Source: a virus. Taken from it: a stretch of 64,000 nt of DNA. Position 1 is the stretch's first letter, and each line of letters opens with the position of its first letter. The position numbers and the translations under genes are program-made. The notes beneath the pieces are model-generated. The model saw only the letters and a list, made by a program, of their open reading frames with translations. It made no database searches and was not told where the DNA came from. Shown here in pieces: positions 1 to 64,000 of this stretch. The stretch lies in IMG/VR virus record IMGVR_UViG_3300021170_000010, positions 1 to 64,000 of that record, one strand, 5' to 3'.

Positions 1-1
1 G

Positions 2-553
2 CCGGGACGAGACGATAAGTTCGGATGGGGAAGGATAAATGCCTTCCGCGCGGTGTCTGCGGCGGCGGGGTCGCCAGTGCCAGCGTCCGCAGTTCCTCAA
101 CCGAAGCCTAATCCTATGCCTTCACCATTTCAACCGATCTCCATCGATGCCGGTCGAACCTCTGGCCGCGCGTGGTCTCCAGACGCGGACTTCTCCGGAG
201 GTACTCCGTGGTCAACGACTCAGGCCGTAACCGGAACGGATCAACCGGAGCTTTACCGGACGTGCCGCTACGGAGCGTTTACCTATTCTTTCACGGTTCC
301 GAACGGAAACTACGTCGTGACTCTGAAGTTCTGTGAGCCGTCGCGCTTCGGCGTCGGAGCGCGCGTCTTCAACGTGTCGATCAACGACGCGCCGGTCCTG
401 ACCGACTTCGACATCTTCGCTCAGGCCGGAAGCCTCGCGGCTCTCGACAGGTCGATCCCGGTATCGGTCTCTAACGGAGTGATTGTGATCAAATTTACTG
501 AAGGAAAGGCCGATGAACCGTTGATCTGCGCAATTCAGATCGACGCGGCTTAA
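2..553 (+). CDS. C-terminal part of a subtilisin-type (S8) peptidase with a malectin domain
   Basis: The frame is open from the first bases of the window, so the gene is cut at its 5' end. The first residues read DDKFGWGRINAFRAV, the typical end of an S8 catalytic domain (GxGRINA). A short Pro/Ala linker follows, then about 130 residues that look like a malectin carbohydrate-binding fold (SIDAGR start, YRTCRYG, FCEPSRFGVGARVFNVSIN). A GTG at 53 lies inside the conserved peptidase tail, so it is not the true start. It lies directly before the endolysin, so it is probably a late gene, perhaps a tail or host-surface protein that binds and cuts envelope material. The catalytic triad lies outside the window. 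Confidence 0.75.
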   Translation, partial: PGRDDKFGWGRINAFRAVSAAAGSPVPASAVPQPKPNPMPSPFQPISIDAGRTSGRAWSPDADFSGGTPWSTTQAVTGTDQPELYRTCRYGAFTYSFTVPNGNYVVTLKFCEPSRFGVGARVFNVSINDAPVLTDFDIFAQAGSLAALDRSIPVSVSNGVIVIKFTEGKADEPLICAIQIDAA

Positions 554-566
554 GATCCAGACGAAT

Positions 567-1106
567 ATGACGGAAGAACTCCTGAATCAAATCTACGAGA
601 ACGTCGATCAGGAAGAGGGGCGCGTTCCTTGGCTCTACCGCGACAACGCGGTGGAAGGTAACGCTACCTGCGCGGCAGGCCATCTAGTGGCCTCCTATGC
701 CGTAGCGCAGGCCATTCCTTTCGATCCTCCGATAGAACCGGAGGAGTGGGAAGCGCTCATGGACGCTCCGGTCGGCATGAAGGCTTCGTTCTATCAGAAG
801 TACACGCTCGGACGTCTCACGGACCCGCAGATCGACGCGCTTCGTGACGCAGACGTCGCCGAATCGAACGAAGAACTCCGGCGGCAGTTTCCGCAGTTCG
901 ATTCCTGGCCGGACGGAGTTCAGGCCGCGCTCGTCGATATGGAGTTCAACCTCGGTCTGGAAGGTCTTCTGAAGTTCCATAAACTCATGGCCGCCCTCGA
1001 AGCCGAAGATTGGACGGTTTGCTCCCTCGAATGCCATCGGCGCGGGATCTCGGAAGAACGTAATAAATGGACGGCTACGCTTTTCCTCGGTCCAATGAAT
1101 TCATGA
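567..1106 (+). CDS. Lysozyme-like endolysin
   Basis: A 179-residue protein resembling GH24-type phage muramidases. The N-terminal part has an acidic residue near residue 17 followed by WLYRDN and a Gly-His pair (AAGHL), as in the catalytic region. The C-terminal half has WPDGVQAALVDMEFNLG and CHRRGISEERN, which match the QxAL..faFNLG and RR..eR segments of the family. No signal peptide is seen, so it would need a holin. It ends in an ATGA overlap with a small membrane protein, which supports a lysis cassette. It would cleave peptidoglycan of the host wall. Confidence 0.72.
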   Translation: MTEELLNQIYENVDQEEGRVPWLYRDNAVEGNATCAAGHLVASYAVAQAIPFDPPIEPEEWEALMDAPVGMKASFYQKYTLGRLTDPQIDALRDADVAESNEELRRQFPQFDSWPDGVQAALVDMEFNLGLEGLLKFHKLMAALEAEDWTVCSLECHRRGISEERNKWTATLFLGPMNS

Positions 1107-1474
1107 AGACGGCTATTTCCGGAGTTCTCCTGGTAGCCGTCGTAACGCTTTTAGCCGTTCCGATTCAGACTCCGAACCTATACACGCCGGAAGGCCGTCA
1201 GAATCAGATCATACTGAATACTTCAAAAATAGAGACTATTTCGACGCGCCAGCAGATCAACGAAGCACGCATATCCAACCTCGAATCCAGGATGACCAGT
1301 GTAGAGCAGCAGCAGGGGCCGCAGAACGTTACTATGGCCACGCTCGCGCTCAAGGTTGACGAGCTGAACGCGAAGTTCTATTGGGCTCTCGGACTTCTGA
1401 TCACTCTGTTGGTCGGATTCATCGGAAGGGTCGTCTGGGATGTAGTCGGATCAAGACCGAAAGGAGAAAAATGA
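1103..1474 (+). CDS. Two-TM membrane protein, holin or spanin candidate
   Basis: ATG at 1103 overlaps the endolysin stop (ATGA) and is preferred to the upstream in-frame ATG at 1067. The 123-residue product has a hydrophobic helix at residues 4-20 (ISGVLLVAVVTLLAVPI), a charged helical stretch with heptad-like spacing (residues 40-85) and a second helix near 95-115 (WALGLLITLLVGFIGRVVW). Length, topology and position next to the endolysin fit a holin or an inner-membrane spanin. No family was recognised, so the role is inferred from context. Confidence 0.6.
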   Translation: MKTAISGVLLVAVVTLLAVPIQTPNLYTPEGRQNQIILNTSKIETISTRQQINEARISNLESRMTSVEQQQGPQNVTMATLALKVDELNAKFYWALGLLITLLVGFIGRVVWDVVGSRPKGEK

Positions 1475-1713
1475 ACATGGAACTTAAACTGAAGAAGGCA
1501 TTCGCGCGGCTCTGGGAACTGAAGCACGGGCCGAAGCACGTTTCTCTCGTCTCTCAGGCGATGTACGGCACTGACGCACCTCCGGCTGGTTCCGCGCTCG
1601 CCCGCTACCTGACGGTCCATCCTGCCGATCCTACGCTCGACGGCGACGGTGATACGGACGGCGATCAGGTGGATGATCCCAAAGATCCGCCGGAAGGTCC
1701 TGGCGGATTCTAG
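1471..1713 (+). CDS. Small acidic-tailed protein of the lysis region
   Basis: ATG at 1471 sits in an ATGA overlap, behind the strong ribosome site AAAGGAG at 1459-1465. The 80-residue product has a basic amphipathic N-terminal half and an Asp/Pro/Gly-rich C-terminus (DGDGDTDGDQ). No membrane segment or known domain is seen. It is translationally coupled to the holin-like gene, so it belongs to the same late operon. Function unknown. Confidence 0.55.
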   Translation: MNMELKLKKAFARLWELKHGPKHVSLVSQAMYGTDAPPAGSALARYLTVHPADPTLDGDGDTDGDQVDDPKDPPEGPGGF

Positions 1714-1763
1714 CGATTCGGCGGTAGCCAATTCTGATAACGGCGCGGCGCCTAGGATACGGC

Positions 1764-1793
1764 TTACTAGTACCCTAGGTACTGCGCTAGAAT
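1764..1793 (+). promoter_or_regulatory. Promoter candidate with an operator-like palindrome
   Basis: A possible -35 TTACTA (1764-1769) and -10 TAGAAT (1788-1793) are 18 bases apart. The spacer holds a perfect dyad, AGTACC-CTA-GGTACT (1768-1782). If this is a promoter, the downstream gene must start at ATG 1810, because the ATG at 1792 overlaps the -10. The spacing matches the candidates at 16474 and 57489. Confidence 0.4.
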
Positions 1794-1809
1794 GTACAGA
1801 AAGCTGCTT

Positions 1810-2070
1810 ATGACGGACAACAACCTCGGAAGCGATCCGAACGGCTGGCTCCGGCTCATAGCCGCTGGTATCCTCGGAGCCTGCGGAAAGTGGATCTGGC
1901 AGCAGCTTACGCGCGTCCGCAGACCGAACAACGGCTACTACTCGAACGCTTACGTCGTTAGTGAAATTAAGCTTATGAAAGAATCCATCGACCGGCTATC
2001 GGCTGAGATGGAAGATTCGCGAAATCGGCTCAGTCATCTCGAATCCCGCCGCGCCAGCGCCGGAGATTAA
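1810..2070 (+). CDS. Small membrane protein with a coiled-coil tail
   Basis: An 86-residue product if started at ATG 1810; an in-frame ATG at 1792 overlaps the predicted -10 box. A hydrophobic segment (WLRLIAAGILGACGKWIW, about residues 13-30) is followed by a basic patch and a C-terminal heptad-like region (IDRLSAEMEDSRNRLSHLE). This is the layout of many phage holin- or spanin-associated proteins. It has its own promoter candidate and converges with the minus-strand membrane gene, overlapping its end by about 40 bases. Confidence 0.55.
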   Translation: MTDNNLGSDPNGWLRLIAAGILGACGKWIWQQLTRVRRPNNGYYSNAYVVSEIKLMKESIDRLSAEMEDSRNRLSHLESRRASAGD

Positions 2071-2710
2071 GCCAAAATGCTCCGCACAGTAGAATCTGCG
2101 TGGCAAGGATCGAATCCGAAGCCGCACGCCACGCCCCGCCTCCGCCCTTCCACGTAAAGATCTCCCAGAATAATCCGCCCTTCGTAGTGCTCGCCATCAA
2201 GGCGCAGGTAAGCAGCCACGCGGTCCACAGCCAGCCGTGGCAGTCGATCTGCGCCTCCATCCGTACCGGTCGCTTCTGCGATATCCACCGCCATGCCACC
2301 AGCATCCCGACCGTCTCCGCGAGAAGCGCGTACTGAAGCGCTATCATCGCTCCCTGATACCAGTTCTCCGCTTTCCATGACGCACTGGCCACGAGCGGTA
2401 TGGCTCCGCATACTCCGGACAGGGAAAGCATCAACCATCTTTCCCTCGCGAACGTCTGCCTAAGTAGGACGCTGAAGACGTCGAACGTGGCTGCGAAGGT
2501 AAGGCCGAGTAGAAGCGAGAAGAGCGGAACCTGTATGAAGCGCGTATACCAGACGTCGCGCGGAAAGGCCGGAGCGATATTGACGGCGCTCGAAACGTAG
2601 ATGAAGACCGCGAACCAGAGAAGGTATCCGACGCGGCGCTTTAGGACTAAATAGACGAGCGAGAGTTCCGCGAGGCCGAGGAGGAAGCGGAGGACGTGGT
2701 ACTCAGGCAC
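2030..2710 (-). CDS. Polytopic membrane protein, unknown
   Basis: About 226 residues with at least five hydrophobic segments (for example LLGLAELSLVYLVL, LLWFAVFIYVSSAV, VPLFSLLLGLTFAA, LWTAWLLTCALMA). GTG at 2710 is chosen because it lies 5 bases upstream of the stop of the preceding small gene and has a GGTGGGA-type ribosome site; an ATG at 2764 would overlap that gene by 62 bases. It is the last gene of the minus block and runs tail-to-tail into the 1810 gene. No family was recognised. Confidence 0.6.
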   Translation of the reverse strand: MPEYHVLRFLLGLAELSLVYLVLKRRVGYLLWFAVFIYVSSAVNIAPAFPRDVWYTRFIQVPLFSLLLGLTFAATFDVFSVLLRQTFARERWLMLSLSGVCGAIPLVASASWKAENWYQGAMIALQYALLAETVGMLVAWRWISQKRPVRMEAQIDCHGWLWTAWLLTCALMASTTKGGLFWEIFTWKGGGGAWRAASDSILATQILLCGAFWLNLRRWRGGIRDD

Positions 2711-2885
2711 GGTCCCACCATCGTTGTGATATCGTAGAACCCCATTTGGACCGGCGCTTTTCATATTCAGGGCGGTCCGTAAGGTAGATTAAGACTCGTC
2801 CCATAAAGTTCTGGGAAATATTAAGCGGATTTTCATACTCAAGCTGGACGAGTAACCTAGATACGATTTCACTAGGGTTTATCAT
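2703..2885 (-). CDS. Small hypothetical protein
   Basis: A 60-residue hydrophilic protein (start MINPSEIVSRLL) with a basic, Trp-containing C-terminus. It overlaps the preceding gene by 14 bases and the following membrane gene by 8, as is usual in this operon. No domain recognised. Confidence 0.5.
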   Translation of the reverse strand: MINPSEIVSRLLVQLEYENPLNISQNFMGRVLIYLTDRPEYEKRRSKWGSTISQRWWDRA

Positions 2886-3066
2886 TTTCGAGAAGTACCT
2901 TCTGACGCAGCTCAGCCAGGACCTTCGCTACCGGTCCGCGCTTTCCGCTCAGAGCTTCCGCGTCCCACCGCTGGAAGATCTTGGCAAACGGACCGCTCCG
3001 CGCCATCTCCGCTTGCTGCCGGTCGGAATCCGCGAAGAGTTTGGCCCAGTCGGTCGGTTCGTTCAT
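2872..3066 (-). CDS. Small helical hypothetical protein
   Basis: ATG at 3066 is preceded by GAGGAG at good spacing, so it is preferred to upstream in-frame starts. The 64-residue product (MNEPTDWAKLFADSDRQQ) is charged and probably all helical. It starts 26 bases after the stop of the frameshifted gene. No function assigned. Confidence 0.5.
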   Translation of the reverse strand: MNEPTDWAKLFADSDRQQAEMARSGPFAKIFQRWDAEALSGKRGPVAKVLAELRQKVLLENDKP

Positions 3067-3092
3067 ATCTTTACTCCTCGGCTGCGGTTCTC

Positions 3093-3417
3093 TCACTTCT
3101 CCCGCAGCTTCGCTAATACCGCGCGCATCTTGCACCGCGCATCATCGGCAAACGGGAAGCACTTGCCGCAGGCTTCCGGCGCGCGTTCTAAACAGTCCTC
3201 ACAATCCTCACAGCGGTTGCGTTGCTCGTCGAGCGCTTCGTACGCAAGGACGGCGGCGTAAAGCTCCGGAGCGACCTCAACTAGTCGTGCGTCTGCGACA
3301 GTAGTTTTACGTCCCTTCGTAATAAGCGCCTACCAGTTCGCCGTCGCTTCCGTATACGTCAGCATAGTTGATCGGGCCGATACGCCACGGACTGGGCGCG
3401 AAGTTCAAATCCTTCAT
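3093..3417 (-). pseudogene. Frameshifted gene of the phage ARLIAAAPEL family with a Cys cluster
   Basis: ATG 3417 (ATGA overlap, GAGGTGAG ribosome site) encodes MKDLNFAPSPWRIGP and 21 more residues before a TAA at 3307. The next frame continues without a start codon: TTVADARLVEVAPEL, then CEDCEDC and CGKC, ending at 3093. Joined, this matches a very common phage protein (PWR...ARLIAAAPEL...). The join needs removal of one G from the GGG at 3313-3315. Either the gene is mutated or there is a one-base error. The Cys pairs suggest a zinc site. Confidence 0.6.
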
Positions 3418-3773
3418 ACCTCACCTCGCGCTTTCTTTATAACCTCCGTAGCCTTCTTCGCCCAGACGTCGAGTTGATTGAGCGCGGCCAGCATATTCTT
3501 CAGACGGACCGGCTCGGAGCAGAAGTCTTCGAGTTCCGCTATCGCTTCGCGCCATCCGCCTTTTAGTTGGAGCGCTTCCGTAACGAGTTCTGCGAGATCC
3601 GGAGAAGCCGTAAAGAGACGCGCCTGCTCGACTGTCTGCGCTTGCCCGAGCCACTCCGGCGTCCGGTCTTCGTCAGAAATCTCGAACGTTCCGGCCTGCA
3701 TTCCTGGAAGGTCCGCGAAGTAGTCAACATGTCGGAAGGAATACGGACCAGGATTCCACGGAGGTTCGGTCAC
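3414..3773 (-). CDS. Phage protein of the ARLIAAAPEL family
   Basis: A 119-residue protein with the same plan as the next gene: an N-terminal Trp/Pro-rich strand region (WNPGPYSFRHV), then QARLFTASPDLAELVTEAL and a helical tail. This family is widespread in phages and has no known role. GTG start in a GTGA overlap with the upstream gene. It is a tandem paralogue of 3093-3417. Confidence 0.6.
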   Translation of the reverse strand: MTEPPWNPGPYSFRHVDYFADLPGMQAGTFEISDEDRTPEWLGQAQTVEQARLFTASPDLAELVTEALQLKGGWREAIAELEDFCSEPVRLKNMLAALNQLDVWAKKATEVIKKARGEV

Positions 3774-3997
3774 GCGCTCTTCTCCGCCGCGATTCCAGCC
3801 ATCGGCTCCTGCGGTATCTCTGCCGTCTTCTTATTCTTGCTACCCGCTGGCCGTCCGGCCTTCGACGCTTGCGGAGAACCGGCGAAGCTGATCCACCGTA
3901 GCGCGGTTTCCGCCTCGCGCCTTTCGTCGGCAGTCAGCGTCTTAAAGAGAGCGTCCGCGTCGATACGGGCGCGTACGTAACGTTCTGCGTTGGTCAA
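3770..3997 (-). CDS. Small basic protein with an AT-hook-like motif
   Basis: A 75-residue protein starting at TTG 3997, with TGGAGG six bases upstream. It is the first gene of the minus block. The C-terminal part has GRPAGSKNKK, which resembles an AT-hook that binds the DNA minor groove. A regulatory or DNA-binding role is inferred only. Confidence 0.5.
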   Translation of the reverse strand: MTNAERYVRARIDADALFKTLTADERREAETALRWISFAGSPQASKAGRPAGSKNKKTAEIPQEPMAGIAAEKSA

Positions 3998-4018
3998 TGG
4001 AAGCCTCCAAACGCTAGC

Positions 4019-4068
4019 ATAATACGAAACGTAAAAAAGGTATAGCGTTAATTTCTAAACCGTAGTAT
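4019..4068. promoter_or_regulatory. Divergent promoter region
   Basis: About 70 bases, rich in A/T, separate the divergent minus block and the long plus operon. A CGTATTAT box reads leftward (4019-4026) and a CGTAGTAT box reads rightward (4061-4068). Both fit the CGTA-NN-AT box seen at other operon starts. The right box overlaps the ATG at 4067, so translation may begin at ATG 4079. Confidence 0.4.
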
Positions 4069-4243
4069 GGTAGAAAATATGCCAGAGAAGATGGCGGTCG
4101 TAAACGTAAAGGTACCGTGCGGTATCTGGAAGCGCATGAAGGTTGTCGCTATCGAGAGCGGCCTTTCCCGTATGGAAGCCGTAGCTGCTGCGTTTAAAGA
4201 ATTCACGGAACGTCGAGAGCGCAAGAACGGAGCCGCGAAATGA
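4067..4243 (+). CDS. Ribbon-helix-helix-like regulator candidate
   Basis: A 58-residue basic protein; a second ATG at 4079 may be the real start, because the promoter-like box overlaps the first. The core is VVNVKVPCGIWKRMKVVAIE, then an amphipathic helix ending in EFTERRERK. One strand plus two helices is the plan of CopG/Arc repressors. It is the first gene of the plus operon, so it may control its own divergent promoter. It ends in an ATGA overlap. Confidence 0.5.
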   Translation: MVENMPEKMAVVNVKVPCGIWKRMKVVAIESGLSRMEAVAAAFKEFTERRERKNGAAK

Positions 4244-4440
4244 CCGACGCTAAATCCTCCGATCAACTAAAGATCGAACTCCTATCCGCGAAGGTAGATC
4301 GCTTGACCGCCGCGCTCCGTCGAGCCGCTACCGTGCTAAAGCAATACGAGCACTGTCGTCATGCGAGCCGCGACTGCTTCTGCACGGCGGAAGCGCGCGA
4401 AGCCGTCCGGACGCTCGAACTAACGGGAGCACTACTATGA
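4240..4440 (+). CDS. Small helical protein with a Cys/His cluster
   Basis: A 66-residue protein. A predicted N-terminal coiled helix (QLKIELLSAKVDRLTAAL) precedes a CRHASRDCFC stretch that could bind a metal. Both ends are in ATGA overlaps. No function known. Confidence 0.5.
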   Translation: MTDAKSSDQLKIELLSAKVDRLTAALRRAATVLKQYEHCRHASRDCFCTAEAREAVRTLELTGALL

Positions 4441-4838
4441 TCGACGTTTGGAATTTTCCCGCTGGCCGGGAACTGGACGCGCTTGTAGCTAATAAGGTTA
4501 TGGGGTATCAAATCCTTGGATACGCTAGCATATGGACGGATTCCGTCCGCGTAATTCGTAATGGACTAGGCGTAACGTTTCATCCGAGTGAAGATACGTC
4601 CGCAGCCTTTGATACTCAGGCCGAACTTCACCGACGTGGCTATCATATGCAGCTAAAGTCTCCGTTCCTTCCAGATTCCGACGCTGCTGAAAGCGGCCAC
4701 GTGTGGTTTTGCGGATTTACTCCTCACGGAACGTCTGGATGGAACGGACGTCCTGATTTTTTGGCTTCTGGAGAAACTCCCGCGCTCGCGATCTGCCGCG
4801 CGGCTCTTCTCGTAGCGGAGACGTGGAATGGCGATTGA
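4437..4838 (+). CDS. Phage ABA-sandwich domain protein
   Basis: A 133-residue protein with the hallmarks of the phage ABA-sandwich family: AGRELDALVANKVMGY near the N-terminus and PALAICRAALLVAE near the C-terminus. These small proteins are common in phage early regions and have no assigned role. It overlaps the exonuclease gene by 11 bases. Confidence 0.65.
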   Translation: MIDVWNFPAGRELDALVANKVMGYQILGYASIWTDSVRVIRNGLGVTFHPSEDTSAAFDTQAELHRRGYHMQLKSPFLPDSDAAESGHVWFCGFTPHGTSGWNGRPDFLASGETPALAICRAALLVAETWNGD

Positions 4839-5883
4839 CCAGCGAACGCGCGCGCGCGGTATCGGAGCATCAGAGATCGCGGCAATCGTAGGCCTTGACC
4901 CGCGCCGTGATGCATTTGCCGTCTACGCCGCGAAACTCGGCCTGATCAAGCAGCGCCCTTCGAACCAGCGCCAGCGTCGAGGCCACTATTTCGAGCGCGG
5001 CGTCATTGACTGGTATAGTGACGTTACCGGCCTGAAGACCGAATGGTTCGACGAAACGATCCAGCACCGCGACCGAGACTGGCAGGTCTGCACGCCAGAT
5101 GCCTGGGTAGTATCGGACCTAACGCGCCGGAGACGCATCGGCGGTGTTGACGCAAAGACGGTCGCTTGGAATCTCCGCGACGGATGGGGAGACGAAGATA
5201 ACGGAGAGGTTCCGATTACCGTAGCGCTCCAGCTTCAGTGGTCCTGCTCGACGGCGGATCTTCCGTGGTGGGATGCCGCTGCACTGTTCGGCCTGGACGA
5301 ACTTCGCACCTACCGCGTCCATCGAGACGTAGAAATCGAAGCTACGCTTCTCGAAGCCGGAGAGAGCTTCTGGAAGGATCACGTCCTCGCGCGCGTTCCG
5401 CCGCCGATTGGAAAGTCTGAAGCCGCGCAGGACTACCTTAAGCAGCGCTTTCCGCGCCAGATCGAGATGCTGCGGATGGCGACGGAGGAAGAAGAAGCGC
5501 TGATCGCGGCGTATGACGAAGCGCATGACGCCTATGAGACGGCGAAGGACCGGAAAGAGGAAACCAGCAACGCGCTGAAGCAGGCGATAGGCGAAGCCGA
5601 AGGCTTGATGTCACGGATCGGGAAGGTTACCTGGAAAAAAGACAAGGACGCGGTCGGTACTGATTGGGAGCGCATCGTATATATCCTGGTATCGGTTCCG
5701 TGCCCGATGGATCATAAGGAAGGTGACGGAACGGTGACGGACTGCTCGGTCTGCGCGGGTTCCGGATTGGCGCTTCCGGCGGATAGCATACGCAAGATCG
5801 AAGCGCTGGCGAAGCAGCATCAGAAGGTGACGCGGGAAGGCGCGCGGAAGCTCTTGCTGCCGCGCGGAAAGGCCGGAAAGTGA
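4828..5883 (+). CDS. YqaJ-like viral recombinase/exonuclease
   Basis: A 351-residue nuclease of the lambda-exonuclease (PD-D/ExK) fold. The N-terminus GIGASEIAAIVGLDP, the RGHYFERG segment and GGVDAKT with a following LQLQW match the active-site blocks of YqaJ proteins. It would degrade one strand of linear phage DNA to feed single-strand annealing. An extra C-terminal part has CPMDHK...CSVCAGSG, a zinc-knuckle-like insert of the CxxCxGxG type. The annealing-protein candidate lies two genes downstream, as expected for a two-component recombination module. Confidence 0.8.
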   Translation: MAIDQRTRARGIGASEIAAIVGLDPRRDAFAVYAAKLGLIKQRPSNQRQRRGHYFERGVIDWYSDVTGLKTEWFDETIQHRDRDWQVCTPDAWVVSDLTRRRRIGGVDAKTVAWNLRDGWGDEDNGEVPITVALQLQWSCSTADLPWWDAAALFGLDELRTYRVHRDVEIEATLLEAGESFWKDHVLARVPPPIGKSEAAQDYLKQRFPRQIEMLRMATEEEEALIAAYDEAHDAYETAKDRKEETSNALKQAIGEAEGLMSRIGKVTWKKDKDAVGTDWERIVYILVSVPCPMDHKEGDGTVTDCSVCAGSGLALPADSIRKIEALAKQHQKVTREGARKLLLPRGKAGK

Positions 5884-6185
5884 ATAAACCCATAGTCCAT
5901 ACGCTTACGGAGTTGACGTATAGCGCCGACCGCAAGGGAGCGCTGAAGCTCTATATCTACGCTACGAATAGCGCGTATCATAACGGCGGTCATTGGTTCG
6001 AGCGTAATCCGCGCTATCCGGACGAAGAGATCAATACGGATCAGGCGCGCAAGCAGTTCGATCTCGGTATGGAGAGCAAGCGAGAAATCCGAATCTGCAA
6101 CGGTATGGACTTTCTCGTACTCCACGCAAAAGACGGCGTGATGATCTATCCTCCTACCGCAGAAGAGTTCTGGAACAGTATATGA
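5880..6185 (+). CDS. Hypothetical protein in the recombination operon
   Basis: A 101-residue protein coupled at both ends (overlap with the exonuclease stop, ATGA with the next gene). It is a mix of predicted strands (LKLYIYATNS, IRICNGMDFLVLHA) with no recognised motif. Its position suggests a recombination or replication accessory role, which is inference only. Confidence 0.5.
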   Translation: MNKPIVHTLTELTYSADRKGALKLYIYATNSAYHNGGHWFERNPRYPDEEINTDQARKQFDLGMESKREIRICNGMDFLVLHAKDGVMIYPPTAEEFWNSI

Positions 6186-6358
6186 GCTATATCGATATCG
6201 TATTTGACGGTCCGCCTTCGCACGAGTCCGGGCATTTCGTAGAAGTCGAAGATTCGCTAGGCCGCTCGATTTCATTAGGTGAATGGGTTCACCGCGCAGA
6301 CGGGTACTGGGCGCTACGTATGCCCGATCCAAGAATTAAGACTGGAGAGAAAGAATGA
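6182..6358 (+). CDS. Conserved phage mini-protein (IVFDGPP family)
   Basis: A 58-residue protein, MSYIDIVFDGPPSHESG then FVEVEDSLGRS and EWVHRADGYWALR. This short beta-rich protein recurs in many unrelated phages with unknown function. ATGA overlaps at both ends confirm the frame. Confidence 0.65.
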   Translation: MSYIDIVFDGPPSHESGHFVEVEDSLGRSISLGEWVHRADGYWALRMPDPRIKTGEKE

Positions 6359-7770
6359 CGCCACGAGAATTCGGAAGAGACGAAACGGAAGTCGGCCTGA
6401 CGCGCCGTGAAGACTTCGGCGGAACGGAGTTGTCGCGTTCGCCGGAGACGTCGATGGCAGCCATGGCCGCGCAGCAGAAGGCGCTAGTCGAAGCGCGGTT
6501 CGTCGTAGCCGCGCGCTATCTTCGCCGTGACTGGATGCAGGTCCGCGTCGGAATCAATCGGCTGTGCGAGAATCCCGGCTTCGCAGCGGAAGCCCTCTAT
6601 GTAAAGCCGATGAGCAAGACGCCGGACGAATGGCAGAAGTGGAGCAAGCGCGATAAACTCCTGAACGCTCCTGAAGACTGGCCGACCGGCTTCTCGATCA
6701 GATTCGTGGAGGCCGCGATCTTCGAGGCCAAGAATATCGACGTTACTCAGAACGTTATATGGGAAGACGCGGAGGTTCGCCGCACTACCGTATGCGTCAT
6801 GGATCTCGAATCGAACGTTGCCTATTCACGGACGATCACGACGAAGAAGGTAGTCGAGCGCCGCTACGTAAAGCAGGGTCAGGAGACTCTCGGCCAGCGC
6901 GTAAACACGAACGGCCAGATCGTTCATCTGATCGAAGCGACGGACGCGGAGGTGAATCAACTCGAAGCCGCAGCGGTGTCGAAGGCCATCCGGACGCTCG
7001 GTGAAAAACTCCTTCCGCCGCAGGACAAGATCGAGTGGAAAGACCGTATCTGGGCGACGCTCGAAAAGCAAGCCGCTGAAGATCCGGACGGAGAGCGGAA
7101 GAAGCTGATCGACGCCTTTGCGGAAAAGCGTATCGATCCGAAGCATCTCGCGGAATACCTCGGCCATCCGGTCGAGCAGTCTACGCCAGCCGAGATCATT
7201 AAGCTGCGCGGAATCTATATGGTGATCGCGGAAGGCGTAGCTTCATGGGCCGACGTGATGGCCGGTCCTCCAGCGGAAGGTGAGAAGCCTACTCCCATCG
7301 CCCTGAAGATCAAGGAATCCATTGACCGCCAGCAGAAGAAGGCGGAAGCGCCGAAAGCGGCTCCGCAGGCCATTCCGGAACAGGCTAAACCTGCTGCCGA
7401 ATCCGCGAAGCAGGAAAACGGCTCCGCGCCAGCGTCTCCGGCTGGCCAGACGGCTCCGGCGCAGTCCGCTCCTGCTACGCAACCTGCCGAGACGGAGAAG
7501 CAGCCAGAGGCCGCTAAAGCGCAGGAAACGGCCAAAGCCGAACCTGCCCAGGCCGGTCCGAAGTCGATTCCGACGTATACCTCGGATAACCTGCCGACCG
7601 ACGACCTGAAAGAAGGCGAAGAGTGCTACTACAACGGGAAGCATATCCGCGCAGTTGTGCCGGAGCCGGGAGAAGCTCCGACGTGGAAGCGGATTGGGGA
7701 AGCACCGGGAGCGGATAAGCCGAAGAGCAAGGGGAAGGATCGGAACCCCGGCGCTCTCGACTTTACGTAA
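6355..7770 (+). CDS. Probable single-strand annealing protein (RecT/Sak-like role)
   Basis: A 471-residue protein. The first 280 residues resemble a phage family found beside YqaJ exonucleases (VEARFVVAARYLRRDWMQVRV, FSIRFVEAAIFEA, DLESNVAYSRTITTKK, ERRY). Residues 330-400 are a low-complexity Pro/Ala/Gln/Lys linker, and the tail holds a small domain (CYYNGKHIRAVV) ending in GALDFT. Pairing with the exonuclease in one operon is the main reason for calling it an annealing protein; family membership in RecT or Redbeta was not proven here. Confidence 0.55.
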   Translation: MTPREFGRDETEVGLTRREDFGGTELSRSPETSMAAMAAQQKALVEARFVVAARYLRRDWMQVRVGINRLCENPGFAAEALYVKPMSKTPDEWQKWSKRDKLLNAPEDWPTGFSIRFVEAAIFEAKNIDVTQNVIWEDAEVRRTTVCVMDLESNVAYSRTITTKKVVERRYVKQGQETLGQRVNTNGQIVHLIEATDAEVNQLEAAAVSKAIRTLGEKLLPPQDKIEWKDRIWATLEKQAAEDPDGERKKLIDAFAEKRIDPKHLAEYLGHPVEQSTPAEIIKLRGIYMVIAEGVASWADVMAGPPAEGEKPTPIALKIKESIDRQQKKAEAPKAAPQAIPEQAKPAAESAKQENGSAPASPAGQTAPAQSAPATQPAETEKQPEAAKAQETAKAEPAQAGPKSIPTYTSDNLPTDDLKEGEECYYNGKHIRAVVPEPGEAPTWKRIGEAPGADKPKSKGKDRNPGALDFT

Positions 7771-7788
7771 GAAGGGGGAAACGGTTAG

Positions 7789-7941
7789 ATGAGGAAACCC
7801 ATCGGAGATGGATCGGCGCTTCAGCGCCAGTATTCGCCGGACGACCTAAGAACGATCTGGGGATTTAGCCAGCAGGACTTCGACCGGTTCCTAGAAATCC
7901 TGTTATGGCTGGAATCCCTTCCGGGCAAACGTGAAAAGTAA
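7789..7941 (+). CDS. Mini-protein between recombination genes
   Basis: A 50-residue protein (MRKPIGDGSALQRQYSPDDL) with a C-terminal amphipathic helix (FDRFLEILLWLE). A GGGGG ribosome site lies about 10 bases upstream. No family recognised. Confidence 0.45.
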   Translation: MRKPIGDGSALQRQYSPDDLRTIWGFSQQDFDRFLEILLWLESLPGKREK

Positions 7942-7955
7942 AGGAGACGAAACGT

Positions 7956-8201
7956 ATGGACGAAGAACTACTTAAGATGGCGCGCGCTGGATTCCAGCAG
8001 CAGGCCAATATGATCGCGCGGAAGATCGCGGAGATCGACGCGCAGTTAAGCGGTAAGAAGCGCGGCAGACCGGCTGCGGTAAAGCCGATGGGCGTCGTGC
8101 CGAAGCGCAAGCGGAAGCTCTCGGCGGAAGCGCTGGCACGGATCTCTGCGGCGCAGAAGAAGCGCTGGGCCGCATTCTATAAGCAGAAGAAGACGGCATA
8201 G
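7956..8201 (+). CDS. Small basic DNA-binding-like protein
   Basis: An 81-residue protein with a helical N-terminus (RKIAEIDAQLSG), then KKRGRPAAV, an AT-hook-like stretch, and a C-terminal RISAAQKKRWAAF motif common in small phage and bacterial nucleoid-like proteins. AAAGGAG lies upstream. A DNA-binding role is inferred from charge and motif. Confidence 0.6.
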   Translation: MDEELLKMARAGFQQQANMIARKIAEIDAQLSGKKRGRPAAVKPMGVVPKRKRKLSAEALARISAAQKKRWAAFYKQKKTA

Positions 8202-8208
8202 ACGGTCT

Positions 8209-8224
8209 GGCCTCGCAAGAGGCC
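8209..8224 (+). terminator. Hairpin with GNRA loop, possible terminator or processing site
   Basis: Perfect stem GGCCTC-GCAA-GAGGCC directly after the stop at 8201. No T-run follows, so it is a weak terminator candidate; it could also be an RNA processing or stability element before the SMC-like gene. Confidence 0.35.
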
Positions 8225-8320
8225 CTTCCGGTCGCTTTCTGGCGGAGCAGCAAGGATGGCAAATCTCGGGGGAGGTGGTCATCCGGATTGCGCGGCCAGG
8301 AGGCGTCCAGGAGAGATTCC

Positions 8321-9721
8321 GTGTTCATCAAGCATATATCCGCGAAGTCGATCAAGGGATGGCAAGATTTCGAGACAGATCTCGCAGCCGTCAACGTGGC
8401 CGCTGGTGCCAACGGTACGAACAAGACGTCATTCTTGTCCTTGGTGACTGCCCTATTCGGTCGAGGAAATCCGCGTATGCTCCGTGCCGGAGCCGCTGAA
8501 GGCGAGATCTGCGCGGTCGTAGAAGGTGATGGCGGCGAGACGTGGAAGTTCTCGCGGACGTTCGAGCCGGGAAAGGTATCGGCAACGAAGGTCCGCAGCT
8601 CGAAGACTGGTCCTCTCGGCGCTCCGGCAACGTGGCTGAAACAGATCACGGATTCGATCAGTATCGACCCGATCAACGAAGCCATGAACGCTTCGGAGGA
8701 AAAGCAGACGCAGATCCTTCTGGAGACGGTGAAGCTGGAACTAGACGAAGCGAAGCTGATGGCAGCGGTAGCCGACGCGTCGTTCCTTACCACGCTGAAG
8801 CCGGTCGTCACGAAGGCGAAGCTGCTACCGGCTCTCGATGCCGTCAAGATGGTCGAAGACCATGTCTACGACAAGCGGACGGACCTGAACCGGGACTCGA
8901 AGATCAAGGCAACTCACGCCGGTCAACTCCGCGAATCTATCGGCACGGACGAAGAAACGGACTGGAGCGCGGAAGAGGCGCGGCTGCTATCCGAGAAAGA
9001 TGCGCGCGTATCCGAGGAAGCGGAGCAGAAGGCCGGAGCCGAACGCCAGCGCGAAGCCGTTGAGAAGGACCTGAATAAAGACGCGTGGGACAAGAAGGTC
9101 GCGGTAAACGCGGACTACGACGAACAGATTCGCGTCCTGAACGCCGCGCGCGCAGAGAAGATCGGTACCATCGAATCCAAGCTGAAGTCCGATCTAAAGA
9201 TCGTCGCTGACACGCATCAAGGATCGCTCGGCGAGATCTCCGGAGCCTTCCGCGCCGAGATCGAACGGTTAACGTCCGAGCATTCCGCTGCGAAGACGAA
9301 GGCCGCTTCTCAGATCCAGGACAAGCGTACGCGCGAGATCGCGGAGAAGGCGGAGCAGGAAGCTCTGGCGCTGAAAGACCAAGCGGACAAGCTGACGGCT
9401 TCGCTCAACGCTCTCGACTCCCTCCGCGACGACATGCTCGACCACCTTCCGATCAGCGGCCTGACGTTCGACGCGAACAAGGTGGCTCACCTGAACGGCG
9501 TCCCGCTATCGGAAGTCAACACGCAGGCGCGCGCTCAGTTCTGGCTCCGGGTGGCGGCTATGCGCGCGGGAGAATTCGGCGTTGTCTGCTGCGACGGCCT
9601 TGAGTGCTTTGACGACGCGCACTTCGCGTCTCTCGTTGAAGCGGCGAAGCAGACCGGCCTTCAGTGGTTCCTGGGACGGGTTGACTCGAAGGAATTCCGG
9701 ATCGAGAAGGTAGAAGCGTGA
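8321..9721 (+). CDS. SMC/Rad50-like ATPase
   Basis: GTG 8321 with AGGAGA upstream gives a 466-residue protein that starts at the first strand (VFIKHISAKSIKGW). The P-loop GANGTNKTS is at residues 29-37. A long helical coiled-coil region (about 190-370) separates it from the C-terminal ATPase part, where VVCCDGLECFDD replaces the usual Walker B hhhhDE. Such compact SMC-like proteins occur next to phage recombination genes, like the SbcC/Gp46 group. No SbcD/Gp47 nuclease is adjacent. Confidence 0.7.
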   Translation: MFIKHISAKSIKGWQDFETDLAAVNVAAGANGTNKTSFLSLVTALFGRGNPRMLRAGAAEGEICAVVEGDGGETWKFSRTFEPGKVSATKVRSSKTGPLGAPATWLKQITDSISIDPINEAMNASEEKQTQILLETVKLELDEAKLMAAVADASFLTTLKPVVTKAKLLPALDAVKMVEDHVYDKRTDLNRDSKIKATHAGQLRESIGTDEETDWSAEEARLLSEKDARVSEEAEQKAGAERQREAVEKDLNKDAWDKKVAVNADYDEQIRVLNAARAEKIGTIESKLKSDLKIVADTHQGSLGEISGAFRAEIERLTSEHSAAKTKAASQIQDKRTREIAEKAEQEALALKDQADKLTASLNALDSLRDDMLDHLPISGLTFDANKVAHLNGVPLSEVNTQARAQFWLRVAAMRAGEFGVVCCDGLECFDDAHFASLVEAAKQTGLQWFLGRVDSKEFRIEKVEA

Positions 9722-9792
9722 AGACTACGCGCGGTCCACAACGCCGTCCGCCGCATCGGTACATTCCGCTCGCCGGAGACGATGACCGGTAG
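9718..9792 (+). CDS. Very short basic peptide
   Basis: GTG 9718 overlaps the stop of the SMC-like gene (GTGA) and encodes 24 residues rich in Arg/Pro (RGPQRRPPHRYIPL). Support is only the coupling to the preceding gene. Confidence 0.3.
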   Translation: MKTTRGPQRRPPHRYIPLAGDDDR

Positions 9793-9804
9793 GTTCATGA
9801 AGGA

Positions 9805-9999
9805 ATGTACCGCGACCGGAAAGCTGAAGCGCTCGATGCCGCGTTCCTCAAAGCGGAGCAGGACGAATCGGAGCGCGATCAAACCGGAGCCGTCCGCATC
9901 CTTATAGCCGACGGCAAACTCGGTCCGGATGCTACGGAACGGGAGCGGCGCTTCGTCGCTATACGCGAAGCCGTAGCGCGAAGGAAGGGTAAGCCTTGA
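9805..9999 (+). CDS. Small helical charged protein
   Basis: A 64-residue protein (MYRDRKAEALDAAFLKAEQ) with an AAGGA ribosome site. It overlaps the QueD start (TTGA). No domain recognised. Confidence 0.45.
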   Translation: MYRDRKAEALDAAFLKAEQDESERDQTGAVRILIADGKLGPDATERERRFVAIREAVARRKGKP

Positions 10000-10484
10000 A
10001 GCAGCAGCCGGATACGTTCTGCCCGATTTGCAAGAGTACGCTAGTCCATAAAGGAATGGATTGCCCGAATCCTCGGTGTCCGAACCACGACGCGCCGAAG
10101 CGCAAAAGAACCGGAGAACCCAAGATGAGAATATTTATAGAAGACAGTTTCGACGCGGCTCACTTCCTACCGAACGTTCCGGACGGCCACAAGTGCCGTT
10201 CTCTCCACGGCCATACGTACCGAATCCGCTTGGAGTTCGGCGGCGTCCTGAATTCTACGAGCGGATGGATTATCGACTACGCGGACGTAAAGCAGTACTG
10301 GAACTTTATCAAGAAGGACCTTGACCATAAATGCCTCAACGACGTTCCCGGTCTTGAGAATCCAACGTGCGAGATAATCGCGCAGTATATCTACGGACGG
10401 CTCGATTATCCTTCCGAGTTGACATCTCTGAAGCGTATCGAGATCCGCGAGACGGAGCACTGCGGCGTCGTGCTGGAGCAGTAG
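9996..10484 (+). CDS. queD: QueD/6-pyruvoyl-tetrahydropterin synthase-like protein with zinc-ribbon N-terminus
   Basis: A 162-residue protein. Residues 44-162 are a complete QueD (6-carboxy-tetrahydropterin synthase) domain with zinc ligands H56, H71 and H73, and catalytic Cys67 in GHKCRSLHGH. The tail has RETEHCG. This enzyme makes the second intermediate of the 7-deazaguanine (preQ0) pathway. Residues 1-43 are an extra module with CPIC and CPNPRC, a zinc-ribbon-like fusion. The start is TTG 9996 in a TTGA overlap; ATG 10125 would give the plain enzyme. It precedes a DpdA-like gene, which points to DNA modification rather than tRNA queuosine. Confidence 0.8.
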   Translation: MKQQPDTFCPICKSTLVHKGMDCPNPRCPNHDAPKRKRTGEPKMRIFIEDSFDAAHFLPNVPDGHKCRSLHGHTYRIRLEFGGVLNSTSGWIIDYADVKQYWNFIKKDLDHKCLNDVPGLENPTCEIIAQYIYGRLDYPSELTSLKRIEIRETEHCGVVLEQ

Positions 10485-10486
10485 CG

Positions 10487-11131
10487 TTGGATCATCTTCC
10501 GCTCGTCATGGTAGGGGAAACCAGATCGAAGGTATTCGTAGCGCGCTTGGCCGAACTGGGATGGGGCCGGATGTTCGTAGATCGACCGCCGTGCCCGTTT
10601 CCTTTCGAGCGGTGGGGATTTGATAATCAGGCATTCATCGCGTGGCGAAACGGAACCGAATGGAACGGAGACGCATACCTGAAGAGACTAGAAGCGGCAA
10701 TGCTGGCAAACTCTGATCCGTATCTCGCTGTGACGCCTGATATCGTAGCGGCTGGCCTGAAGTCACTCCACCATAGCATCGACTGGCGCATGAACCAACT
10801 CCGCGACGTCGATTGGCCCTGGTACTTGGCCGTCCAGGACGGAATGACGCGCGAAGACGTAAAGCCATACCTGCATCTCTTTCAGGGCCTGTTCCTTGGC
10901 GGCTCCGATGCCTTTAAATCGACCGCGAGACGTTGGGCCGATCTATCCCACGATAACGGCCTAAAGTTCCACTACGGACGTGCCGGAACGCCGGGGAAAC
11001 TCGTCAGCGCGTTCAAGTCCGGCTGTGATTCCTGCGATAGCGCGTTTCCGCTCTGGACGAAAGAGCGTATGAAGATCTTCGCGTGGCGCTGGCAGGGGCT
11101 TGCGGAACAGAAGATGATGGAGTTTACGTGA
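10487..11131 (+). CDS. dpdA: DpdA-like DNA-guanine transglycosylase
   Basis: A 214-residue protein with the look of phage DpdA, a relative of tRNA-guanine transglycosylase that swaps guanine in DNA for a 7-deazaguanine. Supporting segments are AVTPDIVA (D85 in the place of the TGT acid/base Asp), WYLAVQDGM, GLFLGGSDAFK and GCDSCDSAFPLW (nucleophile Asp region). TTG 10487 is chosen (TGGAG 9 bases upstream) over ATG 10508, which has no ribosome site. It follows queD by 2 bases. It is shorter than cellular TGT, as usual for phage forms. Activity is inferred from family. Confidence 0.7.
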   Translation: MDHLPLVMVGETRSKVFVARLAELGWGRMFVDRPPCPFPFERWGFDNQAFIAWRNGTEWNGDAYLKRLEAAMLANSDPYLAVTPDIVAAGLKSLHHSIDWRMNQLRDVDWPWYLAVQDGMTREDVKPYLHLFQGLFLGGSDAFKSTARRWADLSHDNGLKFHYGRAGTPGKLVSAFKSGCDSCDSAFPLWTKERMKIFAWRWQGLAEQKMMEFT

Positions 11132-11361
11132 AGCAGCAGTCTCCGCTCATCCCAGTATCGTTCGAGAAGCGCCACGTGAAGAAGACGGACATCCGCGCCT
11201 TCGTAGCTGAAGCTCTCAACGGTCTTGAGTACCGTCAAGCTGACCGTGATGCGCGCCGAAAGAAGGATCGTGAACGGAAAGAGAAAAAAGATGCGCGCGC
11301 GGAAATTCTCCAAGAAGATTTATTCCAAAAAACTGTAGACTCCGATACGGAATCGGTATAG
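11128..11361 (+). CDS. Small highly charged protein after DpdA
   Basis: GTG 11128 overlaps the DpdA stop (GTGA). The 77-residue product has a short N-terminal region and a Lys/Arg/Glu-rich helix (RKKDRERKEKKDARAE). It is coupled to the modification genes and may be an accessory. No domain recognised. Confidence 0.5.
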   Translation: MKQQSPLIPVSFEKRHVKKTDIRAFVAEALNGLEYRQADRDARRKKDRERKEKKDARAEILQEDLFQKTVDSDTESV

Positions 11362-11402
11362 GATAGAAAGCGTTCGGAGGTCGCTCTTCCGAATTTGGAC
11401 AG

Positions 11403-11472
11403 CTACGGCAGGGGCCTCGGATCGGGTCTAATTCCTATCCCTGGATCTCCCCGCCAGGCCCCCGTAGTTTTT
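11403..11472 (+). terminator. Long structured terminator or small RNA 3' end
   Basis: Outer arms CTACGG..GGGGCCT (11403-11417) and AGGCCCCCGTAG (11456-11467) pair, with a 38-base interior that holds further short pairings (GGATC..GATC). A TTTTT run follows at 11468-11472. It lies in a 130-base gap after the DpdA operon segment. It reads like a rho-independent terminator with an unusually long loop, or a small structured RNA. Confidence 0.55.
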
Positions 11473-11494
11473 GGGGATTCAGGGGAACCAAACG

Positions 11495-11773
11495 ATGAGC
11501 CAAGGCGCTATAGCTGCGTCTGTACAGAAATCTCGGATGATTAACTTCGCGGATGCGATGGCAGATAGTCTTTTGCCGGTCCGTTCCGTAGAAGGAAATT
11601 GGCGTAAGAATGCGCGTCCGTTTATTCTTCGCGGATTAAATAAGGCCGTCGCTTATGAGCGCGAGGAATGCGCTAAAGTCCTCGACGCGCTCGCGGAAAA
11701 GTGGAAGGAATACGGCGGTGAGAAGCCATTCACGGATGCCGCCGCAGAGATTCGCGCGAGAGGAAAGCAATGA
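11495..11773 (+). CDS. Small phage protein (EREECA...IRARG family)
   Basis: A 92-residue protein. The conserved C-terminal plan is AYEREECAKVLDALAEKW followed by AAAEIRARG, a family with many copies in phage early regions and no known role. ATG 11495 has a GGGG ribosome site and is preferred to 11471. It ends in an ATGA overlap. Related to 12609 and 12839. Confidence 0.55.
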   Translation: MSQGAIAASVQKSRMINFADAMADSLLPVRSVEGNWRKNARPFILRGLNKAVAYEREECAKVLDALAEKWKEYGGEKPFTDAAAEIRARGKQ

Positions 11774-12612
11774 ATCTCGCGTACCAAGTTGCTGGAGTTG
11801 ACCTTCGGTCACGTTGTTGCCCGCAACGACTAGTGATAGAGCGCCGACCTCCGTCGGCAGGCATTAGTACTCCAGCAGTTATATCGGATGACCGCGAAGA
11901 CGCTAGAGCAGCCGTAAGCATCATACTGTCTCCTGGGCGGAACGATAGCGACCGTTGCGTACGCCGGTCCCGTGAAATCCGCGCGTTATCCGACCACATA
12001 TCCGGAATACGTATCCAGCCGTCGTGCAGTAGTGGAAGCGTCCCGGATTACTGGCGTGCCTGCGGGATCACCGCCACGCCAGTCCAACTTCTCTATTTCT
12101 CGGTCTCGTCGCGATTGCACTCGCGTCCGCTCCTATTCGAGACCGTGGACCAGCCGCAATGGTTAACTGCGGTGACGGTGGGGCAGAAAATCAGCGGCCC
12201 TGCGGGGATCGTACTAAACCCGGCAACGTACGCGGTACGGCGCGGCGGCAAGTACGGCGATTCCGAAGTGGATTCTTCGGCGCGAGCTGGAGCGCGTCTC
12301 CTCCAGCCATCAGGACACTACGCAAGCGATTCGCCGGGACAGGGAGCCGTCCCCGGCGAACGAATTCGCTATGAGGCTCCCAAGAAAACCCCAACAGACG
12401 TCATAGCCCGTAGTACGGGACAGCGCAGCCGGGAGCGCGCGCAAGCGGATGAAGAAGCGCGGCGGAATCCCGGACAATCTTATGCTGGCGTTCTGCCAGC
12501 TACCAGTTCGACTCGGACAACAAACGAAAAGGAGCCTCCTTCTGAAAGGTTGTGCGCCTGTGCGAATGTTGAAGGCACCGAGTCGATTTACCTTCAGCGG
12601 AGGGCCGCGTGA
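11770..12612 (+). CDS. Doubtful 280-codon reading frame
   Basis: This frame opens in an ATGA overlap with the upstream gene and closes in a GTGA overlap with the downstream gene, which argues that it is translated. Its product has no recognisable domain and an odd composition (many Ser, Arg, Pro). The other two frames also hold protein-like stretches, for example a hydrophobic GGTIATVAYAGPV near 11930 and FLGLVAIALASAP near 12105. Either this is one unusual gene or several small genes broken by base errors, as elsewhere in the window. Confidence 0.35.
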   Translation: MNLAYQVAGVDLRSRCCPQRLVIERRPPSAGISTPAVISDDREDARAAVSIILSPGRNDSDRCVRRSREIRALSDHISGIRIQPSCSSGSVPDYWRACGITATPVQLLYFSVSSRLHSRPLLFETVDQPQWLTAVTVGQKISGPAGIVLNPATYAVRRGGKYGDSEVDSSARAGARLLQPSGHYASDSPGQGAVPGERIRYEAPKKTPTDVIARSTGQRSRERAQADEEARRNPGQSYAGVLPATSSTRTTNEKEPPSERLCACANVEGTESIYLQRRAA

Positions 12613-12842
12613 CTAAAGTCGAAATCCGCTTCTGCGCAACTGCCATCGGGACGGATTATGCGCCGCAAGAAGACCTATCAGCCGTAGTCCAGTCGATAGA
12701 AACTCTTGTAGAGCGCGCGGTCGCGGATGAGCGTGAAGCGTGCGCCAAGACGGCGGAAGCGCGTATTCAAAATGATGACTGTGAAGCCTGCCGCGCGGCT
12801 GCGCTGATCGCTAAGGATATCCGCAATCGAGGTGCCGCGTGA
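12609..12842 (+). CDS. Small phage protein (DEREACA...IRNRG family)
   Basis: A 77-residue protein with ADEREACAKTAEARI and a C-terminal CRAAALIAKDIRNRG. GTG start, coupled at both ends. It is one of a local set of related small genes (11495, 12609, 12839). Role unknown. Confidence 0.55.
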   Translation: MTKVEIRFCATAIGTDYAPQEDLSAVVQSIETLVERAVADEREACAKTAEARIQNDDCEACRAAALIAKDIRNRGAA

Positions 12843-13123
12843 CTCCCGAACAAGTAGCCCGTTTCGCAGCGATTCTTACCGGACGAGTAGATGAACCGCC
12901 AAGTAAGCAGGTACGTAAGCGTCGTAGCACAGTTGAAGCCGCTGTCCTGCGCGAGCGCGAAGAGATCGCTAAGGAAGCAGAGACGGAAGCGAAGCGGCTT
13001 CACGATATAGTGGACGGTGAAGTATTTGAGCATCCGCTTACTCAGCGTCAATTAAAGTTGCTTGCGCAAGCTGATGCGCTTCGGACTTTCGCGTATGCGA
13101 TTCGGAATCGAGGTACCGCGTGA
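12839..13123 (+). CDS. Small helical phage protein, paralogue of upstream gene
   Basis: A 94-residue protein with EREEIAKEAETEAKRL and the shared ending LRTFAYAIRNRG. It starts at GTG in a GTGA overlap. The similar C-terminus to the 12609 product suggests local duplication. Confidence 0.55.
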   Translation: MTPEQVARFAAILTGRVDEPPSKQVRKRRSTVEAAVLREREEIAKEAETEAKRLHDIVDGEVFEHPLTQRQLKLLAQADALRTFAYAIRNRGTA

Positions 13124-13395
13124 CGCTCTCCGACGCCCGCCAGATTCTCCGCGCGAAGCCGCGATTCGGTGATGATAGCCAGATCAAGGCGGACCGCTTC
13201 CTCGTTAGAGCGGAGGAACAATTCGTTCATTTGGTCGGCTGCCGCCACTGCCAGAACCACGACGAATGTCCGGAAGGATGGAACGCACGCGGAGACGTCG
13301 ATCTTGAAGACGCGGCCTTCGCGTTAATCGACGAGCGCGGCGGAATTCAGGAAATCATAAAGAATGGTTTACTCGACGGGACGGTGATGCCGTGA
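13120..13395 (+). CDS. Small hypothetical protein with Cys/His cluster
   Basis: A 91-residue protein with CRHCQNHDEC in the middle, a possible zinc site, flanked by helices. GTG start; coupled at both ends. No function known. Confidence 0.5.
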   Translation: MTLSDARQILRAKPRFGDDSQIKADRFLVRAEEQFVHLVGCRHCQNHDECPEGWNARGDVDLEDAAFALIDERGGIQEIIKNGLLDGTVMP

Positions 13396-13598
13396 ATAGT
13401 ATTCGTGACGCGCTGAAAGCCGCTGGTATCCAAGCGCAATCTCCTGATCTTCAGATTATCCGCTCACGTCCGAAGTATATCCGTCCACTTAGCGCGCGTG
13501 AGAGCGTAGTGGACTACTACTACGCGGAAGCCGCGCGGCGATTGAGCCTACGCGCTAAGAACGCCGAAGAAGCGGCATCTAACGGAGGCGCGGAATGA
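13392..13598 (+). CDS. Small hypothetical protein
   Basis: A 68-residue hydrophilic protein (IRDALKAAGIQAQSPDLQI, then a Tyr-rich SVVDYYYAEAARRL). GTG start in a GTGA overlap. No family recognised. Confidence 0.45.
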   Translation: MNSIRDALKAAGIQAQSPDLQIIRSRPKYIRPLSARESVVDYYYAEAARRLSLRAKNAEEAASNGGAE

Positions 13599-13855
13599 GA
13601 GATTCTCAATTTGATCTAATCGAAGAACTATCCTACGAAAAGCGGCAAGCCGATATCGCCTTCGCGGTGCCAATCGAGACGCGTAAAGCGGAAGCTAGAA
13701 GAAGGCAGAGCGCCGGAGAGCGTCCCTGCTGTTCGACCGGAATACACGAGTATATCACGTACGGATACGGAAGACTGGACCCGAACGGGTTCTGGGAGCT
13801 TCCACTTCCTGACGGAGAATTCGTCGGTGAGACGCGAACCGAGGAACCTAAATGA
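13595..13855 (+). CDS. Small hypothetical protein
   Basis: An 86-residue protein with a helical N-terminal half and a beta-like C-terminus (HEYITYGYGRLDPNG, LPLPDGEFVG). Coupled by ATGA at both ends. No family recognised. Confidence 0.45.
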   Translation: MRDSQFDLIEELSYEKRQADIAFAVPIETRKAEARRRQSAGERPCCSTGIHEYITYGYGRLDPNGFWELPLPDGEFVGETRTEEPK

Positions 13856-14193
13856 GCGAACCGCTAAAGATGTTTTACATCCAGAACCTCGGCTACTGCG
13901 GAGACTGCCTGAAGTGGTGGCGAGAAGGAGGTCACGGTTATACGCTCGATCTCAACGAAGCATGGAAGCTACCGGAAGATGCCGCGCGCGATATCTGCCG
14001 GAGCCGACCGCATGAGGATATTCCGTGGCCAGCGGATATCGCGGAGGCGGCTTTGTCCCAGCACGTCAATTCGGAGAATCCTATTGCTAAAAAGTTCATG
14101 ATGGAAGGCGCGGCAGAGCGTAGGCGGAAAGCGCGGGAAGATCAGGAAGCCTTACGCGAAATTCTCGGTGAAGCGCTGCGGGAGAACGTATGA
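13852..14193 (+). CDS. Conserved phage protein (FYIQN..GYT family)
   Basis: A 113-residue protein. KMFYIQNLGYCGDCLKWWRE and GGHGYTLDLNEAW mark a small family common in phages and prophages. A C-terminal charged helix follows. Unknown function. Confidence 0.6.
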   Translation: MSEPLKMFYIQNLGYCGDCLKWWREGGHGYTLDLNEAWKLPEDAARDICRSRPHEDIPWPADIAEAALSQHVNSENPIAKKFMMEGAAERRRKAREDQEALREILGEALRENV

Positions 14194-14375
14194 TCGAACT
14201 TCAGATCCGCCGTCCGTGCCGAGTACCGGAGCGTCAATCGGGACAGCGCTACTGCTCTGATTGCGGCGCTGAATACGCGGAACTATCCTGGACGATAGAG
14301 CATAAAGCCGTGATTGAATGGCGTCCGTTCCACCAAGTCCTGGCCGAAGTTCAGGCGGAAGGATGGGCGAGGTGA
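14190..14375 (+). CDS. Small zinc-ribbon-like protein
   Basis: A 61-residue protein with an RYCSDCGAEY half-ribbon. Coupled at both ends. Possibly a metal-binding accessory; role unknown. Confidence 0.45.
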   Translation: MIELQIRRPCRVPERQSGQRYCSDCGAEYAELSWTIEHKAVIEWRPFHQVLAEVQAEGWAR

Positions 14376-14596
14376 AGTCCGTTCCAATCACTTCCGAAAA
14401 TTGGTACAAGTATAATTTCTGCGGCTGCTGCGGACGACAGTTTGACGGTCCATCAGATTTAATCTGGTGTAAGGATTGCCGCGCGCATATCGACCCTAAT
14501 CCGTCTTCGGCCTGTGACCGCACGTGGTTTGCGCAGTTTGGTACAGAATGTCCGTTTGCTCCTGGTCCTAACGGCGGAAAGCGAAGGGCGGCGTAA
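14372..14596 (+). CDS. Small zinc-finger protein
   Basis: A 74-residue product from GTG 14372 (GTGA overlap, AAGGA upstream). NFCGCCGRQF and IWCKDCRAH form a four-Cys ribbon. No known partner. Confidence 0.5.
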   Translation: MKSVPITSENWYKYNFCGCCGRQFDGPSDLIWCKDCRAHIDPNPSSACDRTWFAQFGTECPFAPGPNGGKRRAA

Positions 14597-14853
14597 TGTC
14601 TCTCGAAAAACGTGAGTGGGTCTACGTTCAGCGTCCGAAGGAATACGAGATCGCCGGTTGTACCTGCGGTAATACTGATCCGGATTGGTCAGAATTTAAG
14701 GGTCATCTCTGGTGCGCAGCGTGCCAGAAGGATTTCATCCCGGAGCACGGCGGTATCTTCGACGGACCGATTCCGATTAACGGAATGCGCGTTCTCGGTA
14801 TTGATCTACGGCGATTCAATCTGATAACGCAGAAGATCGAGGAGGTTGCGTGA
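14596..14853 (+). CDS. Conserved phage zinc-ribbon protein (FDGPI family)
   Basis: An 85-residue protein with CTCGNTDPDWSEF, LWCAACQKDFIPEH and GGIFDGPIPING, a pattern shared by many short phage proteins. TAATG start overlap. Function unknown. Confidence 0.6.
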   Translation: MSLEKREWVYVQRPKEYEIAGCTCGNTDPDWSEFKGHLWCAACQKDFIPEHGGIFDGPIPINGMRVLGIDLRRFNLITQKIEEVA

Positions 14854-14951
14854 CGCATCTCGAAGCGCTTCCCTTTGCCGTCCGCGCGTCGCTAGAATCG
14901 CCTCAATTCGATTTTTATGCCTGCGTCGGCGCTAAAAGCGCGGAGGTTTAG
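14850..14951 (+). CDS. Mini-protein upstream of TnpB
   Basis: GTG 14850 (GTGA overlap) encodes 33 residues: LEALPFAVRASLES then FDFYACVGAKSAE. The motif-like LPFAVRAS and FDFY blocks look conserved, so it is probably real despite its length. It ends 3 bases before the TnpB-like start. Confidence 0.45.
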   Translation: MTHLEALPFAVRASLESPQFDFYACVGAKSAEV

Positions 14952-14954
14952 GTA

Positions 14955-16001
14955 ATGGTTCAATACCAACTTAAACTCCGTTTAACGAAAGCGCAGAAGA
15001 TGAAGCGAGATGAGTGGTTACCGATTCTCGGCTCCGTCTGGAACTTTGCCGTCCGGAAGATCGAACTGAACGCGCAGAATAAAATCTACTTTGGCGCGCA
15101 TGAGTTCCAGAATCTCCTCGCGGGACACGGAGAACGTATCAGTATCCCGTCCCACGTTCTTCAGGGGGTTCTCTCAACAGCCTTTACTTCATGGAAGCGC
15201 TGCTTCAAAAAGATCGCGCGGAAGCCGCGATTAAAGGGCGCGCGCCGCCCGATGAACTCGATTCCGTTTCCCGATCCGCTGAAGATCGTAGACGGTAAGA
15301 TTCATCTTCTCGGCCTCGGTAAAGTCCGCTTCCATAAGCAGTGGATTCCTGAGGGAAAGATTAAGTGCGGACGGCTCGTTAAGCGCGCGTCCGGAGATTA
15401 TCTCTGCCTATTCATCGACGCTGCGCCGAAAGCTATCGAGCGCGTAGCGGAGAATGCCGTCGGCATCGATCCAGGATTTAAGGATCTCGTAGCGCTGAGT
15501 ACAGGTGAGAAGGTAGCGCATCCGAAGGAGTACCGCGATGCGGAGAAGCGTATCGGCCAAGCGCAGCGCGGCCATAATCGGAAGCTCGCTGCGCGAATTC
15601 AGGAACGCTGCCAGAATCGGCGTAAAGACCGGAATCATAAACTCTCGCGGCGTCTAGTAGCGGAGAACAAGACGATCTGCTTTTTGAAAGACAACCACCG
15701 AGCGGTGGCAAAGAGATTCGGTAAATCCGTGAGTGATAGCGCGCACGGCCAGTTGAGATCGATGCTCGAATACAAGAGCCTTATCGGCGGTAGCGAGTTG
15801 GTCTTTCCTGAGAATAGAAATTCCACGAGGACCTGCTCTACCTGCGGGGCGCTTTCCGGCCCTACTGGCTTGGTGGGACTCAAGGTAAGGGAATGGGATT
15901 GCGGGGCCTGTGGTACTCATCATGACCGCGATATAAACGCGGCTCGTAACGCTCTCATTTCCGGGGTCGGATGGACCCACGAGGTTCACGTTTATGCGTG
16001 A
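14955..16001 (+). CDS. tnpB: TnpB-like RNA-guided nuclease homologue, catalytic Glu replaced
   Basis: A 348-residue IS200/IS605-type OrfB protein. RuvC-I Asp is present (D172 in VGIDPGF), as are the zinc ribbon (C294, C297, C316, C319) and RuvC-III Asp (D326 in HDRDINAA). Where other TnpBs have the RuvC-II Glu (hhxEDL), this one reads CFLKDN, with Lys245 and Asp246. It may therefore be nuclease-dead or use a shifted acid. No tnpA and no clear ends are seen. It is embedded in the operon, with GGAGG eight bases before ATG 14955, so it may be a domesticated phage gene. Confidence 0.8.
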   Translation: MVQYQLKLRLTKAQKMKRDEWLPILGSVWNFAVRKIELNAQNKIYFGAHEFQNLLAGHGERISIPSHVLQGVLSTAFTSWKRCFKKIARKPRLKGARRPMNSIPFPDPLKIVDGKIHLLGLGKVRFHKQWIPEGKIKCGRLVKRASGDYLCLFIDAAPKAIERVAENAVGIDPGFKDLVALSTGEKVAHPKEYRDAEKRIGQAQRGHNRKLAARIQERCQNRRKDRNHKLSRRLVAENKTICFLKDNHRAVAKRFGKSVSDSAHGQLRSMLEYKSLIGGSELVFPENRNSTRTCSTCGALSGPTGLVGLKVREWDCGACGTHHDRDINAARNALISGVGWTHEVHVYA

Positions 16002-16011
16002 AGCCAGAAAT

Positions 16012-16023
16012 CCCCTGAAGGGG
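16012..16023 (+). other. Short hairpin after TnpB overlapping a ribosome site
   Basis: CCCC-TGAA-GGGG lies 10 bases after the TnpB stop, and its right arm is part of the GGGGGAG site of the next gene. It could be the 3' stem of a guide-RNA region, or it could control translation of 16032. Confidence 0.35.
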
Positions 16024-16031
16024 GAGTATCA

Positions 16032-16466
16032 ATGGATCTTGCCAGAGCCTCTCGCTATCGGCTGGAAGAAGCGCAAGGAGGTATCCGCGTGACGCCTCGA
16101 ACCGGAAGGCCGCGCGGCGGTGGAAACAGCCATCTCGGAAGAAAGCGGCGCGCCGAAGCTAAGGCCGCGCCGGTTTCGATCCACGATCAGATCATGGCGC
16201 TCGCGCCGACGAACGACCTGATGCTAGCCGCGTGGATCGGATGCGTCCACTACGCGCTCGGAGAACCGGCCATCGTCGCTCAGTACAGGCTCGCTACTGG
16301 ATCGAACTGGCTCCCGCCGTCTAGTCCTATCGAGCGGATGATCGACGAAGCCACAGGCGCGGAAGGCGCTTTCCTGGTGGAGTTCATCAAGTTTGTAAAC
16401 AAAGAGATTTGGGGTAAAGTAAACGGTCGCGCCTGCAACGGCGACGAGGCAGAGTCTCCGCTCTAA
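16032..16466 (+). CDS. Hypothetical protein with basic N-terminus
   Basis: A 144-residue protein. ATG 16032 follows GGGGGAG at five bases; a GTG at 16089 is less well supported. The N-terminal 50 residues are Arg/Gly-rich (RTGRPRGGGNSHLGRKRR), the rest helical (NDLMLAAWIGCVHYAL, AFLVEFIKFV). Possibly nucleic-acid-binding. Last gene before a new promoter. Confidence 0.5.
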   Translation: MDLARASRYRLEEAQGGIRVTPRTGRPRGGGNSHLGRKRRAEAKAAPVSIHDQIMALAPTNDLMLAAWIGCVHYALGEPAIVAQYRLATGSNWLPPSSPIERMIDEATGAEGAFLVEFIKFVNKEIWGKVNGRACNGDEAESPL

Positions 16467-16473
16467 AATGTAC

Positions 16474-16503
16474 TTTACACGCTTCGGTAGAGTAGCGTAC
16501 AAT
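16474..16503 (+). promoter_or_regulatory. Sigma70-like promoter of the replication operon
   Basis: TTTACA (16474-16479) and TACAAT (16498-16503) are 18 bases apart, each one base from the Escherichia coli consensus. The -10 is preceded by GCG. It is the best promoter in the window, with a start near 16510 at the base of a structured leader. Confidence 0.65.
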
Positions 16504-16507
16504 TCTT

Positions 16508-16579
16508 TTGGAGCTTACGGCTCCAACGGAAGACCTGTTGAGGTGGGGTGCTTGCTCACCCTGCCTCACTGGCCGTCTT
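16508..16579 (+). ncRNA. Structured 5' leader of the replication operon
   Basis: Helix 1 is TTGGAGC/GCTCCAA (16508-16526). Helix 2 has outer arms GAAGAC/GTCTT (16529-16534, 16575-16579) enclosing GAGG/CCTC and GGGTG/CACCC with loop CTTGCT. The structure starts at the predicted transcription start and ends 15 bases before the TTG of 16594. It may be a regulatory leader or a small RNA; no known riboswitch class was recognised. Confidence 0.5.
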
Positions 16580-16593
16580 AGCAAGAGGACGAA

Positions 16594-16875
16594 TTGGGCG
16601 AACAATTAAAGCCGGTTGGCGATCCCGCAATATGTAAGGCTAAGAGTTGCCGCGCTCCTATTTGGTGGAGACCGCATCCTAAGACGGGAAAACTCCACTG
16701 CTATAACGCTGACGGAACAAGCCACTGGGGAACCTGCCTGGATCGACAATTTTTCCGAGATAAAACCTTAGCTAAAAGAGAAAAATCTAAAGAAGTACCG
16801 GATATGCCCTCGAAAGAATCGGCCTCTATCGGTAATTCGAAAGAAACCGCTACGCTCCCGGAGGACCGTCAGTAA
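16594..16875 (+). CDS. Zinc-finger-like protein, first gene of replication operon
   Basis: A 93-residue protein from TTG 16594 (AGAGGA upstream). It has CKAKSCRAPIWWRPHPK and NADGTSHWGTC, a two-pair Cys pattern found in small phage proteins, and a polar tail. Stop and next start abut (TAAATG). Confidence 0.55.
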   Translation: MGEQLKPVGDPAICKAKSCRAPIWWRPHPKTGKLHCYNADGTSHWGTCLDRQFFRDKTLAKREKSKEVPDMPSKESASIGNSKETATLPEDRQ

Positions 16876-17703
16876 ATGGCTCGGGGAAAGCCTCCAGCGT
16901 TTCTTTTGAATGTGGATGATTGGCTTTCATCCACTAGCGTTAAACTCATGTCCCCCGCAGAAAGAAGCGCGTACCTTCAACTGCTGTGTCATGAGTGGAA
17001 ATCAGATGACTGCGGCCTTCCGAACGACGCGGAGGAATTGGCAGTTCTTGCTGATATCGGTGATCAGTGGGGAAAGGCATCCCGCCGAGTCCTGAAGAGT
17101 TTTCGCTTGATCAACGGACGCTACTACAATATGCGTCTCCTTCGAGAATGGCACAAGTGCCAGTACAAGAGCGAAAGAGCCTCAGATGCCGGTAGGAAAT
17201 CTGCTTCTGTACGCGGAGCGAAGGAGGATGATCTAGTACAACTGCCGTTTAGCGACGGTTCAACGGACGTTAAAGAGACGTTGAACGGCAGTGCTGCGGA
17301 AATTCAACAACGCGCGTTTAGAGTTAAAGACTTAAATCTTTCTTCTGAAGTTCTCTTAGAAGAACCAAGATGGAAGAAAGACTATACTTTCGTAGAGTTT
17401 GTTTGCTTATACTTAACGACCGGTTGTTCGTTTATCGACGAAGATTTTAGTAAGGCATACGAAGTTCTCTGGAAGCGATTCTCGTGGGAGCAGAAATCTG
17501 AACGGATGAAGGCTCTCCAGCTTCGTTTGCAGGAATTCATCGAACAACCGCGCTACGTTCCGCGACCCTTAAAATTCATCGACGAAGAATGGAAGAGGAA
17601 GCCGAAACCGTCTGGAAGTAAGCCGAACGGAAAGATCTCTGATGCGGAAGCCATCGCTCAATTAAGCGCGTTCAGGAGGACGAAACCTAATGGAAATCTG
17701 TGA
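16876..17703 (+). CDS. DUF1376-like replication initiation protein
   Basis: A 275-residue protein whose N-terminus matches the DUF1376 domain of phage replication proteins: AFLLNVDDWLSST, MSPAERSAYLQLLCHEW, GLPNDAEELAVLADI and GRYYNMRLLREW. A basic tail carries KPSGSKPNG. It is followed by a zinc protein and later by DnaB, so it probably recognises the origin and recruits the helicase. Codon usage is more A/T-rich around 17300-17400. Confidence 0.65.
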   Translation: MARGKPPAFLLNVDDWLSSTSVKLMSPAERSAYLQLLCHEWKSDDCGLPNDAEELAVLADIGDQWGKASRRVLKSFRLINGRYYNMRLLREWHKCQYKSERASDAGRKSASVRGAKEDDLVQLPFSDGSTDVKETLNGSAAEIQQRAFRVKDLNLSSEVLLEEPRWKKDYTFVEFVCLYLTTGCSFIDEDFSKAYEVLWKRFSWEQKSERMKALQLRLQEFIEQPRYVPRPLKFIDEEWKRKPKPSGSKPNGKISDAEAIAQLSAFRRTKPNGNL

Positions 17704-18208
17704 GTATTGCGGCGGGACCGGATGGGAGCCGAGCGGTGGCGGAGTGACGCCGTGCCGCTGCCGTCCGGAGAAAACTCCGCAGAAGCGCGAATACATTCCG
17801 GATGAAGCGATCTTCGAGGCCGTCAAGGGATTAGCGGTTATGTCCTACTTTCCGAGTGATCCGGTCGCGCGCACGGTGATCGGAGACGCTATTGCGTCGA
17901 TGTGTCCATCAGTCGAAGCGCTGCGGTATTTGGTTCGCCGCGCGTGCGCTTCCCATAAGACGTGGGATCATTGCGGAATCGAAGGTTTAAGGCAGGCGGT
18001 ATGCTCGCGTTATTACCCCGCAGACGGTATCGAGTGCTTCAGTACGGAGTCGTATCCGGAGGGACTTCCTTCCGAGCATCCGCCGTCCATTCCTGCGCTG
18101 CCGTCCGGCGCGCAGAAGGCCCTTCCTGAACCGCATCCGGGAGCCGTAAGCGCAGATCCGGAGATGGACGCGATGGTCAAGAAACTGGCGAAGAAAGTGA
18201 GATTCTAA
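17690..18208 (+). CDS. Zinc-knuckle protein of the replication operon
   Basis: A 172-residue protein. The N-terminus CEYCGGTGW...TPCRCRP is a CxxCxGTGW finger often seen at the start of phage replication accessory proteins. A helical middle (ALRYLVRRACASH) and a Pro-rich C-terminus follow. It may be a helicase-loader-like factor, which is inference from position. Confidence 0.5.
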   Translation: MEICEYCGGTGWEPSGGGVTPCRCRPEKTPQKREYIPDEAIFEAVKGLAVMSYFPSDPVARTVIGDAIASMCPSVEALRYLVRRACASHKTWDHCGIEGLRQAVCSRYYPADGIECFSTESYPEGLPSEHPPSIPALPSGAQKALPEPHPGAVSADPEMDAMVKKLAKKVRF

Positions 18209-18582
18209 TGAAACAGAAAAAGCAGGAAAGCACAGAAACTCGGCATGCATTCGAATTGCCGGACGGCCAGCATATTCTTCCGCACGCACACGAGATGCGC
18301 AACGGATTTACTAAGTGCGGAAAATTCGTTACGCCGTCCCCTGGAAGAATAGAAATAGTAAATCGCCTGTTTGCTGAAAGGCAAGGAGTGTCTCAACTTC
18401 TTGAGGCGGTGAATCAGTTTGCCGCTAAAAGGCTGGCTGAAATCGCAGAAGGAGAACGCAAATGGTGGGAAGCAGTATCCTGTGATTTGGGATTGTTCGG
18501 ACGCGAAGGAATGGACCGGCTCTGCCGAAAAGGTGACCAGCTATTTCTGAGGGACGTCGTGAAGGAGGACGTGAAGAAATGA
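18208..18582 (+). CDS. Hypothetical protein in replication operon
   Basis: A 124-residue mixed protein with TKCGKFVTPSPGR and a helical C-terminal half (QLLEAVNQFAAKRLAEI). TAATG start. No family recognised. Confidence 0.45.
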   Translation: MKQKKQESTETRHAFELPDGQHILPHAHEMRNGFTKCGKFVTPSPGRIEIVNRLFAERQGVSQLLEAVNQFAAKRLAEIAEGERKWWEAVSCDLGLFGREGMDRLCRKGDQLFLRDVVKEDVKK

Positions 18583-18839
18583 ACGCGCAGACCGAACCGA
18601 TCCTGAAGCTGACGACGCGCGACCGGATCATGCTCGCGGAACTCGACGCAGCGTTCCGCTCCGAATCCTCCGGGGAGACGTACCGCCGTCTATCCGATAC
18701 GCACGAATTCCTCCGCGCGCAGTATGCCGATTCTCTGGCGGAGATCGCGAAGCTGAAGTGCCGCGTTCGGTGGCTTTCCGTCGCGGCTGGCATCCTGATC
18801 GTTGTCGCGCTCACACTGGCAGTTCTCTATGGCCGATAA
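18579..18839 (+). CDS. Tail-anchored small membrane protein
   Basis: An 86-residue protein with a soluble helical part and one C-terminal transmembrane helix (WLSVAAGILIVVALTLAVLY). ATGA overlap with the upstream gene. Role unknown. Confidence 0.55.
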   Translation: MNAQTEPILKLTTRDRIMLAELDAAFRSESSGETYRRLSDTHEFLRAQYADSLAEIAKLKCRVRWLSVAAGILIVVALTLAVLYGR

Positions 18840-19560
18840 GAACTGCATATCGTTCTGGTTCCCGATCCTGGAACACGCGCTTCCGGATCGCGTTCCGAAG
18901 ACGGTTATCATTCCGGCTCCGGTCGATGGCCTAACGTGCCTGCTCGACGGATTCCTTCCGAACGGATGGAACGCGTTTCTATCCGCTCTCCAAGCCGCTG
19001 GAGCTTCCGTCGGATATCCGTGCTTCCTGCGTAGTGGCCATACGAGCGCGAAGCATTCTTGGGACCAGACGTGCCGTATTGAGGAGCCGGAAGACTTCGG
19101 TCCTCACGTCGGTCAGATCGTTGAGTTCAGCGAATGCTGCGGTATGATCGGTCTTCCGTACAACGTCTGGGCTGTCCGCGAATGGCTCCCCGGTCCGATC
19201 ATTGGAACTGCTCCTCGCTATCGGAATATGCCGGTACGCCGAGAGTTCCGGATCTTCATTGATACCGGAAAGATCGTCTGTGGACATCCGTACTGGCCGA
19301 AGGAATCTATCGAGCAGGGCGGATGTGACGCCGGAACTATCGCGGCTATTCAATTCATGAACCGATTAGACGACGAAGACCGCGAAACGCTTTACGCGCT
19401 GGTTTCTACCGTTACCACTGCGTTCGACGGCTTCTGGTCGGTCGATTGCCTCTGGACGGATCGAGGCTGGTTCGTCACGGATATGGCGCTGGGCGACGAT
19501 TCCTGGCACTGGCCGGATTGTCCGGAATGGGCTACGCGGGAGGTTCTTAATGCCGGATAA
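18829..19560 (+). CDS. ATP-grasp-like protein (R2K type)
   Basis: A 243-residue protein from ATG 18829. Its blocks resemble phage ATP-grasp proteins of the R2K clade: SGHTSAKHSWDQTC near residue 75, RREFRIFIDTGKIVCG, WSVDCLWT and GWFVTDMALGDDSW. Such enzymes join a carboxylate to an amine with ATP. The substrate is unknown. A HAD protein lies two genes downstream. Family assignment is by pattern. Confidence 0.6.
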   Translation: MADKNCISFWFPILEHALPDRVPKTVIIPAPVDGLTCLLDGFLPNGWNAFLSALQAAGASVGYPCFLRSGHTSAKHSWDQTCRIEEPEDFGPHVGQIVEFSECCGMIGLPYNVWAVREWLPGPIIGTAPRYRNMPVRREFRIFIDTGKIVCGHPYWPKESIEQGGCDAGTIAAIQFMNRLDDEDRETLYALVSTVTTAFDGFWSVDCLWTDRGWFVTDMALGDDSWHWPDCPEWATREVLNAG

Positions 19561-19729
19561 ACAGCCGATTGCCGCGAATCCTAGCCTGAAGGCTGCATTG
19601 GCGGCATCCGAGACGGTAGATAGCATTTCCGACGGTCCGGAGCCGCTTACGACGCATCTCTGCGAAGATTGCGGCCAGCGCGTGATTTCAGCGGTTCACT
19701 GCTGCGGCGGTCCGGAGGAAACGCGATGA
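19550..19729 (+). CDS. Small zinc-ribbon protein
   Basis: A 59-residue protein (MPDKQPIAANPSLKAAL) ending in LCEDCGQRV and HCCGG. It overlaps the ATP-grasp gene by 11 bases and the next gene by ATGA, which fixes the frame. Confidence 0.5.
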   Translation: MPDKQPIAANPSLKAALAASETVDSISDGPEPLTTHLCEDCGQRVISAVHCCGGPEETR

Positions 19730-19929
19730 CCTGCTGCTGCCACTCGTCCGATGCGCGGGAATGTATGCGGTCGCGCTACGGGATGATCGCTACGTTCGAT
19801 GATGACGATTATGAAGACTTCGACTGTCGCTGCGAATGCGCTTGCCATTCCGGCGACGAAGACGGCCTAACGGAATGGGACCACGCGGCTGGGATTCAAC
19901 CCGGAGAGCGGGACGAGGATTACTTGTGA
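19726..19929 (+). CDS. Small Cys-rich protein
   Basis: A 67-residue protein: MTCCCHSSDAREC, an acidic run, then CRCECACHSGDEDG. The spaced Cys/His blocks suggest metal binding. ATG 19726 sits in an ATGA overlap. Function unknown. Confidence 0.5.
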   Translation: MTCCCHSSDARECMRSRYGMIATFDDDDYEDFDCRCECACHSGDEDGLTEWDHAAGIQPGERDEDYL

Positions 19930-20423
19930 AATGCTGCTTCGTTGACGTCGATGGAGTTCTCAATAACCCCGGCTGCTACTCGCGCGGCTTTAGCGGCAAC
20001 CGCGTACCCGCCGATCCGCGCTACGTGGCCGCGTTGAATCGGATCACGATGGCAACCGGAGCCGTCATCATCGTGAGCAGCACGTGGCGTCTCGCGGGTT
20101 TAATGTTCTGCCGCGAGAAGTTTCGCGAATGGGGCGTCGAAGCGCCGGTCATAGACGTCACCGCGAAACTCCATAATCAGCACGGCCAGATCACCGTCGC
20201 GCAGCCGCGCGGCCTGGAGATTGCAAAATGGCTCGAAGATAACGCGGAATACCGCGAAGTCGAGTCATTCGTGATCATCGATGACGACGGCGATATGGAG
20301 CCGAACATGGACCGGCTCGTTCTCTGCGCGGGCCACGTCGGCCTGACGATGGCAGACGCGGAGAAGGCCGTCGCGATCCTAAACAAGCCGGTCCGCACGA
20401 ATCGAATCGAGGTTATGCGATGA
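19926..20423 (+). CDS. HAD-superfamily phosphatase-like protein
   Basis: GTG 19926 gives 165 residues. Motif I is VDVDGVLN (nucleophile Asp and +2 Asp), motif II is IIVSSTWR, and the acidic motif is VIIDDDGDM. This matches the short HAD domains seen in phages and in RNA-repair proteins. It may dephosphorylate a nucleotide or nucleic-acid end; the substrate is not evident. Coupled at both ends. Confidence 0.7.
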   Translation: MKCCFVDVDGVLNNPGCYSRGFSGNRVPADPRYVAALNRITMATGAVIIVSSTWRLAGLMFCREKFREWGVEAPVIDVTAKLHNQHGQITVAQPRGLEIAKWLEDNAEYREVESFVIIDDDGDMEPNMDRLVLCAGHVGLTMADAEKAVAILNKPVRTNRIEVMR

Positions 20424-20752
20424 TAACGGTTGACGTGAATTTATCATCAATAATTCCGAAGTATAAACCGCGTTATGCGATCTTAAGAAACGCAACGAGG
20501 CGGCAAATTATCGAGTTTGCGCGTTCTCATCCGAACGTCTTCATATTCCCGTTCGTTACGGTTCCACGGGATAAGATCGCTACCGATCTGCCGGACTATC
20601 GGTGGCTTTCCAGAAAGGGAGATTCGGTACGCCATTATATAGCGCAACCGTTTTACGTCGGGAATCTAACTCCTATGGAATCGGCTATATGTCAACTCGT
20701 AGAAATAGCGCTCGGCCAACCACTATCTGAATGCGAAGAGGTATTACAGTGA
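20420..20752 (+). CDS. Hypothetical protein
   Basis: A 110-residue mixed alpha/beta protein (YAILRNATRRQIIEFA, NVFIFPFVTVPRD). ATGA overlap upstream, GTGA downstream. No family recognised. Confidence 0.45.
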   Translation: MITVDVNLSSIIPKYKPRYAILRNATRRQIIEFARSHPNVFIFPFVTVPRDKIATDLPDYRWLSRKGDSVRHYIAQPFYVGNLTPMESAICQLVEIALGQPLSECEEVLQ

Positions 20753-20916
20753 ATACCCCCAACGGCTTTACGATCCTTCCGGCTGATGAACCGGCACGCT
20801 GTTCACGTTGCCGGAAGACCTGCGGAGGTGATCTCCTGATCGTCGAATGGAATTCCGTCGAGTTCCGTTACTGCAAAAAGTGCGCGGCTTCGACGCCGAC
20901 GGAGGTGAAGGTTTGA
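20749..20916 (+). CDS. Zinc-ribbon mini-protein
   Basis: GTG 20749 encodes 55 residues with RCSRCRKTCGGD and YCKKCA, a complete four-Cys ribbon. Coupled on both sides. Likely metal-binding; role unknown. Confidence 0.5.
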   Translation: MNTPNGFTILPADEPARCSRCRKTCGGDLLIVEWNSVEFRYCKKCAASTPTEVKV

Positions 20917-21308
20917 TCTCCCGTATCGAGATTTCATTTGCTCTCGAAGTCGAACTGACCGACGAAGAAAGCCGCTGGCTTCAAAAGTTTGCGGACCGCG
21001 TAGCGAAGCGCCACGAGCCGGAAGGATGGGTCCACTGGGCGTCGGGTTGCGGAAGTAAGCCGCTCTGGAGTCAGCGAGACGCGGCGTTCCTCGGCCACGA
21101 GGTTGATCCGAACGCGCCGGTATCCGGTGAGCCTTCGTGGGATTCAGGAACGTTCTTCATATCGACTTCGGCGCGTGAGGCGTATCCGGAAGAGATCGCG
21201 CGGAAGGCCGAGAAGCTAGCGGCAAAAGAAAAGCGGCATCGGTCGCTGAACTACCGCGTTCGACGGCTGATCTACAACGCGCTTCAGCGCTTGGCGGAGG
21301 CGGTCTAA
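20913..21308 (+). CDS. Hypothetical protein
   Basis: TTG 20913 (GGAGG upstream, overlapping the previous stop) gives 131 residues with a helical ELTDEESRWLQKFADRV start and a basic helical C-terminus. No family recognised. Confidence 0.45.
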   Translation: MISRIEISFALEVELTDEESRWLQKFADRVAKRHEPEGWVHWASGCGSKPLWSQRDAAFLGHEVDPNAPVSGEPSWDSGTFFISTSAREAYPEEIARKAEKLAAKEKRHRSLNYRVRRLIYNALQRLAEAV

Positions 21309-21631
21309 TGCCAACTTCAGTCGTACCGGTTATCCCCGGTATCGCGGAGATTGATGAAGTCGAGTGGGCGAAGACTCAACCGGAATACGAAACGCTTCCC
21401 GCGCTTACGTTTCGTGAGAATCCGCAGGTTCCGGTAACGAGCCGCTGGCGCTTCAGCGAATACGAGCGCAAGGCTATCGCGGACGGCGCGGACTTGTACC
21501 TGACCGCGCTTACGTTCGGCGGTCCGCTTCAGCCGGTCTGCCTCCAGGTCTTCTCCGCGTCGGAGGCATCCTGGAATCTTCCGCGACAGGGATTCGCTCC
21601 GCTGATACCGGAGATCAAGCCGGAGGAATAG
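21308..21631 (+). CDS. Conserved phage protein (SRWRFSEYER family)
   Basis: A 107-residue protein with SRWRFSEYERKAIADGADLY and TFGGPLQPVCLQV, a block common to small phage proteins near replication genes. TAATG start. Unknown role. Confidence 0.5.
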   Translation: MPTSVVPVIPGIAEIDEVEWAKTQPEYETLPALTFRENPQVPVTSRWRFSEYERKAIADGADLYLTALTFGGPLQPVCLQVFSASEASWNLPRQGFAPLIPEIKPEE

Positions 21632-21633
21632 AA

Positions 21634-21933
21634 ATGACGGAATCCGTGATCAAGTGCCGCATCCTCGTCGGTAAGAACGGAACACGCGCGCAGGCTGCGG
21701 TGAATCAAGCTGCGGAGAGCTACGGCGCTGTCTTCGTCGAGCCGGATAAGTTCTTCTGCGATGACTGCCGGACGGAATATAGCGGATGCATCACGTCTAC
21801 GGGCGGAGACCTGAAGATCGTTTCCTGTTCGAACTGCTATGGCGACAACGTCTACCTGACGGCTCTCCGCATCAGCGTTCCTGAAGATTGGGAAGTGAGC
21901 GGCGGAGAAGATCCGAAGGCGGTGAAGGCGTGA
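21634..21933 (+). CDS. Small zinc-binding-like protein
   Basis: A 99-residue protein with FFCDDCRTEYSGC and SCSNC, a ribbon-like pattern, within a beta-rich body. It overlaps dnaB by GTGA. Confidence 0.5.
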   Translation: MTESVIKCRILVGKNGTRAQAAVNQAAESYGAVFVEPDKFFCDDCRTEYSGCITSTGGDLKIVSCSNCYGDNVYLTALRISVPEDWEVSGGEDPKAVKA

Positions 21934-23309
21934 GCGCTCCCGAAGTCGAACGCGGCCTGCCGGTTGACGTGATGGCTGAGCGCTTCGTTCTCGGCAGCAT
22001 CTTCCTAAATGAAGATCTCTACGTTCAGGCCGCAAGCGCGTTAGAAGCTGAATCGTTTTCCCTCGATTCTCACCGGAAGATCTGGAAGGCTATGGCCGCG
22101 CTCCAGGAACGGGATATGCTAATCGAGCGCGTAGCCGTCGCTAATGAACTATCGAAGCGCGGGGAACTCCAGGCCGTCGGTGGTATTACCGCACTCGTAG
22201 AGATGGACACCGGAATCCCGGCGCTGGCGTCGATAGAATCTTACATCCGCGTCGTTCAACAGAAGCACATACTGCGCCAGATCATATTCGCTTCGCAGCA
22301 CGCAATCAACCAAGCGCTTACGCAGGCGGAAGAACCTTCCGACATCCTTGCCTCTGCCGAAGAGACGTTCCTGCGGCTTTCTGAAGGCCAGATACGGAAC
22401 GGTCCTCAGTCTCCAGCGCAGATCATTCACGAGTACGAAGGCGGGATCAACGCTTTTCTCGATCCAAGTAAAGGACCGAAGGGAATCTCGACCGGCTTCA
22501 CGAAGTATGACGCCATGACGAACGGCTTGCGCGGCGGCGAGGTTACTATCGTAGCAGGACGACCGGGATCGGGGAAATCAAGTCTCGGCCTAAATATCGC
22601 CTCCTACGTAGCTCTTAAACTCCACAAGCCGGTCGCAATCTTCTCGCTGGAGATGTCGAAGGAATCCGTCCTGACGCGTATGCTATGCTCGTATGCCCGC
22701 GTGGACAGTTTCCGCTTCCGCGCCGGATACCTGAACCAGAACGAGCGAGCTAAACTCATGAATGCCTGCGGAGACCTTCTCGACGCTCCGATCCGTATAG
22801 ATGACTCTGCGGGGTTAACTCTAATGGACCTGCGCGCCAAGCTACGAAGGTTACGCGCGGAGAAGTTCGATTCGGCGCTCTGCATCGTGGATTATCTTCA
22901 ATTGATGGGAACGCACGGCAAGCAGGAGAATCGCAATCAGGCCGTTAGCGCGCTATCGCGCGGAATCAAGCTGCTGTCAAAAGAGATGGACGTGCCGATG
23001 ATGGTTCTCTCCCAGTTGAGCCGCGCGGTTGAGCAGCGCCAGGGCGATCATAGGCCGCAGCTTTCGGATCTTCGTGAGAGCGGGTCGATCGAGCAGGACG
23101 CGGACGTTGTGGGGTTCGTCTTCCGAGAAGAAATGTATGCGCGTGACCGCGAAGACCTGAAGGGACTCGCCGAATGGATCGTGGCGAAGCAGCGCGCGGG
23201 TCCGACGGGAACCGTCAATCTCATCTGGCTCGCAGCGCAGACGAAGTTCGAGAACCGTGCGGAAGACACTGGTGATATGCCGGAAGGCGAGTGGGAGGTT
23301 CCTGAATAA
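21930..23309 (+). CDS. dnaB: Replicative DNA helicase DnaB
   Basis: A 459-residue DnaB helicase from GTG 21930 (GTGA overlap). An N-terminal helical domain (residues 12-110, MAERFVLGSIFLNEDLY) is joined by a linker to a RecA-like core. Walker A is GRPGSGKS (210-217), Walker B VDYLQLM (320-326), followed by LSQLSRAVEQR and the DnaB signature SDLRESGSIEQDAD. It unwinds the replication fork. Length is normal. It is the core of the replication operon begun at 16594. Confidence 0.95.
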   Translation: MSAPEVERGLPVDVMAERFVLGSIFLNEDLYVQAASALEAESFSLDSHRKIWKAMAALQERDMLIERVAVANELSKRGELQAVGGITALVEMDTGIPALASIESYIRVVQQKHILRQIIFASQHAINQALTQAEEPSDILASAEETFLRLSEGQIRNGPQSPAQIIHEYEGGINAFLDPSKGPKGISTGFTKYDAMTNGLRGGEVTIVAGRPGSGKSSLGLNIASYVALKLHKPVAIFSLEMSKESVLTRMLCSYARVDSFRFRAGYLNQNERAKLMNACGDLLDAPIRIDDSAGLTLMDLRAKLRRLRAEKFDSALCIVDYLQLMGTHGKQENRNQAVSALSRGIKLLSKEMDVPMMVLSQLSRAVEQRQGDHRPQLSDLRESGSIEQDADVVGFVFREEMYARDREDLKGLAEWIVAKQRAGPTGTVNLIWLAAQTKFENRAEDTGDMPEGEWEVPE

Positions 23310-23569
23310 TGGCTGAAGACCTGTTTGGACAAGAGCGCGAAGAAGAGGCGGCTCCGAGCATTCCGACTCCGTCTGGTATCCGCTCGATGTACGTTCACTT
23401 CGAGACGCGAGAGGATATGGAAGCCTTTTCTCGACTCGTCGGACAGAAGGTAGACCTGACTACGGAGGCTATCTGGTATCCGGAGCAGAAGGCCGTCTTC
23501 GGAAACGTAGCGATAGCGCGGCCTCGAATTGAGTCAGACGTAAACGAAGAAGCGGAGACAGGCGAGTGA
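23309..23569 (+). CDS. Small protein with the IWYP-type phage domain
   Basis: An 86-residue protein: acidic N-terminus, then MYVHFETREDMEAFSRLVG and TEAIWYPE, a short fold repeated in many phage proteins. The same block begins the next gene product (VLFQNDADIESFERLIG ... TWYPE), so the two are partial paralogues. Confidence 0.6.
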   Translation: MAEDLFGQEREEEAAPSIPTPSGIRSMYVHFETREDMEAFSRLVGQKVDLTTEAIWYPEQKAVFGNVAIARPRIESDVNEEAETGE

Positions 23570-24819
23570 AGCAGGATTCACAATTCGCGCTCTTCGATAA
23601 AGGCGAATGGTGGGACGAATACTGGCGCGGAATGCCGGAGTTCATTCAGGAAGACCTTTCACCGTTCAAGACGATATCCGTACTCTTCCAGAACGACGCG
23701 GATATAGAATCCTTTGAGCGCCTTATTGGATACAAGGTAGATCGGGCTACAAGATATACGTCATCAACCTGGTATCCGGAGGCGGAAGAGGGGCGATATT
23801 CCGACAAACGCTACGCCAATGATTCCGAGGATCGTTCTCCGCGTTATCCGATATACGTAATATCTAAAGGGCGTTGGGAATCTAGATTAACATCAAAAGC
23901 GTTTGAGTCGATGGGTACGCCGTATCGTATCGTTGTAGAGCCTTCGGAATACAAGCAGTATGCCTTAGTAATTGATCCGGAGAAGATACTTACGCTACCG
24001 TCTGACTTTAGTAAGTTAGGAAAGGGGTCTATTCCTGTACGCAATTGGGTATGGGATCATGCGAGTGCTTCCGGCGTTTGTCGCCATTGGGTTTTGGATG
24101 ATAATTTAAACGGGTTTTATCGGCTAAACCGCAACCTAAAAGTACCAGTATCGGACGCTACTATATTTCGAACGGCAGAAGACTTCGTGGATCGTTTTGA
24201 CAACGTAGCAATATCTGGATTTCACTACTTTATGTTCGCTTCAAGAAAAACCAAACTACCGCCCTTCTACGCGAACCGTCGTATCTACTCCTGTATCCTA
24301 ATCAAGAATGACCTGCCCTATCGTTGGCGCGGGCGGTACAACGAGGACACCGATCTCTCGATCCGCGCGCTCAAAGACGGATGGTGTACCGTTCTCTTCA
24401 ACGCCTTTCTCACCTTAAAGTCTACGACGATGACGATGAAGGGCGGGAATACGGATGAGCTTTACAAAGGAGACGGGCGCCTGAAGATGGCGCAGTCGTT
24501 AGTTGAGCAGCATCCGGACGTGACTTCGATTACATGGAAATGGGGTCGGTGGCAGCATCACGTCGATTATTCTCCGTTCGAGAAAAATGAACTACGGCTT
24601 CGTTCCGGTATCGAGATTCCGGAAGGCGTTGATAATCACGGAATGTATCTGAAGATGCTTACGGAGCATGCCCAGGCCGTCCCCAATCCTTCGCAGGAAG
24701 TGATAGCCGCTCTGGAGCAGGAGCCGTGGATAGAGGAAGCGCAGTCTTTCGAATCGGTCGCGTCGCCGCTCGTGCCGCTTCCGGAAACGGGGTCTGGATT
24801 ACTCTTCGATTTATGGTAG
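23566..24819 (+). CDS. TET-associated-type glycosyltransferase with IWYP N-domain
   Basis: A 417-residue protein. Residues 35-72 are the IWYP-type domain. Residues 92-350 match the TAGT family (TET-associated glycosyltransferase): PIYVISKGRWESRLTSKA, YRIVVEPSEYKQYA, GSIPVRNWVWDHA, WVLDDNLNGFY, IYSCILIKND, RGRYNEDTDLSIRAL. The DD after the WVL strand probably binds the metal-nucleotide-sugar. Known relatives are linked with modified bases (hydroxymethyl-cytosine) in phages. No TET dioxygenase was found here. The A/T-rich stretch 23870-24230 differs from its neighbours. Confidence 0.7.
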   Translation: MKQDSQFALFDKGEWWDEYWRGMPEFIQEDLSPFKTISVLFQNDADIESFERLIGYKVDRATRYTSSTWYPEAEEGRYSDKRYANDSEDRSPRYPIYVISKGRWESRLTSKAFESMGTPYRIVVEPSEYKQYALVIDPEKILTLPSDFSKLGKGSIPVRNWVWDHASASGVCRHWVLDDNLNGFYRLNRNLKVPVSDATIFRTAEDFVDRFDNVAISGFHYFMFASRKTKLPPFYANRRIYSCILIKNDLPYRWRGRYNEDTDLSIRALKDGWCTVLFNAFLTLKSTTMTMKGGNTDELYKGDGRLKMAQSLVEQHPDVTSITWKWGRWQHHVDYSPFEKNELRLRSGIEIPEGVDNHGMYLKMLTEHAQAVPNPSQEVIAALEQEPWIEEAQSFESVASPLVPLPETGSGLLFDLW

Positions 24820-24845
24820 AAATGCGCGCCGTATCGTAGTATACT
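24817..24845 (+). promoter_or_regulatory. Promoter candidate of the RHH-led operon
   Basis: TAGAAA (24817-24822) and TATACT (24840-24845), 17 bases apart. The -10 overlaps the CGTAGTAT box. The 11 bases from 24840 (TATACTAACGC) recur exactly at 59042. The start codon follows 7 bases later, so the message would be nearly leaderless. Confidence 0.45.
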
Positions 24846-24851
24846 AACGCC

Positions 24852-24998
24852 ATGAGAAATCCTGTCGCGCAGGTCGTGTTAACGGAACCGACGCTCGAAG
24901 CGTTACGCAATCTCGCGCAAAAGAGCGGCCATACCGTATCGGGTCTGATCGCGTCTATCGTTAATGAATGGCTAAAGCGGAAGGAGCGGAAGAAATGA
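24852..24998 (+). CDS. CopG/ribbon-helix-helix-like protein
   Basis: A 48-residue protein: a beta strand (VAQVVLTEPTL), helix (EALRNLAQKSG), turn and helix (TVSGLIASIVNEWLKRK). This is the plan of short RHH repressors. It opens an operon behind its own promoter, like the 4067 gene, so autoregulation is plausible. ATGA overlap downstream. Confidence 0.55.
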   Translation: MRNPVAQVVLTEPTLEALRNLAQKSGHTVSGLIASIVNEWLKRKERKK

Positions 24999-25213
24999 CG
25001 CGTGCTAAACTTCTCTCCGATCTCGAATCCGCGCAGAATGAACTCCGCTCCTTTATGGGCGGAGTCGATCCTCATCGCGCGATAATTACTTCGAAGCGGA
25101 TTACGGAATTACGCCACGCTCTTCGCGACGGCTCCGTACTCGTAGAGCACTTCGCCGCGTCCGTCACCGGTCCGCTCGTTCCGCGTAAGCAGAAAGCAGG
25201 AAGGATAAAATGA
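24995..25213 (+). CDS. Small helical protein
   Basis: A 72-residue protein from ATG 24995 (ATGA). Two predicted helices (LLSDLESAQNELRSFM, TSKRITELRHAL) and a basic tail. No family recognised. Confidence 0.45.
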   Translation: MTRAKLLSDLESAQNELRSFMGGVDPHRAIITSKRITELRHALRDGSVLVEHFAASVTGPLVPRKQKAGRIK

Positions 25214-25650
25214 GCCAGGGCCAGCAATCCCTATTCGAGCCGTCGCTTCCTCCGGAACTATCCGGCGTCCATCTTTCCATCGCGTCGATCCTTCTCGACC
25301 GAAGGGGAAAGGGACTGACGAAGTCGAAGGACATCGCGAAGATGGTCGGCCTCAAGCACAGCTGCGACGCCGTCCACGTTCTGAACGAACTGATCGACGA
25401 CTTCCGGCTGCAGATCATCGCGGACCGCTCTGAAGGCGGAGGCGGCTACCGCTTCGCGGAATCCGACGAAGAGTTCTTCGAGCACCAGTACGCCGGACTC
25501 TCTCAGGCGCTGACGATGTTCAAGCGAATCCGATCCCGCGTCGGCGAAAGGCGCTTCCGGTCGATGCTGATCAAGCTCGGAATCCGGGACGTAGTTGATC
25601 TCGACGCGCTCACTACCGAGTCGAAGGACGGAAGGACGGTGGCTGCATGA
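25210..25650 (+). CDS. Helix-turn-helix-like protein
   Basis: A 146-residue protein with a winged-helix-like pattern (SIASILLDRRGKGLTKSKDI, AKMVGLKHSCDAVHVLNEL, then a beta hairpin GGGGYRFAES). It may bind DNA. Coupled to both neighbours. Function not known. Confidence 0.45.
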   Translation: MSQGQQSLFEPSLPPELSGVHLSIASILLDRRGKGLTKSKDIAKMVGLKHSCDAVHVLNELIDDFRLQIIADRSEGGGGYRFAESDEEFFEHQYAGLSQALTMFKRIRSRVGERRFRSMLIKLGIRDVVDLDALTTESKDGRTVAA

Positions 25651-25778
25651 ACGACGACCTCTGGATTGAAGATCCTCCGGTAATGCCGAAGCCGCCGCGC
25701 GAGAAACTCCCGCCGTGGACCGCGCTTGAAGCGCTTCCGTGGAAAGAAATCATGAAGCTAACGGAGACCGCGAAATGA
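25647..25778 (+). CDS. Mini-protein
   Basis: A 43-residue Pro/Trp-rich peptide (MNDDLWIEDPPVMPKPPR) flanked by ATGA overlaps on both sides, which is the main evidence that it is translated. Confidence 0.4.
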   Translation: MNDDLWIEDPPVMPKPPREKLPPWTALEALPWKEIMKLTETAK

Positions 25779-26116
25779 CCGCGTCCGTTCCGCAACCGAT
25801 AAATCATCGCCCGCCGTCAAGCTGGAGAGAGATCGACCGGAAGCCTTGCAAGTACTGCGGCCAGAAGTTCCGGACGCGCGGCCTTCCGGTTCACGAGCGC
25901 AAGTGCTTCGGCCCTGAGACGGCTCCTGCGAACCACTGCCAGGAATGCGGAGTTCACGTTACGCCTGGATCGCGTGCCTGCTTCAAGTGCGAAATTAAAG
26001 ACGCGGACTTTCGCTTCGTGGAATGGGTCATCCGAGCAGGATTCGGAGACCGGAAGTGGAAGCGCGTACCGGCGGCAGTAATCGCAGAAGCGAGAAGGGC
26101 GGTAGCAAATGTTTGA
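25775..26116 (+). CDS. Double zinc-finger protein
   Basis: A 113-residue protein with KPCKYCGQKF..HERKC (C2HC-like) and HCQECGVHV..ACFKCE (four Cys), then a basic helical tail. Likely nucleic-acid- or protein-binding. ATG 25775 in an ATGA overlap. Confidence 0.55.
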   Translation: MTASVPQPINHRPPSSWREIDRKPCKYCGQKFRTRGLPVHERKCFGPETAPANHCQECGVHVTPGSRACFKCEIKDADFRFVEWVIRAGFGDRKWKRVPAAVIAEARRAVANV

Positions 26117-26522
26117 TCTACCTCAGATCGGAGAAAGGATTCGCACGCAGGATAATCGCTTTACTGCCGATCCGATATTCCTCGTCCAGGAGCGGCATTG
26201 CTACTACGGCGTAGACGTGCAGTATGATCCTCCGATAGCGTGGCTTTACGAAGACGAATCGGTTGAGGTTGCGGAAGACCTAGCGAAATCTCTTGAAACC
26301 GCATACCAGCACGGTGAGAAAGAACCCGACGGATATTGCCGCGTCGGATATCATGAGACGTGGGAATTCGTCCAGCCGTTCTTCACGGAAGCCGCTGCCG
26401 AACTGTACATCAAGCAGAACGGCCATCGCCATCGCGGATCGCTCCGAACGTACGTCGATTGCGCGTTCCGAAATTACGAATGGCAGACCGTACGTAAGTA
26501 TCTGATGGAGCTTCCGGCATGA
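26109..26522 (+). CDS. Conserved phage protein, unknown
   Basis: A 137-residue alpha/beta protein (VQERHCYYGVDVQYD, FVQPFFTEAAAELYI) resembling a small protein found in several phages. Coupled to both neighbours. No function known. Confidence 0.5.
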   Translation: MFDLPQIGERIRTQDNRFTADPIFLVQERHCYYGVDVQYDPPIAWLYEDESVEVAEDLAKSLETAYQHGEKEPDGYCRVGYHETWEFVQPFFTEAAAELYIKQNGHRHRGSLRTYVDCAFRNYEWQTVRKYLMELPA

Positions 26523-26857
26523 CAGCCCAGGACCTTCTTCTCGCCAAGCATCTGATCACTTCCGCGCCGCGCCAGATCGTAGCGCTGCGGACTTCGCGTA
26601 CGGACGAAGACGAAGAATCTTTTCGGCAGGGGCTGATCTTCGGTCCGCTTGCTGTCCATACTTCCGTCGATCCGAAGCGCGGCTGGACCGTAACGCACAT
26701 CCGGACGCGTGCAGCGGTGAAGCGCGACCTATCTGAAGAGCAGGCTGTGCTTCTCGCCGAGAAGCTGAAAGACGCGGCGTGGGACTTTGATGATCCGAAG
26801 TTGGCCAAGAGGCTTTCCCCGGTCGTCAGTGCAGCGATTCAAATGGTGATGAAGTGA
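26519..26857 (+). CDS. Hypothetical protein
   Basis: A 112-residue protein with a predicted strand region (GPLAVHTSVDPKRGWTVTHI) and a C-terminal helix (EEQAVLLAEKLKDAA). Coupled. No family recognised. Confidence 0.45.
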   Translation: MTAQDLLLAKHLITSAPRQIVALRTSRTDEDEESFRQGLIFGPLAVHTSVDPKRGWTVTHIRTRAAVKRDLSEEQAVLLAEKLKDAAWDFDDPKLAKRLSPVVSAAIQMVMK

Positions 26858-27090
26858 AGAAGATCGAAGCCGCTGCCTCCGCGCAGCAAATGACCGTCAC
26901 GGAGTTCCTCCGGGACTTCCTACGCGGACGAACGATACGGCAGGCTGCGGAGAGGATCGGCGTAGGCGAGTCTACGCTAAAGCAGGCGCTAAGACGTGCC
27001 GGAGTACGACAAGACGCAGCACAGAGCCGCGTAGCGCGAAGGCGCGGCCTTATAGCGGCATACCGAAAGAAGGAACTGAATGGGATCTGA
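26854..27090 (+). CDS. Small helix-turn-helix DNA-binding protein
   Basis: A 78-residue basic protein. The HTH is IRQAAERIGVGESTLKQAL (about residues 29-47), like transposase or RNA-polymerase-factor HTHs. The tail is Arg-rich (RVARRRGLIAAYRKKE). GTG start. Probably a regulator or DNA-packaging helper. Confidence 0.6.
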   Translation: MKKIEAAASAQQMTVTEFLRDFLRGRTIRQAAERIGVGESTLKQALRRAGVRQDAAQSRVARRRGLIAAYRKKELNGI

Positions 27091-27703
27091 TCCGCAATCG
27101 TATCTTGACCATCTCCACGAAGCCGGAATGGTGGACGCGCATAAAGCCTTCGAGGATCTCTTCGGGGATCAGATGGTCGGCAAGAGCTTCCAGCAGAAGG
27201 TAGCGATGGCACGGCAAATCCTTGACGCGATGATCGAGGAGCGGAAGACGCTAGAAGCGGACCGCGACCGGTTCTTCGATACTATGCGCGCTATAGCCGT
27301 AGACGGACTCGGCCTAACTGATCCGTGGGAAGTCCCAGACGACGCACCTCCTCCGAAGGACTGGCAGGAATTCCCGCTCATGAGTCAAGCCGTCAAGAAA
27401 CTGCGCGACGAGCGCGACGAAGCTATCAAGAGTCAGAAGTTTACGCAGGAGTGGTACGGTTCCCGCTGGCAGCGGATGAGCGAATGGTTCCGTACTCCCG
27501 AGATGAAGGATACGAAGGCCGCGCACGACTGGTTCAGTATCGTAGCGAACGGCGGATTACTTGGCCCGGAAGAACCGCCAGTATCTTTCATGGCTCGGGT
27601 GAATATGACGCGCTTTGAGTGCGAACGGCTACGAAAAGAGAACAAGGCTCTAAAAGATGCCGTGGCTTCTGCGCTCAAGGATATCGACGAGGTACTAGCG
27701 TGA
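27080..27703 (+). CDS. Coiled-coil phage protein
   Basis: A 207-residue mainly helical protein with EWYGSRWQRMSEWF and an ERLRKENKALKDAV coil near the end. Similar proteins occur in other phages without a known role. GTG-type overlap with the next mini-gene. Confidence 0.5.
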   Translation: MGSDPQSYLDHLHEAGMVDAHKAFEDLFGDQMVGKSFQQKVAMARQILDAMIEERKTLEADRDRFFDTMRAIAVDGLGLTDPWEVPDDAPPPKDWQEFPLMSQAVKKLRDERDEAIKSQKFTQEWYGSRWQRMSEWFRTPEMKDTKAAHDWFSIVANGGLLGPEEPPVSFMARVNMTRFECERLRKENKALKDAVASALKDIDEVLA

Positions 27704-27771
27704 AATATGACTGCCGAGCGTGCGGTACCGTGCGACGAAGAACGTTCATGACTATCTGCGCGGGAAAGTGA
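27700..27771 (+). CDS. Zinc-ribbon-like micro-protein
   Basis: GTG 27700 in a GTGA overlap encodes 23 residues (VKYDCRACGTVRRR) with CRAC and a later Cys. It resembles half of a zinc ribbon. Support is coupling plus the Cys motif. Confidence 0.35.
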   Translation: MKYDCRACGTVRRRTFMTICAGK

Positions 27772-27863
27772 TGCTCGTGATTGATCCGCCGGAACCGCCG
27801 CCGAAGAGCACCAAGTCCGAGCGTCCGTGGGGAACCGTCGCGGGACTGCCGGAGGAAAAGTGA
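27768..27863 (+). CDS. Pro-rich mini-protein
   Basis: GTG 27768 (or ATG 27771) encodes about 31 residues with IDPPEPPPKSTKSERPWG. Overlaps on both sides are the only support. Confidence 0.35.
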   Translation: MMLVIDPPEPPPKSTKSERPWGTVAGLPEEK

Positions 27864-28147
27864 CGGTCGATGACGTAATGCTATTCGGTAAGGTCTATCA
27901 AATGGCTGTGTCGCGCATGTACAACGAACTGCCGGTGCGCGTTACTCCGTGTAGCTGCGGAGCGGACGTCGATCAGCAGTGCTCGTTTAATGGACGGCGC
28001 GGAGTGGTTCCGCACGCGGATAGGAGGGATGCGGCTCAATGCTGGAAGAAAGAGAACTCGGCTGAATACGAAGAGCTAAAGCAGGGCCTAATCCGGTATC
28101 ACGTCGAATGCATCATCAGGGAGATCCGAGGAGTAGGGACGGCATGA
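27860..28147 (+). CDS. Small zinc-finger protein (CSCGAD..HADRR family)
   Basis: A 95-residue protein from GTG 27860. PCSCGADVDQQC and VPHADRRDAAQC form a conserved C/H pattern common to small phage and actinobacterial proteins. Metal binding likely; role unknown. Confidence 0.55.
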   Translation: MTVDDVMLFGKVYQMAVSRMYNELPVRVTPCSCGADVDQQCSFNGRRGVVPHADRRDAAQCWKKENSAEYEELKQGLIRYHVECIIREIRGVGTA

Positions 28148-28482
28148 GCACGACCGAAGAGTGGCTGAAGATTCGGGACGGTGACGTCCTCCGTATGCCG
28201 AGCGGACGGCTACGCGTAGCGCGGAAGGTTAGCTATTCCAAGAATAACCGTCAGGACGATATCAGGCGTATCCACGTCCACTTCACGATTGCCCATCCGT
28301 CATGGACCGGAAGGCCGTATACGGTCTATAACTGCGGCGAGCTTCGTGACCTCGGGTATGAGATCGTGGGAAAGCGCGTCCGGCTCTCTTCGCAGTTTGA
28401 CAAGCTGTTCGATGGTGATATCGGAATTCAGCCGCGAGACCAGCAGACGTTCTCACCGGCAGACGTAGCGGGGATCGGATGA
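28144..28482 (+). CDS. Hypothetical protein
   Basis: A 112-residue basic beta-rich protein (GDVLRMPSGRLRVARKV, RPYTVYNCGELRDLGY). ATG 28144 in an ATGA overlap. No family recognised. Confidence 0.45.
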   Translation: MSTTEEWLKIRDGDVLRMPSGRLRVARKVSYSKNNRQDDIRRIHVHFTIAHPSWTGRPYTVYNCGELRDLGYEIVGKRVRLSSQFDKLFDGDIGIQPRDQQTFSPADVAGIG

Positions 28483-28715
28483 GATCACGTTCTTGCTTCT
28501 GCTGCGGCGCTCCGTGGCGTAACGACTGCGTGCGCGGACCGTCCTGTTCCTGTGAATCGCTGAAGGATTGTCCGCTTTGCCGAAAGTGCCGCGTATGCTG
28601 CAGGTGCTCGCCGGAGAACCTTCTTGCGCAGGCGAATCGGTTCGAGAGTAGAGGGATGACCGCTATCGCAGAGCAGTATAGGATAAGGGCCGCCGCGCGT
28701 CAGGAGGTACTATGA
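28479..28715 (+). CDS. Cys-rich multi-finger protein
   Basis: A 78-residue protein with thirteen Cys in the first 45 residues (CFCCG, SCSCE, CPLCRKCRVCCRC). It probably folds around two or more zinc ions. A helical tail follows. Function unknown. Confidence 0.5.
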   Translation: MRSRSCFCCGAPWRNDCVRGPSCSCESLKDCPLCRKCRVCCRCSPENLLAQANRFESRGMTAIAEQYRIRAAARQEVL

Positions 28716-28912
28716 GCGTAAAGATCGACTGGCGCTTGACGAAGGACGAGAAGTGGATTCTCGAAACGGATACCGGCATTAAAGTATCCGAAGTCTCCTG
28801 GAGCCTCGACGCGAATGCATACGTCGATGAATTTGGACGGCTGCTCTCAAAGACTTTCGAAGGCGCGAAGGAAGCCGTCGAGCATCGGTTGGCGGCAAGG
28901 GGGAAGAAGTGA
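28712..28912 (+). CDS. Small hypothetical protein
   Basis: A 66-residue protein (KIDWRLTKDEKWILET start, helical C-terminus EAVEHRLAARGKK). Coupled upstream (ATGA) and downstream (GTGA). No family recognised. Confidence 0.45.
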   Translation: MSVKIDWRLTKDEKWILETDTGIKVSEVSWSLDANAYVDEFGRLLSKTFEGAKEAVEHRLAARGKK

Positions 28913-29140
28913 ATCTAGACGGAAAGAGTCCAAGGACTATGCGACACGACGGGAACGGAACGGTTCATTAACGCTTCGTGTCGCTGCTGTACGTATCAGG
29001 GGAATCTCGGACCGTGTAAAACGTATGAGAGAGGCGGTAACGGTAGATGCGTCTACTGTGACCATGATCTTTCCTGCCATCTAGATTTGGACCAAAAGCA
29101 CGTGATTATAAATCAAATTCTCTTAAGGGGTAAAAGGTGA
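28909..29140 (+). pseudogene. Frameshifted zinc-finger gene
   Basis: GTG 28909 opens a 20-residue frame that stops at 28971. The next frame, with no start codon, continues ERFINASCRCCTYQ, then GPCKTYERGG and GRCVYCDHDLSCHL to 29140, where it meets the next gene in a GTGA overlap. Removing one G from the GGG at 28951-28953 joins the two into a roughly 76-residue protein. The C..CC..C..C pattern indicates a zinc finger. A one-base error or a recent mutation is the simplest reading. Confidence 0.5.
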
Positions 29141-29409
29141 CGTCTCGGGAATCCCACCGGGACATCGAACGGCGGATGACGCTCCGTGCTCTGGGGCGTC
29201 CGGCTGGCCTAGATCGCGCCAGCGTCGAATACGGTCTATCCCGCGAGAAGCAGGCCGTCAGACGTGCCACGGCTGCCGTAGCGCGCAAAAAACAGGCTTT
29301 AGACGCTGCCGCGCTCGTTCTGGCCGAAAGAGAGCGCTGCGCGCGGATCGCGGACCAGTTCCCGAACCTGATGGCAGCGCACATCGCTAAACTGATACGG
29401 GGAGCGTAA
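29137..29409 (+). CDS. Small helical protein
   Basis: A 90-residue Ala/Arg-rich helical protein with the ERERCARIADQF block that recurs in small phage proteins. GTG start in a GTGA overlap. Function unknown. Confidence 0.5.
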   Translation: MTSRESHRDIERRMTLRALGRPAGLDRASVEYGLSREKQAVRRATAAVARKKQALDAAALVLAERERCARIADQFPNLMAAHIAKLIRGA

Positions 29410-29411
29410 TC

Positions 29412-29675
29412 GTGGAATTCGATAATTCCGAAATCGCGCGCTTAATCGGTATGATCCGTGAAGCAGACCTAACGCTGCTTTACTTCTGCGAATGTGAATT
29501 GAGGGCATCACGTAGATGGGGATGCTGGTATGATCCTCTACCATTTACGCAGATTCGGCGGCAGGCGCGCGCTATCGCTCAATACCGCGATGAAGTACGC
29601 GAACAGCTATACCGGACGACTCCGCGAGCGTTGATCTCGATTGAAGAGGCGCGCGCGTTGGGATGGAAGTGGTAA
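29412..29675 (+). CDS. Small hypothetical protein
   Basis: An 87-residue protein from GTG 29412 (GGGGAG upstream), with a helical N-terminus and CECELRASRRWGCW. Followed directly by the next start (TAAATG). Confidence 0.45.
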   Translation: MEFDNSEIARLIGMIREADLTLLYFCECELRASRRWGCWYDPLPFTQIRRQARAIAQYRDEVREQLYRTTPRALISIEEARALGWKW

Positions 29676-30050
29676 ATGGGAAGACGTCACGGTAGAGCGG
29701 TAATGCCGTGGGGAAAGCATCGCGGAGTAGAGATCCGGCTCCTGCCGGAAGCGTACCTGTCATTCCTGGCCGGATGGCTGAACGATCCGGACCGGCGTGA
29801 GAAGTTCTGGTGGCTCCGGGAATCGCTGATCGCGGAGTTAACCTTTCGCGGCCTCGACGCGGAGCAGATCGACCGGCTGGAAGTACCGGAGGACTGGCGC
29901 GTCACGTGCGCGGTCTGCCATCAGAAGATTTCTCCAGGACGTGATGGCGCGGTCATCTCCCATTCATCTTATCCAGGCGGACCGGCCTGCGTGGGTTCTC
30001 CGAAGGATACCGGAATTCCGGAAGCCGGAGAGCGGATGATCGAACTATGA
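29676..30050 (+). CDS. DUF3820-like protein with zinc pair
   Basis: A 124-residue protein. VMPWGKHRGVEIRLLPEAYLSF matches the small DUF3820/exonuclease-associated fold (MPFGKHKG..). The C-terminal half has CAVCHQKISPG, a zinc or redox pair. It ends in ATGA with the methyltransferase. It may bind nucleic acid; inference only. Confidence 0.6.
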   Translation: MGRRHGRAVMPWGKHRGVEIRLLPEAYLSFLAGWLNDPDRREKFWWLRESLIAELTFRGLDAEQIDRLEVPEDWRVTCAVCHQKISPGRDGAVISHSSYPGGPACVGSPKDTGIPEAGERMIEL

Positions 30051-31024
30051 CGGGCGCAACGTTATTCTCCGGTATCCACGCTCCAGAATGCTCAACGCCA
30101 GAAATTGAATGGAAGTTCTGTGCGGAGATAGAGCCGTTTCCATCGGTAGTAGGCGCTTATCATCATCCATCAGTTCCAAATCTAGGTGACATCACTTCAT
30201 CTGATTTTATTGAGCGAGCAAAGGAAGCCTTAAATGGAACAACTCTCGATGTTCTCGTCTTCGGATCTCCCTGCCAAGGATTCTCAGTTGCAGGAAAGCG
30301 CCTCGGATTGGATGACCCGCGTTCTAACTTGGCGCTCCACGCCCTTAGAATTGTGCGGGCGCTTACTCCAGCCTGGTTCATCTTCGAGAACGTCCCTGGC
30401 TTGTTTTCCAATTGGTCTGGTGGCCCGCCAGATCCATCAAAAATGGATATTGAATCCGCAGGGGGAACCATCCTGCGAGATTTTATCGAATCAAGTGATT
30501 TCTCCACCTTCCTTCAATACGTTCAGGACATCGGGTATTTTGGAGCATGGACGATACTGGATGCTCAGTATGCCGGAGTGGCGCAACGGCGCGAGCGTCT
30601 GTTCTTTGTCGGACATTTTAGAGACTGGAGATATCCCGCAGCGGTATTACTTGAGCCAGAAAGCCTGTGCGGGAATCCTCCGACGCGCCAAAGCGCGAGA
30701 GAAAGAATTGCCCCTACTCTTGAAGGCCGCGCTGGAAGAAGTGGCTGCAATAACTTTGCCACCAGCGGAGGTCTAGTTGAGCAGAGTTTCGGCCTAGAAT
30801 TATCAAACCAAGGAAGCGGAGGAAACGTTGGATGGTTTGATGGGGATGGTCCTAGCCGAACCTTAGATACGAACGCCCCCCCCGGAATTGTCAAGAGAGA
30901 GAGAGAGAGAGAGACAATCGGCGCACTCTGCGCACGGGACAGCAAGACGGTAGGGAGTCAATTCGTCAACGAGGGAAAGGTGATCCCGGTATTGCGAAGA
31001 CGCTACGAGGACGATCAAATATGA
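30047..31024 (+). CDS. C5-cytosine DNA methyltransferase, N-terminal part
   Basis: A 325-residue reading frame holding the catalytic half of a Dcm-type enzyme: TLFSGIHAPE (motif I), FGSPCQGFSVAGKR with catalytic Cys76 (motif IV), IFENVPG (motif VI) and AQRRERLFFVG (motif VIII). The target-recognition region begins at the C-terminus and is cut off by a frame change at about 30985, where adding one C would restore VIPGIAKTLRGRS. It then stops at 31024 in an ATGA overlap with the second part. It contains long C and AG repeats. Confidence 0.8.
   Translation: MTGATLFSGIHAPECSTPEIEWKFCAEIEPFPSVVGAYHHPSVPNLGDITSSDFIERAKEALNGTTLDVLVFGSPCQGFSVAGKRLGLDDPRSNLALHALRIVRALTPAWFIFENVPGLFSNWSGGPPDPSKMDIESAGGTILRDFIESSDFSTFLQYVQDIGYFGAWTILDAQYAGVAQRRERLFFVGHFRDWRYPAAVLLEPESLCGNPPTRQSARERIAPTLEGRAGRSGCNNFATSGGLVEQSFGLELSNQGSGGNVGWFDGDGPSRTLDTNAPPGIVKRERERETIGALCARDSKTVGSQFVNEGKVIPVLRRRYEDDQI
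30876..30914 (+). repeat. Simple sequence repeats in the methyltransferase gene
   Basis: A run of eight C (30876-30883) and about ten AG units (30894-30914) lie within the coding frame; the AG run encodes RERERE. Such tracts slip easily during replication and would switch the frame. Here the frame is intact through both tracts. Confidence 0.6.
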
Positions 31025-31518
31025 GCCACCGAGAAGATAGCGATACGTACATTCCGGTCGTTTCGCTTTGCCTGAATGGGGGGGGTATGAATAGGATAGA
31101 TGCGGAATCGGAAACGCTTATCCCGACTATATCTGGAACACTGGCAGCAAGTGGCGCTGGAACTGAACGGCCAGCGGGGAACGCCAATGAAACGGATATG
31201 ATTATCGCGTTCCAGGAATCTCAGGCCGGTTGTTGTGAGTATGATACCGCCGGTACACTTCGAGCAGATGGTCCTGGGCATGATCCCGTAGGCACTCGCG
31301 TTCGTAGCGGCATGGCCGTCCGTCGTCTTACTCCGCTAGAGTGTGAACGCCTCCAAGGGTTTCCTGATGGATGGACTGATGTACCATATCGCGGTAAGTC
31401 AGCGGCAGATGGACCGCGATATAAGGCAATCGGGAACTCTATGGCCGTCCCTATTATGAAGTGGATTCTGTCGCGGATTATCGAAGTGGAGCGAATCGTG
31501 AAGGACCTTCCGAAATGA
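31021..31518 (+). CDS. C5-cytosine DNA methyltransferase, C-terminal part
   Basis: A 165-residue frame from ATG 31021 (ATGA). It carries the end of the target-recognition region and motifs IX-X: RRLTPLECERLQGFPDGW and YKAIGNSMAVP. Together the two parts make a protein of normal length (about 490 residues). Upstream in the same frame the sequence reads GIAKTLRGRSN, so one intact gene was probably split by a missing base near 30985. A working two-subunit enzyme, as known for M.AquI, is the alternative. Coupled to the HNH-like gene. Confidence 0.75.
   Translation: MSHREDSDTYIPVVSLCLNGGGMNRIDAESETLIPTISGTLAASGAGTERPAGNANETDMIIAFQESQAGCCEYDTAGTLRADGPGHDPVGTRVRSGMAVRRLTPLECERLQGFPDGWTDVPYRGKSAADGPRYKAIGNSMAVPIMKWILSRIIEVERIVKDLPK
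31078..31085 (+). repeat. Poly-G tract in the methyltransferase gene
   Basis: Eight G in a row inside the second half of the gene (residues LNGGGMN). With the C8 and AG tracts it makes three slippage-prone sites in one gene. Confidence 0.55.
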
Positions 31519-31892
31519 TCCAACGCCGAAAGCCGCTGAAGCGTAGCGCGAAGCCGATCAAGAAGCGCAGGTCGAAGCCGAGGCGCGGCGTCGTCAAAGA
31601 TGTCCCGTTCCGTGAATGGGTACGTGAGAGAAACTGTATAATTGAGCGCGGAACTTCTCAGAATGCTAAGGAGCATCTTTGTGATACGGCTCCGACGATC
31701 CACCACGTCCGATTCTGCGGTAGCCCGAAGAACGACCGGCGCGTCCTGGCGATCTGCGCGAGCGGTCACCTTCACGGATTCGGAAAGAATTCAATCGAGC
31801 ACGGTAAAGAGCAGTGGGAGCGGTACTGGGGGTTGGATATCGAAGCGGAGATTACGCTACAGCAAGAGGAATATGAAAGAAACGGCGGCTGA
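31515..31892 (+). CDS. HNH-like nuclease (Ref/DUF968-type)
   Basis: A 125-residue protein from ATG 31515 (ATGA). A Lys/Arg-rich N-terminus (RRKPLKRSAKPIKKRR) is followed by TIHHVRFCGSPKNDRRVLAI, CASGHLHGFGKNSIEHGKEQ and a WGLD end. HH, D-R and H-x-H spacing fit HNH folds such as Ref or DUF968 proteins used in phage recombination. Last gene of the plus operon; it ends inside a hairpin. Confidence 0.65.
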   Translation: MIQRRKPLKRSAKPIKKRRSKPRRGVVKDVPFREWVRERNCIIERGTSQNAKEHLCDTAPTIHHVRFCGSPKNDRRVLAICASGHLHGFGKNSIEHGKEQWERYWGLDIEAEITLQQEEYERNGG

Positions 31893-31910
31893 TCCGATAA
31901 CCAGCCGCCG
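31883..31910. terminator. Bidirectional terminator between convergent operons
   Basis: Perfect 9-base arms CGGCGGCTG (31883-31891) and CAGCCGCCG (31902-31910), with a 10-base loop. It lies at the meeting point of the plus operon and the minus operon. There is no clear T-run on the plus side; on the minus side TTTCTTT follows. Confidence 0.55.
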
Positions 31911-31928
31911 AGCGTTCAGCAAGGAGAA

Positions 31929-32660
31929 TCAGGCGGCGTTTTCTTCTTTCGGACGGAGCGCCCAGGCCGAAGTAGTGCTCCCACAGTTTATCTCCGACTG
32001 ATACCGCCTTCCGGTCTAAATTCCGAGTTCCGGTCATCCGCCGCCACGTAGCGATATTCGTCCGCAACGGTGGACGCGCTTCACCTTTCCGTAGAGAGCG
32101 CGCCGGAGCGGAACGACGTCCTCCTGCCAGCAAAATTCGCCGGTCGATTGCCAAGTATCCAGGAGTGCGACGTCGTGCTTAATGTCCGCGCGTTTTGAGT
32201 ATTCGTGGATGTCCGCGTGGACGATGCGGATCTTCGGGTCTTTCAGGTACGGGCCGACGAGCGCGATCACCTCCGGCTGCCGCTCGACCACCGTTATTCG
32301 CGTTATGGAGCGCTTGGCTGCGGCCATTCGAGCCACGAGTCCTAATCCTAACCCGCCGATGAGAACGTCGCCTCGGGCGTGTACGGCCAGTTCTCGGTGC
32401 ATCTGGACGAGTTCACAGGGTTGGTCTGACATCCAGGTTCCTTCCGGCCCCTTAAGTTCATGAATCTGAACGGAGCCGGGGTAGTCGCACTGCGGTAGTC
32501 CGGTGAAGATCTGGTCGCGGAAGTTCACGATGAACGGATTCTTGCATTCCCGCGATTCGACGGAGTACGCGCCGACGGTTCCATCGGGAATATCGACGCG
32601 TTCGCGCACGAGGCGCTTGGCGAGCCGGATGAGTTGTTCTTTCGTTGGTTGCTTCATCAC
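31929..32660 (-). pseudogene. SAM-dependent methyltransferase-like gene with two compensating frameshifts
   Basis: GTG 32660 (or ATG 32657) opens 208 codons with a spermidine-synthase-like Rossmann core: DVLIGGLGLGLVARMAA (SAM-binding loop), ITVVERQPEVI, IRIVHADIHEY and VALLDTW. The frame stops at 32034, but a second frame continues from about 32085 (EARPPLRTNIATWRRM) to KLWEHYF, and the first frame resumes at SAWALRPKEENAA, ending at 31929. One missing G and one extra T would explain this. The methyl acceptor is unknown. The core is clear; the ends are doubtful. Confidence 0.6.
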
Positions 32661-33373
32661 CCCTTCCTTTCACGGTCTTCCTGATCGTGGTAAGCGTCGA
32701 AGTCATAGTCGGACGGTTCCCCGTCGATCAGCTTCGGCGCGGAGTTCTTCGCCTCCAAGCGCATCGCGTCCACGCCGATCCGCATTGCTACGGCGGATAC
32801 GTGCGCTTCGATCTCCGTCTTGGCGCGTCCGACAACGTGTTCGACTGAGCGACGGAACTGGTTCTCGACGAACGGTATGCCGCGATCCACCGCGCAGGCC
32901 GCGTACTCTAACTGCTTTTCGATGTCGCGGAGAGCCGTCTTGCCGACCTTCCCGGATTCGATGGCTTCATGAAGTACGCCAATGGCCGCGCGCAGGTCCT
33001 TGACGCATGCCTCCGTATCGGCCTTCATGTCTTTCACGAACTCTTCTCCGATGACTTCCGGCGACGGCGGCTCCTTGACTAGCTTCCCGCCGAAGCGCGT
33101 GAGCGTAACCGGAACGCCGTCCCCCATGTTCGGTCGCGTGATCATCTCGCAGAACTGGCTCTCGGATAGGGCGATCTGGATCAACTGCTCATAGGAGTGG
33201 AACCAGTCCTTCGAAAGAGACCGCAGACGCTCTGCGCGCGATATCGTAAGCGTCATATAGTTTCCGTGGCGGAAGTCCGATCCAAAGAGGAACGCTCCCG
33301 GATGCGCCGATACGCGGCTGAATCCTGCCATCGCGTAACTCTCGTGCTTGAATACCTTCTCATCGTCTCTCAT
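32657..33373 (-). CDS. Conserved phage protein (GFSRVS family)
   Basis: A 238-residue protein with YAMAGFSRVSAHPGAFLFG, GNYMTLTISRAERLRSLS and a long helical C-terminal half. Similar proteins occur in other phages next to DUF7694-like genes, as here. Function unknown. GTGA overlap downstream. Confidence 0.6.
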   Translation of the reverse strand: MRDDEKVFKHESYAMAGFSRVSAHPGAFLFGSDFRHGNYMTLTISRAERLRSLSKDWFHSYEQLIQIALSESQFCEMITRPNMGDGVPVTLTRFGGKLVKEPPSPEVIGEEFVKDMKADTEACVKDLRAAIGVLHEAIESGKVGKTALRDIEKQLEYAACAVDRGIPFVENQFRRSVEHVVGRAKTEIEAHVSAVAMRIGVDAMRLEAKNSAPKLIDGEPSDYDFDAYHDQEDRERKG

Positions 33374-33837
33374 ATAGCCTCCTGTAGTCCCATCTCACGG
33401 ATGATCTCCCGCGCCTTCGCTTCCTGCTCTTCGAGATCCGCTGGCCGGTGCTCCGGCGCGAACGGACGCTGCACCGATGCCTGACCAGTCGGACCGATTA
33501 TCTGTACGGATTCCGAGACGGCGCGCTCCGGGAATCCGAACGCGAAACTCTTACCGAGGTAGCAATATAGGTGAAATTGATTGCTCCCGTCTACGAGTCG
33601 GCTCTCGGCGGGGAAGAGTTGGACGGCTTCTTCTTCCGCGCCGACCAGTTCGTTCTTAATGATCTGAACATCGCGCCAGTCCATGATCGGGCGGCGGTCT
33701 TCGCGGCGGATCGAGAGGTGGAGTACGTCCGCGCCTTCACGGTCGCGCTCCTTCGTCAAGATTACTTGATACTTTCCGTTGAGAAAGTAGAGCGCGTCAC
33801 CGGGTCCGTAGCCGCGCTGGAAGGGTTTCATCTTCAT
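33370..33837 (-). CDS. DUF7694-like phage protein
   Basis: A 155-residue protein. LYFLNGKYQVILTKERD, LHLSIRREDRRPIMDWRD, IIKNELVGAEEEAVQLFPAE and SRLVDGSNQFHLYCY match a strongly conserved phage domain of unknown function. A Gln/Glu helical tail follows. Operon partner of 32657. Confidence 0.65.
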   Translation of the reverse strand: MKMKPFQRGYGPGDALYFLNGKYQVILTKERDREGADVLHLSIRREDRRPIMDWRDVQIIKNELVGAEEEAVQLFPAESRLVDGSNQFHLYCYLGKSFAFGFPERAVSESVQIIGPTGQASVQRPFAPEHRPADLEEQEAKAREIIREMGLQEAI

Positions 33838-33856
33838 GGGGTGTTCTCCTTTTTAA

Positions 33857-34090
33857 TTACCACGGTACTTGTCCGTCGTCATCCGCGTCTTGATGGCGAT
33901 ACGCATCAGTCGGAACGTCGGGTTGCTTCTGGCGGTAGTTAGGATCTCTTCGTTTCCGCGCCCGCCTCGATTCAAACGATACTTGCGCTCCGCAGTACTT
34001 GCACGTCGCCGTTATAATTCCGGTAGCGTCCTCGAATAGATAGATCCACTGATTCTCAAAGCATTTCGCGCACGGTCGCATAGCCATAGA
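33857..34090 (-). CDS. Small zinc-ribbon protein
   Basis: A 77-residue product from ATG 34090 (ATG 34114 is the alternative, but its AGGGGG lies too close). It has RPCAKCFENQW and ATCKYCGAQV, a full four-Cys ribbon, then an Arg-rich tail. Role unknown. Confidence 0.55.
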   Translation of the reverse strand, partial: SMAMRPCAKCFENQWIYLFEDATGIITATCKYCGAQVSFESRRARKRRDPNYRQKQPDVPTDAYRHQDADDDGQVPW

Positions 34091-34192
34091 ACGTCTTCTT
34101 TCCCATAGCGGCATCCCCCTGGAATTATCCTGGTGCGCCCTTCCGTCTACGTAGAATACAGTCGGTTAGGATTCTTGGAGCGTAGTAAGAGC

Positions 34193-34489
34193 TTAGTCTT
34201 TGAGGCTTCCCATTCCAGAAGACCGGGACGTCGCCGCTGTCGCAGGATCAACTACCTGCCCGTTGCCCGGATTTTCACTCTCACCTTTTACGCAACGCTC
34301 TATCGGGGCCATTTTCACCGTAATCCTGTAAAGCAAATCAGGGGTTGTTTTGACGGGCCGGGCGATGCCGGGGGAAGGCTTATCCTGAGAGCCAACCGCT
34401 TCACTGATTATGAAGATGACTGTATTTTCAGCGCGCGGGTAGAGGGCGTGTGATGAAAAGCCTAACGAAATTTGATTGAGATTTTCCAA
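34193..34489 (-). CDS. Doubtful reading frame after the structured leader
   Basis: TTG 34489 with GAGGG five bases upstream opens 98 codons without a recognised domain (NLNQISLGFSSHALYP; tail VVDPATAATSRSSG). Its composition is unlike the neighbours. It is the only candidate gene in a roughly 500-base stretch; the remainder, 34115-34192, holds nothing recognisable. Confidence 0.3.
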   Translation of the reverse strand: MENLNQISLGFSSHALYPRAENTVIFIISEAVGSQDKPSPGIARPVKTTPDLLYRITVKMAPIERCVKGESENPGNGQVVDPATAATSRSSGMGSLKD

Positions 34490-34492
34490 AAT

Positions 34493-34588
34493 ACCCTCGT
34501 AACAGGGTTTAGAGTGATGGGCGGCTGGTTACGCAACCGCCCGTAGTTTCACTCCTAGCTGCCTTTCCAGCACCCCGCGAAGGTAGCT
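34493..34588 (-). ncRNA. Three-hairpin structured leader RNA
   Basis: Read on the minus strand: AGCTACCTT/AAGGCAGCT (34557-34588), then an outer GAGTGA/TCACTC stem (34512-34554) enclosing GGGCGG/CCGCCC with inner GGTT-GCGT-AACC, then ACCCT/AGGGT (34493-34508) followed by ATTTT. It lies just downstream of a promoter candidate. The last stem could be an attenuator. No known riboswitch class was recognised. Confidence 0.5.
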
Positions 34589-34597
34589 GGAATCTCT

Positions 34598-34627
34598 ATT
34601 CTAGAGCATTAGCAGCGAGATCGTCTA
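34598..34627 (-). promoter_or_regulatory. Minus-strand promoter candidate
   Basis: On the minus strand, TAGACG (34627-34622) and TAGAAT (34603-34598) are 18 bases apart. Transcription would begin at the first leader hairpin. It would serve the genes from 34489 leftward. Confidence 0.45.
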
Positions 34628-34652
34628 CTGATATTTTAGGCGCTCGACTTTC

Positions 34653-34868
34653 CTATTTTACCTTCGCGTGACCGTCGTTGAGATTCGACGGATCGTACCA
34701 GCAGTCCGGTTGAACGTCTCCGCCGATGCCGAGGCCGGTGATCGGTATGAAGGACGTATCGACCTGGACGAAGCAGGCCGCGCCCTGCGCCTTCAGCGCT
34801 TCGTAGACGGGCGGATTGAGCGTGAACATTAAGTATAGCCAGATATTGAAGAGCCAGTTTAGGGTCAT
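34653..34868 (-). CDS. Small membrane-associated protein
   Basis: A 71-residue protein with a hydrophobic N-terminus (LNWLFNIWLYLMFTL) that may be a signal anchor, followed by a Gly/Pro region. It overlaps the next upstream gene by 4 bases. Last gene before the promoter at 34598. Confidence 0.5.
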   Translation of the reverse strand: MTLNWLFNIWLYLMFTLNPPVYEALKAQGAACFVQVDTSFIPITGLGIGGDVQPDCWYDPSNLNDGHAKVK

Positions 34869-35065
34869 CGTTTAGGTTCCTTTCTTCGTTCGCTTGCCGT
34901 TTCGAGGAAGTCCTCGTGATAGTCTTCGCGCGCGCCGGAGCCGTCTTCGATGACGGTGACGAGCGGATGCCGGTAGCAGACGACCGTGCCGCGCATATCG
35001 AGCCGTGCTACGAGCTTCGCGCGGCCTTCGTCGGAAAGTCTAACCTTTATTCGCGGTCGGAACAT
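34865..35065 (-). CDS. Small hypothetical protein
   Basis: ATG 35065 (AAAGGA eight bases upstream) gives 66 residues (FRPRIKVRLSDEGRAKLVAR ... VVCYRHPLVTVIEDG). The frame is open further upstream, so a longer form is possible. No family recognised. Confidence 0.45.
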   Translation of the reverse strand: MFRPRIKVRLSDEGRAKLVARLDMRGTVVCYRHPLVTVIEDGSGAREDYHEDFLETASERRKEPKR

Positions 35066-35291
35066 CGCCGTTTTCCTTTCTTCCGAGTTCGGAGCACGGA
35101 TGCTCTCCACGTCCGCGCGCGTCGTGATCGCGTTCCGTGAATAGATGCCTGCTGAATTGAACGCGGCCACGGTCTTCGGCGACGAACGCGCCGGGAGCGT
35201 ACTTCGCCTTCGCCGCGATCTCCGTGCGGCATCGGACGCAGCGCTGAGAGCCGGAGACCGTCGGGATGGCCGCTATGTGGACGTATATCAC
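35040..35291 (-). CDS. Small protein with a CxxC pair
   Basis: GTG 35291 (GGAGG eight bases upstream, GTGA overlap) gives 83 residues with SQRCVRCRTEIAAKAKYAPG at the front. The second half overlaps another coding-like frame, so its end is uncertain; a frame error here cannot be excluded. Confidence 0.4.
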   Translation of the reverse strand: MIYVHIAAIPTVSGSQRCVRCRTEIAAKAKYAPGAFVAEDRGRVQFSRHLFTERDHDARGRGEHPCSELGRKENGDVPTANKG

Positions 35292-35518
35292 GGCTGTGCC
35301 TCCGAAGGCTTTCCCCATCTTCCGGAGTCAGTAATCCGTCCGCCGGGATATTCTCTGTAGCGCTTGAACCACTTCCGGTTGATCCGCTTCCGGATGCGCC
35401 ACTCATCGCGGTCGCGCTTATCGAGAAGCGGACCGTTGAGGCCGCGAACGTTCCGGACTTCCGTGAGTCTGCGCGCTTCTTCAACGGATTCCATCCAGTT
35501 CGGTTCTCTCGGGTTCAT
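35288..35518 (-). CDS. Small charged hypothetical protein
   Basis: ATG 35518 (GGAGG, ATGA overlap) gives 76 residues, Arg/Trp-rich (WMESVEEARRLTEVRNV, WRIRKRINRKWFKRYRE). Possibly nucleic-acid-binding by charge. Unknown. Confidence 0.5.
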   Translation of the reverse strand: MNPREPNWMESVEEARRLTEVRNVRGLNGPLLDKRDRDEWRIRKRINRKWFKRYREYPGGRITDSGRWGKPSEAQP

Positions 35519-35655
35519 AGGTCCTCCAGATAGAAAGCGCACCGCGTCCGGCGAGGTTCCCGATGGATCTTCCACGCGGTCCACGCGAAGAGTCCGCAGC
35601 CGAAAGCGATCAGGCCGCAGGCGATTCCGCTGAGGACGAAGAAGAACTCCCTCAC
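35515..35655 (-). CDS. Single-TM mini-protein
   Basis: GTG 35655 (GTGA) to the ATGA overlap at 35515 encodes 46 residues with one hydrophobic helix (FFFVLSGIACGLIAFGCGLF) and a basic tail. Overlaps on both ends fix the frame. Confidence 0.5.
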   Translation of the reverse strand: MREFFFVLSGIACGLIAFGCGLFAWTAWKIHREPRRTRCAFYLEDL

Positions 35656-36020
35656 TTCGCTACCTCCGGCTGAACCGCCGCGCGGCCCTTCTCCGTCACC
35701 CAGTAGTACGCGGCGCTGAGTTTCCCCTGTAGCGCGTAGGCGTGTTCAAGCTTCGCGTGAGCGGCTTTCCAGGAAGCCGTCGTACGGCTTTGCGCCCAGT
35801 CATTTAGATCGACGTGGGCTTTACGGATTTCCGAGTCGCGGAGTTCTTCGAGAGATTCGCGCGCCTTCGGATCGCGGACCATGAAGTCGCGCTCGATGAG
35901 TCCCTCCTTCGTCATCATTTCGAGCGATCGCTGCTGGATGCCGGAGTACGGCGAGATCATACCCGGATCTTCTGAGCGCGCTAGTGCGCGCTGAATCATT
36001 TCCTTCTGTGCGTTCGTCAT
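35652..36020 (-). CDS. Hypothetical helical protein
   Basis: A 122-residue helical protein with a winged-helix-like ending (AAYYWVTEKGRAAVQ). ATGA overlap with the upstream gene, GTGA downstream. No family recognised. Confidence 0.45.
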   Translation of the reverse strand: MTNAQKEMIQRALARSEDPGMISPYSGIQQRSLEMMTKEGLIERDFMVRDPKARESLEELRDSEIRKAHVDLNDWAQSRTTASWKAAHAKLEHAYALQGKLSAAYYWVTEKGRAAVQPEVAK

Positions 36021-36346
36021 TCGGTAGTCTCCTTATGGTGGTCGGTGAATTCCTTTATACTGGCGAATACCGCGATCCTGTCTGACGGAAGGCGAAGCGC
36101 GAAGTCCGTGCGCGGCACCTTGCAGACGTTAGCGCGATAGATCGCCATACCGGCGCACTGCGGTCCGATCTTAGCGTGACAGGGATAGATAACTTCTCCG
36201 TGAGCGGCCATAACGAATTCCTGAGCCGTATTTCCTCCGAGCCATCCCTTCACGGAATCCCGGCGAAATGGACAATCAGAGCACGGTTGCCTATGCTGCC
36301 GAGACGAAGGCCGCGCTTCTTCGGTCGTTATCATCTTTCGCTTCAC
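36017..36346 (-). CDS. DUF6283-like Cys-containing protein
   Basis: A 109-residue protein with CSDCPFRRDSVKGWLGG, GEVIYPCHAKIG and QCAGMAIYRANVCK, a conserved Cys/His plan of small phage proteins. Metal binding is likely. GTG start, coupled to the YkgJ-like gene. Confidence 0.6.
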   Translation of the reverse strand: MKRKMITTEEARPSSRQHRQPCSDCPFRRDSVKGWLGGNTAQEFVMAAHGEVIYPCHAKIGPQCAGMAIYRANVCKVPRTDFALRLPSDRIAVFASIKEFTDHHKETTE

Positions 36347-36864
36347 GGCTCCGTCTCCATTTCATCGAACGTTCTCTTCATAGCGCCCCAGACGTCTTCT
36401 CCGTCGTTGACGTGGAAGCCGTCGAACGCCTGGATCATCTTCAGCATCGTTTCGGCAGCGTCGTAGTCCATGAAGTCGCCGGTCCGTCCGCAGCCGTGGA
36501 CGCAGCGGAGCGTTAGCGCGTGGTGGCCGAACATCCGGCATACGAGCGGTCGCTCTTCGTAGATCGAGCAGCGCCGCTCCGCCGTCAGGAATCTGCACGG
36601 CGTATAGTCCGGTCCGAGAGTCGGCATACTGATAGCCGCAGGATTCTCCGGATCGTTGGCCGGATGGACGGTCTTGACGATCTGCGCGCCGTGGCGCTCG
36701 ATCAGGTAGTACGCTTCGACTGGATTGATCGGCACGTTTGTGCACGAATCGAAGCAGAGGCCCTTGCAGGCCGTAACCGGCGGAACGGCTTCCCACGCGG
36801 CCTTCATGGCGTCGATCTCCTGGACGGAAAGCGGACGGTTTAGCGGTTTTAGCGTTTCGGCCAT
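36343..36864 (-). CDS. YkgJ-type Cys-cluster protein
   Basis: A 173-residue protein with CKGLCFDSCTNVPINPVE, CRFLTAERRCSIYEERPLVC and RMFG...LRCVHGCG. The C-x-I-Y-x-x-R-P-x-x-C-R block is the signature of YkgJ zinc or iron-cluster proteins. Function unknown in phages. ATG with AAGGAG. A strong hairpin lies just upstream. Confidence 0.7.
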   Translation of the reverse strand: MAETLKPLNRPLSVQEIDAMKAAWEAVPPVTACKGLCFDSCTNVPINPVEAYYLIERHGAQIVKTVHPANDPENPAAISMPTLGPDYTPCRFLTAERRCSIYEERPLVCRMFGHHALTLRCVHGCGRTGDFMDYDAAETMLKMIQAFDGFHVNDGEDVWGAMKRTFDEMETEP

Positions 36865-36880
36865 CGAATCTCCTTCTACT

Positions 36881-36939
36881 AACCCCGAAAACAGGCCATC
36901 CTTGGCCGTTAGCTGCCCAAGGGCTGGCCTGACGGGGTT
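36881..36939. terminator. Large nested hairpin between operon genes
   Basis: Arms AACCCCG/CGGGGTT (36881-36887, 36933-36939), CAGGCC/GGCCTG and CCTTGG/CCAAGG nest into one long stem. It lies between the 36949-37529 gene and the start of 36864. It may be a terminator or an RNA element that modulates the YkgJ-like gene. Confidence 0.5.
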
Positions 36940-36948
36940 TCCGCCTTA

Positions 36949-37529
36949 CTACGAAGCGGTATAGACGCTCGCGCCGTCCTCGCGCCGTATCCGCGTCATG
37001 GAGAAGTCCTTGCCGGTCCGGCAGATATAGTTCGTAGCGGACGAATAGCTGCATTCTGCCGCTTCCATGACGTCGGCGATGGTCGCGCCGCCTTCCGCCG
37101 GATCAAGTCCGAGGCAATATCCTGCTTCGACTTCTTCTTCGGACCGTCCGACGCGGTCTTGGCTGCCGCTTTTTTGCGCGCCGCCTTCTTCTCCGGCTTC
37201 GGGAGTTCCTGCGCAGCCGGTTCCTTCGTCACTTCCGCTTCCGTCTCTGGCTCCGCGTGGTGGCCGTCTATGAGGCGCTGGATGGCGCTCCAGATCCGCT
37301 CCGTCGCCTTACCGCGCGTCTCGAACTTCTTGACCGGCTTCAGATCGTCGAACGGGACGACTCCGGCGAAGCCGTTCCAGACGCGGATCAGCGCGGTGCC
37401 GTCCCAGGACTTCGTGGCCGCGCGGAGTTCTTCTAGGGAGGTAAACGCGACCGCGTCTTCTCCGATTGCTTTCGGGCGCACTCGGTGCGCCGTGACTTCC
37501 ATATCGGAATTGATGGTGAACGTCGTCAT
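36949..37529 (-). pseudogene. DUF3489-like gene with a one-base frameshift
   Basis: ATG 37529 opens TFTINSDMEVTAH..., GKATERIWSAIQRL and a Lys/Ala-rich hinge, typical of DUF3489 proteins. After KQDIASDLIRRK the frame runs to 36996 with unrelated residues. The next frame continues the family end: GGATIADVMEAAECSYSSAT, NYICRTGKDFSM, stop at 36949. One missing G near 37091 explains it. The C-terminal block is an HTH-like unit. Intact in spirit; broken in this sequence. Confidence 0.65.
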
Positions 37530-37559
37530 GGGGATAGTTTCCTTTTCGTCGTTTGGGGT

Positions 37560-37757
37560 TTAAAGCGGATCATTACTAAAGTCTTCTGCGATGTACGTCC
37601 TGATGCGCTCCAGGCCGATCATGAGCGTATCCGTGAAGATTAAGATCACGTTGTCCGCGAGCGTTCCTTCATCTTCGTCGCTACGGACGACCTTGAAGCG
37701 CAGGTCCTCCGAGTCCGGCTCGACCGGCTGGATATTGATTACGTACTGGCGCTCCAT
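37560..37757 (-). CDS. Small hypothetical protein
   Basis: A 65-residue acidic protein (VINIQPVEPDSEDLRFKVV) following directly after the 37758 gene. No family recognised. Confidence 0.5.
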   Translation of the reverse strand: MERQYVINIQPVEPDSEDLRFKVVRSDEDEGTLADNVILIFTDTLMIGLERIRTYIAEDFSNDPL

Positions 37758-38753
37758 CTATGCCTCTACTTCCTCCGGTTCCGGCTCCGCTTCGTCGAAG
37801 ATGATCTGCCGCGTTCCGGCTTCTTCGACCATCGAGGAGAGTTTTTCTTTCAGGGCGGCGAAGCCTTTCTGGAGGTTCGACCGCTCGGCGTCGTCGTTGC
37901 GGATCTGCTTCGGGTCCGCTCCGGCTAAGAGGACCTTCGCGTCCTTGATCAGCTTGCCGAGTTCGGCATCGTCCGTGACGTCTTTCAGCGAATAGTTGCC
38001 GATGAACTCCTGGATGTGCTTCAGGCGCGAACTGAAGAAGCGCTTCGGCTTCCCGTCTTCGCCCTCGCTTACCATGTCGAGCATGCCGTCAACAAGTTCG
38101 CGGAACTGGACGCGGAGCAGAGACGTGATCTCAGCCGTCGCCTGCTTCCAGTGCTCGACGGCCTTGGCCTGTTCCTTCTCGAAGAAGCTCTTGCTGATCT
38201 TCTTGAGGTTATCCGGCGTCGTGAACGTGCAGAACTGCCACTCGAACTCGAACGCTTCACGGACCGTCGTCTCTGGCGGATAGTCCGACGTATCGAACAA
38301 ATCCTTGAGTCGCTCTTCGGCTTCCTTCCTACGGTCCACGTAGACGGCCAGGAACTTATCGACGAGTTCCTTACGCTTCTCCTTGTGCTCTTCGAGGCGC
38401 GCGTCGATCTTCTCCGTGGCCTCGATCTTGACGAGCGTCATACCGGCGCGGAAGAAGGACGGTAGGCAGATCTCGCGGAGCCAGCCCTTGAGTTCGCCGT
38501 CGGCGCGGCGGATGGCCTTCAACTCCTTGCTATCGAGGAGTTGCTTTGAGACGCGGACGAGCCGGACGTCAGCATCGACCTGGACCGGCGCGGTGTCGTC
38601 TTCTTCGAGAAGTTCGGAACCTTTCTCGTGAACCTGAGACTTCCGAACTTGTTTGTGATTCCCGAGGAAGCCGAAGTGGATGTTAAGGAGACAGGCAGTC
38701 TCCGTGATGTTCTGCGATTGATTGGTGGCGATGGGGGTTGCGGTTGCGGTCAT
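37758..38753 (-). CDS. Helical phage protein, DUF3150-like
   Basis: A 331-residue protein from ATG 38753 (AAAGGA upstream). NIHFGFLGNHKQVRK, VRVSKQLLDSKELKAI and a long charged helical body suggest the DUF3150 group, which in other phages accompanies AAA ATPases of the MoxR/CobS type. A different AAA protein lies in the same operon region (42529). Assignment tentative. Confidence 0.5.
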   Translation of the reverse strand: MTATATPIATNQSQNITETACLLNIHFGFLGNHKQVRKSQVHEKGSELLEEDDTAPVQVDADVRLVRVSKQLLDSKELKAIRRADGELKGWLREICLPSFFRAGMTLVKIEATEKIDARLEEHKEKRKELVDKFLAVYVDRRKEAEERLKDLFDTSDYPPETTVREAFEFEWQFCTFTTPDNLKKISKSFFEKEQAKAVEHWKQATAEITSLLRVQFRELVDGMLDMVSEGEDGKPKRFFSSRLKHIQEFIGNYSLKDVTDDAELGKLIKDAKVLLAGADPKQIRNDDAERSNLQKGFAALKEKLSSMVEEAGTRQIIFDEAEPEPEEVEA

Positions 38754-38781
38754 ATCGTTAGATTCCTTTTCCGTTTTGAAA

Positions 38782-39417
38782 TTAAAGAGCGTACCCGGTA
38801 ATTTGTGTGAGTCCGTTCTCATCGATGCTGTACTCGCACGAGCGGTTCTCGAAGCTGCCGTACGAGTAGCGAAGGCTAAAGAGTACTACCTCCTGGTTGC
38901 TGCTGCTCACGAGCCGCAGGTCCGGCCTCTGATCGAGCAGCGTGTCTATAGCCGGATCTACCGCCTTCGTACGGTCCCACCGGCCTAAGATCGCGAAGTC
39001 GAGGTGTTCTCGGATCTTGAGCCAGAGTTGCCGCTTGTACGGCGCTCCGTGCTTCTCGTCGCGAATCCAGTAGGCTCCGTCTGCGAGTTCGCGGTGCGTG
39101 TAGCCGGAGAAAATTCCGACGCTAAAGTCCGGACGGTATGCCTTGACCGCCAGGATCAGCGCGAGGAGTTCGTCGGCCTGCTGCATCGGTTCGCCGCCCG
39201 ACACGGTGATTCCCTTTGTGCCGACGGCGCAGTGAAGGATGATGTGCCGCGCGAGCGCCTGCGACTCCCAGAGCGTTCCGCCGGAGAGCGGATGCGTGGC
39301 GGGATTGTGGCAGCCGGGGCAGTTGAGCGAGCAGCCTTGCAGCCAAATGCAGGTCCGTAACTCTGGGCCGTTGGCGCGCGTTCCGTGAAGGATCGCGTTC
39401 TGGTGGATACGGATCAT
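38782..39417 (-). CDS. NrdG-like radical SAM activating protein
   Basis: A 211-residue radical SAM enzyme. The cluster motif is C29-x3-C33-x2-C36 in WLQGCSLNCPGCHNP, followed by SGGEPMQQ at about 73-80. The CxxNCPGCHNP pattern is that of anaerobic ribonucleotide reductase activases (NrdG), not of QueE (CxxxCxxCDT). No NrdD was seen in this window, so the partner is unknown. ATGA overlap with the upstream small gene. Confidence 0.7.
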   Translation of the reverse strand: MIRIHQNAILHGTRANGPELRTCIWLQGCSLNCPGCHNPATHPLSGGTLWESQALARHIILHCAVGTKGITVSGGEPMQQADELLALILAVKAYRPDFSVGIFSGYTHRELADGAYWIRDEKHGAPYKRQLWLKIREHLDFAILGRWDRTKAVDPAIDTLLDQRPDLRLVSSSNQEVVLFSLRYSYGSFENRSCEYSIDENGLTQITGYAL

Positions 39418-39605
39418 TGCGTTCCTTTCGTGGCTACTTCTTCAATGTCGATAAGTTTCTGCGCGTATCGAACGCCGTTAAGCGCTGTGCGTAATTTCTC
39501 ACGCGCTTCTGCCGTCATATCGTCCTGCTCAATTAAAACGTCTTGAATTCTGGCGGCGGAATCACGAAGTGAAGATGAAGCTCCGTACGCGTCTTGCCAT
39601 TTCAT
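39414..39605 (-). CDS. Small helical protein
   Basis: A 63-residue helical protein (RDSAARIQDVLIEQDDM, KLRTALNGVRYAQKLI). Coupled by ATGA at both ends. Unknown. Confidence 0.5.
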   Translation of the reverse strand: MKWQDAYGASSSLRDSAARIQDVLIEQDDMTAEAREKLRTALNGVRYAQKLIDIEEVATKGTQ

Positions 39606-40132
39606 CCAATTTCCTCCAAGTCGATACTACGAATCCGCGCCCACTCGATGAACGTTGATTCCATCGGAGATGGGACGCGGTACTGAACGATTGCTAATCC
39701 GCCGGGGTTAGTGATCGAAGACGTTTCGATCTGGCCGTCGCCGCCGAAGACTTCCTGGATGGCATTGAACGTCGAGACGCAACCTCGATCCGGAAGCGTG
39801 AATTCGAACATCATACCGTAGCCTCTTTCTGAGTTTCCGGATGACGGATACCTTTTGAAGTAGAGACCGGAAAAGACGAACGGCGGATGCGGCGTCGGCT
39901 TTACTCCGTTTAAAACGTCCTTGATCGTCACGGATTTGACCGAGTATGAATCCGTCCGGTACCAGTACGGGTTCTCGCCCATGCAGAAGACGCGGCAGCC
40001 GTGGAGCGTATCGTTGATATACGGCGAGCCGTAGCGGTCCGCGTAGACGTTCCGCTTCTCAGTAATCTCGCGCTGGAAGACGTCATTGGAATATATACGG
40101 ACGCGGACCTCGAACTTGCCGAGCTTCTTCAT
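39602..40132 (-). CDS. Hypothetical beta-rich protein
   Basis: A 176-residue protein from ATG 40132 (ATGA overlap). Mostly strands (FEVRVRIYSNDVFQRE, SVKSVTIKDVLNG, GYGMMFEFTLPD). Unknown. Confidence 0.5.
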   Translation of the reverse strand: MKKLGKFEVRVRIYSNDVFQREITEKRNVYADRYGSPYINDTLHGCRVFCMGENPYWYRTDSYSVKSVTIKDVLNGVKPTPHPPFVFSGLYFKRYPSSGNSERGYGMMFEFTLPDRGCVSTFNAIQEVFGGDGQIETSSITNPGGLAIVQYRVPSPMESTFIEWARIRSIDLEEIG

Positions 40133-40431
40133 ACGTCGATTCCTTCCGCGCGCAAGCGCTGCGCTAAATCGCCGCGATTCCATTGAAGGAAGCCATCTAC
40201 CTGATCGGGAAAGCCGATCCGGAGCCGCGCGAGGTTATCGTCGTCAGCTTTCATAATCGCTTGCGCGAGCGCCGTCTGGAAGTCTCCGAGAAGGCCGAAT
40301 TGCCACTTCAGCACGAACTTGGTAGCGTCGGTAAAGTCCGAAGATACGAGAGCCTCGGCGACGCTCTTAGGAATGGTTCTCCCCGGATTCTCCCATGGAA
40401 GAGACAGAGGACGATTAACGAATCCGCTCAT
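40129..40431 (-). CDS. Conserved phage protein
   Basis: A 100-residue protein (FVNRPLSLPWENPGRTIP, then helices FQTALAQAIMKADDDN). Shared with other phages by appearance; no role known. Coupled. Confidence 0.5.
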   Translation of the reverse strand: MSGFVNRPLSLPWENPGRTIPKSVAEALVSSDFTDATKFVLKWQFGLLGDFQTALAQAIMKADDDNLARLRIGFPDQVDGFLQWNRGDLAQRLRAEGIDV

Positions 40432-40610
40432 GCTTTCTGGTCCTCCTTCTGCCGGACGACTTCGAGGTACTCCGGCTTGTTGCGAATCGTCTTGGTCTTG
40501 TCGCCTCCGGCGAAGTCGGCAAGAACGCGTTCGCAGCCTTGACCATGAAAATTTTTCAGGTCAATTTCCGATTCGCCCTCTTCATCTACGGTGATGCTGA
40601 TCTCTTTCAT
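40428..40610 (-). CDS. DUF2997 protein
   Basis: A 60-residue protein: KEISITVDEEGESEIDLKNF, GQGCERVLADF and KPEYLEVV match DUF2997. This domain usually lies beside DUF1257 (Ycf35) and a Ycf46-like AAA protein; both occur here within 4 kb. Function of the set is not established. Confidence 0.65.
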   Translation of the reverse strand: MKEISITVDEEGESEIDLKNFHGQGCERVLADFAGGDKTKTIRNKPEYLEVVRQKEDQKA

Positions 40611-41488
40611 GCGCTTCTCTTCCCTTTCTGTGCGGCAAGCCGCTCTTCGTGAAACCGTTTAACGACTTCGTAGATCGCTTCCGGCCAAATGCAGTACGTC
40701 CAGAGGTTTCCTTTACCGTTCGGAAAGCTGATCTCGTAGACGCCCCCGAACGCTCCCCCGAGCGTACAGATCTTCTCGCCGGAAGTATCTTCGATCACGT
40801 CTACCATCGAATCGGCCATCTTAAAGCGCGCGAGGCCGGACGTCTGTCCAGGCTCCCAATCGAGGCAGATCGGAAGTTTGATCTCTCCGATAGGAGTCCG
40901 CAGCTTTTCACGAAGTTTCCGCGTCTCAGCATCATTCCGTTTCTTCGTTTCTTCACCGGCTTTAATGCGCTCCTGGAGGGCGACTTCGTTTGCTCGCTCA
41001 TCTTCCGCAAAGGCCGCATCTAGTTGCGCTTCTTCGATGCGTTCGATCTGCTTAACGTCCGGTGCGGGAAGACCGTTCATAGAACGCCACCACGCCGGTA
41101 TTGGGTCACCGTGTCCGTCGTCTACTACGATGTTCGGTAGGGATAGGCCGCGTTCCTCAGCTTCGACAGAAACGTAGTTGTTATACGTAAACGCGGAGAC
41201 CACTACGACGAGAGCGCTAGAGTTATCTTCCGCCCACTTAACGAGGTAGCGCGCGTTGTCTTCCATGAGCGAAGTTCCAGGAAGCATTCCGCCGAAGTCG
41301 TATATCACGAGATCAGTTCCGACCTTGATGTCTCCGGGAGAATGCGCGCGGTACCACGCTAGTTTCGCAGGAGCTACGCGCTCTTTATATTCGCGTACGT
41401 GGTCCTTGACTTCTTGTTCCGGAGAGAATTCTCCGAATCCGTGGCCCATCGGATCGACAATGATAGCCGCCTTGATCTTCTGCGGCAT
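40607..41488 (-). CDS. Phage protein of unknown function in the DUF1257 cluster
   Basis: A 293-residue protein: an alpha/beta N-terminal half (IKAAIIVDPMGHGFGEFS, TDLVIYDFGGMLPG, NSSALVVVVSAFTYNNYV), a charged helical middle, and a beta C-terminus (EKICTLGGAFGGVYEISFP). No motif recognised. It sits between DUF2997 and DUF1257. Confidence 0.55.
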   Translation of the reverse strand: MPQKIKAAIIVDPMGHGFGEFSPEQEVKDHVREYKERVAPAKLAWYRAHSPGDIKVGTDLVIYDFGGMLPGTSLMEDNARYLVKWAEDNSSALVVVVSAFTYNNYVSVEAEERGLSLPNIVVDDGHGDPIPAWWRSMNGLPAPDVKQIERIEEAQLDAAFAEDERANEVALQERIKAGEETKKRNDAETRKLREKLRTPIGEIKLPICLDWEPGQTSGLARFKMADSMVDVIEDTSGEKICTLGGAFGGVYEISFPNGKGNLWTYCIWPEAIYEVVKRFHEERLAAQKGKRSA

Positions 41489-41490
41489 GG

Positions 41491-41895
41491 CTATCGCGCT
41501 CCGAAGCGGAGCATCACCTTTCCCTTAACCACTTCTCTTCCGAGAAGGACGTGGCCCTTCGCGCGGGCGACGGCCATGTGGCGCTGGACGGTATACCCCT
41601 GCTTTAACTTCCCCATCCAGGTATCGTCGAATTTAGCGCTATGATCATACGCGGAGATAACGGCCTGATAGGTTCCGTCTGGCTGTTTAGAGAAGCCGAT
41701 ATCATTCGACGCGCTAATCCCGGTATTCTGGCGTCTGATTATGATATTAGCCTTCTCGTTTCGCTGGTCTCCGCCGTATCCGTAGAGGGGTTGCGCCTCG
41801 GAATGGACTTCATATTTGAACCCCATGTCATCGAGCGCCGCGCAGAGATACCGTTCATCGCGGATCGTAGTCTCAAAAATTCCATACTTTGACAT
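41491..41895 (-). CDS. DUF1257 (Ycf35-like) protein
   Basis: A 134-residue protein from ATG 41895 (MSKYGIFETTIRDERYLCAA). The start SxFxxIxTxIxDxxxL and the AVARAKGHVLL end match DUF1257/Ycf35. In chloroplasts and cyanobacteria Ycf35 is conserved with Ycf46 AAA proteins; role unknown. Here the AAA gene is separated from it only by an HNH cassette. Confidence 0.7.
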   Translation of the reverse strand: MSKYGIFETTIRDERYLCAALDDMGFKYEVHSEAQPLYGYGGDQRNEKANIIIRRQNTGISASNDIGFSKQPDGTYQAVISAYDHSAKFDDTWMGKLKQGYTVQRHMAVARAKGHVLLGREVVKGKVMLRFGAR

Positions 41896-41915
41896 TTTAC
41901 GGTTGTCTCCTATTC

Positions 41916-42356
41916 TTAGTTTGTGGAATTCCAATGGTCTCGTTGCCATTGATTATGGCAGATACTGCAAAATCGGCTACCGCTAGCTGAGTTAATAGAA
42001 TCGTACGGATGGCCGTTTTTGCAATGCGTCTTACGGGCGTTAATAGCTGCTGGAGATTCGCCGCGTTCTTTATTGATTGAGAGAGGCACTGGATCTAGAT
42101 GTGATGGACGAACACATCGTCTATTTCGGCAAAGATGATCAAGCGTTAGACCGTCCGGGATTGGTCCGACGGAAATCTCGTATGAATAGCGATGGGTTAA
42201 TAGCACTCCACGTGGACGACGATTAATTTGGCCATATCCTGTAGCAGCCATAATGTATCCGGTCCATTCCCAACACGCACCTAAGTCCGGCCTTATAATC
42301 GGTCCATCTTTATTAACGCGCTTCCAGAAGTCCGATTCCGTAGCTCTAGCTGACAT
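41916..42356 (-). CDS. HNH homing endonuclease
   Basis: A 146-residue protein with CWEWTGYIMAATGYGQI, HRYSYEISVGPIPDGLTL, DHLCRNRRCVRPSHLDPVP and N-x-ERGES, the classic phage HNH (NUMOD-free) plan, and a C-terminal zinc pair (CKNGH..CSICH). It probably nicks or cuts DNA to spread itself. Its A/T-rich codons and its own promoter suggest recent insertion between DUF1257 and AAA genes. Confidence 0.85.
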   Translation of the reverse strand: MSARATESDFWKRVNKDGPIIRPDLGACWEWTGYIMAATGYGQINRRPRGVLLTHRYSYEISVGPIPDGLTLDHLCRNRRCVRPSHLDPVPLSINKERGESPAAINARKTHCKNGHPYDSINSASGSRFCSICHNQWQRDHWNSTN

Positions 42357-42480
42357 GGCGTCTCTCCTGATCCCAGTACGGAGAATGGCACTTCGGGCAA
42401 CAGCGCGGTTCCTTCGTAGACCTGCGCCACCATACGTGAAGGCAGCGCAGGCAGTGTAGTGGATTCTTGATTGATCGCAT
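42346..42480 (-). CDS. Zinc-finger mini-protein (SPYWD type)
   Basis: ATG 42480 encodes 44 residues: HCLRCLHVWWRRS, EPRCCPKCHSPYWD. This single zinc ribbon (CxRC..W.R..P..CPxCxSPYWD) is common in phages and archaea. It overlaps the HNH start by 11 bases and probably forms one cassette with it. Confidence 0.6.
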   Translation of the reverse strand: MRSIKNPLHCLRCLHVWWRRSTKEPRCCPKCHSPYWDQERRHVS

Positions 42481-42485
42481 ACCTA

Positions 42486-42532
42486 TAGCGTAATACGATA
42501 ATAATATATTACGCTACTAGTATTTTTACTAG
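42486..42532 (-). promoter_or_regulatory. Palindromic operator/promoter of the HNH cassette
   Basis: Perfect arms TAGCGTAATA (42486-42495) and TATTACGCTA (42507-42516) are followed by a second dyad CTAGTA-TTTT-TACTAG (42517-42532). On the minus strand GCGTAATAT (42514-42506) fits the -10-like box. The A/T-rich block lies directly before the mini-gene at 42480 and right after the AAA stop. Confidence 0.5.
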
Positions 42533-44061
42533 CCGTTTACCTCCAGGAGCCGTGCTCCGTGCTGTTCTTCCTGCCGTTTCCGCTCGTACGTTCCCGCGTA
42601 GGAAGCTGAGATGAACTTGCCGTCCGCCTGTTCGCGGAGGCGCTGAATGACATCCGGCGAAGACTTCGCGACCGGAACGATGTAGGCTGATGCTTCGATC
42701 AGAGAGATCCGGAAGCGGTATGCCGTCTGGCAGCACGTCTGAATCTCCGCACCGGTCCAGTCCTTGTCGGAAGGGATCTTCGCCTGCGCGGACTTCAGTC
42801 CGTACTTGCTGATGTAGAGCTTCCAGATCGCCTTCTTCTCTTCGTCCGTCGGGAGATCGCAGAAGAAAGTTGCGCTCTTGAACCGGCGCTTCATCTCCGG
42901 TGAGAGAGTTCCGAAGCTATTGCACGTCGCGATGACGAGTACGTACCCCTGCGATACGGCGTCGATCACCTTGAACGTCTGGCGCAAGGCGAGTCCGCTC
43001 TCCCCGACGAGGCTAGACTTCATCGCCCCGAGGTCGAACGCGATGGTCGGCTTCTTATGGCTGCCGCCGGTGCATTTGGCGAGCATCGACTTGCCGCTGC
43101 CAGCCGGTCCGATCAGCAGAACGGCCTGAATGTTCTTCCGCTCTCCCATCCACGTCAGGAGCGCTCCGACCATCTCGGTCGATACTCCGGACGTATCGGT
43201 TCCAGCTCCGGCCAGCTGCTTTTCAATTTCGTCAATCCAAACGACGCAGCGCGGCGGGTCCTGTCCGGCCATCATCCGCTCGAAGTACTGGATCGCGTTG
43301 TCCGAGCCGCGCATGTCCGCGAACGTCTCGCCTCCGCGCCAGACCGTCAGGCCCTTCGTCGCTTCGATCATGGACCGCTTCCGGTCCCAGAGGTCGTCGA
43401 TGGCGAGTCCAGCCTTGCTGATCGACTCCGCGCAAGCCTGCTCTGCAGGGAAAGCCGCCAGGCCGGAGATCGCTTCAACCGCGTCTCCGAGATCGTCCGG
43501 CGCTTCGAGTTTCGCGCTCTTGTAGATTAGCCGGACGATAATACCGAGTTGCTTTTCGTCCGGCAGCGGCTCGTCGATCACGCGGACGTCCTGCTGGATC
43601 TCGGTGGGAAGGTCCATAGCCGGACAGACGAGCACGAGCATCCGTCCGGACGACTTGTAGTAGTCGCGGAGATTCCAGACGGCCTGAGAGACGCCGAGTT
43701 GGCTGATGACGCGGTGGGCGTTCAGGAAGAACGTGATCGCGCCGTTCATCCGCATTCTTCCGCTTTCGTCCGGTTCGCTACCCTGAATCCCCATGAGGAC
43801 CTGGAGCGCCGTGACCGGATCTATGAGTTGATCTGGCATTATTCCTTCCGGCATCCGGAGATCCTTAACAGCCTTCGCTCCGGCTTCTCCGAGTCCGCCG
43901 ATGCCGCGCACGATATCCCACTGGATAAACGGCGTTCCGTCTCCGTTGAATAATTCGCGGATGGCCTTGATCGTCGCAGCGGGGTCCGCCGTCTGGACGC
44001 AGACGATGGGTGTGCACGCGGTTCGCGCCGCGCGGAATTGAGTGATGAGAGTCTTCGTCAT
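42529..44061 (-). CDS. Ycf46-like AAA ATPase with permuted motif order
   Basis: A 510-residue protein from ATG 44061 (AAAGGA upstream). Residues 90-200 resemble the N-terminal half of Ycf46 (ALQVLMGIQG, AVWNLRDYYKS, IQQDVRVIDEPLPDEKQL). In the AAA part the Walker-B-like WIDEIEK (275-281) and LLTWMGER precede Walker A GPAGSGKS (318-325); sensor 1 IATCNS (377-382), RRF and the GAEIQTCC sensor-2 helix follow. In ordinary AAA proteins Walker A comes first, so the core is circularly permuted. Partners are likely DUF1257 and DUF2997. Confidence 0.75.
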   Translation of the reverse strand: MTKTLITQFRAARTACTPIVCVQTADPAATIKAIRELFNGDGTPFIQWDIVRGIGGLGEAGAKAVKDLRMPEGIMPDQLIDPVTALQVLMGIQGSEPDESGRMRMNGAITFFLNAHRVISQLGVSQAVWNLRDYYKSSGRMLVLVCPAMDLPTEIQQDVRVIDEPLPDEKQLGIIVRLIYKSAKLEAPDDLGDAVEAISGLAAFPAEQACAESISKAGLAIDDLWDRKRSMIEATKGLTVWRGGETFADMRGSDNAIQYFERMMAGQDPPRCVVWIDEIEKQLAGAGTDTSGVSTEMVGALLTWMGERKNIQAVLLIGPAGSGKSMLAKCTGGSHKKPTIAFDLGAMKSSLVGESGLALRQTFKVIDAVSQGYVLVIATCNSFGTLSPEMKRRFKSATFFCDLPTDEEKKAIWKLYISKYGLKSAQAKIPSDKDWTGAEIQTCCQTAYRFRISLIEASAYIVPVAKSSPDVIQRLREQADGKFISASYAGTYERKRQEEQHGARLLEVNG

Positions 44062-44213
44062 GCGGCCTTCCTTTCTTTCCGCAGAGCCGCCGGATTGCCG
44101 CAGGCGAAGCATTTCGCCGTTGCGGTTCCTTCGCTTGAGACGGTTATCACAGCCGTCGGATGAGAACATTTAACGCACGGCATCAACGTTATCGCGTACT
44201 TGGTCTTCGTCAT
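44058..44213 (-). CDS. Zinc-ribbon mini-protein
   Basis: A 51-residue protein (PCVKCSHPTAV ... AKCFACGNPAAL), a four-Cys ribbon. ATGA overlap with the AAA gene and coupling upstream. Confidence 0.55.
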   Translation of the reverse strand: MTKTKYAITLMPCVKCSHPTAVITVSSEGTATAKCFACGNPAALRKERKAA

Positions 44214-44590
44214 TTCTTGCCTTTCTCCTTCGCGGCCATAGACCGCAGTTTTTCGATGATCGAATTGAGGGTGACCTGAGTCTTATGCGCTTCGAGGTCA
44301 TCCCAATGATTCAGTCCGCAGCCGGAGCACTTCTCCTTCTTCGGGCGTAGCTTCGTAGCGTAGCGCTTTAGGATAACGAGCGCTTCGAGAGCCGCCTTAC
44401 CGCCTTCGGATAAAGCCGCGCAGGTCGGATTATCCGGATGATGATAACTGCGGCAGGATTCGCACCACGGGAAGCCGTTCTTATCGTCTCGATAATGAAA
44501 CGGACACGTCGATTGCGTTCCTTCGAGAACGCGCTTGCAATGATCGCACGTGTCCGGCCTCATTCCGGCTGCGATGGTTAGGTTGTTCAT
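44210..44590 (-). CDS. Zinc-binding protein with three Cys pairs
   Basis: A 126-residue product from ATG 44590 (ATGA). Pairs CDHC, CESC and CSGC with intervening His suggest two or more zinc sites; the rest is helical. Unknown role. Confidence 0.5.
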   Translation of the reverse strand: MNNLTIAAGMRPDTCDHCKRVLEGTQSTCPFHYRDDKNGFPWCESCRSYHHPDNPTCAALSEGGKAALEALVILKRYATKLRPKKEKCSGCGLNHWDDLEAHKTQVTLNSIIEKLRSMAAKEKGKK

Positions 44591-44880
44591 GATGCCTCCT
44601 TGCGCGGAGCGTTCATAGCCGCGCCCGACTCCGTCATTTCCTTGATGCAGACCGGGCACAAGAGCATACCGGCGAAGGCGACGCCGTGGGATATGCAGAC
44701 CGTCCGCTCGCAGTCGCATTCGAACTGCGGACAGCCGGAGCAGAGATCCGCGCCGCACGTCGCGCACGGCTTCGTTTCGATCAAGGCGTGCTCTCCGTCT
44801 TCGTCTGCCTGGATCGGAACGTGGTGAAGAGCGCGGCAGCGCGCGCATTCGAGAAGGACCTTCGAGGGAAGGCTAGCCAT
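44587..44880 (-). CDS. Cys-rich zinc-binding protein
   Basis: A 97-residue protein with CARCRALHH, CATCGADLCSGC, CDCERTVC and CPVC, like a treble-clef or double ribbon. Likely metal-binding; role unknown. Confidence 0.55.
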   Translation of the reverse strand: MASLPSKVLLECARCRALHHVPIQADEDGEHALIETKPCATCGADLCSGCPQFECDCERTVCISHGVAFAGMLLCPVCIKEMTESGAAMNAPRKEAS

Positions 44881-45304
44881 AGTTGACCATTCCTTCCGCG
44901 TCGATGGCCGCTTGGATGATCGCGGAGAGTTGCGTTAGACGTTCGGTGAAGTAGCCGTCGTCCGTTCCGCATTCGATCCAGCGTCCGCCGTTCTTCGTAC
45001 GGGTTTCTTCCGTCGGTCGTCCGGTATCGAGAGCGGGAACCGCGATTAGCGATTGAAGCGCGAAGGTAACGCGCTCCTGAAGGTCCTGAAGCGAGCCGTC
45101 TCCGAACGTTCCGCAGTATTCCGCTCCGGGGAATCCGAGGAGTTCCATGATGCGGCAGAAGTTTCCGTTGGCGACGTTTAGCTCCCACGGATTCTGATTG
45201 GTCTGAATGCGTCCGTACTCGGCGTTATCCTCGAAGGTCGGCTGCCAACCTTCCGGCGCGAGTTCCGTTCCGTCACTGCTATACGCTGAAAACGTTACGC
45301 TCAT
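44873..45304 (-). CDS. Conserved phage protein
   Basis: A 143-residue protein. FSAYSSDGTELAPEGW, NVANGNFCRIMELLG and RWIECGTDDGYFTERL; similar small proteins are found in other phages. Unknown function. It overlaps the next gene by 8 bases. Confidence 0.5.
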   Translation of the reverse strand: MSVTFSAYSSDGTELAPEGWQPTFEDNAEYGRIQTNQNPWELNVANGNFCRIMELLGFPGAEYCGTFGDGSLQDLQERVTFALQSLIAVPALDTGRPTEETRTKNGGRWIECGTDDGYFTERLTQLSAIIQAAIDAEGMVNYG

Positions 45305-45315
45305 AGGATCTCCTT

Positions 45316-46860
45316 TTAATCGCAGTCCATCGTCTGGAGGTAGATCGGCGAGACGCCGAAGAACGCTTCCGTCTCGGCCTTCGCGCGGTGATCGAAGCGC
45401 GACTGCTGGCGTCCGGTATAGAGCCGGTATCCGGTTCCGAAGCCGGACGGCGTGAAGCTGTGGGATTTACCGGCCTTGAGTTCTGCCGTTACCTGCGCCT
45501 TCAGTTCCGGCGTGGCCAGGAAGCCGAGACCGGGGATCGACTCCGACCGGTCGATCCGCGCGCGGGATTCCGCTACCCGCTTAATTTGGTCACGGAATCG
45601 CTGTAGGACGTCCTCTACGGTGTCCGCCAGTTGCAGGTAGAAGGAATCCTCTACCCCGGTCCGGTCGAACGTCCTGACGCCCTGAGACGTCGTGAACGAG
45701 GTATGGCCGGAAGCCTTCGAGTCGTAGCTTGCGGGTTTCTCCTTTCCGGCATTTCGCCCGTAGAAGCGGAGCGTGATCGTGATACCGTCCGGCGACTTTG
45801 CCGTAAAGGTCGGCGTGATGAGCGCCTTGTCTCCGTATCCCCACCGGTCTTCTCCGACGGCTCCGGTCCATCCGGTGAACTCCGGAAGCGGTACGAAGAC
45901 GTCCGGAAGCTCCGGACAGAAGGAACCGTCCGCGTGGCAGATCGCCGCGAAGAGATCGGTAGCGGAGAACTCGACCGGCTTCCGGTGCTCGCGGCAGGTC
46001 TTCTCGATGATGGTCGCGTTCGGCGGCGCTTCGCCGTCGTGAACGTGCCACTCGTCCGGACCGTTGAAGAGATGCGGACGGTCCGAGTAGTGAGACGCCG
46101 AACAGTGGAAGATCACTTCGGAAGCGGCTGCGCTCGCGGCCAGCTTGTCAATGTCGAGGCCATCCGGCGTAAGAGAAGCCTTGACCGCTTCCATCGCTGC
46201 GAACCGCGTCATCCCGAGAACGATGTGCGCGATCTGGTCGATATGGAGAGGCACTTTATTCCAGGCCTTCTTAAAGACGTCCGCCACGAGGTCCTTACGG
46301 CGGTCGAATCTGCGGATCTGATACTCCGCGTTCAGGTCTTCTCCGAACGGACGCCAGAGGAAGCTCTTCGACGGATCGGTGAGTTCCGCGAGCGTCCGGT
46401 TCGGAACCGTGACGTACGTCTTTCCGACTTCCCCGTTCTTCCGGAGGAGCCGGATGATGACCTGGCCGACCATCGCGCGGGCGTAAGAAGCTATGTTCTC
46501 CGGGTGAACCGTCTCGCGCGTGACGATCTCGATGCGCCCCTTCTCGCCGGCGAGCTTCATCGTGAGTCCCGGCTTCTGCTGGTAGCGGTCGAGGTACTTC
46601 CACTCGGCCATCAGCGTGCCGACCGGCCACGGAGTCTTGACGCTCTCTAGCGTGATCCGGTCCGATTCCGCCTGGAGCGCTTGAGCCGCTAAGTTAACGG
46701 TATTCGTCGCTTCACGGATACGATCACCGAATAGCGTGTAGATCGTTCTGTTTAACTCCGCTTCGAGCGCGGACTTCTTAGCGTATTTCTCACTCTCGAT
46801 CTTGCTCTTGCTTTCCCGAGCGGCGTTAAGAGCCGCGCGGAGTTCTTCGATGTTCGGCAT
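45316..46860 (-). CDS. Large phage protein of unknown function
   Basis: A 514-residue protein from ATG 46860 (GAGG upstream). An N-terminal coiled region (LNAARESKSKIESEKYAK) leads to a mixed domain (EWKYLDRYQQKPGLTMKL, MVGQVIIRLLRKNGEVG) and a beta-rich C-terminal part (DGITITLRFYGRNA). No motif recognised. It is the largest unknown in the minus region. Confidence 0.55.
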   Translation of the reverse strand: MPNIEELRAALNAARESKSKIESEKYAKKSALEAELNRTIYTLFGDRIREATNTVNLAAQALQAESDRITLESVKTPWPVGTLMAEWKYLDRYQQKPGLTMKLAGEKGRIEIVTRETVHPENIASYARAMVGQVIIRLLRKNGEVGKTYVTVPNRTLAELTDPSKSFLWRPFGEDLNAEYQIRRFDRRKDLVADVFKKAWNKVPLHIDQIAHIVLGMTRFAAMEAVKASLTPDGLDIDKLAASAAASEVIFHCSASHYSDRPHLFNGPDEWHVHDGEAPPNATIIEKTCREHRKPVEFSATDLFAAICHADGSFCPELPDVFVPLPEFTGWTGAVGEDRWGYGDKALITPTFTAKSPDGITITLRFYGRNAGKEKPASYDSKASGHTSFTTSQGVRTFDRTGVEDSFYLQLADTVEDVLQRFRDQIKRVAESRARIDRSESIPGLGFLATPELKAQVTAELKAGKSHSFTPSGFGTGYRLYTGRQQSRFDHRAKAETEAFFGVSPIYLQTMDCD

Positions 46861-46862
46861 GG

Positions 46863-47048
46863 TTAATTGACCTCCACGTATTCCATCATCAGTTGAAGCG
46901 CGGCGTCGTAGGACGCGCACGCGAACAGGCGAGAGTTAAACTCCTTCGCCTTCTCGGGTTGGCCAGCGGTCTTCAGCGCGCGGGATACCTTCCCAGCAAG
47001 CGTGAAGACGTTTCCGTCGGTTCCGGTCAATTTCACTTTCGGCTTCAT
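46863..47048 (-). CDS. Small conserved phage protein
   Basis: A 61-residue protein (VKLTGTDGNVFTLAGKVS, ALKTAG, LMMEYVEVN) of a common phage type. AAAGGAG eight bases upstream. Abuts the 45316 gene. Confidence 0.55.
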   Translation of the reverse strand: MKPKVKLTGTDGNVFTLAGKVSRALKTAGQPEKAKEFNSRLFACASYDAALQLMMEYVEVN

Positions 47049-47163
47049 ACGTTAAATCTCCTTTGGCGGCTGCGATCCTCAAGCCGCGTCTCTCGTAGTA
47101 CTTCACTTTCTCGCGCCACTTCTTGACGTCTTTCTCCTTGCGGCCTCAGCCGCTCTCTATGTT
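47049..47163 (-). other. Unresolved gap, two coding-like frames
   Basis: Between 47164 and 47048, one frame ends in an ATGA overlap with the next gene and carries a charged helix (VARESEVLRETRLED). Another carries KKWREKVKYYERRGL. Neither has a good start. It may be a small gene or the shifted tail of the 47164 gene. Confidence 0.25.
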
Positions 47164-47538
47164 CTACCTTTCCGCGCGCCACTGGGCGATATAGGCGTCG
47201 CACCGCGCCTGAAATGGAAGCGCCATCAGCTTCGCTTCCGCGCGGCGCTGGAGCCTTCGGATCTGCTTCGAGATGGCCACGGCGCGCTCGTCGTTCGAAG
47301 AGGTAGAGCGGCAGGACCGGACCGGCTCCGGCGCTACCACGGCCAGCGGAGTAGGCGCGGCAGCCGCTTTACGCCACTCGTAGATCTCCGGACCGTAGTC
47401 GGCCAGGAGTTGCTTCTCGACGGAGGAGTAGTGCTTTACGTCTTCGAAGGCGACGGCGTGGAAGCCGCGCGCGAACAGGAGAGCGTCCGTCATCGGCTGG
47501 ACCGGGACGATGCGGAGGAGCGTAGAGTAGGCGAACAT
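47164..47538 (-). CDS. Hypothetical protein
   Basis: A 124-residue protein with an alpha/beta start (FAYSTLLRIVPVQPMTDAL) and a basic C-terminal helix (KQIRRLQRRAEAKLM). Unknown. Confidence 0.45.
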   Translation of the reverse strand: MFAYSTLLRIVPVQPMTDALLFARGFHAVAFEDVKHYSSVEKQLLADYGPEIYEWRKAAAAPTPLAVVAPEPVRSCRSTSSNDERAVAISKQIRRLQRRAEAKLMALPFQARCDAYIAQWRAER

Positions 47539-47540
47539 GG

Positions 47541-47897
47541 CTAGTACCCCATCTCCCGTTCTTCGCGCTCATCGCGGTAGCAGTCCGAGCAGACGCCGTT
47601 TTTGTAGATGCGCGGCCAACCGCGCAGGTTCGGAGTTGCGCCGCATTCGCGGCACTTGCGCGGAGCGGGTTTGCAGTCGAGGCAGATCGTGTACGGCTCC
47701 TTGATCGACTTGCCGCACTTCGAGCACTTGCCGGGAACGCGCGGTGCTTCCGCCGGAGCGTCCGCGACGATCTTCTGCGCGTCGGCTAGCTTCGCGCTCG
47801 TGATCGTCCAGCACTTGGAGTCGGCGTCCCACTTCGCGCCGAGCGCTTTAAGCGCATCCTTGACGGGATACGTATTACCGGTGATCTTGGCTTGCAT
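47541..47897 (-). CDS. DUF5710-like protein with zinc ribbons
   Basis: A 118-residue protein. The N-terminus ITGNTYPVKDALKALGAKWD matches the short DUF5710 module; then KCSKCGKSIKE, ICLDCKP, KCRECGATP and CSDC form two zinc ribbons. Probably nucleic-acid-related; inference. Confidence 0.6.
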   Translation of the reverse strand: MQAKITGNTYPVKDALKALGAKWDADSKCWTITSAKLADAQKIVADAPAEAPRVPGKCSKCGKSIKEPYTICLDCKPAPRKCRECGATPNLRGWPRIYKNGVCSDCYRDEREEREMGY

Positions 47898-47899
47898 GG

Positions 47900-48061
47900 C
47901 TAGTTAACTCCCTTCGCGGCTAGGATCTCAGCGATGGTCGCGGTGGCCGTCTTCCGCACCGGAGGCGTTAGCGGCCTGCGGTCATTGATCAGGTTGCGGG
48001 TGGACATGAGGATCAGCGCGTACTGCGCGTCCAGGATGCGGGCGTTCATGCGTGCGGTCAT
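47900..48061 (-). CDS. Small helical protein
   Basis: A 53-residue protein (MTARMNARILDAQYALIL) behind AAGGAG. Adjacent genes are spaced by a few bases. Unknown. Confidence 0.5.
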   Translation of the reverse strand: MTARMNARILDAQYALILMSTRNLINDRRPLTPPVRKTATATIAEILAAKGVN

Positions 48062-48101
48062 TGTGAATTCTCCTTGGGAGAACGCTCTCTGCGTAAACCC
48101 G

Positions 48102-48127
48102 AATAGCGGCTCTCACGAGCGGCTATT
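48102..48127. terminator. Hairpin between minus-strand genes
   Basis: AATAGC-G-GCTC and GAGC-G-GCTATT arms with a TCAC loop, one G:G mismatch, TTTT following on the plus strand. It lies between the stop of 48160 and the start of 48061, and may be a partial terminator. Confidence 0.4.
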
Positions 48128-48159
48128 TTCGACCGGATCTCACGGTCTCTTCAGGGGTC

Positions 48160-48696
48160 TTAGATACCGAACGCGCTGACGTCGATCTCGACGGCCTGCG
48201 GCACTTCGACCGTCGGATGGTCGATCAGGCCGAGCGCGTCCGCGATTACCGCCGTGATCGGATTCGCGATGCCGAGCATCACGCTGTAGCGCTCCGCTTT
48301 CTCGTTGCGCGTTTCGGCCCACGCTGCGTAATTCCACGACGTAGCGGGCGGAGGCGTAAGCGCCTTATCAAGTAGCTTCTGCGCGACCTTGCGCCACCGC
48401 GCTTCCGGCGTCATCTTGCGGAGTTCCGCAGCCATTCCGGAGCACGTCGGAAGCGAGCCGTCCGGCATACAGATCTGGTAGCCGTCCACCCCACCGCGTC
48501 CCTTGCGAATGTCCTTCTGGCCATATGCGAGAAGCGTTCCGGGCTCGGCGTCGAACGAAAACTCTCCGGCCTGTCCCCAGCGTCCGTCCCAGTCGAGGAA
48601 CGTAAAGTTTGCGGTCAGCGAAGTCGTCACGATTGCCATCCACGGCTTGCCGTAGCGCTTCTCGTTGTAGGGCGAGGTCTTCTCGGTATACGTCAT
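48160..48696 (-). CDS. Conserved phage protein of unknown function
   Basis: A 178-residue protein from ATG 48696 (AAAGGAG upstream). RYGKPWMAIVTTSLTANFTF, LLAYGQKDIRKGRGG and a helical C-terminus. Beta-rich N-terminal half. Unknown. Confidence 0.5.
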   Translation of the reverse strand: MTYTEKTSPYNEKRYGKPWMAIVTTSLTANFTFLDWDGRWGQAGEFSFDAEPGTLLAYGQKDIRKGRGGVDGYQICMPDGSLPTCSGMAAELRKMTPEARWRKVAQKLLDKALTPPPATSWNYAAWAETRNEKAERYSVMLGIANPITAVIADALGLIDHPTVEVPQAVEIDVSAFGI

Positions 48697-48753
48697 GATG
48701 TCTAATCTCCTTTGATCTGTTCGCGTCATCAGCGGCACCGCGTGAAGGTCAGA

Positions 48754-49216
48754 TCATTGCCGCCATAGGGATGGCTTTCCATCCCCTTGCTGTTTCATCG
48801 TCCCGATTCGTTTATCGTTAGTTGCGTCTCGGGCCGTTCCCGCTTCCGCCCTTCTTCCGTCGGACCGTTCCAGCTTTACTGGCGTCTCTGATCGGCTTTC
48901 TCGGGCGTCTTCGGCTCTAGTAGATTTCGCGTATCCCCCTGGCCTCGGAAGTTATCCATCTCGTCCCGGTCTCGAATCTTTCGCGCGGCGCGCTTACTGT
49001 CGGGTGGAAGTTTTCGGAACCGGTACGGGCGGAGGGTTTCGCTATTCTCTATTTCGTATTCGCTGCCGCTGGCGGACGACTTCTCCGCTTTATTTTTCCT
49101 CCGCGAACTATCGGGAGGCGCGTTCCTGATGAGAAAGAGCTTCGTGTCGAGGTCTACTTCAGATCAAGTCCAGACCGGTTGCTTTCCGCCGCTTCGGTCT
49201 GTTCTAACGTCTTCAC
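48754..49216 (-). pseudogene. Hidden gene broken by frame changes
   Basis: Three successive frames look coding. GTG 49216 encodes VKTLEQTEAAESNRSGLD before a stop at 49154. A second frame without a start (49163-48876) encodes about 95 charged residues (VDLDTKLFLIRNAPPDSSRR, RAARKIRDRDEMDNFRG). A third runs VKLERSDGRRAEAG to GDGKPSLWRQ at 48754. Two single-base changes would join them into about 150 residues. It fills most of what looks like a 650-base gap. No family recognised. Confidence 0.4.
48768..48785. other. Perfect short hairpin
   Basis: GGGATGG-CTTT-CCATCCC inside the end of the broken gene and upstream of 48696. It may act in the transcript leader. Confidence 0.35.
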
Positions 49217-49236
49217 GCTTTCTATCTTAATACAAG

Positions 49237-49253
49237 CTAGCTGGAAAAGCTAG
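49237..49253. promoter_or_regulatory. CTAG-type palindrome at the divergence
   Basis: CTAGCT-GGAAA-AGCTAG, flanked by A/T-rich runs, about 20 bases upstream of the minus-strand GTG 49216. It resembles the second dyad at 42517. Possible operator. Confidence 0.35.
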
Positions 49254-49337
49254 AAAAAACGCGTATTTATTTTTCCTACCTAAACCCTTTAGATTCAGCA
49301 AAACTACAAAAGCAGGTAGACGGATTAGGCGCAGGTA

Positions 49338-49346
49338 GCGTAGGAT
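49338..49346 (+). promoter_or_regulatory. -10-like box before the TnpB operon
   Basis: GCGTAGGAT, with TAGACG 21 bases before the GCG, sits 7 bases upstream of ATG 49353. It fits the CGTA-NN-AT box of other operons. Confidence 0.35.
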
Positions 49347-49352
49347 TAAGAT

Positions 49353-49553
49353 ATGGAAGCGAGTTCGAAGCGCGGCCCGATGCCGCTCGCCTGTCCGTAC
49401 TGCCGCCGTCCGTTCGCTGAAGAGTTCGTGATCTCCCTATTTTCGAGCTGGCGAAGCCTTAAGCGGAAGGTCTTTAGCGGAGGAAGGCTCGGAGGACGTC
49501 ATCCGAAGGGATGCGCGTGCGGGCGCTGCGAGTGGTCGCGCGATGCTACCTAA
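49353..49553 (+). CDS. Zinc-ribbon protein upstream of TnpB
   Basis: A 66-residue protein with ACPYCRRPFAEEF and GCACGRCEW, a four-Cys ribbon, and a basic middle (RSLKRKVFSGGRLGGR). It overlaps the TnpB start by 11 bases, so the two are co-translated. Confidence 0.55.
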   Translation: MEASSKRGPMPLACPYCRRPFAEEFVISLFSSWRSLKRKVFSGGRLGGRHPKGCACGRCEWSRDAT

Positions 49554-50679
49554 AATGATCCGCTCGTTCGAGTTCCGATTAAAGCTAACAAAGGCGCAGT
49601 TTCTGGCTTTCGAAGAAATCCTTCGCGATTCCTGCGAGACGTATAATGCCGCGCTCCAGGAGCGTAGGGATGCGTGGAGGATTTGCCGGAAGAAGATTAC
49701 GCTCTATGATCAGTATAATGAATTAACGGAACTGCGCCAAGATCCGCGCTTCGCGACCATTTCCGCTGAAATTCAGCGTGATCCTTTGCGTCGTATCGAC
49801 CGCGCGTTTAAAGCGTTCTTCCGCCGCTGTAAGCGCGGAGAAAAGCCAGGATATCCGCGCTTTAAATCACGCGATCACTACCATTCCTTCGCGTGGGGTT
49901 CTCCAGTTCTAAATCCCGATTCTATCCGTATTCCGAATCTCGGCTTAGTCCGCTATAAGGCCCACCGCCCGCTAGCCGGGACTCCGAAGCAGATCGTCGT
50001 GAAGCGCGTCGGAAAGAAGTGGATCGCGCGGATAGTCTGCGATCTTGGCCCAGCACCGTCGAAGGTGGCCATCTTAAATGCGGTCGGAATCGACCTCGGA
50101 CTGACGACGTTTGCTACGCTTTCGGACGGTTCCGAAGTACCGAATCCGCGCTTCGTTCAGAAGCACGCGCAGTCCATCGCGAGGGCGCAGAAGAATCTGG
50201 CGCGAAAGAAGCGCGGAAGTAAGAACCGGCTCCGCGCGAAAGAATCCGCGCGGCGAGCGTACCAGCGGATGGCGGACGCGCGGAAGAACTTCACGCATTA
50301 CATATCGAAGGAACTCGTGGCGCGGTACGACCTGATCGCGCACGAAGATTTGAAGATCGCGAATATGGCGCGAGGCCACTTCGCGAAGTCTATTTTAGGA
50401 GCGGCGTGGGGACAACTGCTATTTCAGTTAGCGTACAAGGCTGAGAGCGCCGGACGCTACGTGATAGCCGTTAATCCCCGGAATACGTCCCAGATCTGTT
50501 CACAGTGCGGCGCGCTAGTTCGGAAGAAACTCTCCGAACGTCAGCACGTCTGCGCCTGCGGAGCGGACCTGGGACGCGATCATAATGCCGCGATCAACGT
50601 ATTGAACCTTGGGCTCGGTAGGAGCCTTGCAGCTGCGCAGGCGGCTTCAGAAGGATCAGTAAAATCCGCTACCCGCTAA
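49543..50679 (+). CDS. tnpB: TnpB RNA-guided nuclease (IS605 OrfB type), intact active site
   Basis: A 378-residue TnpB. Full RuvC triad: D184 (VGIDLGLTTF), E268 (LIAHEDLKI) and D346 (LGRDHNAAIN); zinc ribbon C319, C322, C337, C339. It would be guided by an RNA made from its 3' end and cut target DNA, aiding IS survival. No tnpA or recognisable IS ends are seen, so it may be a solo element or a domesticated gene. ATG 49543 overlaps the zinc-ribbon gene; ATG 49555 is an alternative start. Confidence 0.85.
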   Translation: MLPKMIRSFEFRLKLTKAQFLAFEEILRDSCETYNAALQERRDAWRICRKKITLYDQYNELTELRQDPRFATISAEIQRDPLRRIDRAFKAFFRRCKRGEKPGYPRFKSRDHYHSFAWGSPVLNPDSIRIPNLGLVRYKAHRPLAGTPKQIVVKRVGKKWIARIVCDLGPAPSKVAILNAVGIDLGLTTFATLSDGSEVPNPRFVQKHAQSIARAQKNLARKKRGSKNRLRAKESARRAYQRMADARKNFTHYISKELVARYDLIAHEDLKIANMARGHFAKSILGAAWGQLLFQLAYKAESAGRYVIAVNPRNTSQICSQCGALVRKKLSERQHVCACGADLGRDHNAAINVLNLGLGRSLAAAQAASEGSVKSATR

Positions 50680-50684
50680 TCTCT

Positions 50685-51077
50685 TCACGCTAGTTTTCTT
50701 CGGCATAGGCCGGAGCGCTCTTCATACCATCGCTTCCACTCCTGTGAATCCGCTTCAACGTCTTCTCCGAGAATCATCGTCCGGAATCCGCGCTCACGCA
50801 TAGAGTCGTGCCAGACCCGCTGCGCTAGCGATACGCGGCCATCCTTGGCCTTCGTCTCGATAAACAGGACTTGGCATAGGGTCCGGTCTTCCGCGCCGAC
50901 TACGGGCCGCTGGCAAAGCAAATCTGCGGTACCAGGCAAGTAACCCGGCGGAAGAACCTGCCCCGGTCGATATCCAGGATCGGTTACTGTCACGGTCCAT
51001 CCGTCAAGAGCCAGGATCGTCACTATCGCGCTCTGAATGGCGCTCTCGCGGACCCGGACCTTGGCACGCTTCTTCAT
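50685..51077 (-). CDS. VRR-NUC domain nuclease
   Basis: A 130-residue protein from ATG 51077. VRESAIQSAIVTILAL, GTADLL, FIETKAKDGRVSLAQ and WHDSMRERGF match the VRR-NUC PD-(D/E)xK fold (E..., D, ExK, Q). Phage VRR-NUC proteins act on branched DNA. Last gene of the minus block; it converges with TnpB with a 5-base gap. Confidence 0.8.
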   Translation of the reverse strand: MKKRAKVRVRESAIQSAIVTILALDGWTVTVTDPGYRPGQVLPPGYLPGTADLLCQRPVVGAEDRTLCQVLFIETKAKDGRVSLAQRVWHDSMRERGFRTMILGEDVEADSQEWKRWYEERSGLCRRKLA

Positions 51078-51454
51078 CGGTATTCGATCTGGTACTCTCC
51101 CGGCAGCATGTCCGGTATAGACCACTTGCCGTCGATAACCGGCGCGGCAGTCTTCTCTCCTAGCGCGTTCGTCGCCACGACCTCGCGGGCATCGGCGGTT
51201 CCCGAGAGGATCACCCGACCGGGGTGGGCTGGGTCGGTGGAGGTGGTATATGGTTTCACCACCTCTGCGGACTTCTCAATCACCATCACATCTGCATCCT
51301 TTGCCCAAGCTCGATAGAATTGAATGCCCTGCTGCCATTCAGGAAACACAAGCTGTACTAATCCCTGAGTAACACGTGCGACCGTAAAATTCTGATCCCA
51401 TTTGCGCAGCACATCTCCCGGCCTCGGGTCCACTCGCGGATCGCGCTCACTCAT
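51074..51454 (-). CDS. Hypothetical protein
   Basis: A 126-residue protein from ATG 51454 with DPRPGDVLRKWDQNFTVARV and a beta-like C-terminus. ATGA overlaps at both ends. Unknown. Confidence 0.5.
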   Translation of the reverse strand: MSERDPRVDPRPGDVLRKWDQNFTVARVTQGLVQLVFPEWQQGIQFYRAWAKDADVMVIEKSAEVVKPYTTSTDPAHPGRVILSGTADAREVVATNALGEKTAAPVIDGKWSIPDMLPGEYQIEYR

Positions 51455-51630
51455 TGCGGTAACTCCACACGGAAACGAAGCCGGCAATGTGGGCATTTAT
51501 AGTAGTCGCAGCACCCTTCGGAGCATTCACCATCGTCAATCGCATCGGGATGCTGGACACCACCCGCCGTTCCCATAGACACATTCCAAGGAGCATACTT
51601 CGTGCAGACGTACGCATTGCGCTCACTCAT
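51451..51630 (-). CDS. Small zinc-ribbon protein
   Basis: A 59-residue protein ending CSEGCCDYYKCPHCRLRF, with ATGA overlap on the downstream side. Metal-binding likely. Confidence 0.5.
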   Translation of the reverse strand: MSERNAYVCTKYAPWNVSMGTAGGVQHPDAIDDGECSEGCCDYYKCPHCRLRFRVELPQ

Positions 51631-51937
51631 GGCCCACCGCCTTCAGCGCGGCGCGGCAAATCGCCAGCGGCGCAGTATCGGCCCACTCGATATGTTTTTC
51701 TCCGTCGCTCATCTCAATAATGCAGCGCCATATCATTTGGCCGTCCTTGAAGCCGGGAGCGTGGACAGCGGGGTATGTGTCAATCGCCTTGAATATCTTC
51801 ACGTCACGTTGCGAACTCAGCTTCTTCGCTTCTATGAGGAATGCTACTGCCTGACGTTTTGTACTTTTCCCGAACGTCCAAGATGACTCTACTTCTTCCG
51901 GCTTCCAGCAGACTACGTAGCGCGTTATCCGCTTCAT
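51623..51937 (-). CDS. Phage ABA-sandwich-like protein
   Basis: A 104-residue protein with a beta start (RITRYVVCWKPEEV) and the family ending TAPLAICRAALKAVG, as in the 4437 product. Coupled. Confidence 0.5.
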   Translation of the reverse strand: MKRITRYVVCWKPEEVESSWTFGKSTKRQAVAFLIEAKKLSSQRDVKIFKAIDTYPAVHAPGFKDGQMIWRCIIEMSDGEKHIEWADTAPLAICRAALKAVGHE

Positions 51938-52188
51938 CCCTTTACCTCGATTCCGAAGGCCGCACGGATGCGCTTCTGCAACTCCTCAATACAGCCGTTC
52001 CACCCGGCTCCGTACAGCGGCCCAATAAAGCACTCGGTCATCTTGCTACCCTCGATCTTCTTCATGCACTCCTCCGCCGTCTTCCGCTGGACGCGGAGCA
52101 AGGTGTCGGCAATGCGACTATTCAGTACCGGAGCCTTTAGCTTTGATACTCTCTGTGCCTGCTTCAGTGCTTCTTCGCGGTCCATCAT
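51934..52188 (-). CDS. Small helical protein
   Basis: An 84-residue helical protein (RIADTLLRVQRKTAEECMKK, GWNGCIEELQKRIRAAF). ATGA overlap downstream. Unknown. Confidence 0.5.
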   Translation of the reverse strand: MMDREEALKQAQRVSKLKAPVLNSRIADTLLRVQRKTAEECMKKIEGSKMTECFIGPLYGAGWNGCIEELQKRIRAAFGIEVKG

Positions 52189-52529
52189 TTACCCTCCACG
52201 ATTGGCCGCAGGATCGCAGCCAGGGCTTTAATGCGAGTCAGGGCGTCGGCATGAATGACATTCCACGTTCGATCATCAATCAACGCCGAAGCACCATTAC
52301 ATAGCATCTCTACAAGTAAATCTTTGTAATCCCATCGGTGCTCATCCGTCAGCCGCTCCTCAACCTGCCAGAGCGTGTCAAGGTCTAGGAGACGCGGGTG
52401 CCAAGCCATGCCACCCGCGTCAGTTTGCATTAACAACCACCACCGGTTCTGTGGCCAGCCGGTACTCCAGTAAGGCGGCAGTTCTGGCTTCGGACTCATG
52501 AACGTGCAGATTACTTCCTCGTCGCTCAT
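52185..52529 (-). CDS. Hypothetical protein
   Basis: A 114-residue product from ATG 52529 (TAATG overlap), with PYWSTGWPQNRWWLLMQTD and a helical C-terminus. Unknown. Confidence 0.45.
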   Translation of the reverse strand: MSDEEVICTFMSPKPELPPYWSTGWPQNRWWLLMQTDAGGMAWHPRLLDLDTLWQVEERLTDEHRWDYKDLLVEMLCNGASALIDDRTWNVIHADALTRIKALAAILRPIVEGK

Positions 52530-52726
52530 TAGAAGTTCCTCCGAAATGCACCACACTTAGGGCAGCTTTCAAACCGTCTCCATCCGTCTTCTGCTTTCCA
52601 ACTATGAGTGCATAGTCTCCTTTCAATCATTTCGTTTGATAACTTGTCGCAGATCGCCTCGCGCTCTCGTCTAGCAACAAGCTCTCTTTCGAGTTCTGCC
52701 ACGCGCCGTTCAAGCTCGTCGCTCAT
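52529..52726 (-). CDS. Small coiled protein with zinc pair
   Basis: A 65-residue protein from ATG 52726: coil (DELERRVAELERELVARRER) then CTHSW and SCPKCGAF. TAATG overlap. Confidence 0.5.
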   Translation of the reverse strand: MSDELERRVAELERELVARREREAICDKLSNEMIERRLCTHSWKAEDGWRRFESCPKCGAFRRNF

Positions 52727-52958
52727 TTGGAGCACCTCCAATGCCATCAGGTAATCCTTCGATGATAAAGCGAACCATTTCCTTTGCCTGATCTGCCGAG
52801 AGAAGATTCGTACCGACTGGTTCATATGTGTGATTGTTCGGATTCAGCTTCTTGGCAGCATTCGCATCGAACTGAATGCCGCAATCCGGCTGAAAGTCCT
52901 TCGGCAGTCTCCATTGCAGGAAACGATTTACCATGTGCGTGATTTGTTCGTCGCTCAT
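52710..52958 (-). CDS. Conserved phage protein (NRFLQWRLP family)
   Basis: An 82-residue protein with MVNRFLQWRLPKDFQPDCGI, a frequent phage motif, and a helical tail. Function unknown. Confidence 0.55.
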   Translation of the reverse strand: MSDEQITHMVNRFLQWRLPKDFQPDCGIQFDANAAKKLNPNNHTYEPVGTNLLSADQAKEMVRFIIEGLPDGIGGAPNERRA

Positions 52959-53284
52959 TTGCGGGCCTCCAGTGCGGTGTTAAGTCGTTTTACTCCACAT
53001 AAGCACTCTGCCGGGCAAAAGCACTGACAATCTTGCGCCGCCGCCTCGATCTTGCGGAGGGCGGCGAGTTCCTGCGTAGCGTATTCTAGTTGACCGACTG
53101 TAGACGAAGAATACTCACGCCATGAAGCAGTAGCATCGGCCTCGCGGTACTCCGCTATGAGGCGGGGAAGGCGCTCGCGGAGGCACGCGAAGAAGTATGC
53201 GGAGAGGTCATTGGACGGAGATATGGATTGCTGTAATTGCTCCAGTTCCTCGCAGATCTCCGCTATCGGTTGTTCGTCAGGCAT
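52955..53284 (-). CDS. Helical protein with Cys-rich end
   Basis: A 109-residue helical protein ending CQCFCPAECLCGVKRL, a possible metal site. ATGA overlap with 52958. Unknown. Confidence 0.45.
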   Translation of the reverse strand: MPDEQPIAEICEELEQLQQSISPSNDLSAYFFACLRERLPRLIAEYREADATASWREYSSSTVGQLEYATQELAALRKIEAAAQDCQCFCPAECLCGVKRLNTALEARK

Positions 53285-53476
53285 TTACAGATCCTCCAGG
53301 AAGCAGCCACCGTCAATCTTCTCGGGAAACGCCATCGTCTCCGCATCGCGTCCAAAATTCCAATCACAGCAGAGTTGATGAGCATCCTCGAATGTGAAAT
53401 TACCTTTGAAGCGCGTTGGTAGGATAGCGCGTGAGATTATCCGATACTCCTTGACGGACGGAGGCAGTTCACTCAT
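53285..53476 (-). CDS. Small hypothetical protein
   Basis: A 63-residue protein (KEYRIISRAILPTRFKGNFT, CFLEDL end). It abuts the next gene and overlaps the previous by ATGA. Unknown. Confidence 0.45.
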   Translation of the reverse strand: MSELPPSVKEYRIISRAILPTRFKGNFTFEDAHQLCCDWNFGRDAETMAFPEKIDGGCFLEDL

Positions 53477-53685
53477 AGCTTTCCTTTCATCGCGGCGTCG
53501 GAATATTCAACTCCAGGCAGACAGATACTAAGCTTCGGGGCAGCGCACATATGAGCACCTTGCCATCCTGGATTAGTATCATCATAACGTCGGTGCATAG
53601 CTTCTCCGATTTTGTTCACCGATGATAATCCTTTAACTCTTTGCCGATCTCTCCATCTCTTAACGGCTTCCGTACTTTTGGCCAT
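53473..53685 (-). CDS. Small basic protein
   Basis: A 70-residue protein with STEAVKRWRDRQRVKGLSS at the N-terminus, a short helix seen in some DNA-binding phage peptides. Unknown. Confidence 0.45.
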   Translation of the reverse strand: MAKSTEAVKRWRDRQRVKGLSSVNKIGEAMHRRYDDTNPGWQGAHMCAAPKLSICLPGVEYSDAAMKGKL

Positions 53686-53692
53686 AGGATAT

Positions 53693-54529
53693 TTATAGAA
53701 TCGGAAATACCTCAGCCTTCATCTGAGGAACGCGGAGCGGATTTGAGTACCCTTCCGGAAGGAACGGCTGAAGATCGCGCTTGATATAATGGCGCGCTCC
53801 GGTATCTACCAGGACTTCAATAACGTCCGCCGTGAATTTCTTCCAGTCGGTCGTCTTCGTTAACCCGATGTAATTCACGCGTCCGATCTTGTAGAGATCA
53901 ACGAAGGTATGAGTCTGACGGATGATCTCAAGCGTCGCAGCCGTATCGAGCACCGGCTCTAAGCTGACCCAGGTGAAGATTCCGTTTTCGTGAAACGCGC
54001 GCAGCGCTTCGATCCGCTTCGCCGGAACCGCCGCATCGCGCTCCCACTTTAGTGAGAAGTTCTCGTCGAGCGAAGTGAGCGTAGACGCGAAGGCGTCTCT
54101 TCCTGACCGGAAGATTTCCATATCCATGAGAGCCTTCGTGCCGCCCTTCGTAAGAGTACATATCCCGAGGCCGTATGCCTGTAGGACTTCGAGCGTCTGG
54201 CGCGTTAGCGTTGTATCTCCAGGAGCGTATGGATCGGTAGTAAAGGAAAGCATCACCTGCTCCGTGATACCAAGAGTCTGATACTTGCGCGCATCCTTCT
54301 CCAGATTGCGGAGGAAGTTCTCGCGCGGCACGGCTCCGGCATCGAATTCTTCGCGCGTCATCCGCAGTACGTTCGGCACGTAGCAGTAGGCACACTTGTG
54401 CCCGCAGCCGCGATACGGATTGGTCGCTAAGGCTGAATATTCACCGGCTTGTCCGGACGGCGCGTAGATGATTGAGCAGCCTTTTACGCTCACTCCGTCG
54501 GCATTAAGTTGAGGTTTTACTTGAGTCAC
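53693..54529 (-). CDS. Spore-photoproduct-lyase-like radical SAM protein
   Basis: A 278-residue enzyme with ATNPYRGCGHKCAYCYVPNV: C42-x3-C46-x2-C49, the radical SAM cluster motif of SPL/DNA-repair-photolyase-like proteins. Other blocks are FTTDPYAPGDTTLTRQTLE, TLTKGG and VSLEPVLDT. It may act on DNA or RNA or be a phage-specific modifier; no partner gene is evident. Length is near the family norm. TAG/ATG overlap upstream. Confidence 0.7.
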   Translation of the reverse strand: MTQVKPQLNADGVSVKGCSIIYAPSGQAGEYSALATNPYRGCGHKCAYCYVPNVLRMTREEFDAGAVPRENFLRNLEKDARKYQTLGITEQVMLSFTTDPYAPGDTTLTRQTLEVLQAYGLGICTLTKGGTKALMDMEIFRSGRDAFASTLTSLDENFSLKWERDAAVPAKRIEALRAFHENGIFTWVSLEPVLDTAATLEIIRQTHTFVDLYKIGRVNYIGLTKTTDWKKFTADVIEVLVDTGARHYIKRDLQPFLPEGYSNPLRVPQMKAEVFPIL

Positions 54530-54759
54530 GATCTCCCCTTCTTCGTCCGCTTGATCTCGACCACGCGCTCCGGTTCGCGCTTCTCACCGATCACCGGCGA
54601 CGGCTTCCAGCGCGGAACGTCGAAGCGCGGAGCCGGAAAGAAGTTGATCTTCGAAGGTCGCGTGCCGCCGCAGCGGTTGCACGTTTCGATGCCGTCCTGC
54701 GGCCACTGGTATTGATGGCGGCAGAGGATCGAATTTAGGATGGCCAGAAACGGGTTCAC
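54526..54759 (-). CDS. Small protein with CxxC
   Basis: A 77-residue protein with CRHQYQWPQDGIETCNRCGG, then a Pro/Lys-rich tail. Half-ribbon pattern. Unknown. Confidence 0.5.
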   Translation of the reverse strand: MNPFLAILNSILCRHQYQWPQDGIETCNRCGGTRPSKINFFPAPRFDVPRWKPSPVIGEKREPERVVEIKRTKKGRS

Positions 54760-55091
54760 GGCTTTACCTCGGTAGGCGTATCCGCTTTCGGGGTTGATCT
54801 ATCCCATTTTCGTACGGGAGTATCGAACCATTTACGGTATCCAGCTATTGCTAACGCTATCGAGCGGCGGCTCGCGAGCGCTGCGGAGGCCACGCGTTCG
54901 GCGGTCCGCTTCATTTCCAGGTCGCGGTTCGCCGCCTCACGCGCTAATTGAAGCGTCTTCTGCGTGGCCGCGAGTTCTGCTTCGAGTTCGGCTATCCGCC
55001 TCGCCTGTTCCTGAGACTGAGCAACGTGAACGCGCGTTGATTCTTCGCGGTCCGGATCGTAGTCCATCTGGTGGTGCTGGTATCCGCTCAT
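54756..55091 (-). CDS. Coiled-coil protein
   Basis: A 111-residue protein with a long heptad-like helix (RRIAELEAELAATQKTLQLA) and a C-terminal basic tail. Unknown. Confidence 0.5.
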   Translation of the reverse strand: MSGYQHHQMDYDPDREESTRVHVAQSQEQARRIAELEAELAATQKTLQLAREAANRDLEMKRTAERVASAALASRRSIALAIAGYRKWFDTPVRKWDRSTPKADTPTEVKP

Positions 55092-55498
55092 CCGATAACC
55101 TCCGCGAAGATCTCCGGAGCCTTCTCGCGGAAGGCGTCTATTACCACGTCGTGCGTGATCCGTCTGCCTTCTAGGACGTCGAGATGGTTGCGGACCTCCT
55201 GAGCGTCGCGGAACTTCGTTACGCGCTGGAAATCCGATAGCTGGCCTTCGAGGACTTCAACTTGATCTTCCGCGATGCGCATCCGCGAAGCGTATTCTTC
55301 GGCTAGCGCTTCGGCCTTCCGCAGTGCCATGACGAGTCCGAGTTCTTCACCGACCTTGATCAGGCAGGCCGGAGTCGCGGACGGATTCTTACCGAAGTGG
55401 TCTTCCGCCGCGCCCCAGACCGTGAACGTCTCGCCGCAGTGATAGCAGGTCCAGCCGTGCGGCGGCTTAGGGTAGGTTCCGTAAGAAGCTTCGATCAT
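55088..55498 (-). CDS. Phage zinc-finger coiled-coil protein
   Basis: A 136-residue protein. The finger GWTCYHCGETFTVWGAAEDH with CxxC and a later H/C pair is common in phage proteins; a long coil (EEYASRMRIAEDQVEVLEGQ) follows. Unknown function. Confidence 0.6.
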   Translation of the reverse strand: MIEASYGTYPKPPHGWTCYHCGETFTVWGAAEDHFGKNPSATPACLIKVGEELGLVMALRKAEALAEEYASRMRIAEDQVEVLEGQLSDFQRVTKFRDAQEVRNHLDVLEGRRITHDVVIDAFREKAPEIFAEVIG

Positions 55499-55531
55499 GG
55501 CGTATTCCTTTCTCGATGATTGATAAATGAA

Positions 55532-55705
55532 TTAGCTTACGACGGAAGCAACAAACAGAAGGACTCCGGGGACGAATAGCCACGGATGACGCAGCGCAGC
55601 CGGAGAAAATACCAACCCGCCGCTAAAGTAAGCCATCCAGATTGGAATCAATTCGACTATCGTCCGCTTGATCTCTGAGAAGTCCTTTTCGGGGAGGATG
55701 TTCAT
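55532..55705 (-). CDS. Small two-TM membrane protein
   Basis: ATG 55705 (ATGA) gives 57 residues with two hydrophobic segments (ELIPIWMAYFSGGLVF, WLFVPGVLLFVASVV). Holin-like size, but far from the lysis genes. Confidence 0.5.
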   Translation of the reverse strand: MNILPEKDFSEIKRTIVELIPIWMAYFSGGLVFSPAALRHPWLFVPGVLLFVASVVS

Positions 55706-55872
55706 TTTCTCTTCTCCTGCGCGCGCCTGATGTCGGACTTCAGACATTCGATCTTCATCTCGATGCTCTCGCGGACTTCTGCGAGCGCGTCGAGCGTCTC
55801 CTCCTGGCTGACGCTCGTATCGGAGAATATGTTATCCACCGCTTCGATAGCCAACGCGATCTTCCTCTTCAT
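55702..55872 (-). CDS. Small helical protein
   Basis: A 56-residue helical protein from ATG 55872 (KRKIALAIEAVDNIFSDT, EVRESIEMKIECLKS). Coupled on both sides. Confidence 0.45.
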   Translation of the reverse strand: MKRKIALAIEAVDNIFSDTSVSQEETLDALAEVRESIEMKIECLKSDIRRAQEKRK

Positions 55873-56036
55873 CTCTTCCTCCAATACATAATCCACGCTT
55901 CGATTAACGTCTTCCCGCGTCCCTGCCGCCGTTCCGGGTCCTGGAAGTCTACGACCCACGGACGATGCGCTCCCGGCAGATAATCGATGCCGGAAGTGAA
56001 GAGCGGCAGGACGTCGCCGAGAATCCGCTGGATCAT
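55869..56036 (-). CDS. Small hypothetical protein
   Basis: A 55-residue protein (MIQRILGDVLPLFTSGIDYL, PWVVDFQDPERRQGRGK). ATGA overlap downstream. Unknown. Confidence 0.5.
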   Translation of the reverse strand: MIQRILGDVLPLFTSGIDYLPGAHRPWVVDFQDPERRQGRGKTLIEAWIMYWRKR

Positions 56037-56305
56037 CTCCGCGCCTTCTTCTTCCGCTCGACCGCGCAGTCGCAGTTCATAAACGGCTTGAAGCAGTTCG
56101 AGCAGCGCGTTTCCGAGACTTCCACGATCTTTTCTTTGCCTAGCTGAGAACGTAGCTTCATCGCGTTTCGATAGACCGGCGGGATCTTCTTGCCGTACGT
56201 ATAGCAGGTGACGAATTCGTTCCCTGGATAGTTAAGGTTCGATATCACGTGCTCGGTGAGAGCGACGAGCACGTCCGCGAGTTCCTGGTAGGACGGAGCG
56301 CTCAT
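56033..56305 (-). CDS. Small protein with Cys pair
   Basis: A 90-residue protein: helical N-terminus (ELADVLVALTEHVIS) and CSNCFKPFMNCDC near the end. Possible zinc site. Coupled. Confidence 0.5.
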   Translation of the reverse strand: MSAPSYQELADVLVALTEHVISNLNYPGNEFVTCYTYGKKIPPVYRNAMKLRSQLGKEKIVEVSETRCSNCFKPFMNCDCAVERKKKARR

Positions 56306-56646
56306 ACTCCGCCCCGCGCTTTAGCAAGAGCGGAATCGGCTGCGTCGCAAGCCATACCTAAATCCGCGAGAAGTTCGGAATCAGCCGTACTTGAAAATAG
56401 ATCGCGTATTTCGGATCGAAGACGTTCCAGCGCCTCGTAGAGTTCCGACGCTGCGGCGTATAGATGAGCATTCCCCGGACCTTCCGGAGTGCCGGAGCAG
56501 GAATGATGATTCATCACCTGAGCGAGCCAGCAGGCATCTTTATCCGAGACGATCTCGAAGCAATCGACGCGCTGGCCGCAGATTACTACTTTCTGCTTGA
56601 CGTCCGAAACGCGGTGAGGCCCCGGCGTCCATAATCCATTCGGCAT
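56302..56646 (-). CDS. Phage protein of the ARLIAAAPEL family
   Basis: A 114-residue protein with NGLWTPGPHRVSDV and NAHLYAAASELYEALERL. It has the same plan as the 3093 and 3414 genes, 53 kb away. Third paralogue in the window; unknown role. Confidence 0.6.
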   Translation of the reverse strand: MPNGLWTPGPHRVSDVKQKVVICGQRVDCFEIVSDKDACWLAQVMNHHSCSGTPEGPGNAHLYAAASELYEALERLRSEIRDLFSSTADSELLADLGMACDAADSALAKARGGV

Positions 56647-56650
56647 AAAT

Positions 56651-57220
56651 CTATGGCCTAACCTTCCGAATAAGATCCGCCTCGCACTTCGGAGGCTTCG
56701 GTACTTCGTGCGCGGCTTCGAACGTCTTAATCTGGCGTTCCATCTTCTGATGGATCACCTCGAAGCTATCTTCGACTGGCCTATGCTGAGAAATCGCATC
56801 CGCAATCTTTTGGTCATCTCTGGCATAGGAATCCAGAATCTGGATATACTTCGAACGGACGCACGGGTCTTTGATAGAGTTTGCCCATTCTCGTATGCAG
56901 GCGATCCGGAGATCGTTCGCCTTGACTTCGTTTAGCGAGTGATTCTCCGACGGATTAAGGTAGAGAACGGGGTTGAGCTTCCGTATCACCGCATACGTTC
57001 CGCCTTCTTCGTCGCAGGGAACCTCTTCGGGGATAATCGCGTTGCCGCGAATAGAACTACTCTGCGAGTTCTTCTGAACCGTACCAGCGGAAACCGGACT
57101 GGTTCCGGCTTCGAAGGTATAGACCGGAGTGACGTGGTCCCAATACGTAACGAATAGTAGCGCGCAGATTATGACTACCGCGAATATGGGTACGCCCGCA
57201 ATATCCAGAAATCGTTTCAC
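56651..57220 (-). CDS. Single-TM secreted or membrane protein
   Basis: A 189-residue protein with an N-terminal hydrophobic helix (VPIFAVVIICALLFVTYW) that may be a signal anchor, then a soluble domain with a Cys and helices. Unknown. Confidence 0.5.
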   Translation of the reverse strand: MKRFLDIAGVPIFAVVIICALLFVTYWDHVTPVYTFEAGTSPVSAGTVQKNSQSSSIRGNAIIPEEVPCDEEGGTYAVIRKLNPVLYLNPSENHSLNEVKANDLRIACIREWANSIKDPCVRSKYIQILDSYARDDQKIADAISQHRPVEDSFEVIHQKMERQIKTFEAAHEVPKPPKCEADLIRKVRP

Positions 57221-57399
57221 GCCATCCTCCGCGCCGTAAGCCTTTCAATATCCGCCCGCCAGATCATCCATTTATGATTGCCTGGTTGCTTTTCGCCAGG
57301 GATCTTCTTCGAATGCAGCCAGCGACGTATCGTCGTCGCCTTTACTCCGTAGATCGACGCTACCTCATCGATTGTTATAAATTCGCTCTGCGCGTCCAT
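57217..57399 (-). CDS. Excisionase-type helix-turn-helix protein
   Basis: A 60-residue MerR/excisionase-like DNA-binding protein: FITIDEVASIYGVKATTIRR, WLHSKKIPGEKQ and GNHKWMIWRADIERL are the hallmark HTH and wing. First gene of the minus block behind GCGTAGAAT; it may set the direction of transcription. A phage integrase was not found nearby. Confidence 0.8.
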   Translation of the reverse strand: MDAQSEFITIDEVASIYGVKATTIRRWLHSKKIPGEKQPGNHKWMIWRADIERLTARRMA

Positions 57400-57417
57400 C
57401 GACTGATCTTAATACGT

Positions 57418-57426
57418 ATTCTACGC
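57418..57426 (-). promoter_or_regulatory. -10-like box of the excisionase operon
   Basis: On the minus strand GCGTAGAAT ends 18 bases before ATG 57399. It fits the recurring CGTA-NN-AT box; the leader would be about 10 bases. Confidence 0.4.
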
Positions 57427-57488
57427 GCTTGTCTAGTAGTTTTTAGGATTATGCGCTATTCTTCGCGCCTAGATTCCGTAGAAAGTTG

Positions 57489-57518
57489 TTTACTTGCTAA
57501 CGCTTTACTGCGTAAACT
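57489..57518 (+). promoter_or_regulatory. Promoter of the right-end operon
   Basis: TTTACT (57489-57494) and TAAACT (57513-57518), 18 bases apart, preceded by GCG as at 16495. The spacing and both boxes match the 16474 promoter. Confidence 0.5.
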
Positions 57519-57519
57519 A

Positions 57520-57600
57520 AATTCGGAAACGCTCTGCGGTTCCCGGCGGCTCTTCGGCGCTGAGAAACCTCCGTTGAGCAACGGAAAGTACCAAACTTTT
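57520..57600 (+). ncRNA. Structured leader before the right-end operon
   Basis: After the promoter, a C/G-rich arm pair and the perfect TCCGTT-GAGC-AACGGA hairpin (57570-57585) precede ATG 57630. Possibly a regulatory leader; support is weaker than at 16508. Confidence 0.35.
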
Positions 57601-57629
57601 CGTTGCGGCGTCCCCAAAATCCCTCAATC

Positions 57630-58085
57630 ATGCCGGTCGGCACGCGGATCACCCAGGATTCGATAGAGAAGTTCAGGTTCGACGGAGCGCTTCCGCTGCG
57701 CAGGCGCTCGGACGGCGCATTCCTCGATACCGTTTCGTTCTCGGACCTCCGCGCAGAAGTGATCGCCTACGACGTCGAAGCTGTCTTAACAGGTGACGGC
57801 AGGCCGAAGTACTTCCGCAGGATCGACGCGCAGAAGCCAGCCGTAGCTCCCGTCTTCGTGCCGCGCCGGTCTACTTCTCCCGAGATCTACCAGTCGAACG
57901 TCAACGCGCTCTTCCAGCACGCGAAGATCCGCCACTACAAAGAACATCTCGACGCGGTGACCGTGGACCGTTCATCCGGATATCCGCGCGTCGTCGGAGA
58001 ATCCGATTCATCCGGAGGATCGTTTACGTATTCGTTTCAGCTTCTTAGGTCGAAGCATGATCCGAGAAAGCGAGCCGAAATCTGA
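57630..58085 (+). CDS. Hypothetical protein of the packaging-side operon
   Basis: A 151-residue protein (MPVGTRITQDSIEKFRFDGA) with PVFVPRRSTSPEIYQSNVNA and a basic end. First gene of the right operon. Unknown. Confidence 0.5.
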   Translation: MPVGTRITQDSIEKFRFDGALPLRRRSDGAFLDTVSFSDLRAEVIAYDVEAVLTGDGRPKYFRRIDAQKPAVAPVFVPRRSTSPEIYQSNVNALFQHAKIRHYKEHLDAVTVDRSSGYPRVVGESDSSGGSFTYSFQLLRSKHDPRKRAEI

Positions 58086-58342
58086 CGCGCCTCACCGTCC
58101 GTGAAGCTCAGGCCGTCGAATCGATGGCTTCCGGCTCCTGTCTGAAAGAAACCGCGCACGCTATGGGAATCTCGGAAGGTTCCCTTAAAGCCAGCCTCGG
58201 AATCGCTCACGCTCGTACCGGCATGTCCACGTACCAGCTCTGCTACGCGCTCGGCAGAGGTGAGATCGAAGTACGTAATCTGACGCGCGGCAAGCAGAAG
58301 ATCGGCGTGCTCAAAGCTAATCTCCCGGAGAAGGCCGCATGA
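58082..58342 (+). CDS. LuxR/GerE-type HTH protein, likely CTG start
   Basis: The HTH pattern is full: LTVREAQAVESMASGSCLKE, TAHAMGISEGSLKASLGIAH, ARTGMSTYQLCYAL. The only in-frame starts before the domain are CTG 58082 (overlapping the previous stop as CTGA); ATG 58124 would cut into helix 1. An 86-residue DNA-binding regulator, perhaps of late genes. Confidence 0.65.
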   Translation: MTRLTVREAQAVESMASGSCLKETAHAMGISEGSLKASLGIAHARTGMSTYQLCYALGRGEIEVRNLTRGKQKIGVLKANLPEKAA

Positions 58343-58572
58343 CTACGCGCGGAGCGAAGTACCTGGCAGCCGAAAGAATGGCCCTCGCCGCGACGGAGGA
58401 AGCCGAAGCTGCGTCGCCGGAGCCTTCCGCGTCTATTCCCACCGTCCGCGCCTCCGCGCCGCTCTTCGAACTCGCTGCGGCCCACGACGGCCAGCCGCCG
58501 GAACCCTGGCTCGTCCGCTTGTTCCTGGTCCTCTTCGGGGATAGAGCCGCGAAGAAGATGGCGGTAGAATAA
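58339..58572 (+). CDS. Small hypothetical protein
   Basis: A 77-residue Ala/Glu-rich protein (KYLAAERMALAATEEAEAAS) with a short C-terminal helix (WLVRLFLVLFGDRAA). ATGA overlap upstream. Unknown. Confidence 0.45.
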   Translation: MTTRGAKYLAAERMALAATEEAEAASPEPSASIPTVRASAPLFELAAAHDGQPPEPWLVRLFLVLFGDRAAKKMAVE

Positions 58573-58576
58573 ACGT

Positions 58577-59011
58577 ATGGCGTGGCAGTTTAATCCTTCA
58601 TTTGAGACCGGTTCTCTAGTGACCGTCGCGTCTGATATCAGTCGCTACGGCGGACATTACGGATTTTCTTCTCCTAGTGGCGAAGCGTTTTTCAATAGGG
58701 CTATCGAAGAATTCCTTAAACCGAATCTAAACGGATGGCTGTCGCTTACGGGATCTATCTGCCGGGACTATATCGCGGATAGGTTTATTCTTTCGGTTCA
58801 AGGCGTTAAGCCGAACTTTGAGACGTTTACCTCTTCTAGGGTAATTGAATCGTCGAAACTTCGGAATAACGGACTGGAAGAGTTGCGCAACGGCGTAGAA
58901 TGGCTGGTCGATGAACTTAACGGAACCCACCGGAATCATCTACCGAAGTCTCCCGCGCCATCTTCCGCTATGATCGAACCGTCCGGTGAACGCCAGATCA
59001 TTCTCGATTGA
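58577..59011 (+). CDS. Hypothetical protein before terminase
   Basis: A 144-residue protein (QFNPSFETGSLVTVASDISR, FNRAIEEFLKPNLNG, LEELRNGVEWLVDEL). More A/T-rich than its neighbours. Unknown. Confidence 0.5.
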   Translation: MAWQFNPSFETGSLVTVASDISRYGGHYGFSSPSGEAFFNRAIEEFLKPNLNGWLSLTGSICRDYIADRFILSVQGVKPNFETFTSSRVIESSKLRNNGLEELRNGVEWLVDELNGTHRNHLPKSPAPSSAMIEPSGERQIILD

Positions 59012-59041
59012 AGCGAGAAAGCGCTTAGTATTAGGATTTTT

Positions 59042-59065
59042 TATACTAACGCAGTAGCGTATTAC
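59042..59065 (+). promoter_or_regulatory. Promoter-like region of the packaging module
   Basis: TATACTAACGC (59042-59052) repeats the 24840 site exactly, and GCGTATTAC (59057-59065) fits the CGTA-NN-AT box. GTG 59082 follows. No good -35 was seen. Confidence 0.4.
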
Positions 59066-59081
59066 GTAGGTTTACAGTATC

Positions 59082-59744
59082 GTGCCGATTGACCTCAACG
59101 CCCCGTTTCTCTGGACTAAAAAGCGTGAGCAAGCCTGTGCTCTTCTCGTCGAAGGACGGCTCCAGGAATTCGAGATCTGCGCGAAGATCGGCGTTTCCCG
59201 CCAGTCTCTTCATGCCTGGAAGCAGCATTCGGAGTTTAAGGCGAAGTACGACGCGCTGTTCGAGGAATCAATCGAAGGCATCCGCAAGCGCTACTGGGCC
59301 GTAAAAGAGCGTCGGATCGAAAGCTATTTCTCCGACCTCGATAAACTTGAGCAGATCGAGAAGGAACGTGGCGAACAAGTAGCGCTTCTCGCGGCGCAGG
59401 AGCCCATAGGCGACGTCGAAGCGGAAGGCGGCGTAAACTACGCCGGTGGCGCTAGCACCGGATTCATCACGCGGGACTATCGCGGTAAGGACGGCCAGAA
59501 GGTCGTCTATCAATTTGACGCGGCTCTCTTTCAAGCGAAACTGACGGCGCGCAAGCAGCTTTCACAGGAACTCGGCCAGTGGGTTGAAAAGCAGGCGCAG
59601 ACGACTCCGGATGGTGCGGAGGCCGCTACCACGAATCTGGCGCTGATTCCGAATGATAATCTCGTGAAGGCGATAGAGTTGCTGACGCCGAAGACGGAGC
59701 AGGCAGCGCCTCCGGCGCAGGTCGAAGGCGAAGAGAAGAAGTGA
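59082..59744 (+). CDS. terS: Terminase small subunit candidate
   Basis: A 220-residue protein from GTG 59082. The N-terminal HTH (LQEFEICAKIGVSRQSLHAW, KQHSEFKAKYDALFEE) resembles DNA-recognition domains of small terminases; a coiled middle and a basic/acidic tail follow. It lies 1.5 kb before the large terminase. It would bind pac/cos DNA. Confidence 0.65.
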   Translation: MPIDLNAPFLWTKKREQACALLVEGRLQEFEICAKIGVSRQSLHAWKQHSEFKAKYDALFEESIEGIRKRYWAVKERRIESYFSDLDKLEQIEKERGEQVALLAAQEPIGDVEAEGGVNYAGGASTGFITRDYRGKDGQKVVYQFDAALFQAKLTARKQLSQELGQWVEKQAQTTPDGAEAATTNLALIPNDNLVKAIELLTPKTEQAAPPAQVEGEEKK

Positions 59745-59941
59745 TGCTTACGCTTATCGATAGAAACGGAACGCGTGAACGTCCTATCTGCGTCGAATGC
59801 CGGAAGTTTCATAGACCTGAAAATTGTCCGAAACTCCGAGCGAAAAAGCGGCGTAAGCGGCTCGCAGATAAGCGCTTCTTCGAGGGATTAATTGCCTATC
59901 GAGAAGCGCTTGAGGCTGCGCGAGAGGCTCGTCAGGCGTGA
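59744..59941 (+). CDS. Small zinc-binding-like basic protein
   Basis: A 65-residue protein from ATG 59744 (GTG 59741 is also possible) with ICVECRKFHRPENCP and a helical basic tail. Coupled to the next gene by GTGA. Confidence 0.5.
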   Translation: MLTLIDRNGTRERPICVECRKFHRPENCPKLRAKKRRKRLADKRFFEGLIAYREALEAAREARQA

Positions 59942-60501
59942 GCGGTACGCGAAAAAACTGTAGCGTTCAGGGTGCTACAGTTAAGGTCCAAAGTGTAGCG
60001 TCTTGGGCGCTACAGTTTCCAGTATCATGGTCACGTAAGCCGTCTAGCGTAACCCTAGACTTTTCTTTGAGTTCTCTCGCCTATCGGCTATATGATCTGC
60101 TAGCGCTAAAGAATTATAAGAAGCACTTCGGAACGAATTTGGTCGAAGCGTCGGCGCGCGAACTCGCTCCAGTAGTTAAAAAACATCCAACAACTGTAGC
60201 GCGGGCATTGAAGGAATTGGAAGGCGTTCGACCGGAGGGGCAACCGAGGGGACACGCCCATACTGAACGCCTTAGCAGGCGCGGTCAGAAGTCTTTATAT
60301 CGGTTGACTTCTCTCGTATTCGATCAAGCCGTACGAGTTGAAGCGGCTCCGAATCAAGTCGTCGATGTCCAGGGCCGAGACTTGGAGAAAGTACGCTCTT
60401 CCCGTTATTGTCCGAAGTGCGGAAGAAAGGCTCGTAGTACTTCAGGAGTCTGCGACCGCTGCTTAAAGGATTGGGCCAAAAAGACTCAACAGGCCGGATA
60501 A
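59938..60501 (+). CDS. Winged-helix protein with C-terminal zinc ribbon
   Basis: A 187-residue protein from GTG 59938 (GTGA). A Ser/Val-rich N-terminus is followed by LSSLAYRLYDLLALKNYKKH and SARELAPVVKKHPTTVARAL, an HTH like those of phage repressors or RepA-type initiators. A C-terminal ribbon is YCPKCGRKARS...VCDRCL. Two TGTAGC-N9-GCTACA dyads lie within its first 80 codon bases, so it may bind its own gene. Confidence 0.6.
   Translation: MSGTRKNCSVQGATVKVQSVASWALQFPVSWSRKPSSVTLDFSLSSLAYRLYDLLALKNYKKHFGTNLVEASARELAPVVKKHPTTVARALKELEGVRPEGQPRGHAHTERLSRRGQKSLYRLTSLVFDQAVRVEAAPNQVVDVQGRDLEKVRSSRYCPKCGRKARSTSGVCDRCLKDWAKKTQQAG
59956..60014. repeat. Two tandem TGTAGC-N9-GCTACA dyads
   Basis: Dyad 1 is AACTGTAGC (59956-59964) / GCTACAGTT (59974-59982). 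Dyad 2 is TGTAGC (59994-59999) / GCTACA (60009-60014). Both have a 9-base spacer and their left arms are 35 bases apart. A further CTGTAGCG lies at about 60195. Likely binding sites for the protein they lie in, or iterons of an origin. Confidence 0.6.
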
Positions 60502-60506
60502 AGAAA

Positions 60507-60830
60507 TTGGTCGTTATTGAAAAAGACGGAACGGAAAAGCGCCGATGCGCGTGGTGCGAAACGCTCCGTACCGATACGTATTGCTGCAATCCTGAGCGGC
60601 GTAAGGTTAACCGTCAGTACATGTGCGGTCAATGCCATACGTCGATACTCCAGCACGTCATCGCGCATTACCAAGAGCAGATCTCGAATGGAACTCCGCG
60701 TGAAGAGCGCATGGTCCTAATGCCGCTAAGAGTTTTCAGCAACAAACTTTGCGATGAAATTAGGGATGCTCTTCAGGAGATCGACGATAGACCTAACGTG
60801 ATACCGTTTCCCTGCGGGAACGCGTCTTAA
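60507..60830 (+). CDS. Small Cys-rich protein
   Basis: A 107-residue product from TTG 60507 (TTG 60471 is an alternative). CAWCETLRTD, CCNPERR and MCGQCHTSI form a zinc-finger-like pattern; the rest is helical. Unknown. Confidence 0.5.
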   Translation: MVVIEKDGTEKRRCAWCETLRTDTYCCNPERRKVNRQYMCGQCHTSILQHVIAHYQEQISNGTPREERMVLMPLRVFSNKLCDEIRDALQEIDDRPNVIPFPCGNAS

Positions 60831-60841
60831 AGGTAATCTAA

Positions 60842-61009
60842 ATGACCATCTTCATTTCACTGCTCGTAGCTCTCGTCGGCGTGCTGATGTACGCCTTAAG
60901 CGTCAACCCAAAACTCCAGGAGATCGGGCGCATCTCGTTCTTCTGCGGCCTGTTCGTCTTCCTGCTCCGGCTCAGTCCGGAGACGGTGTCACTGTTCGGC
61001 GCTCACTGA
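60842..61009 (+). CDS. Small two-TM membrane protein
   Basis: A 55-residue protein with two hydrophobic segments (IFISLLVALVGVLMYAL, ISFFCGLFVFLLRLS). A common phage type near terminase genes; possibly a holin-like or membrane-associated helper. Confidence 0.55.
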   Translation: MTIFISLLVALVGVLMYALSVNPKLQEIGRISFFCGLFVFLLRLSPETVSLFGAH

Positions 61010-61012
61010 TCA

Positions 61013-61234
61013 ATGCCGATGCCGTTTCCTTCCGCTCCGTCCGATTACGTTATGCTGACGTGCGCCGTCGTGCTCGTTGCCATACTGATCGTCTGGATGT
61101 GGAAGCCGCGCTCTCAGCGCTATCCGCAGTGGCGCTGCGGCGGTTGCGGAAAGAATTTTACGGTTCTCGACGTTCAATCCCCTGGTTACGTGATCGAATG
61201 TCCGAACTGCGCGAAGAAGGAGAACGTCCGCTAG
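61013..61234 (+). CDS. Membrane-anchored zinc-ribbon protein
   Basis: A 73-residue protein: TM helix (VMLTCAVVLVAILIVWMW) then WRCGGCGKNFTVLD and IECPNCAKK, a complete ribbon. It abuts the terminase start. Confidence 0.55.
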   Translation: MPMPFPSAPSDYVMLTCAVVLVAILIVWMWKPRSQRYPQWRCGGCGKNFTVLDVQSPGYVIECPNCAKKENVR

Positions 61235-62785
61235 ATGGCCGCAGCTCTCGTAGTTCCCGGCGTAGGACGCGTCACGCTGACGGACCTTCACCGCGAGCTT
61301 GCGCGCCGTGACGCCCTTTACTTCGACTGGTGGACTTCGGACTTCAAGCGCTCACGTCCTAAGCATCTTCAATTCATCAGCGAAAAGATCTGTAGGCAGC
61401 TGGATCGCGGCGGCGCGCGCATCATCGTCTGCGCTCCTCCAGGCCACGGTAAATCCGAACTGATCAGCCGCGCGGTGTCGGCGTGGTTTATTTGGAAGTA
61501 TCCGGAGCGGCGCATCGGATTGCTCGGATATTCCGATGCGTTCGCGGATTCGTGGGGACGGAAGGTACGTGACCTCCTCGTCGAACACTCCGAACTCGGC
61601 GTGGCGCTCGATCAGGGGAAAGACGCGGCAGTCGGAGAGTGGCGCACGAAGAAGGGCGGCGGAATGATCTGCGCCGGAATTATGGGCGGAATCATGGGGC
61701 GCAGGCTTCACCTTGCAACTGTCGATGATCCCGTCAAAAATGCCGCCGACGCTTATTCTCCGACGTACCAGTACAACATGAGGCAGACGTATCAATCGAC
61801 CATCGGCAGCCGCTTGGAGCCAAACGCATCTGTGATCGTCACGATGCAGCGCTGGCCTTCGAGCGACTTCGTTACTTGGTTGATCGAGCAGAAGGAATCC
61901 GGACGTGAAGATTGGGAATTGATCCTGCTGCCAGCCATCGCTGAAGCGGACGACCCGATAGGACGTCAGATGGGCGAGCCGCTCTGGCCGGAGCGCTACG
62001 ACCTCAACGCCCTGGAAGCCAAGCGCCTCTCGCTCGAAGATCCGGCCTTCTGGCGCTCGCAGTGGCAGCAGTCGCCGCCGGAGGCATCTACCGAAGGTCT
62101 GGCGTATCACGCCTTCAGCGCGCAGCATTCCTTCGTTCCCTGCGACTACGATCCGAAGCTGCCGCTCTGCTTGGCCTGCGATTTCAACGTTGACCCGATG
62201 GCGTGGCTGATCGCGCAGGTCCAGCGCGACTTCTCGCCGCAGTGGTACGACACAATGGGACTCGTCACTCATGAGGAGACGAGCAACAAGACCATCCGCA
62301 TCCTCGACGAGATCTTCCTCGCGAACACGACCACGCAGGCGGCGACGTATGAATTCATAGAGCGCGCCGAACGGCTAGTACCGCGCGGCCAGAAGATCGA
62401 GGTCATAGTCTACGGCGACGCCAGCGGCCATTCTAGGAAGACTTCCGGCTTGATGGACTACCGCGTCATCCAGGAGCGGCTCGAACGCGCTGGCAGGTTC
62501 GTGGTTTCAGTGCGGGCTACGCATAAAGATCCTCCGGTACGCGACCGCGTTACGACGGTGAACAACGCATTTCTGAACGCTCGCGGAGAGCGGCGCTTGC
62601 TGGTAGATCCGCGATGCAAAGAATTGAAGAAAGACTTCATGCAGATGAGGTGGAAGCGCGACGTCGCTGGAAATCCGACGGGCGAACTGGATAAGTCGAA
62701 CACGCAGCGGTCGCACATAAGCGACGCGCTCGGATACCTATGCTGGGGCGAACTCAAGATGCAGGGAAAGGCAGGCTGGCAATGA
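61235..62785 (+). CDS. terL: Terminase large subunit
   Basis: A 516-residue packaging motor. Walker A APPGHGKS (67-74), Walker B LATVDDP (160-166), motif III region VTMQRWP. The RuvC-like nuclease part has D316/D320 in LACDFNVDP, YGDASG at about 394, and SHISDALGY near 493. It pumps DNA into the capsid and cuts it. The domain order is that of the Terminase_6/GpA-like group. Confidence 0.93.
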   Translation: MAAALVVPGVGRVTLTDLHRELARRDALYFDWWTSDFKRSRPKHLQFISEKICRQLDRGGARIIVCAPPGHGKSELISRAVSAWFIWKYPERRIGLLGYSDAFADSWGRKVRDLLVEHSELGVALDQGKDAAVGEWRTKKGGGMICAGIMGGIMGRRLHLATVDDPVKNAADAYSPTYQYNMRQTYQSTIGSRLEPNASVIVTMQRWPSSDFVTWLIEQKESGREDWELILLPAIAEADDPIGRQMGEPLWPERYDLNALEAKRLSLEDPAFWRSQWQQSPPEASTEGLAYHAFSAQHSFVPCDYDPKLPLCLACDFNVDPMAWLIAQVQRDFSPQWYDTMGLVTHEETSNKTIRILDEIFLANTTTQAATYEFIERAERLVPRGQKIEVIVYGDASGHSRKTSGLMDYRVIQERLERAGRFVVSVRATHKDPPVRDRVTTVNNAFLNARGERRLLVDPRCKELKKDFMQMRWKRDVAGNPTGELDKSNTQRSHISDALGYLCWGELKMQGKAGWQ

Positions 62786-63000
62786 AACTTCTTTTGACCG
62801 ATACGCTGTTGTTCCTTCTGGAGAACGCGCGGAGGACGGGCGACAACGCCGCGCACCAGAAAGCTACGCAACTGACGGCTGCGTTCGAAGCGGAAATGAG
62901 GGCGTCGTCGGAAGAACCTGAAGCCGCGCAGCAGAAACCGACCAAACCGGTCCTGACTGGGATCATAACTGGATCTCAAACGCCGGAGAAGCTGAAGTGA
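62782..63000 (+). CDS. Small hypothetical protein after terminase
   Basis: A 72-residue product from ATG 62782 (ATGA). A helical N-terminus (DTLLFLLENARRTGDNAAHQ) and a Pro/Thr tail. Unknown. Confidence 0.5.
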   Translation: MKLLLTDTLLFLLENARRTGDNAAHQKATQLTAAFEAEMRASSEEPEAAQQKPTKPVLTGIITGSQTPEKLK

Positions 63001-63371
63001 CCAAGTACGAATTCACCGTCACGATTGGAGCGTCTGCGCTGAACTTGGCGGCGCAGGCATTTCTCGGAACGGTCAACGTGGCGTATCCCGCAGGATGGAT
63101 CGCGGCATACGGAACCGGTACCTTGCGAGCGGCCAAGCTGTCGTTTCAAATGCTCGAAGGTGGATCGGGGCGCGGGTTCGTCGGCAATTCTTCCGTGACC
63201 GCAGCCGGTGCGAACGCGGATTACGAGTTGGCGGCGGCTTCGGCGACGGCTCCCGGCGGATTCGCCAGCGTCGAATCCCATACAGACGCGAACATCGTAG
63301 ACCTCGCGCAGTACTGGATCCACGGCTCGAATTCCGGCGACAAGGCGCTGGTAAGCTTCCAGACCGTTTAA
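62997..63371 (+). CDS. Small putative structural protein
   Basis: A 124-residue beta-rich protein from GTG 62997 (FTVTIGASALNLAAQAF, AKLSFQMLEGGSGRGFVG, DALVSFQT). Position between terminase and portal suggests a virion or head-associated protein. TAATG overlap with portal. Confidence 0.45.
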   Translation: MTKYEFTVTIGASALNLAAQAFLGTVNVAYPAGWIAAYGTGTLRAAKLSFQMLEGGSGRGFVGNSSVTAAGANADYELAAASATAPGGFASVESHTDANIVDLAQYWIHGSNSGDKALVSFQTV

Positions 63372-64000
63372 TGCCGACCGTAAAACAACTCGACCGGAAG
63401 CATCCTGAGTGGCAGCTTCGTTCCGATCAGTGGGAGAACATCCGACTGCTCTACGAAGGAGCCATAGAGATGAAGAACAACGGCGACAACTTCGTGCCGC
63501 GCAGGCCGAAGGAGATGTTCGACGTGTTCTACGAGCGCCAGCGGCGGTTGACGTATCAGAACATACTGCAATCGGCCCTAGGCTGGTACCTCGGCAAACT
63601 ATTCCAGAATGATCCGGAGATCAAACCCAGCGCTAAAGAGAACAACTCCGACGACCGCTTCGCGGCGTTCCTTCAGGACTGCGATCAGTGCGGCGGCACG
63701 TTCGTCAACGTCGCCGGTCGCCAGCTTCTCGAAATGATGATGCTCTATCGAAGGGCGTTCGTCCTGATCGACAAGCCGAAGCGTCCGGACCCGAGCGTCG
63801 CCACGATCAACACGCGCGCTGATGAGAAGGCGCTCGGACTCGATCAGCCGTACGTCGTCTTGTACGAGCCGAAGAACGTATTTAATTGGCAGCTCGACAA
63901 GTACGGGAACCTGAAGTGGATCATCATCAAGACCGTGGAAGACGACCAGGACGATCCTCTCGGTCCATCACAGCGCGTCGCGAACTGGTACGTCTTCGAC
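63371..64000 (+). CDS. Portal-like protein, 5' part
   Basis: The first 210 codons, cut by the window end. HPEWQLRSDQWENIRLLYEG, AIEMKNNGDNFVPRRPKEMF, NILQSALGWYLGKLFQND and YVVLYEPKNVFNWQLD look like the start of a large phage portal (DUF4055/SPP1-like) protein. The place after TerL supports this. Confidence 0.6.
   Translation, partial: MPTVKQLDRKHPEWQLRSDQWENIRLLYEGAIEMKNNGDNFVPRRPKEMFDVFYERQRRLTYQNILQSALGWYLGKLFQNDPEIKPSAKENNSDDRFAAFLQDCDQCGGTFVNVAGRQLLEMMMLYRRAFVLIDKPKRPDPSVATINTRADEKALGLDQPYVVLYEPKNVFNWQLDKYGNLKWIIIKTVEDDQDDPLGPSQRVANWYVFD

What the first reader, a model, noticed from the sequence alone, without database searches (positions are those of the whole stretch)
14955..16001. 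TnpB-like protein lacking the canonical RuvC-II glutamate
The RuvC-I and RuvC-III aspartates are intact, but the block that normally reads hhxEDL reads CFLKDN (Lys245-Asp246). If D246 does not replace the Glu, the nuclease is dead and the protein may have become an RNA-guided DNA-binding regulator, as described for TldR proteins. It sits inside the phage operon with no IS ends.
Basis: partly seen in the sequence, partly recalled or inferred. Interest (0 to 1): 0.7.

Follow-up and report, generated by a model that had tools for sequence, protein, structure and literature searches.

The report
Phage TnpB with a relocated acid
A phage gene resembling the RNA-guided DNA cutter TnpB lacks the usual catalytic glutamate, but so does its whole family, which keeps one other invariant acid, an intact guide RNA and mobile members, so it is more likely a rearranged, working cutter than a dead regulator.

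Summary
The ORF is real: a full-length 348-aa TnpB that lacks the RuvC-II glutamate. The loss is not special to this copy: all 58 complete family members examined (relatives 39-75% identical, mostly phage) lack it. Gapless anchoring puts the missing Glu at L244 (Ser in 51 of 58), not K245. D246, two residues on, is one of only three acids invariant in 58/58, with D172 and D326, and replaces the Leu/Val seen in all 12 outgroup TnpBs. The closest sister TnpBs also lack the canonical Glu but carry the Fanzor-type alternative Glu; this family has neither. The family consists of IS200/IS605 elements: some carry TnpA_Y1, most identifiable left ends follow TGAAC, and empty sites exist. The omega-RNA scaffold is intact in the window: a covarying stem inside the gene's 3' end, a right-end hairpin ending ..TATCAA, then a guide from 16033. 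So 'no IS ends' is half wrong: the right end is present; left end and TnpA are gone. Best reading: an immobile, phage-resident RNA-guided TnpB with a rearranged (D-D-D?) site, probably still catalytic. A TldR-like dead regulator is not excluded but not favoured. No guide target was found.

The parts
14955..16001 (+). tnpB-like gene, 348 aa
   Evidence: AF2; Foldseek
15468..15470 (+). RuvC-I Asp172 (VGIDPGF, DPG motif)
   Evidence: 58/58 conserved
15684..15692 (+). RuvC-II block: L244 (position of the lost Glu), K245, D246 (Glu+2, invariant in the family, Leu/Val in outgroups)
   Evidence: AF2 register
15810..15812 (+). Glu286, eight residues before the first zinc-finger Cys; near but not at the Fanzor-type alternative Glu (would be N287)
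   Evidence: PMC10711439
15834..15911 (+). CxxC...CxxC zinc finger (C294, C297, C316, C319), intact
15930..15932 (+). RuvC-III Asp326 (DRDINAA)
   Evidence: 58/58
15964..15978 (+). omega-RNA stem-loop inside the 3' coding end (GGGTC-GGATG-GACCC)
   Evidence: covariation in 44 family members: 99.5% paired, 57 double-change cells, 0/500 shuffles
16002..16032 (+). transposon right end / 3' end of the omega-RNA scaffold: hairpin CCCC-TGAA-GGGG then GAGTATCAA
   Evidence: covariation of the long form in 11 relatives; own hairpin MFE -9.5, z -1.1
16033..16052 (+). predicted guide TGGATCTTGCCAGAGCCTCT
   Evidence: position after TCAA by analogy with relatives; no target found
16032..16466 (+). downstream phage gene whose ATG uses the last A of the right end; GGGGGAG of the hairpin (16020-16026) is a plausible ribosome-binding site
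   Evidence: weak PHROG match to residues 66-133

Best explanation
This is an immobile, phage-resident member of a phage-enriched IS200/IS605 TnpB family whose RuvC-II site has been rearranged. The canonical Glu is lost, and an invariant Asp two residues on (D246) most likely supplies the third metal ligand with D172 and D326. The protein should bind the omega-RNA read from its own 3' end and right end and use the sequence from 16033 as guide. It should bind DNA carrying a TGAA-type motif next to that sequence and most likely still cut or nick it. Ancestrally this keeps the transposon by cutting the unoccupied site; in this phage, where the left end and TnpA are gone, it would act as a stand-alone RNA-guided nuclease against a rival or unoccupied allele. 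Shown: fold, loss of Glu, conservation pattern, intact scaffold, mobility of relatives. Inferred: the catalytic role of D246, cleavage, the motif for this copy, and the target.
For: Only D172, D246 and D326 are acids in 58/58 members; position 246 is Leu/Val in all 12 outgroups. The family is one clade, 100/99. TnpA_Y1 abuts or overlaps tnpB in seven loci tested by Pfam, E 7e-34 to 2e-45. TGAAC precedes 15 of 19 left ends found by pattern. Three relatives of Thiobaca have (T/G)TGAA^ATTCAT empty sites where the L088 element is inserted. Omega-RNA stem covariation includes the window's own pairing. W vs L022: dN 0.20, dS about 2 (saturated), so purifying selection. One RII-r5 TnpB cleaves dsDNA and an intact RuvC is needed for omega-RNA processing (PMC10278001).
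Against: No coordinates were available, so D246 has not been placed near D172/D326. D246 precedes a helix (starts 248) and could be a helix cap or part of a new polar network, since R226, N227, E192, Q202 and G256 are also family-specific. In Cas12m2 an Asp at the RuvC-II Glu position does not bind the second metal (PMC10442227). The window copy has lost its left end and no target was found.
Confidence: 0.58

Rival explanations
1. Nuclease-dead RNA-guided DNA-binding regulator (TldR-like): the protein binds its guide RNA and silences a phage or host promoter without cutting.
For: No canonical Glu and no exact alternative Glu; immobile, in a phage gene array, no TnpA in 102.9 kb; intact guide scaffold.
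Against: Glu-less state shared with TnpA-bearing mobile elements and the RuvC-I and RuvC-III Asp kept in 58/58; no shared neighbour gene with the five relatives compared; no target in own genome, viral contigs or phages.
Confidence: 0.2
2. Catalysis is rescued by a Glu near the zinc finger (E284 in most members, E286 in the window's subgroup), a shifted version of the Fanzor-type alternative Glu, and D246 is structural.
For: 48/58 have E284; the four-member window subgroup has F284 with E286; the sister clade has the alternative Glu at 287. AF2 shows isolated bridges at 245 and 286, so the two segments may be neighbours.
Against: Six further members have no Glu at 284 and only one of these has Glu at 286. 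Neither position has the defined E-x6-CxxC spacing (PMC10711439).
Confidence: 0.14
3. A decaying transposon remnant without function.
For: Left end and TnpA lost; no target found.
Against: Full-length frame, intact zinc finger, low dN/dS, perfect omega-RNA stem and a right-end hairpin.
Confidence: 0.08

Closest known systems
RuvC-II-rearranged TnpB clades (RII-r3, RII-r5; PMC10278001, after Altae-Tran 2023)
   Same: TnpB of IS200/IS605 elements with the RuvC-II Glu not in its usual place; one RII-r5 ortholog cleaves dsDNA
   Different: The text of the paper does not give the residues of these clades, so identity with either could not be tested; here the candidate is Asp at Glu+2
Fanzor / pro-Fanzor and D-Phi-G alternative-Glu TnpBs (PMC10711439)
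   Same: Canonical Glu lost; DPG motif in RuvC-I as in Fanzors; the sister clade here (L105, L109-L112) has the alternative Glu
   Different: This family has mostly Ser or Asn at the alternative-Glu position and belongs with Y1 (IS200/IS605), not IS607, elements
TldR nuclease-dead repressors (PMC13418256)
   Same: Phage-resident, RuvC change, guide RNA kept
   Different: The family includes TnpA-bearing mobile elements; three invariant acids kept; no partner gene or promoter target found
ISDra2 / ISFba1 TnpB
   Same: Same fold (TM 0.71-0.81), zinc finger, omega-RNA overlapping the gene end
   Different: Canonical D-E-D triad there
Cas12m2 (HDD site; PMC10442227)
   Same: Non-canonical RuvC triad with Asp in the RuvC-II block
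   Different: CRISPR effector that binds without cutting; RuvC-I Asp replaced by His there, kept here

Membership tests
TnpB (IS200/IS605 RNA-guided nuclease family) | TnpB fold and sequence profile | tested here: met
TnpB (IS200/IS605 RNA-guided nuclease family) | omega-RNA scaffold at gene 3' end and right end, guide after TCAA | tested here: met
TnpB (IS200/IS605 RNA-guided nuclease family) | canonical RuvC-II Glu | tested here: not met
   known rearranged TnpBs also fail this
TnpB (IS200/IS605 RNA-guided nuclease family) | left end with TnpA or mobility, this copy | tested here: not met
   met in relatives
TnpB (IS200/IS605 RNA-guided nuclease family) | guided DNA cleavage | not testable with these tools
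   needs a bench assay
Fanzor / alternative-Glu TnpB | E-x6-CxxC alternative Glu | tested here: not met
   N287 in W; Ser or Asn in 53/58; definition in PMC10711439
Fanzor / alternative-Glu TnpB | DPG in RuvC-I | tested here: met
   D172-P-G
TldR | loss of nuclease activity | not testable with these tools
   sequence suggests otherwise: three invariant acids
TldR | guide matching a promoter or regulatory target | tested here: inconclusive
   none in own genome, viral contigs or phages; remaining hits at chance level; host unknown
TldR | recurrent non-transposon partner gene | tested here: inconclusive
   neighbours of five relatives do not match the window's genes; other relatives not compared
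RuvC-II-rearranged TnpB clade (RII-r3 / RII-r5) | same clade and residue pattern as published | not tested
   defining paper (PNAS 2023) not held

The most novel reading that the evidence does not exclude
A third solution to losing the RuvC-II Glu in TnpB: a D-D-D site using Asp at Glu+2, in a phage-enriched clade in which copies such as this one have shed left end and TnpA and serve the phage as stand-alone RNA-guided nucleases against rival or unoccupied alleles.
Probability: 0.35. Interest if true: 0.62.

Novelty: new variant of a known kind. Interest (0 to 1): 0.42.

Why it matters
Calling TnpBs dead because an aligned Glu is missing would misfile this whole family. If D246 is catalytic, it gives a natural D-D-D RuvC site and a compact (348 aa) guided nuclease whose omega-RNA and candidate TGAA-type motif are already outlined. 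If it is not, the family would hold mobile elements with a non-cutting TnpB, which the cut-to-persist model of TnpB does not explain. Either outcome is decided by one cleavage assay with two point mutants.

Tried and rejected
Alternative Glu of Fanzor type: sought and not present in the family. E284 as universal replacement: absent in the window subgroup and six others. Guide target: own 102.9-kb genome (4-mismatch hits within shuffled range), exact 20-mer in viral contigs (none), TGAAN+14-mer in viral contigs (4 hits, about 2 expected by my own rough estimate, matches end at 14-16 nt), phages and plasmids (nothing convincing). Relatives of the downstream protein in viral contigs: none confirmed. 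Same guides in other fetched loci: only gene or right-end self-matches and one chance-level hit. Atom distances in the AF2 model: coordinates not provided. Rfam: no hit. Shared neighbourhood with near relatives: none. Two key papers (PNAS 2023 TnpB census; Nature 2024 TldR) are not held.

Full report
WHAT IS THERE. The ORF at 14955-16001 (+) encodes 348 aa. It is a TnpB by Pfam, PHROG 506 at 7e-61 and NCBIfam guided_TnpB. AlphaFold2 with 58 family members gives pLDDT 89.7 and pTM 0.80. The best solved match is ISFba1 TnpB, TM 0.81, then ISDra2 TnpB. The record is a 102.9-kb virus contig with primosomal and DnaB-like genes nearby.

THE MISSING GLUTAMATE. The helix and strand before it are gapless from His228, and in canonical TnpBs the catalytic Glu is His+16, which is L244 here; the profile alignment to solved TnpBs gives the same register. 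A control AF2 model of the window's second, canonical TnpB ends the strand on its Glu and starts the next helix four residues later, the same spacing as 244 to 248 (pTM only 0.58). So L244 holds the Glu position and D246 is Glu+2.

HOW GENERAL IT IS. Scans found 66 viral loci and 13 genome loci. In 58 complete, distinct proteins (window included) position 244 is Ser 51, Leu 4, Thr 3; position 245 is Lys, Ala, Arg, Asn, Ser or Asp; position 246 is Asp in 58/58. The only acids invariant in 58/58 are D172, D246 and D326, and all 12 outgroup TnpBs have Leu or Val at 246. The family is one clade (100/99). Its sister, TnpBs of Acinetobacter, Pseudomonas, Azotobacter and Hydrogenophaga plasmids and an Acinetobacter phage, also lacks the canonical Glu (Gly there) but has the alternative Glu (VNESYTTRTC and similar), as defined for Fanzor relatives in PMC10711439. 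The family has neither. Most members have Glu at 284, the window subgroup at 286; neither is universal. Caveat: one of the two search patterns of each alignment scan lies just after this block and the other just before it, and one peptide of the first scan contained it, so more distant members with other residues could be missed.

GUIDE RNA. Downstream of the stop, many relatives share GGAATC-hairpin-..TCAA. The long form covaries in 11 sequences (97.7% paired, 14 double-change cells, 0/500 shuffles). Inside the coding 3' end a 5-bp stem with a GGA-type loop is 99.5% paired over 44 sequences with 57 double-change cells; all slid registers fall below 49%. Seven of 51 distinct sequences were left out of that count, most of them because they pair in another register; all 51, with a sixth non-conserved pair included, give 87% against at most 69% in shuffles. 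The window has GGGTC-GGATG-GACCC at 15964-15978 and a short right-end hairpin at about 16012-16024; the latter alone is not more stable than shuffles (z -1.1), so its identification rests on the conserved frame around it. The guide would start at 16033.

MOBILITY. TnpA_Y1 abuts or overlaps the start of tnpB in seven loci tested. A left-end motif follows TGAAC in 15 of 19 loci found by a pattern that I wrote after inspecting some of them. The element L088 in Thiobaca is inserted at the start of an SbcD-like gene, and three related genomes show the unoccupied (T/G)TGAA^ATTCAT. One 126-kb phage holds two copies 80% identical (281/350) with different guides. The window copy lacks a left end, and its virus record has no TnpA; L022, its sister, also lacks a left end. 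dN 0.20 against saturated dS indicates purifying selection.

MECHANISM. The simplest reading is a working RNA-guided TnpB with a rearranged site, D246 most likely taking the metal-binding role. Support from experiment elsewhere: an RII-r5 TnpB cleaves dsDNA and an intact RuvC is needed for omega-RNA processing (PMC10278001). Caution from experiment elsewhere: in Cas12m2 an Asp in the RuvC-II position does not bind the second metal (PMC10442227). A structural role for D246 fits too, as R226, N227, E192, Q202 and G256 are equally family-specific. I could not measure distances.

TLDR. TldRs are nuclease-dead TnpB derivatives that repress through a guide and often gain partner genes (PMC13418256). 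Here the trait is family-wide and shared with mobile elements, and no target or partner gene was found. The host is unknown, so a host target remains possible.

NOVELTY. RuvC-II rearrangement in TnpB is known. An Asp at Glu+2 as the candidate residue, with DPG and neither known Glu, was not described in the papers I could read; the census paper that defines the rearranged clades is not held, so this may coincide with one of them.

Noticed in passing
window 49543-50679: Second TnpB with canonical HEDL and a similar GGCTC-GGTAG-GAGCC stem near its 3' end; about 30% identical to the first.
   Followed up: partly
L029 6224 vs L030 3357: Two phage contigs 99.7% identical over 7 kb differ in the 34 or 24 bases directly after the right end, i.e. 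exactly the guide, while both flanks are the same: looks like a natural guide swap.
   Followed up: partly
L037 about 4954 (minus strand): A mini-element with left-end start, right-end hairpin and TTCAA but no tnpB between, like a stand-alone guide unit.
   Followed up: no
L056 5849-6004: A small ribbon-helix-helix gene (PF07878, weak) overlaps the start of tnpB, in the place where TnpA sits in close relatives.
   Followed up: partly
L040, L045, L063, L079, L081 just after tnpB: A subgroup has a different 3' structure (AATCTCG..CGAGAAGTTCA-like) and no left end found; possibly a domesticated guide scaffold.
   Followed up: no
L039 vs L042: Near-identical tnpB, same guide and 6 kb downstream, but TnpA and most of the left end are missing in L042 and the upstream flank differs; both flanks end in TTGAAC.
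   Followed up: partly
window 11471-13123: Small ORFs in a row share a VA.ERE(E)CAK-like motif and a C-terminal A..IR.RG motif; look like paralogues.
   Followed up: no
window 9996-10484: QueD-like 6-pyruvoyl-tetrahydropterin synthase (PHROG 2389), a possible deazaguanine pathway gene in the phage.
   Followed up: no
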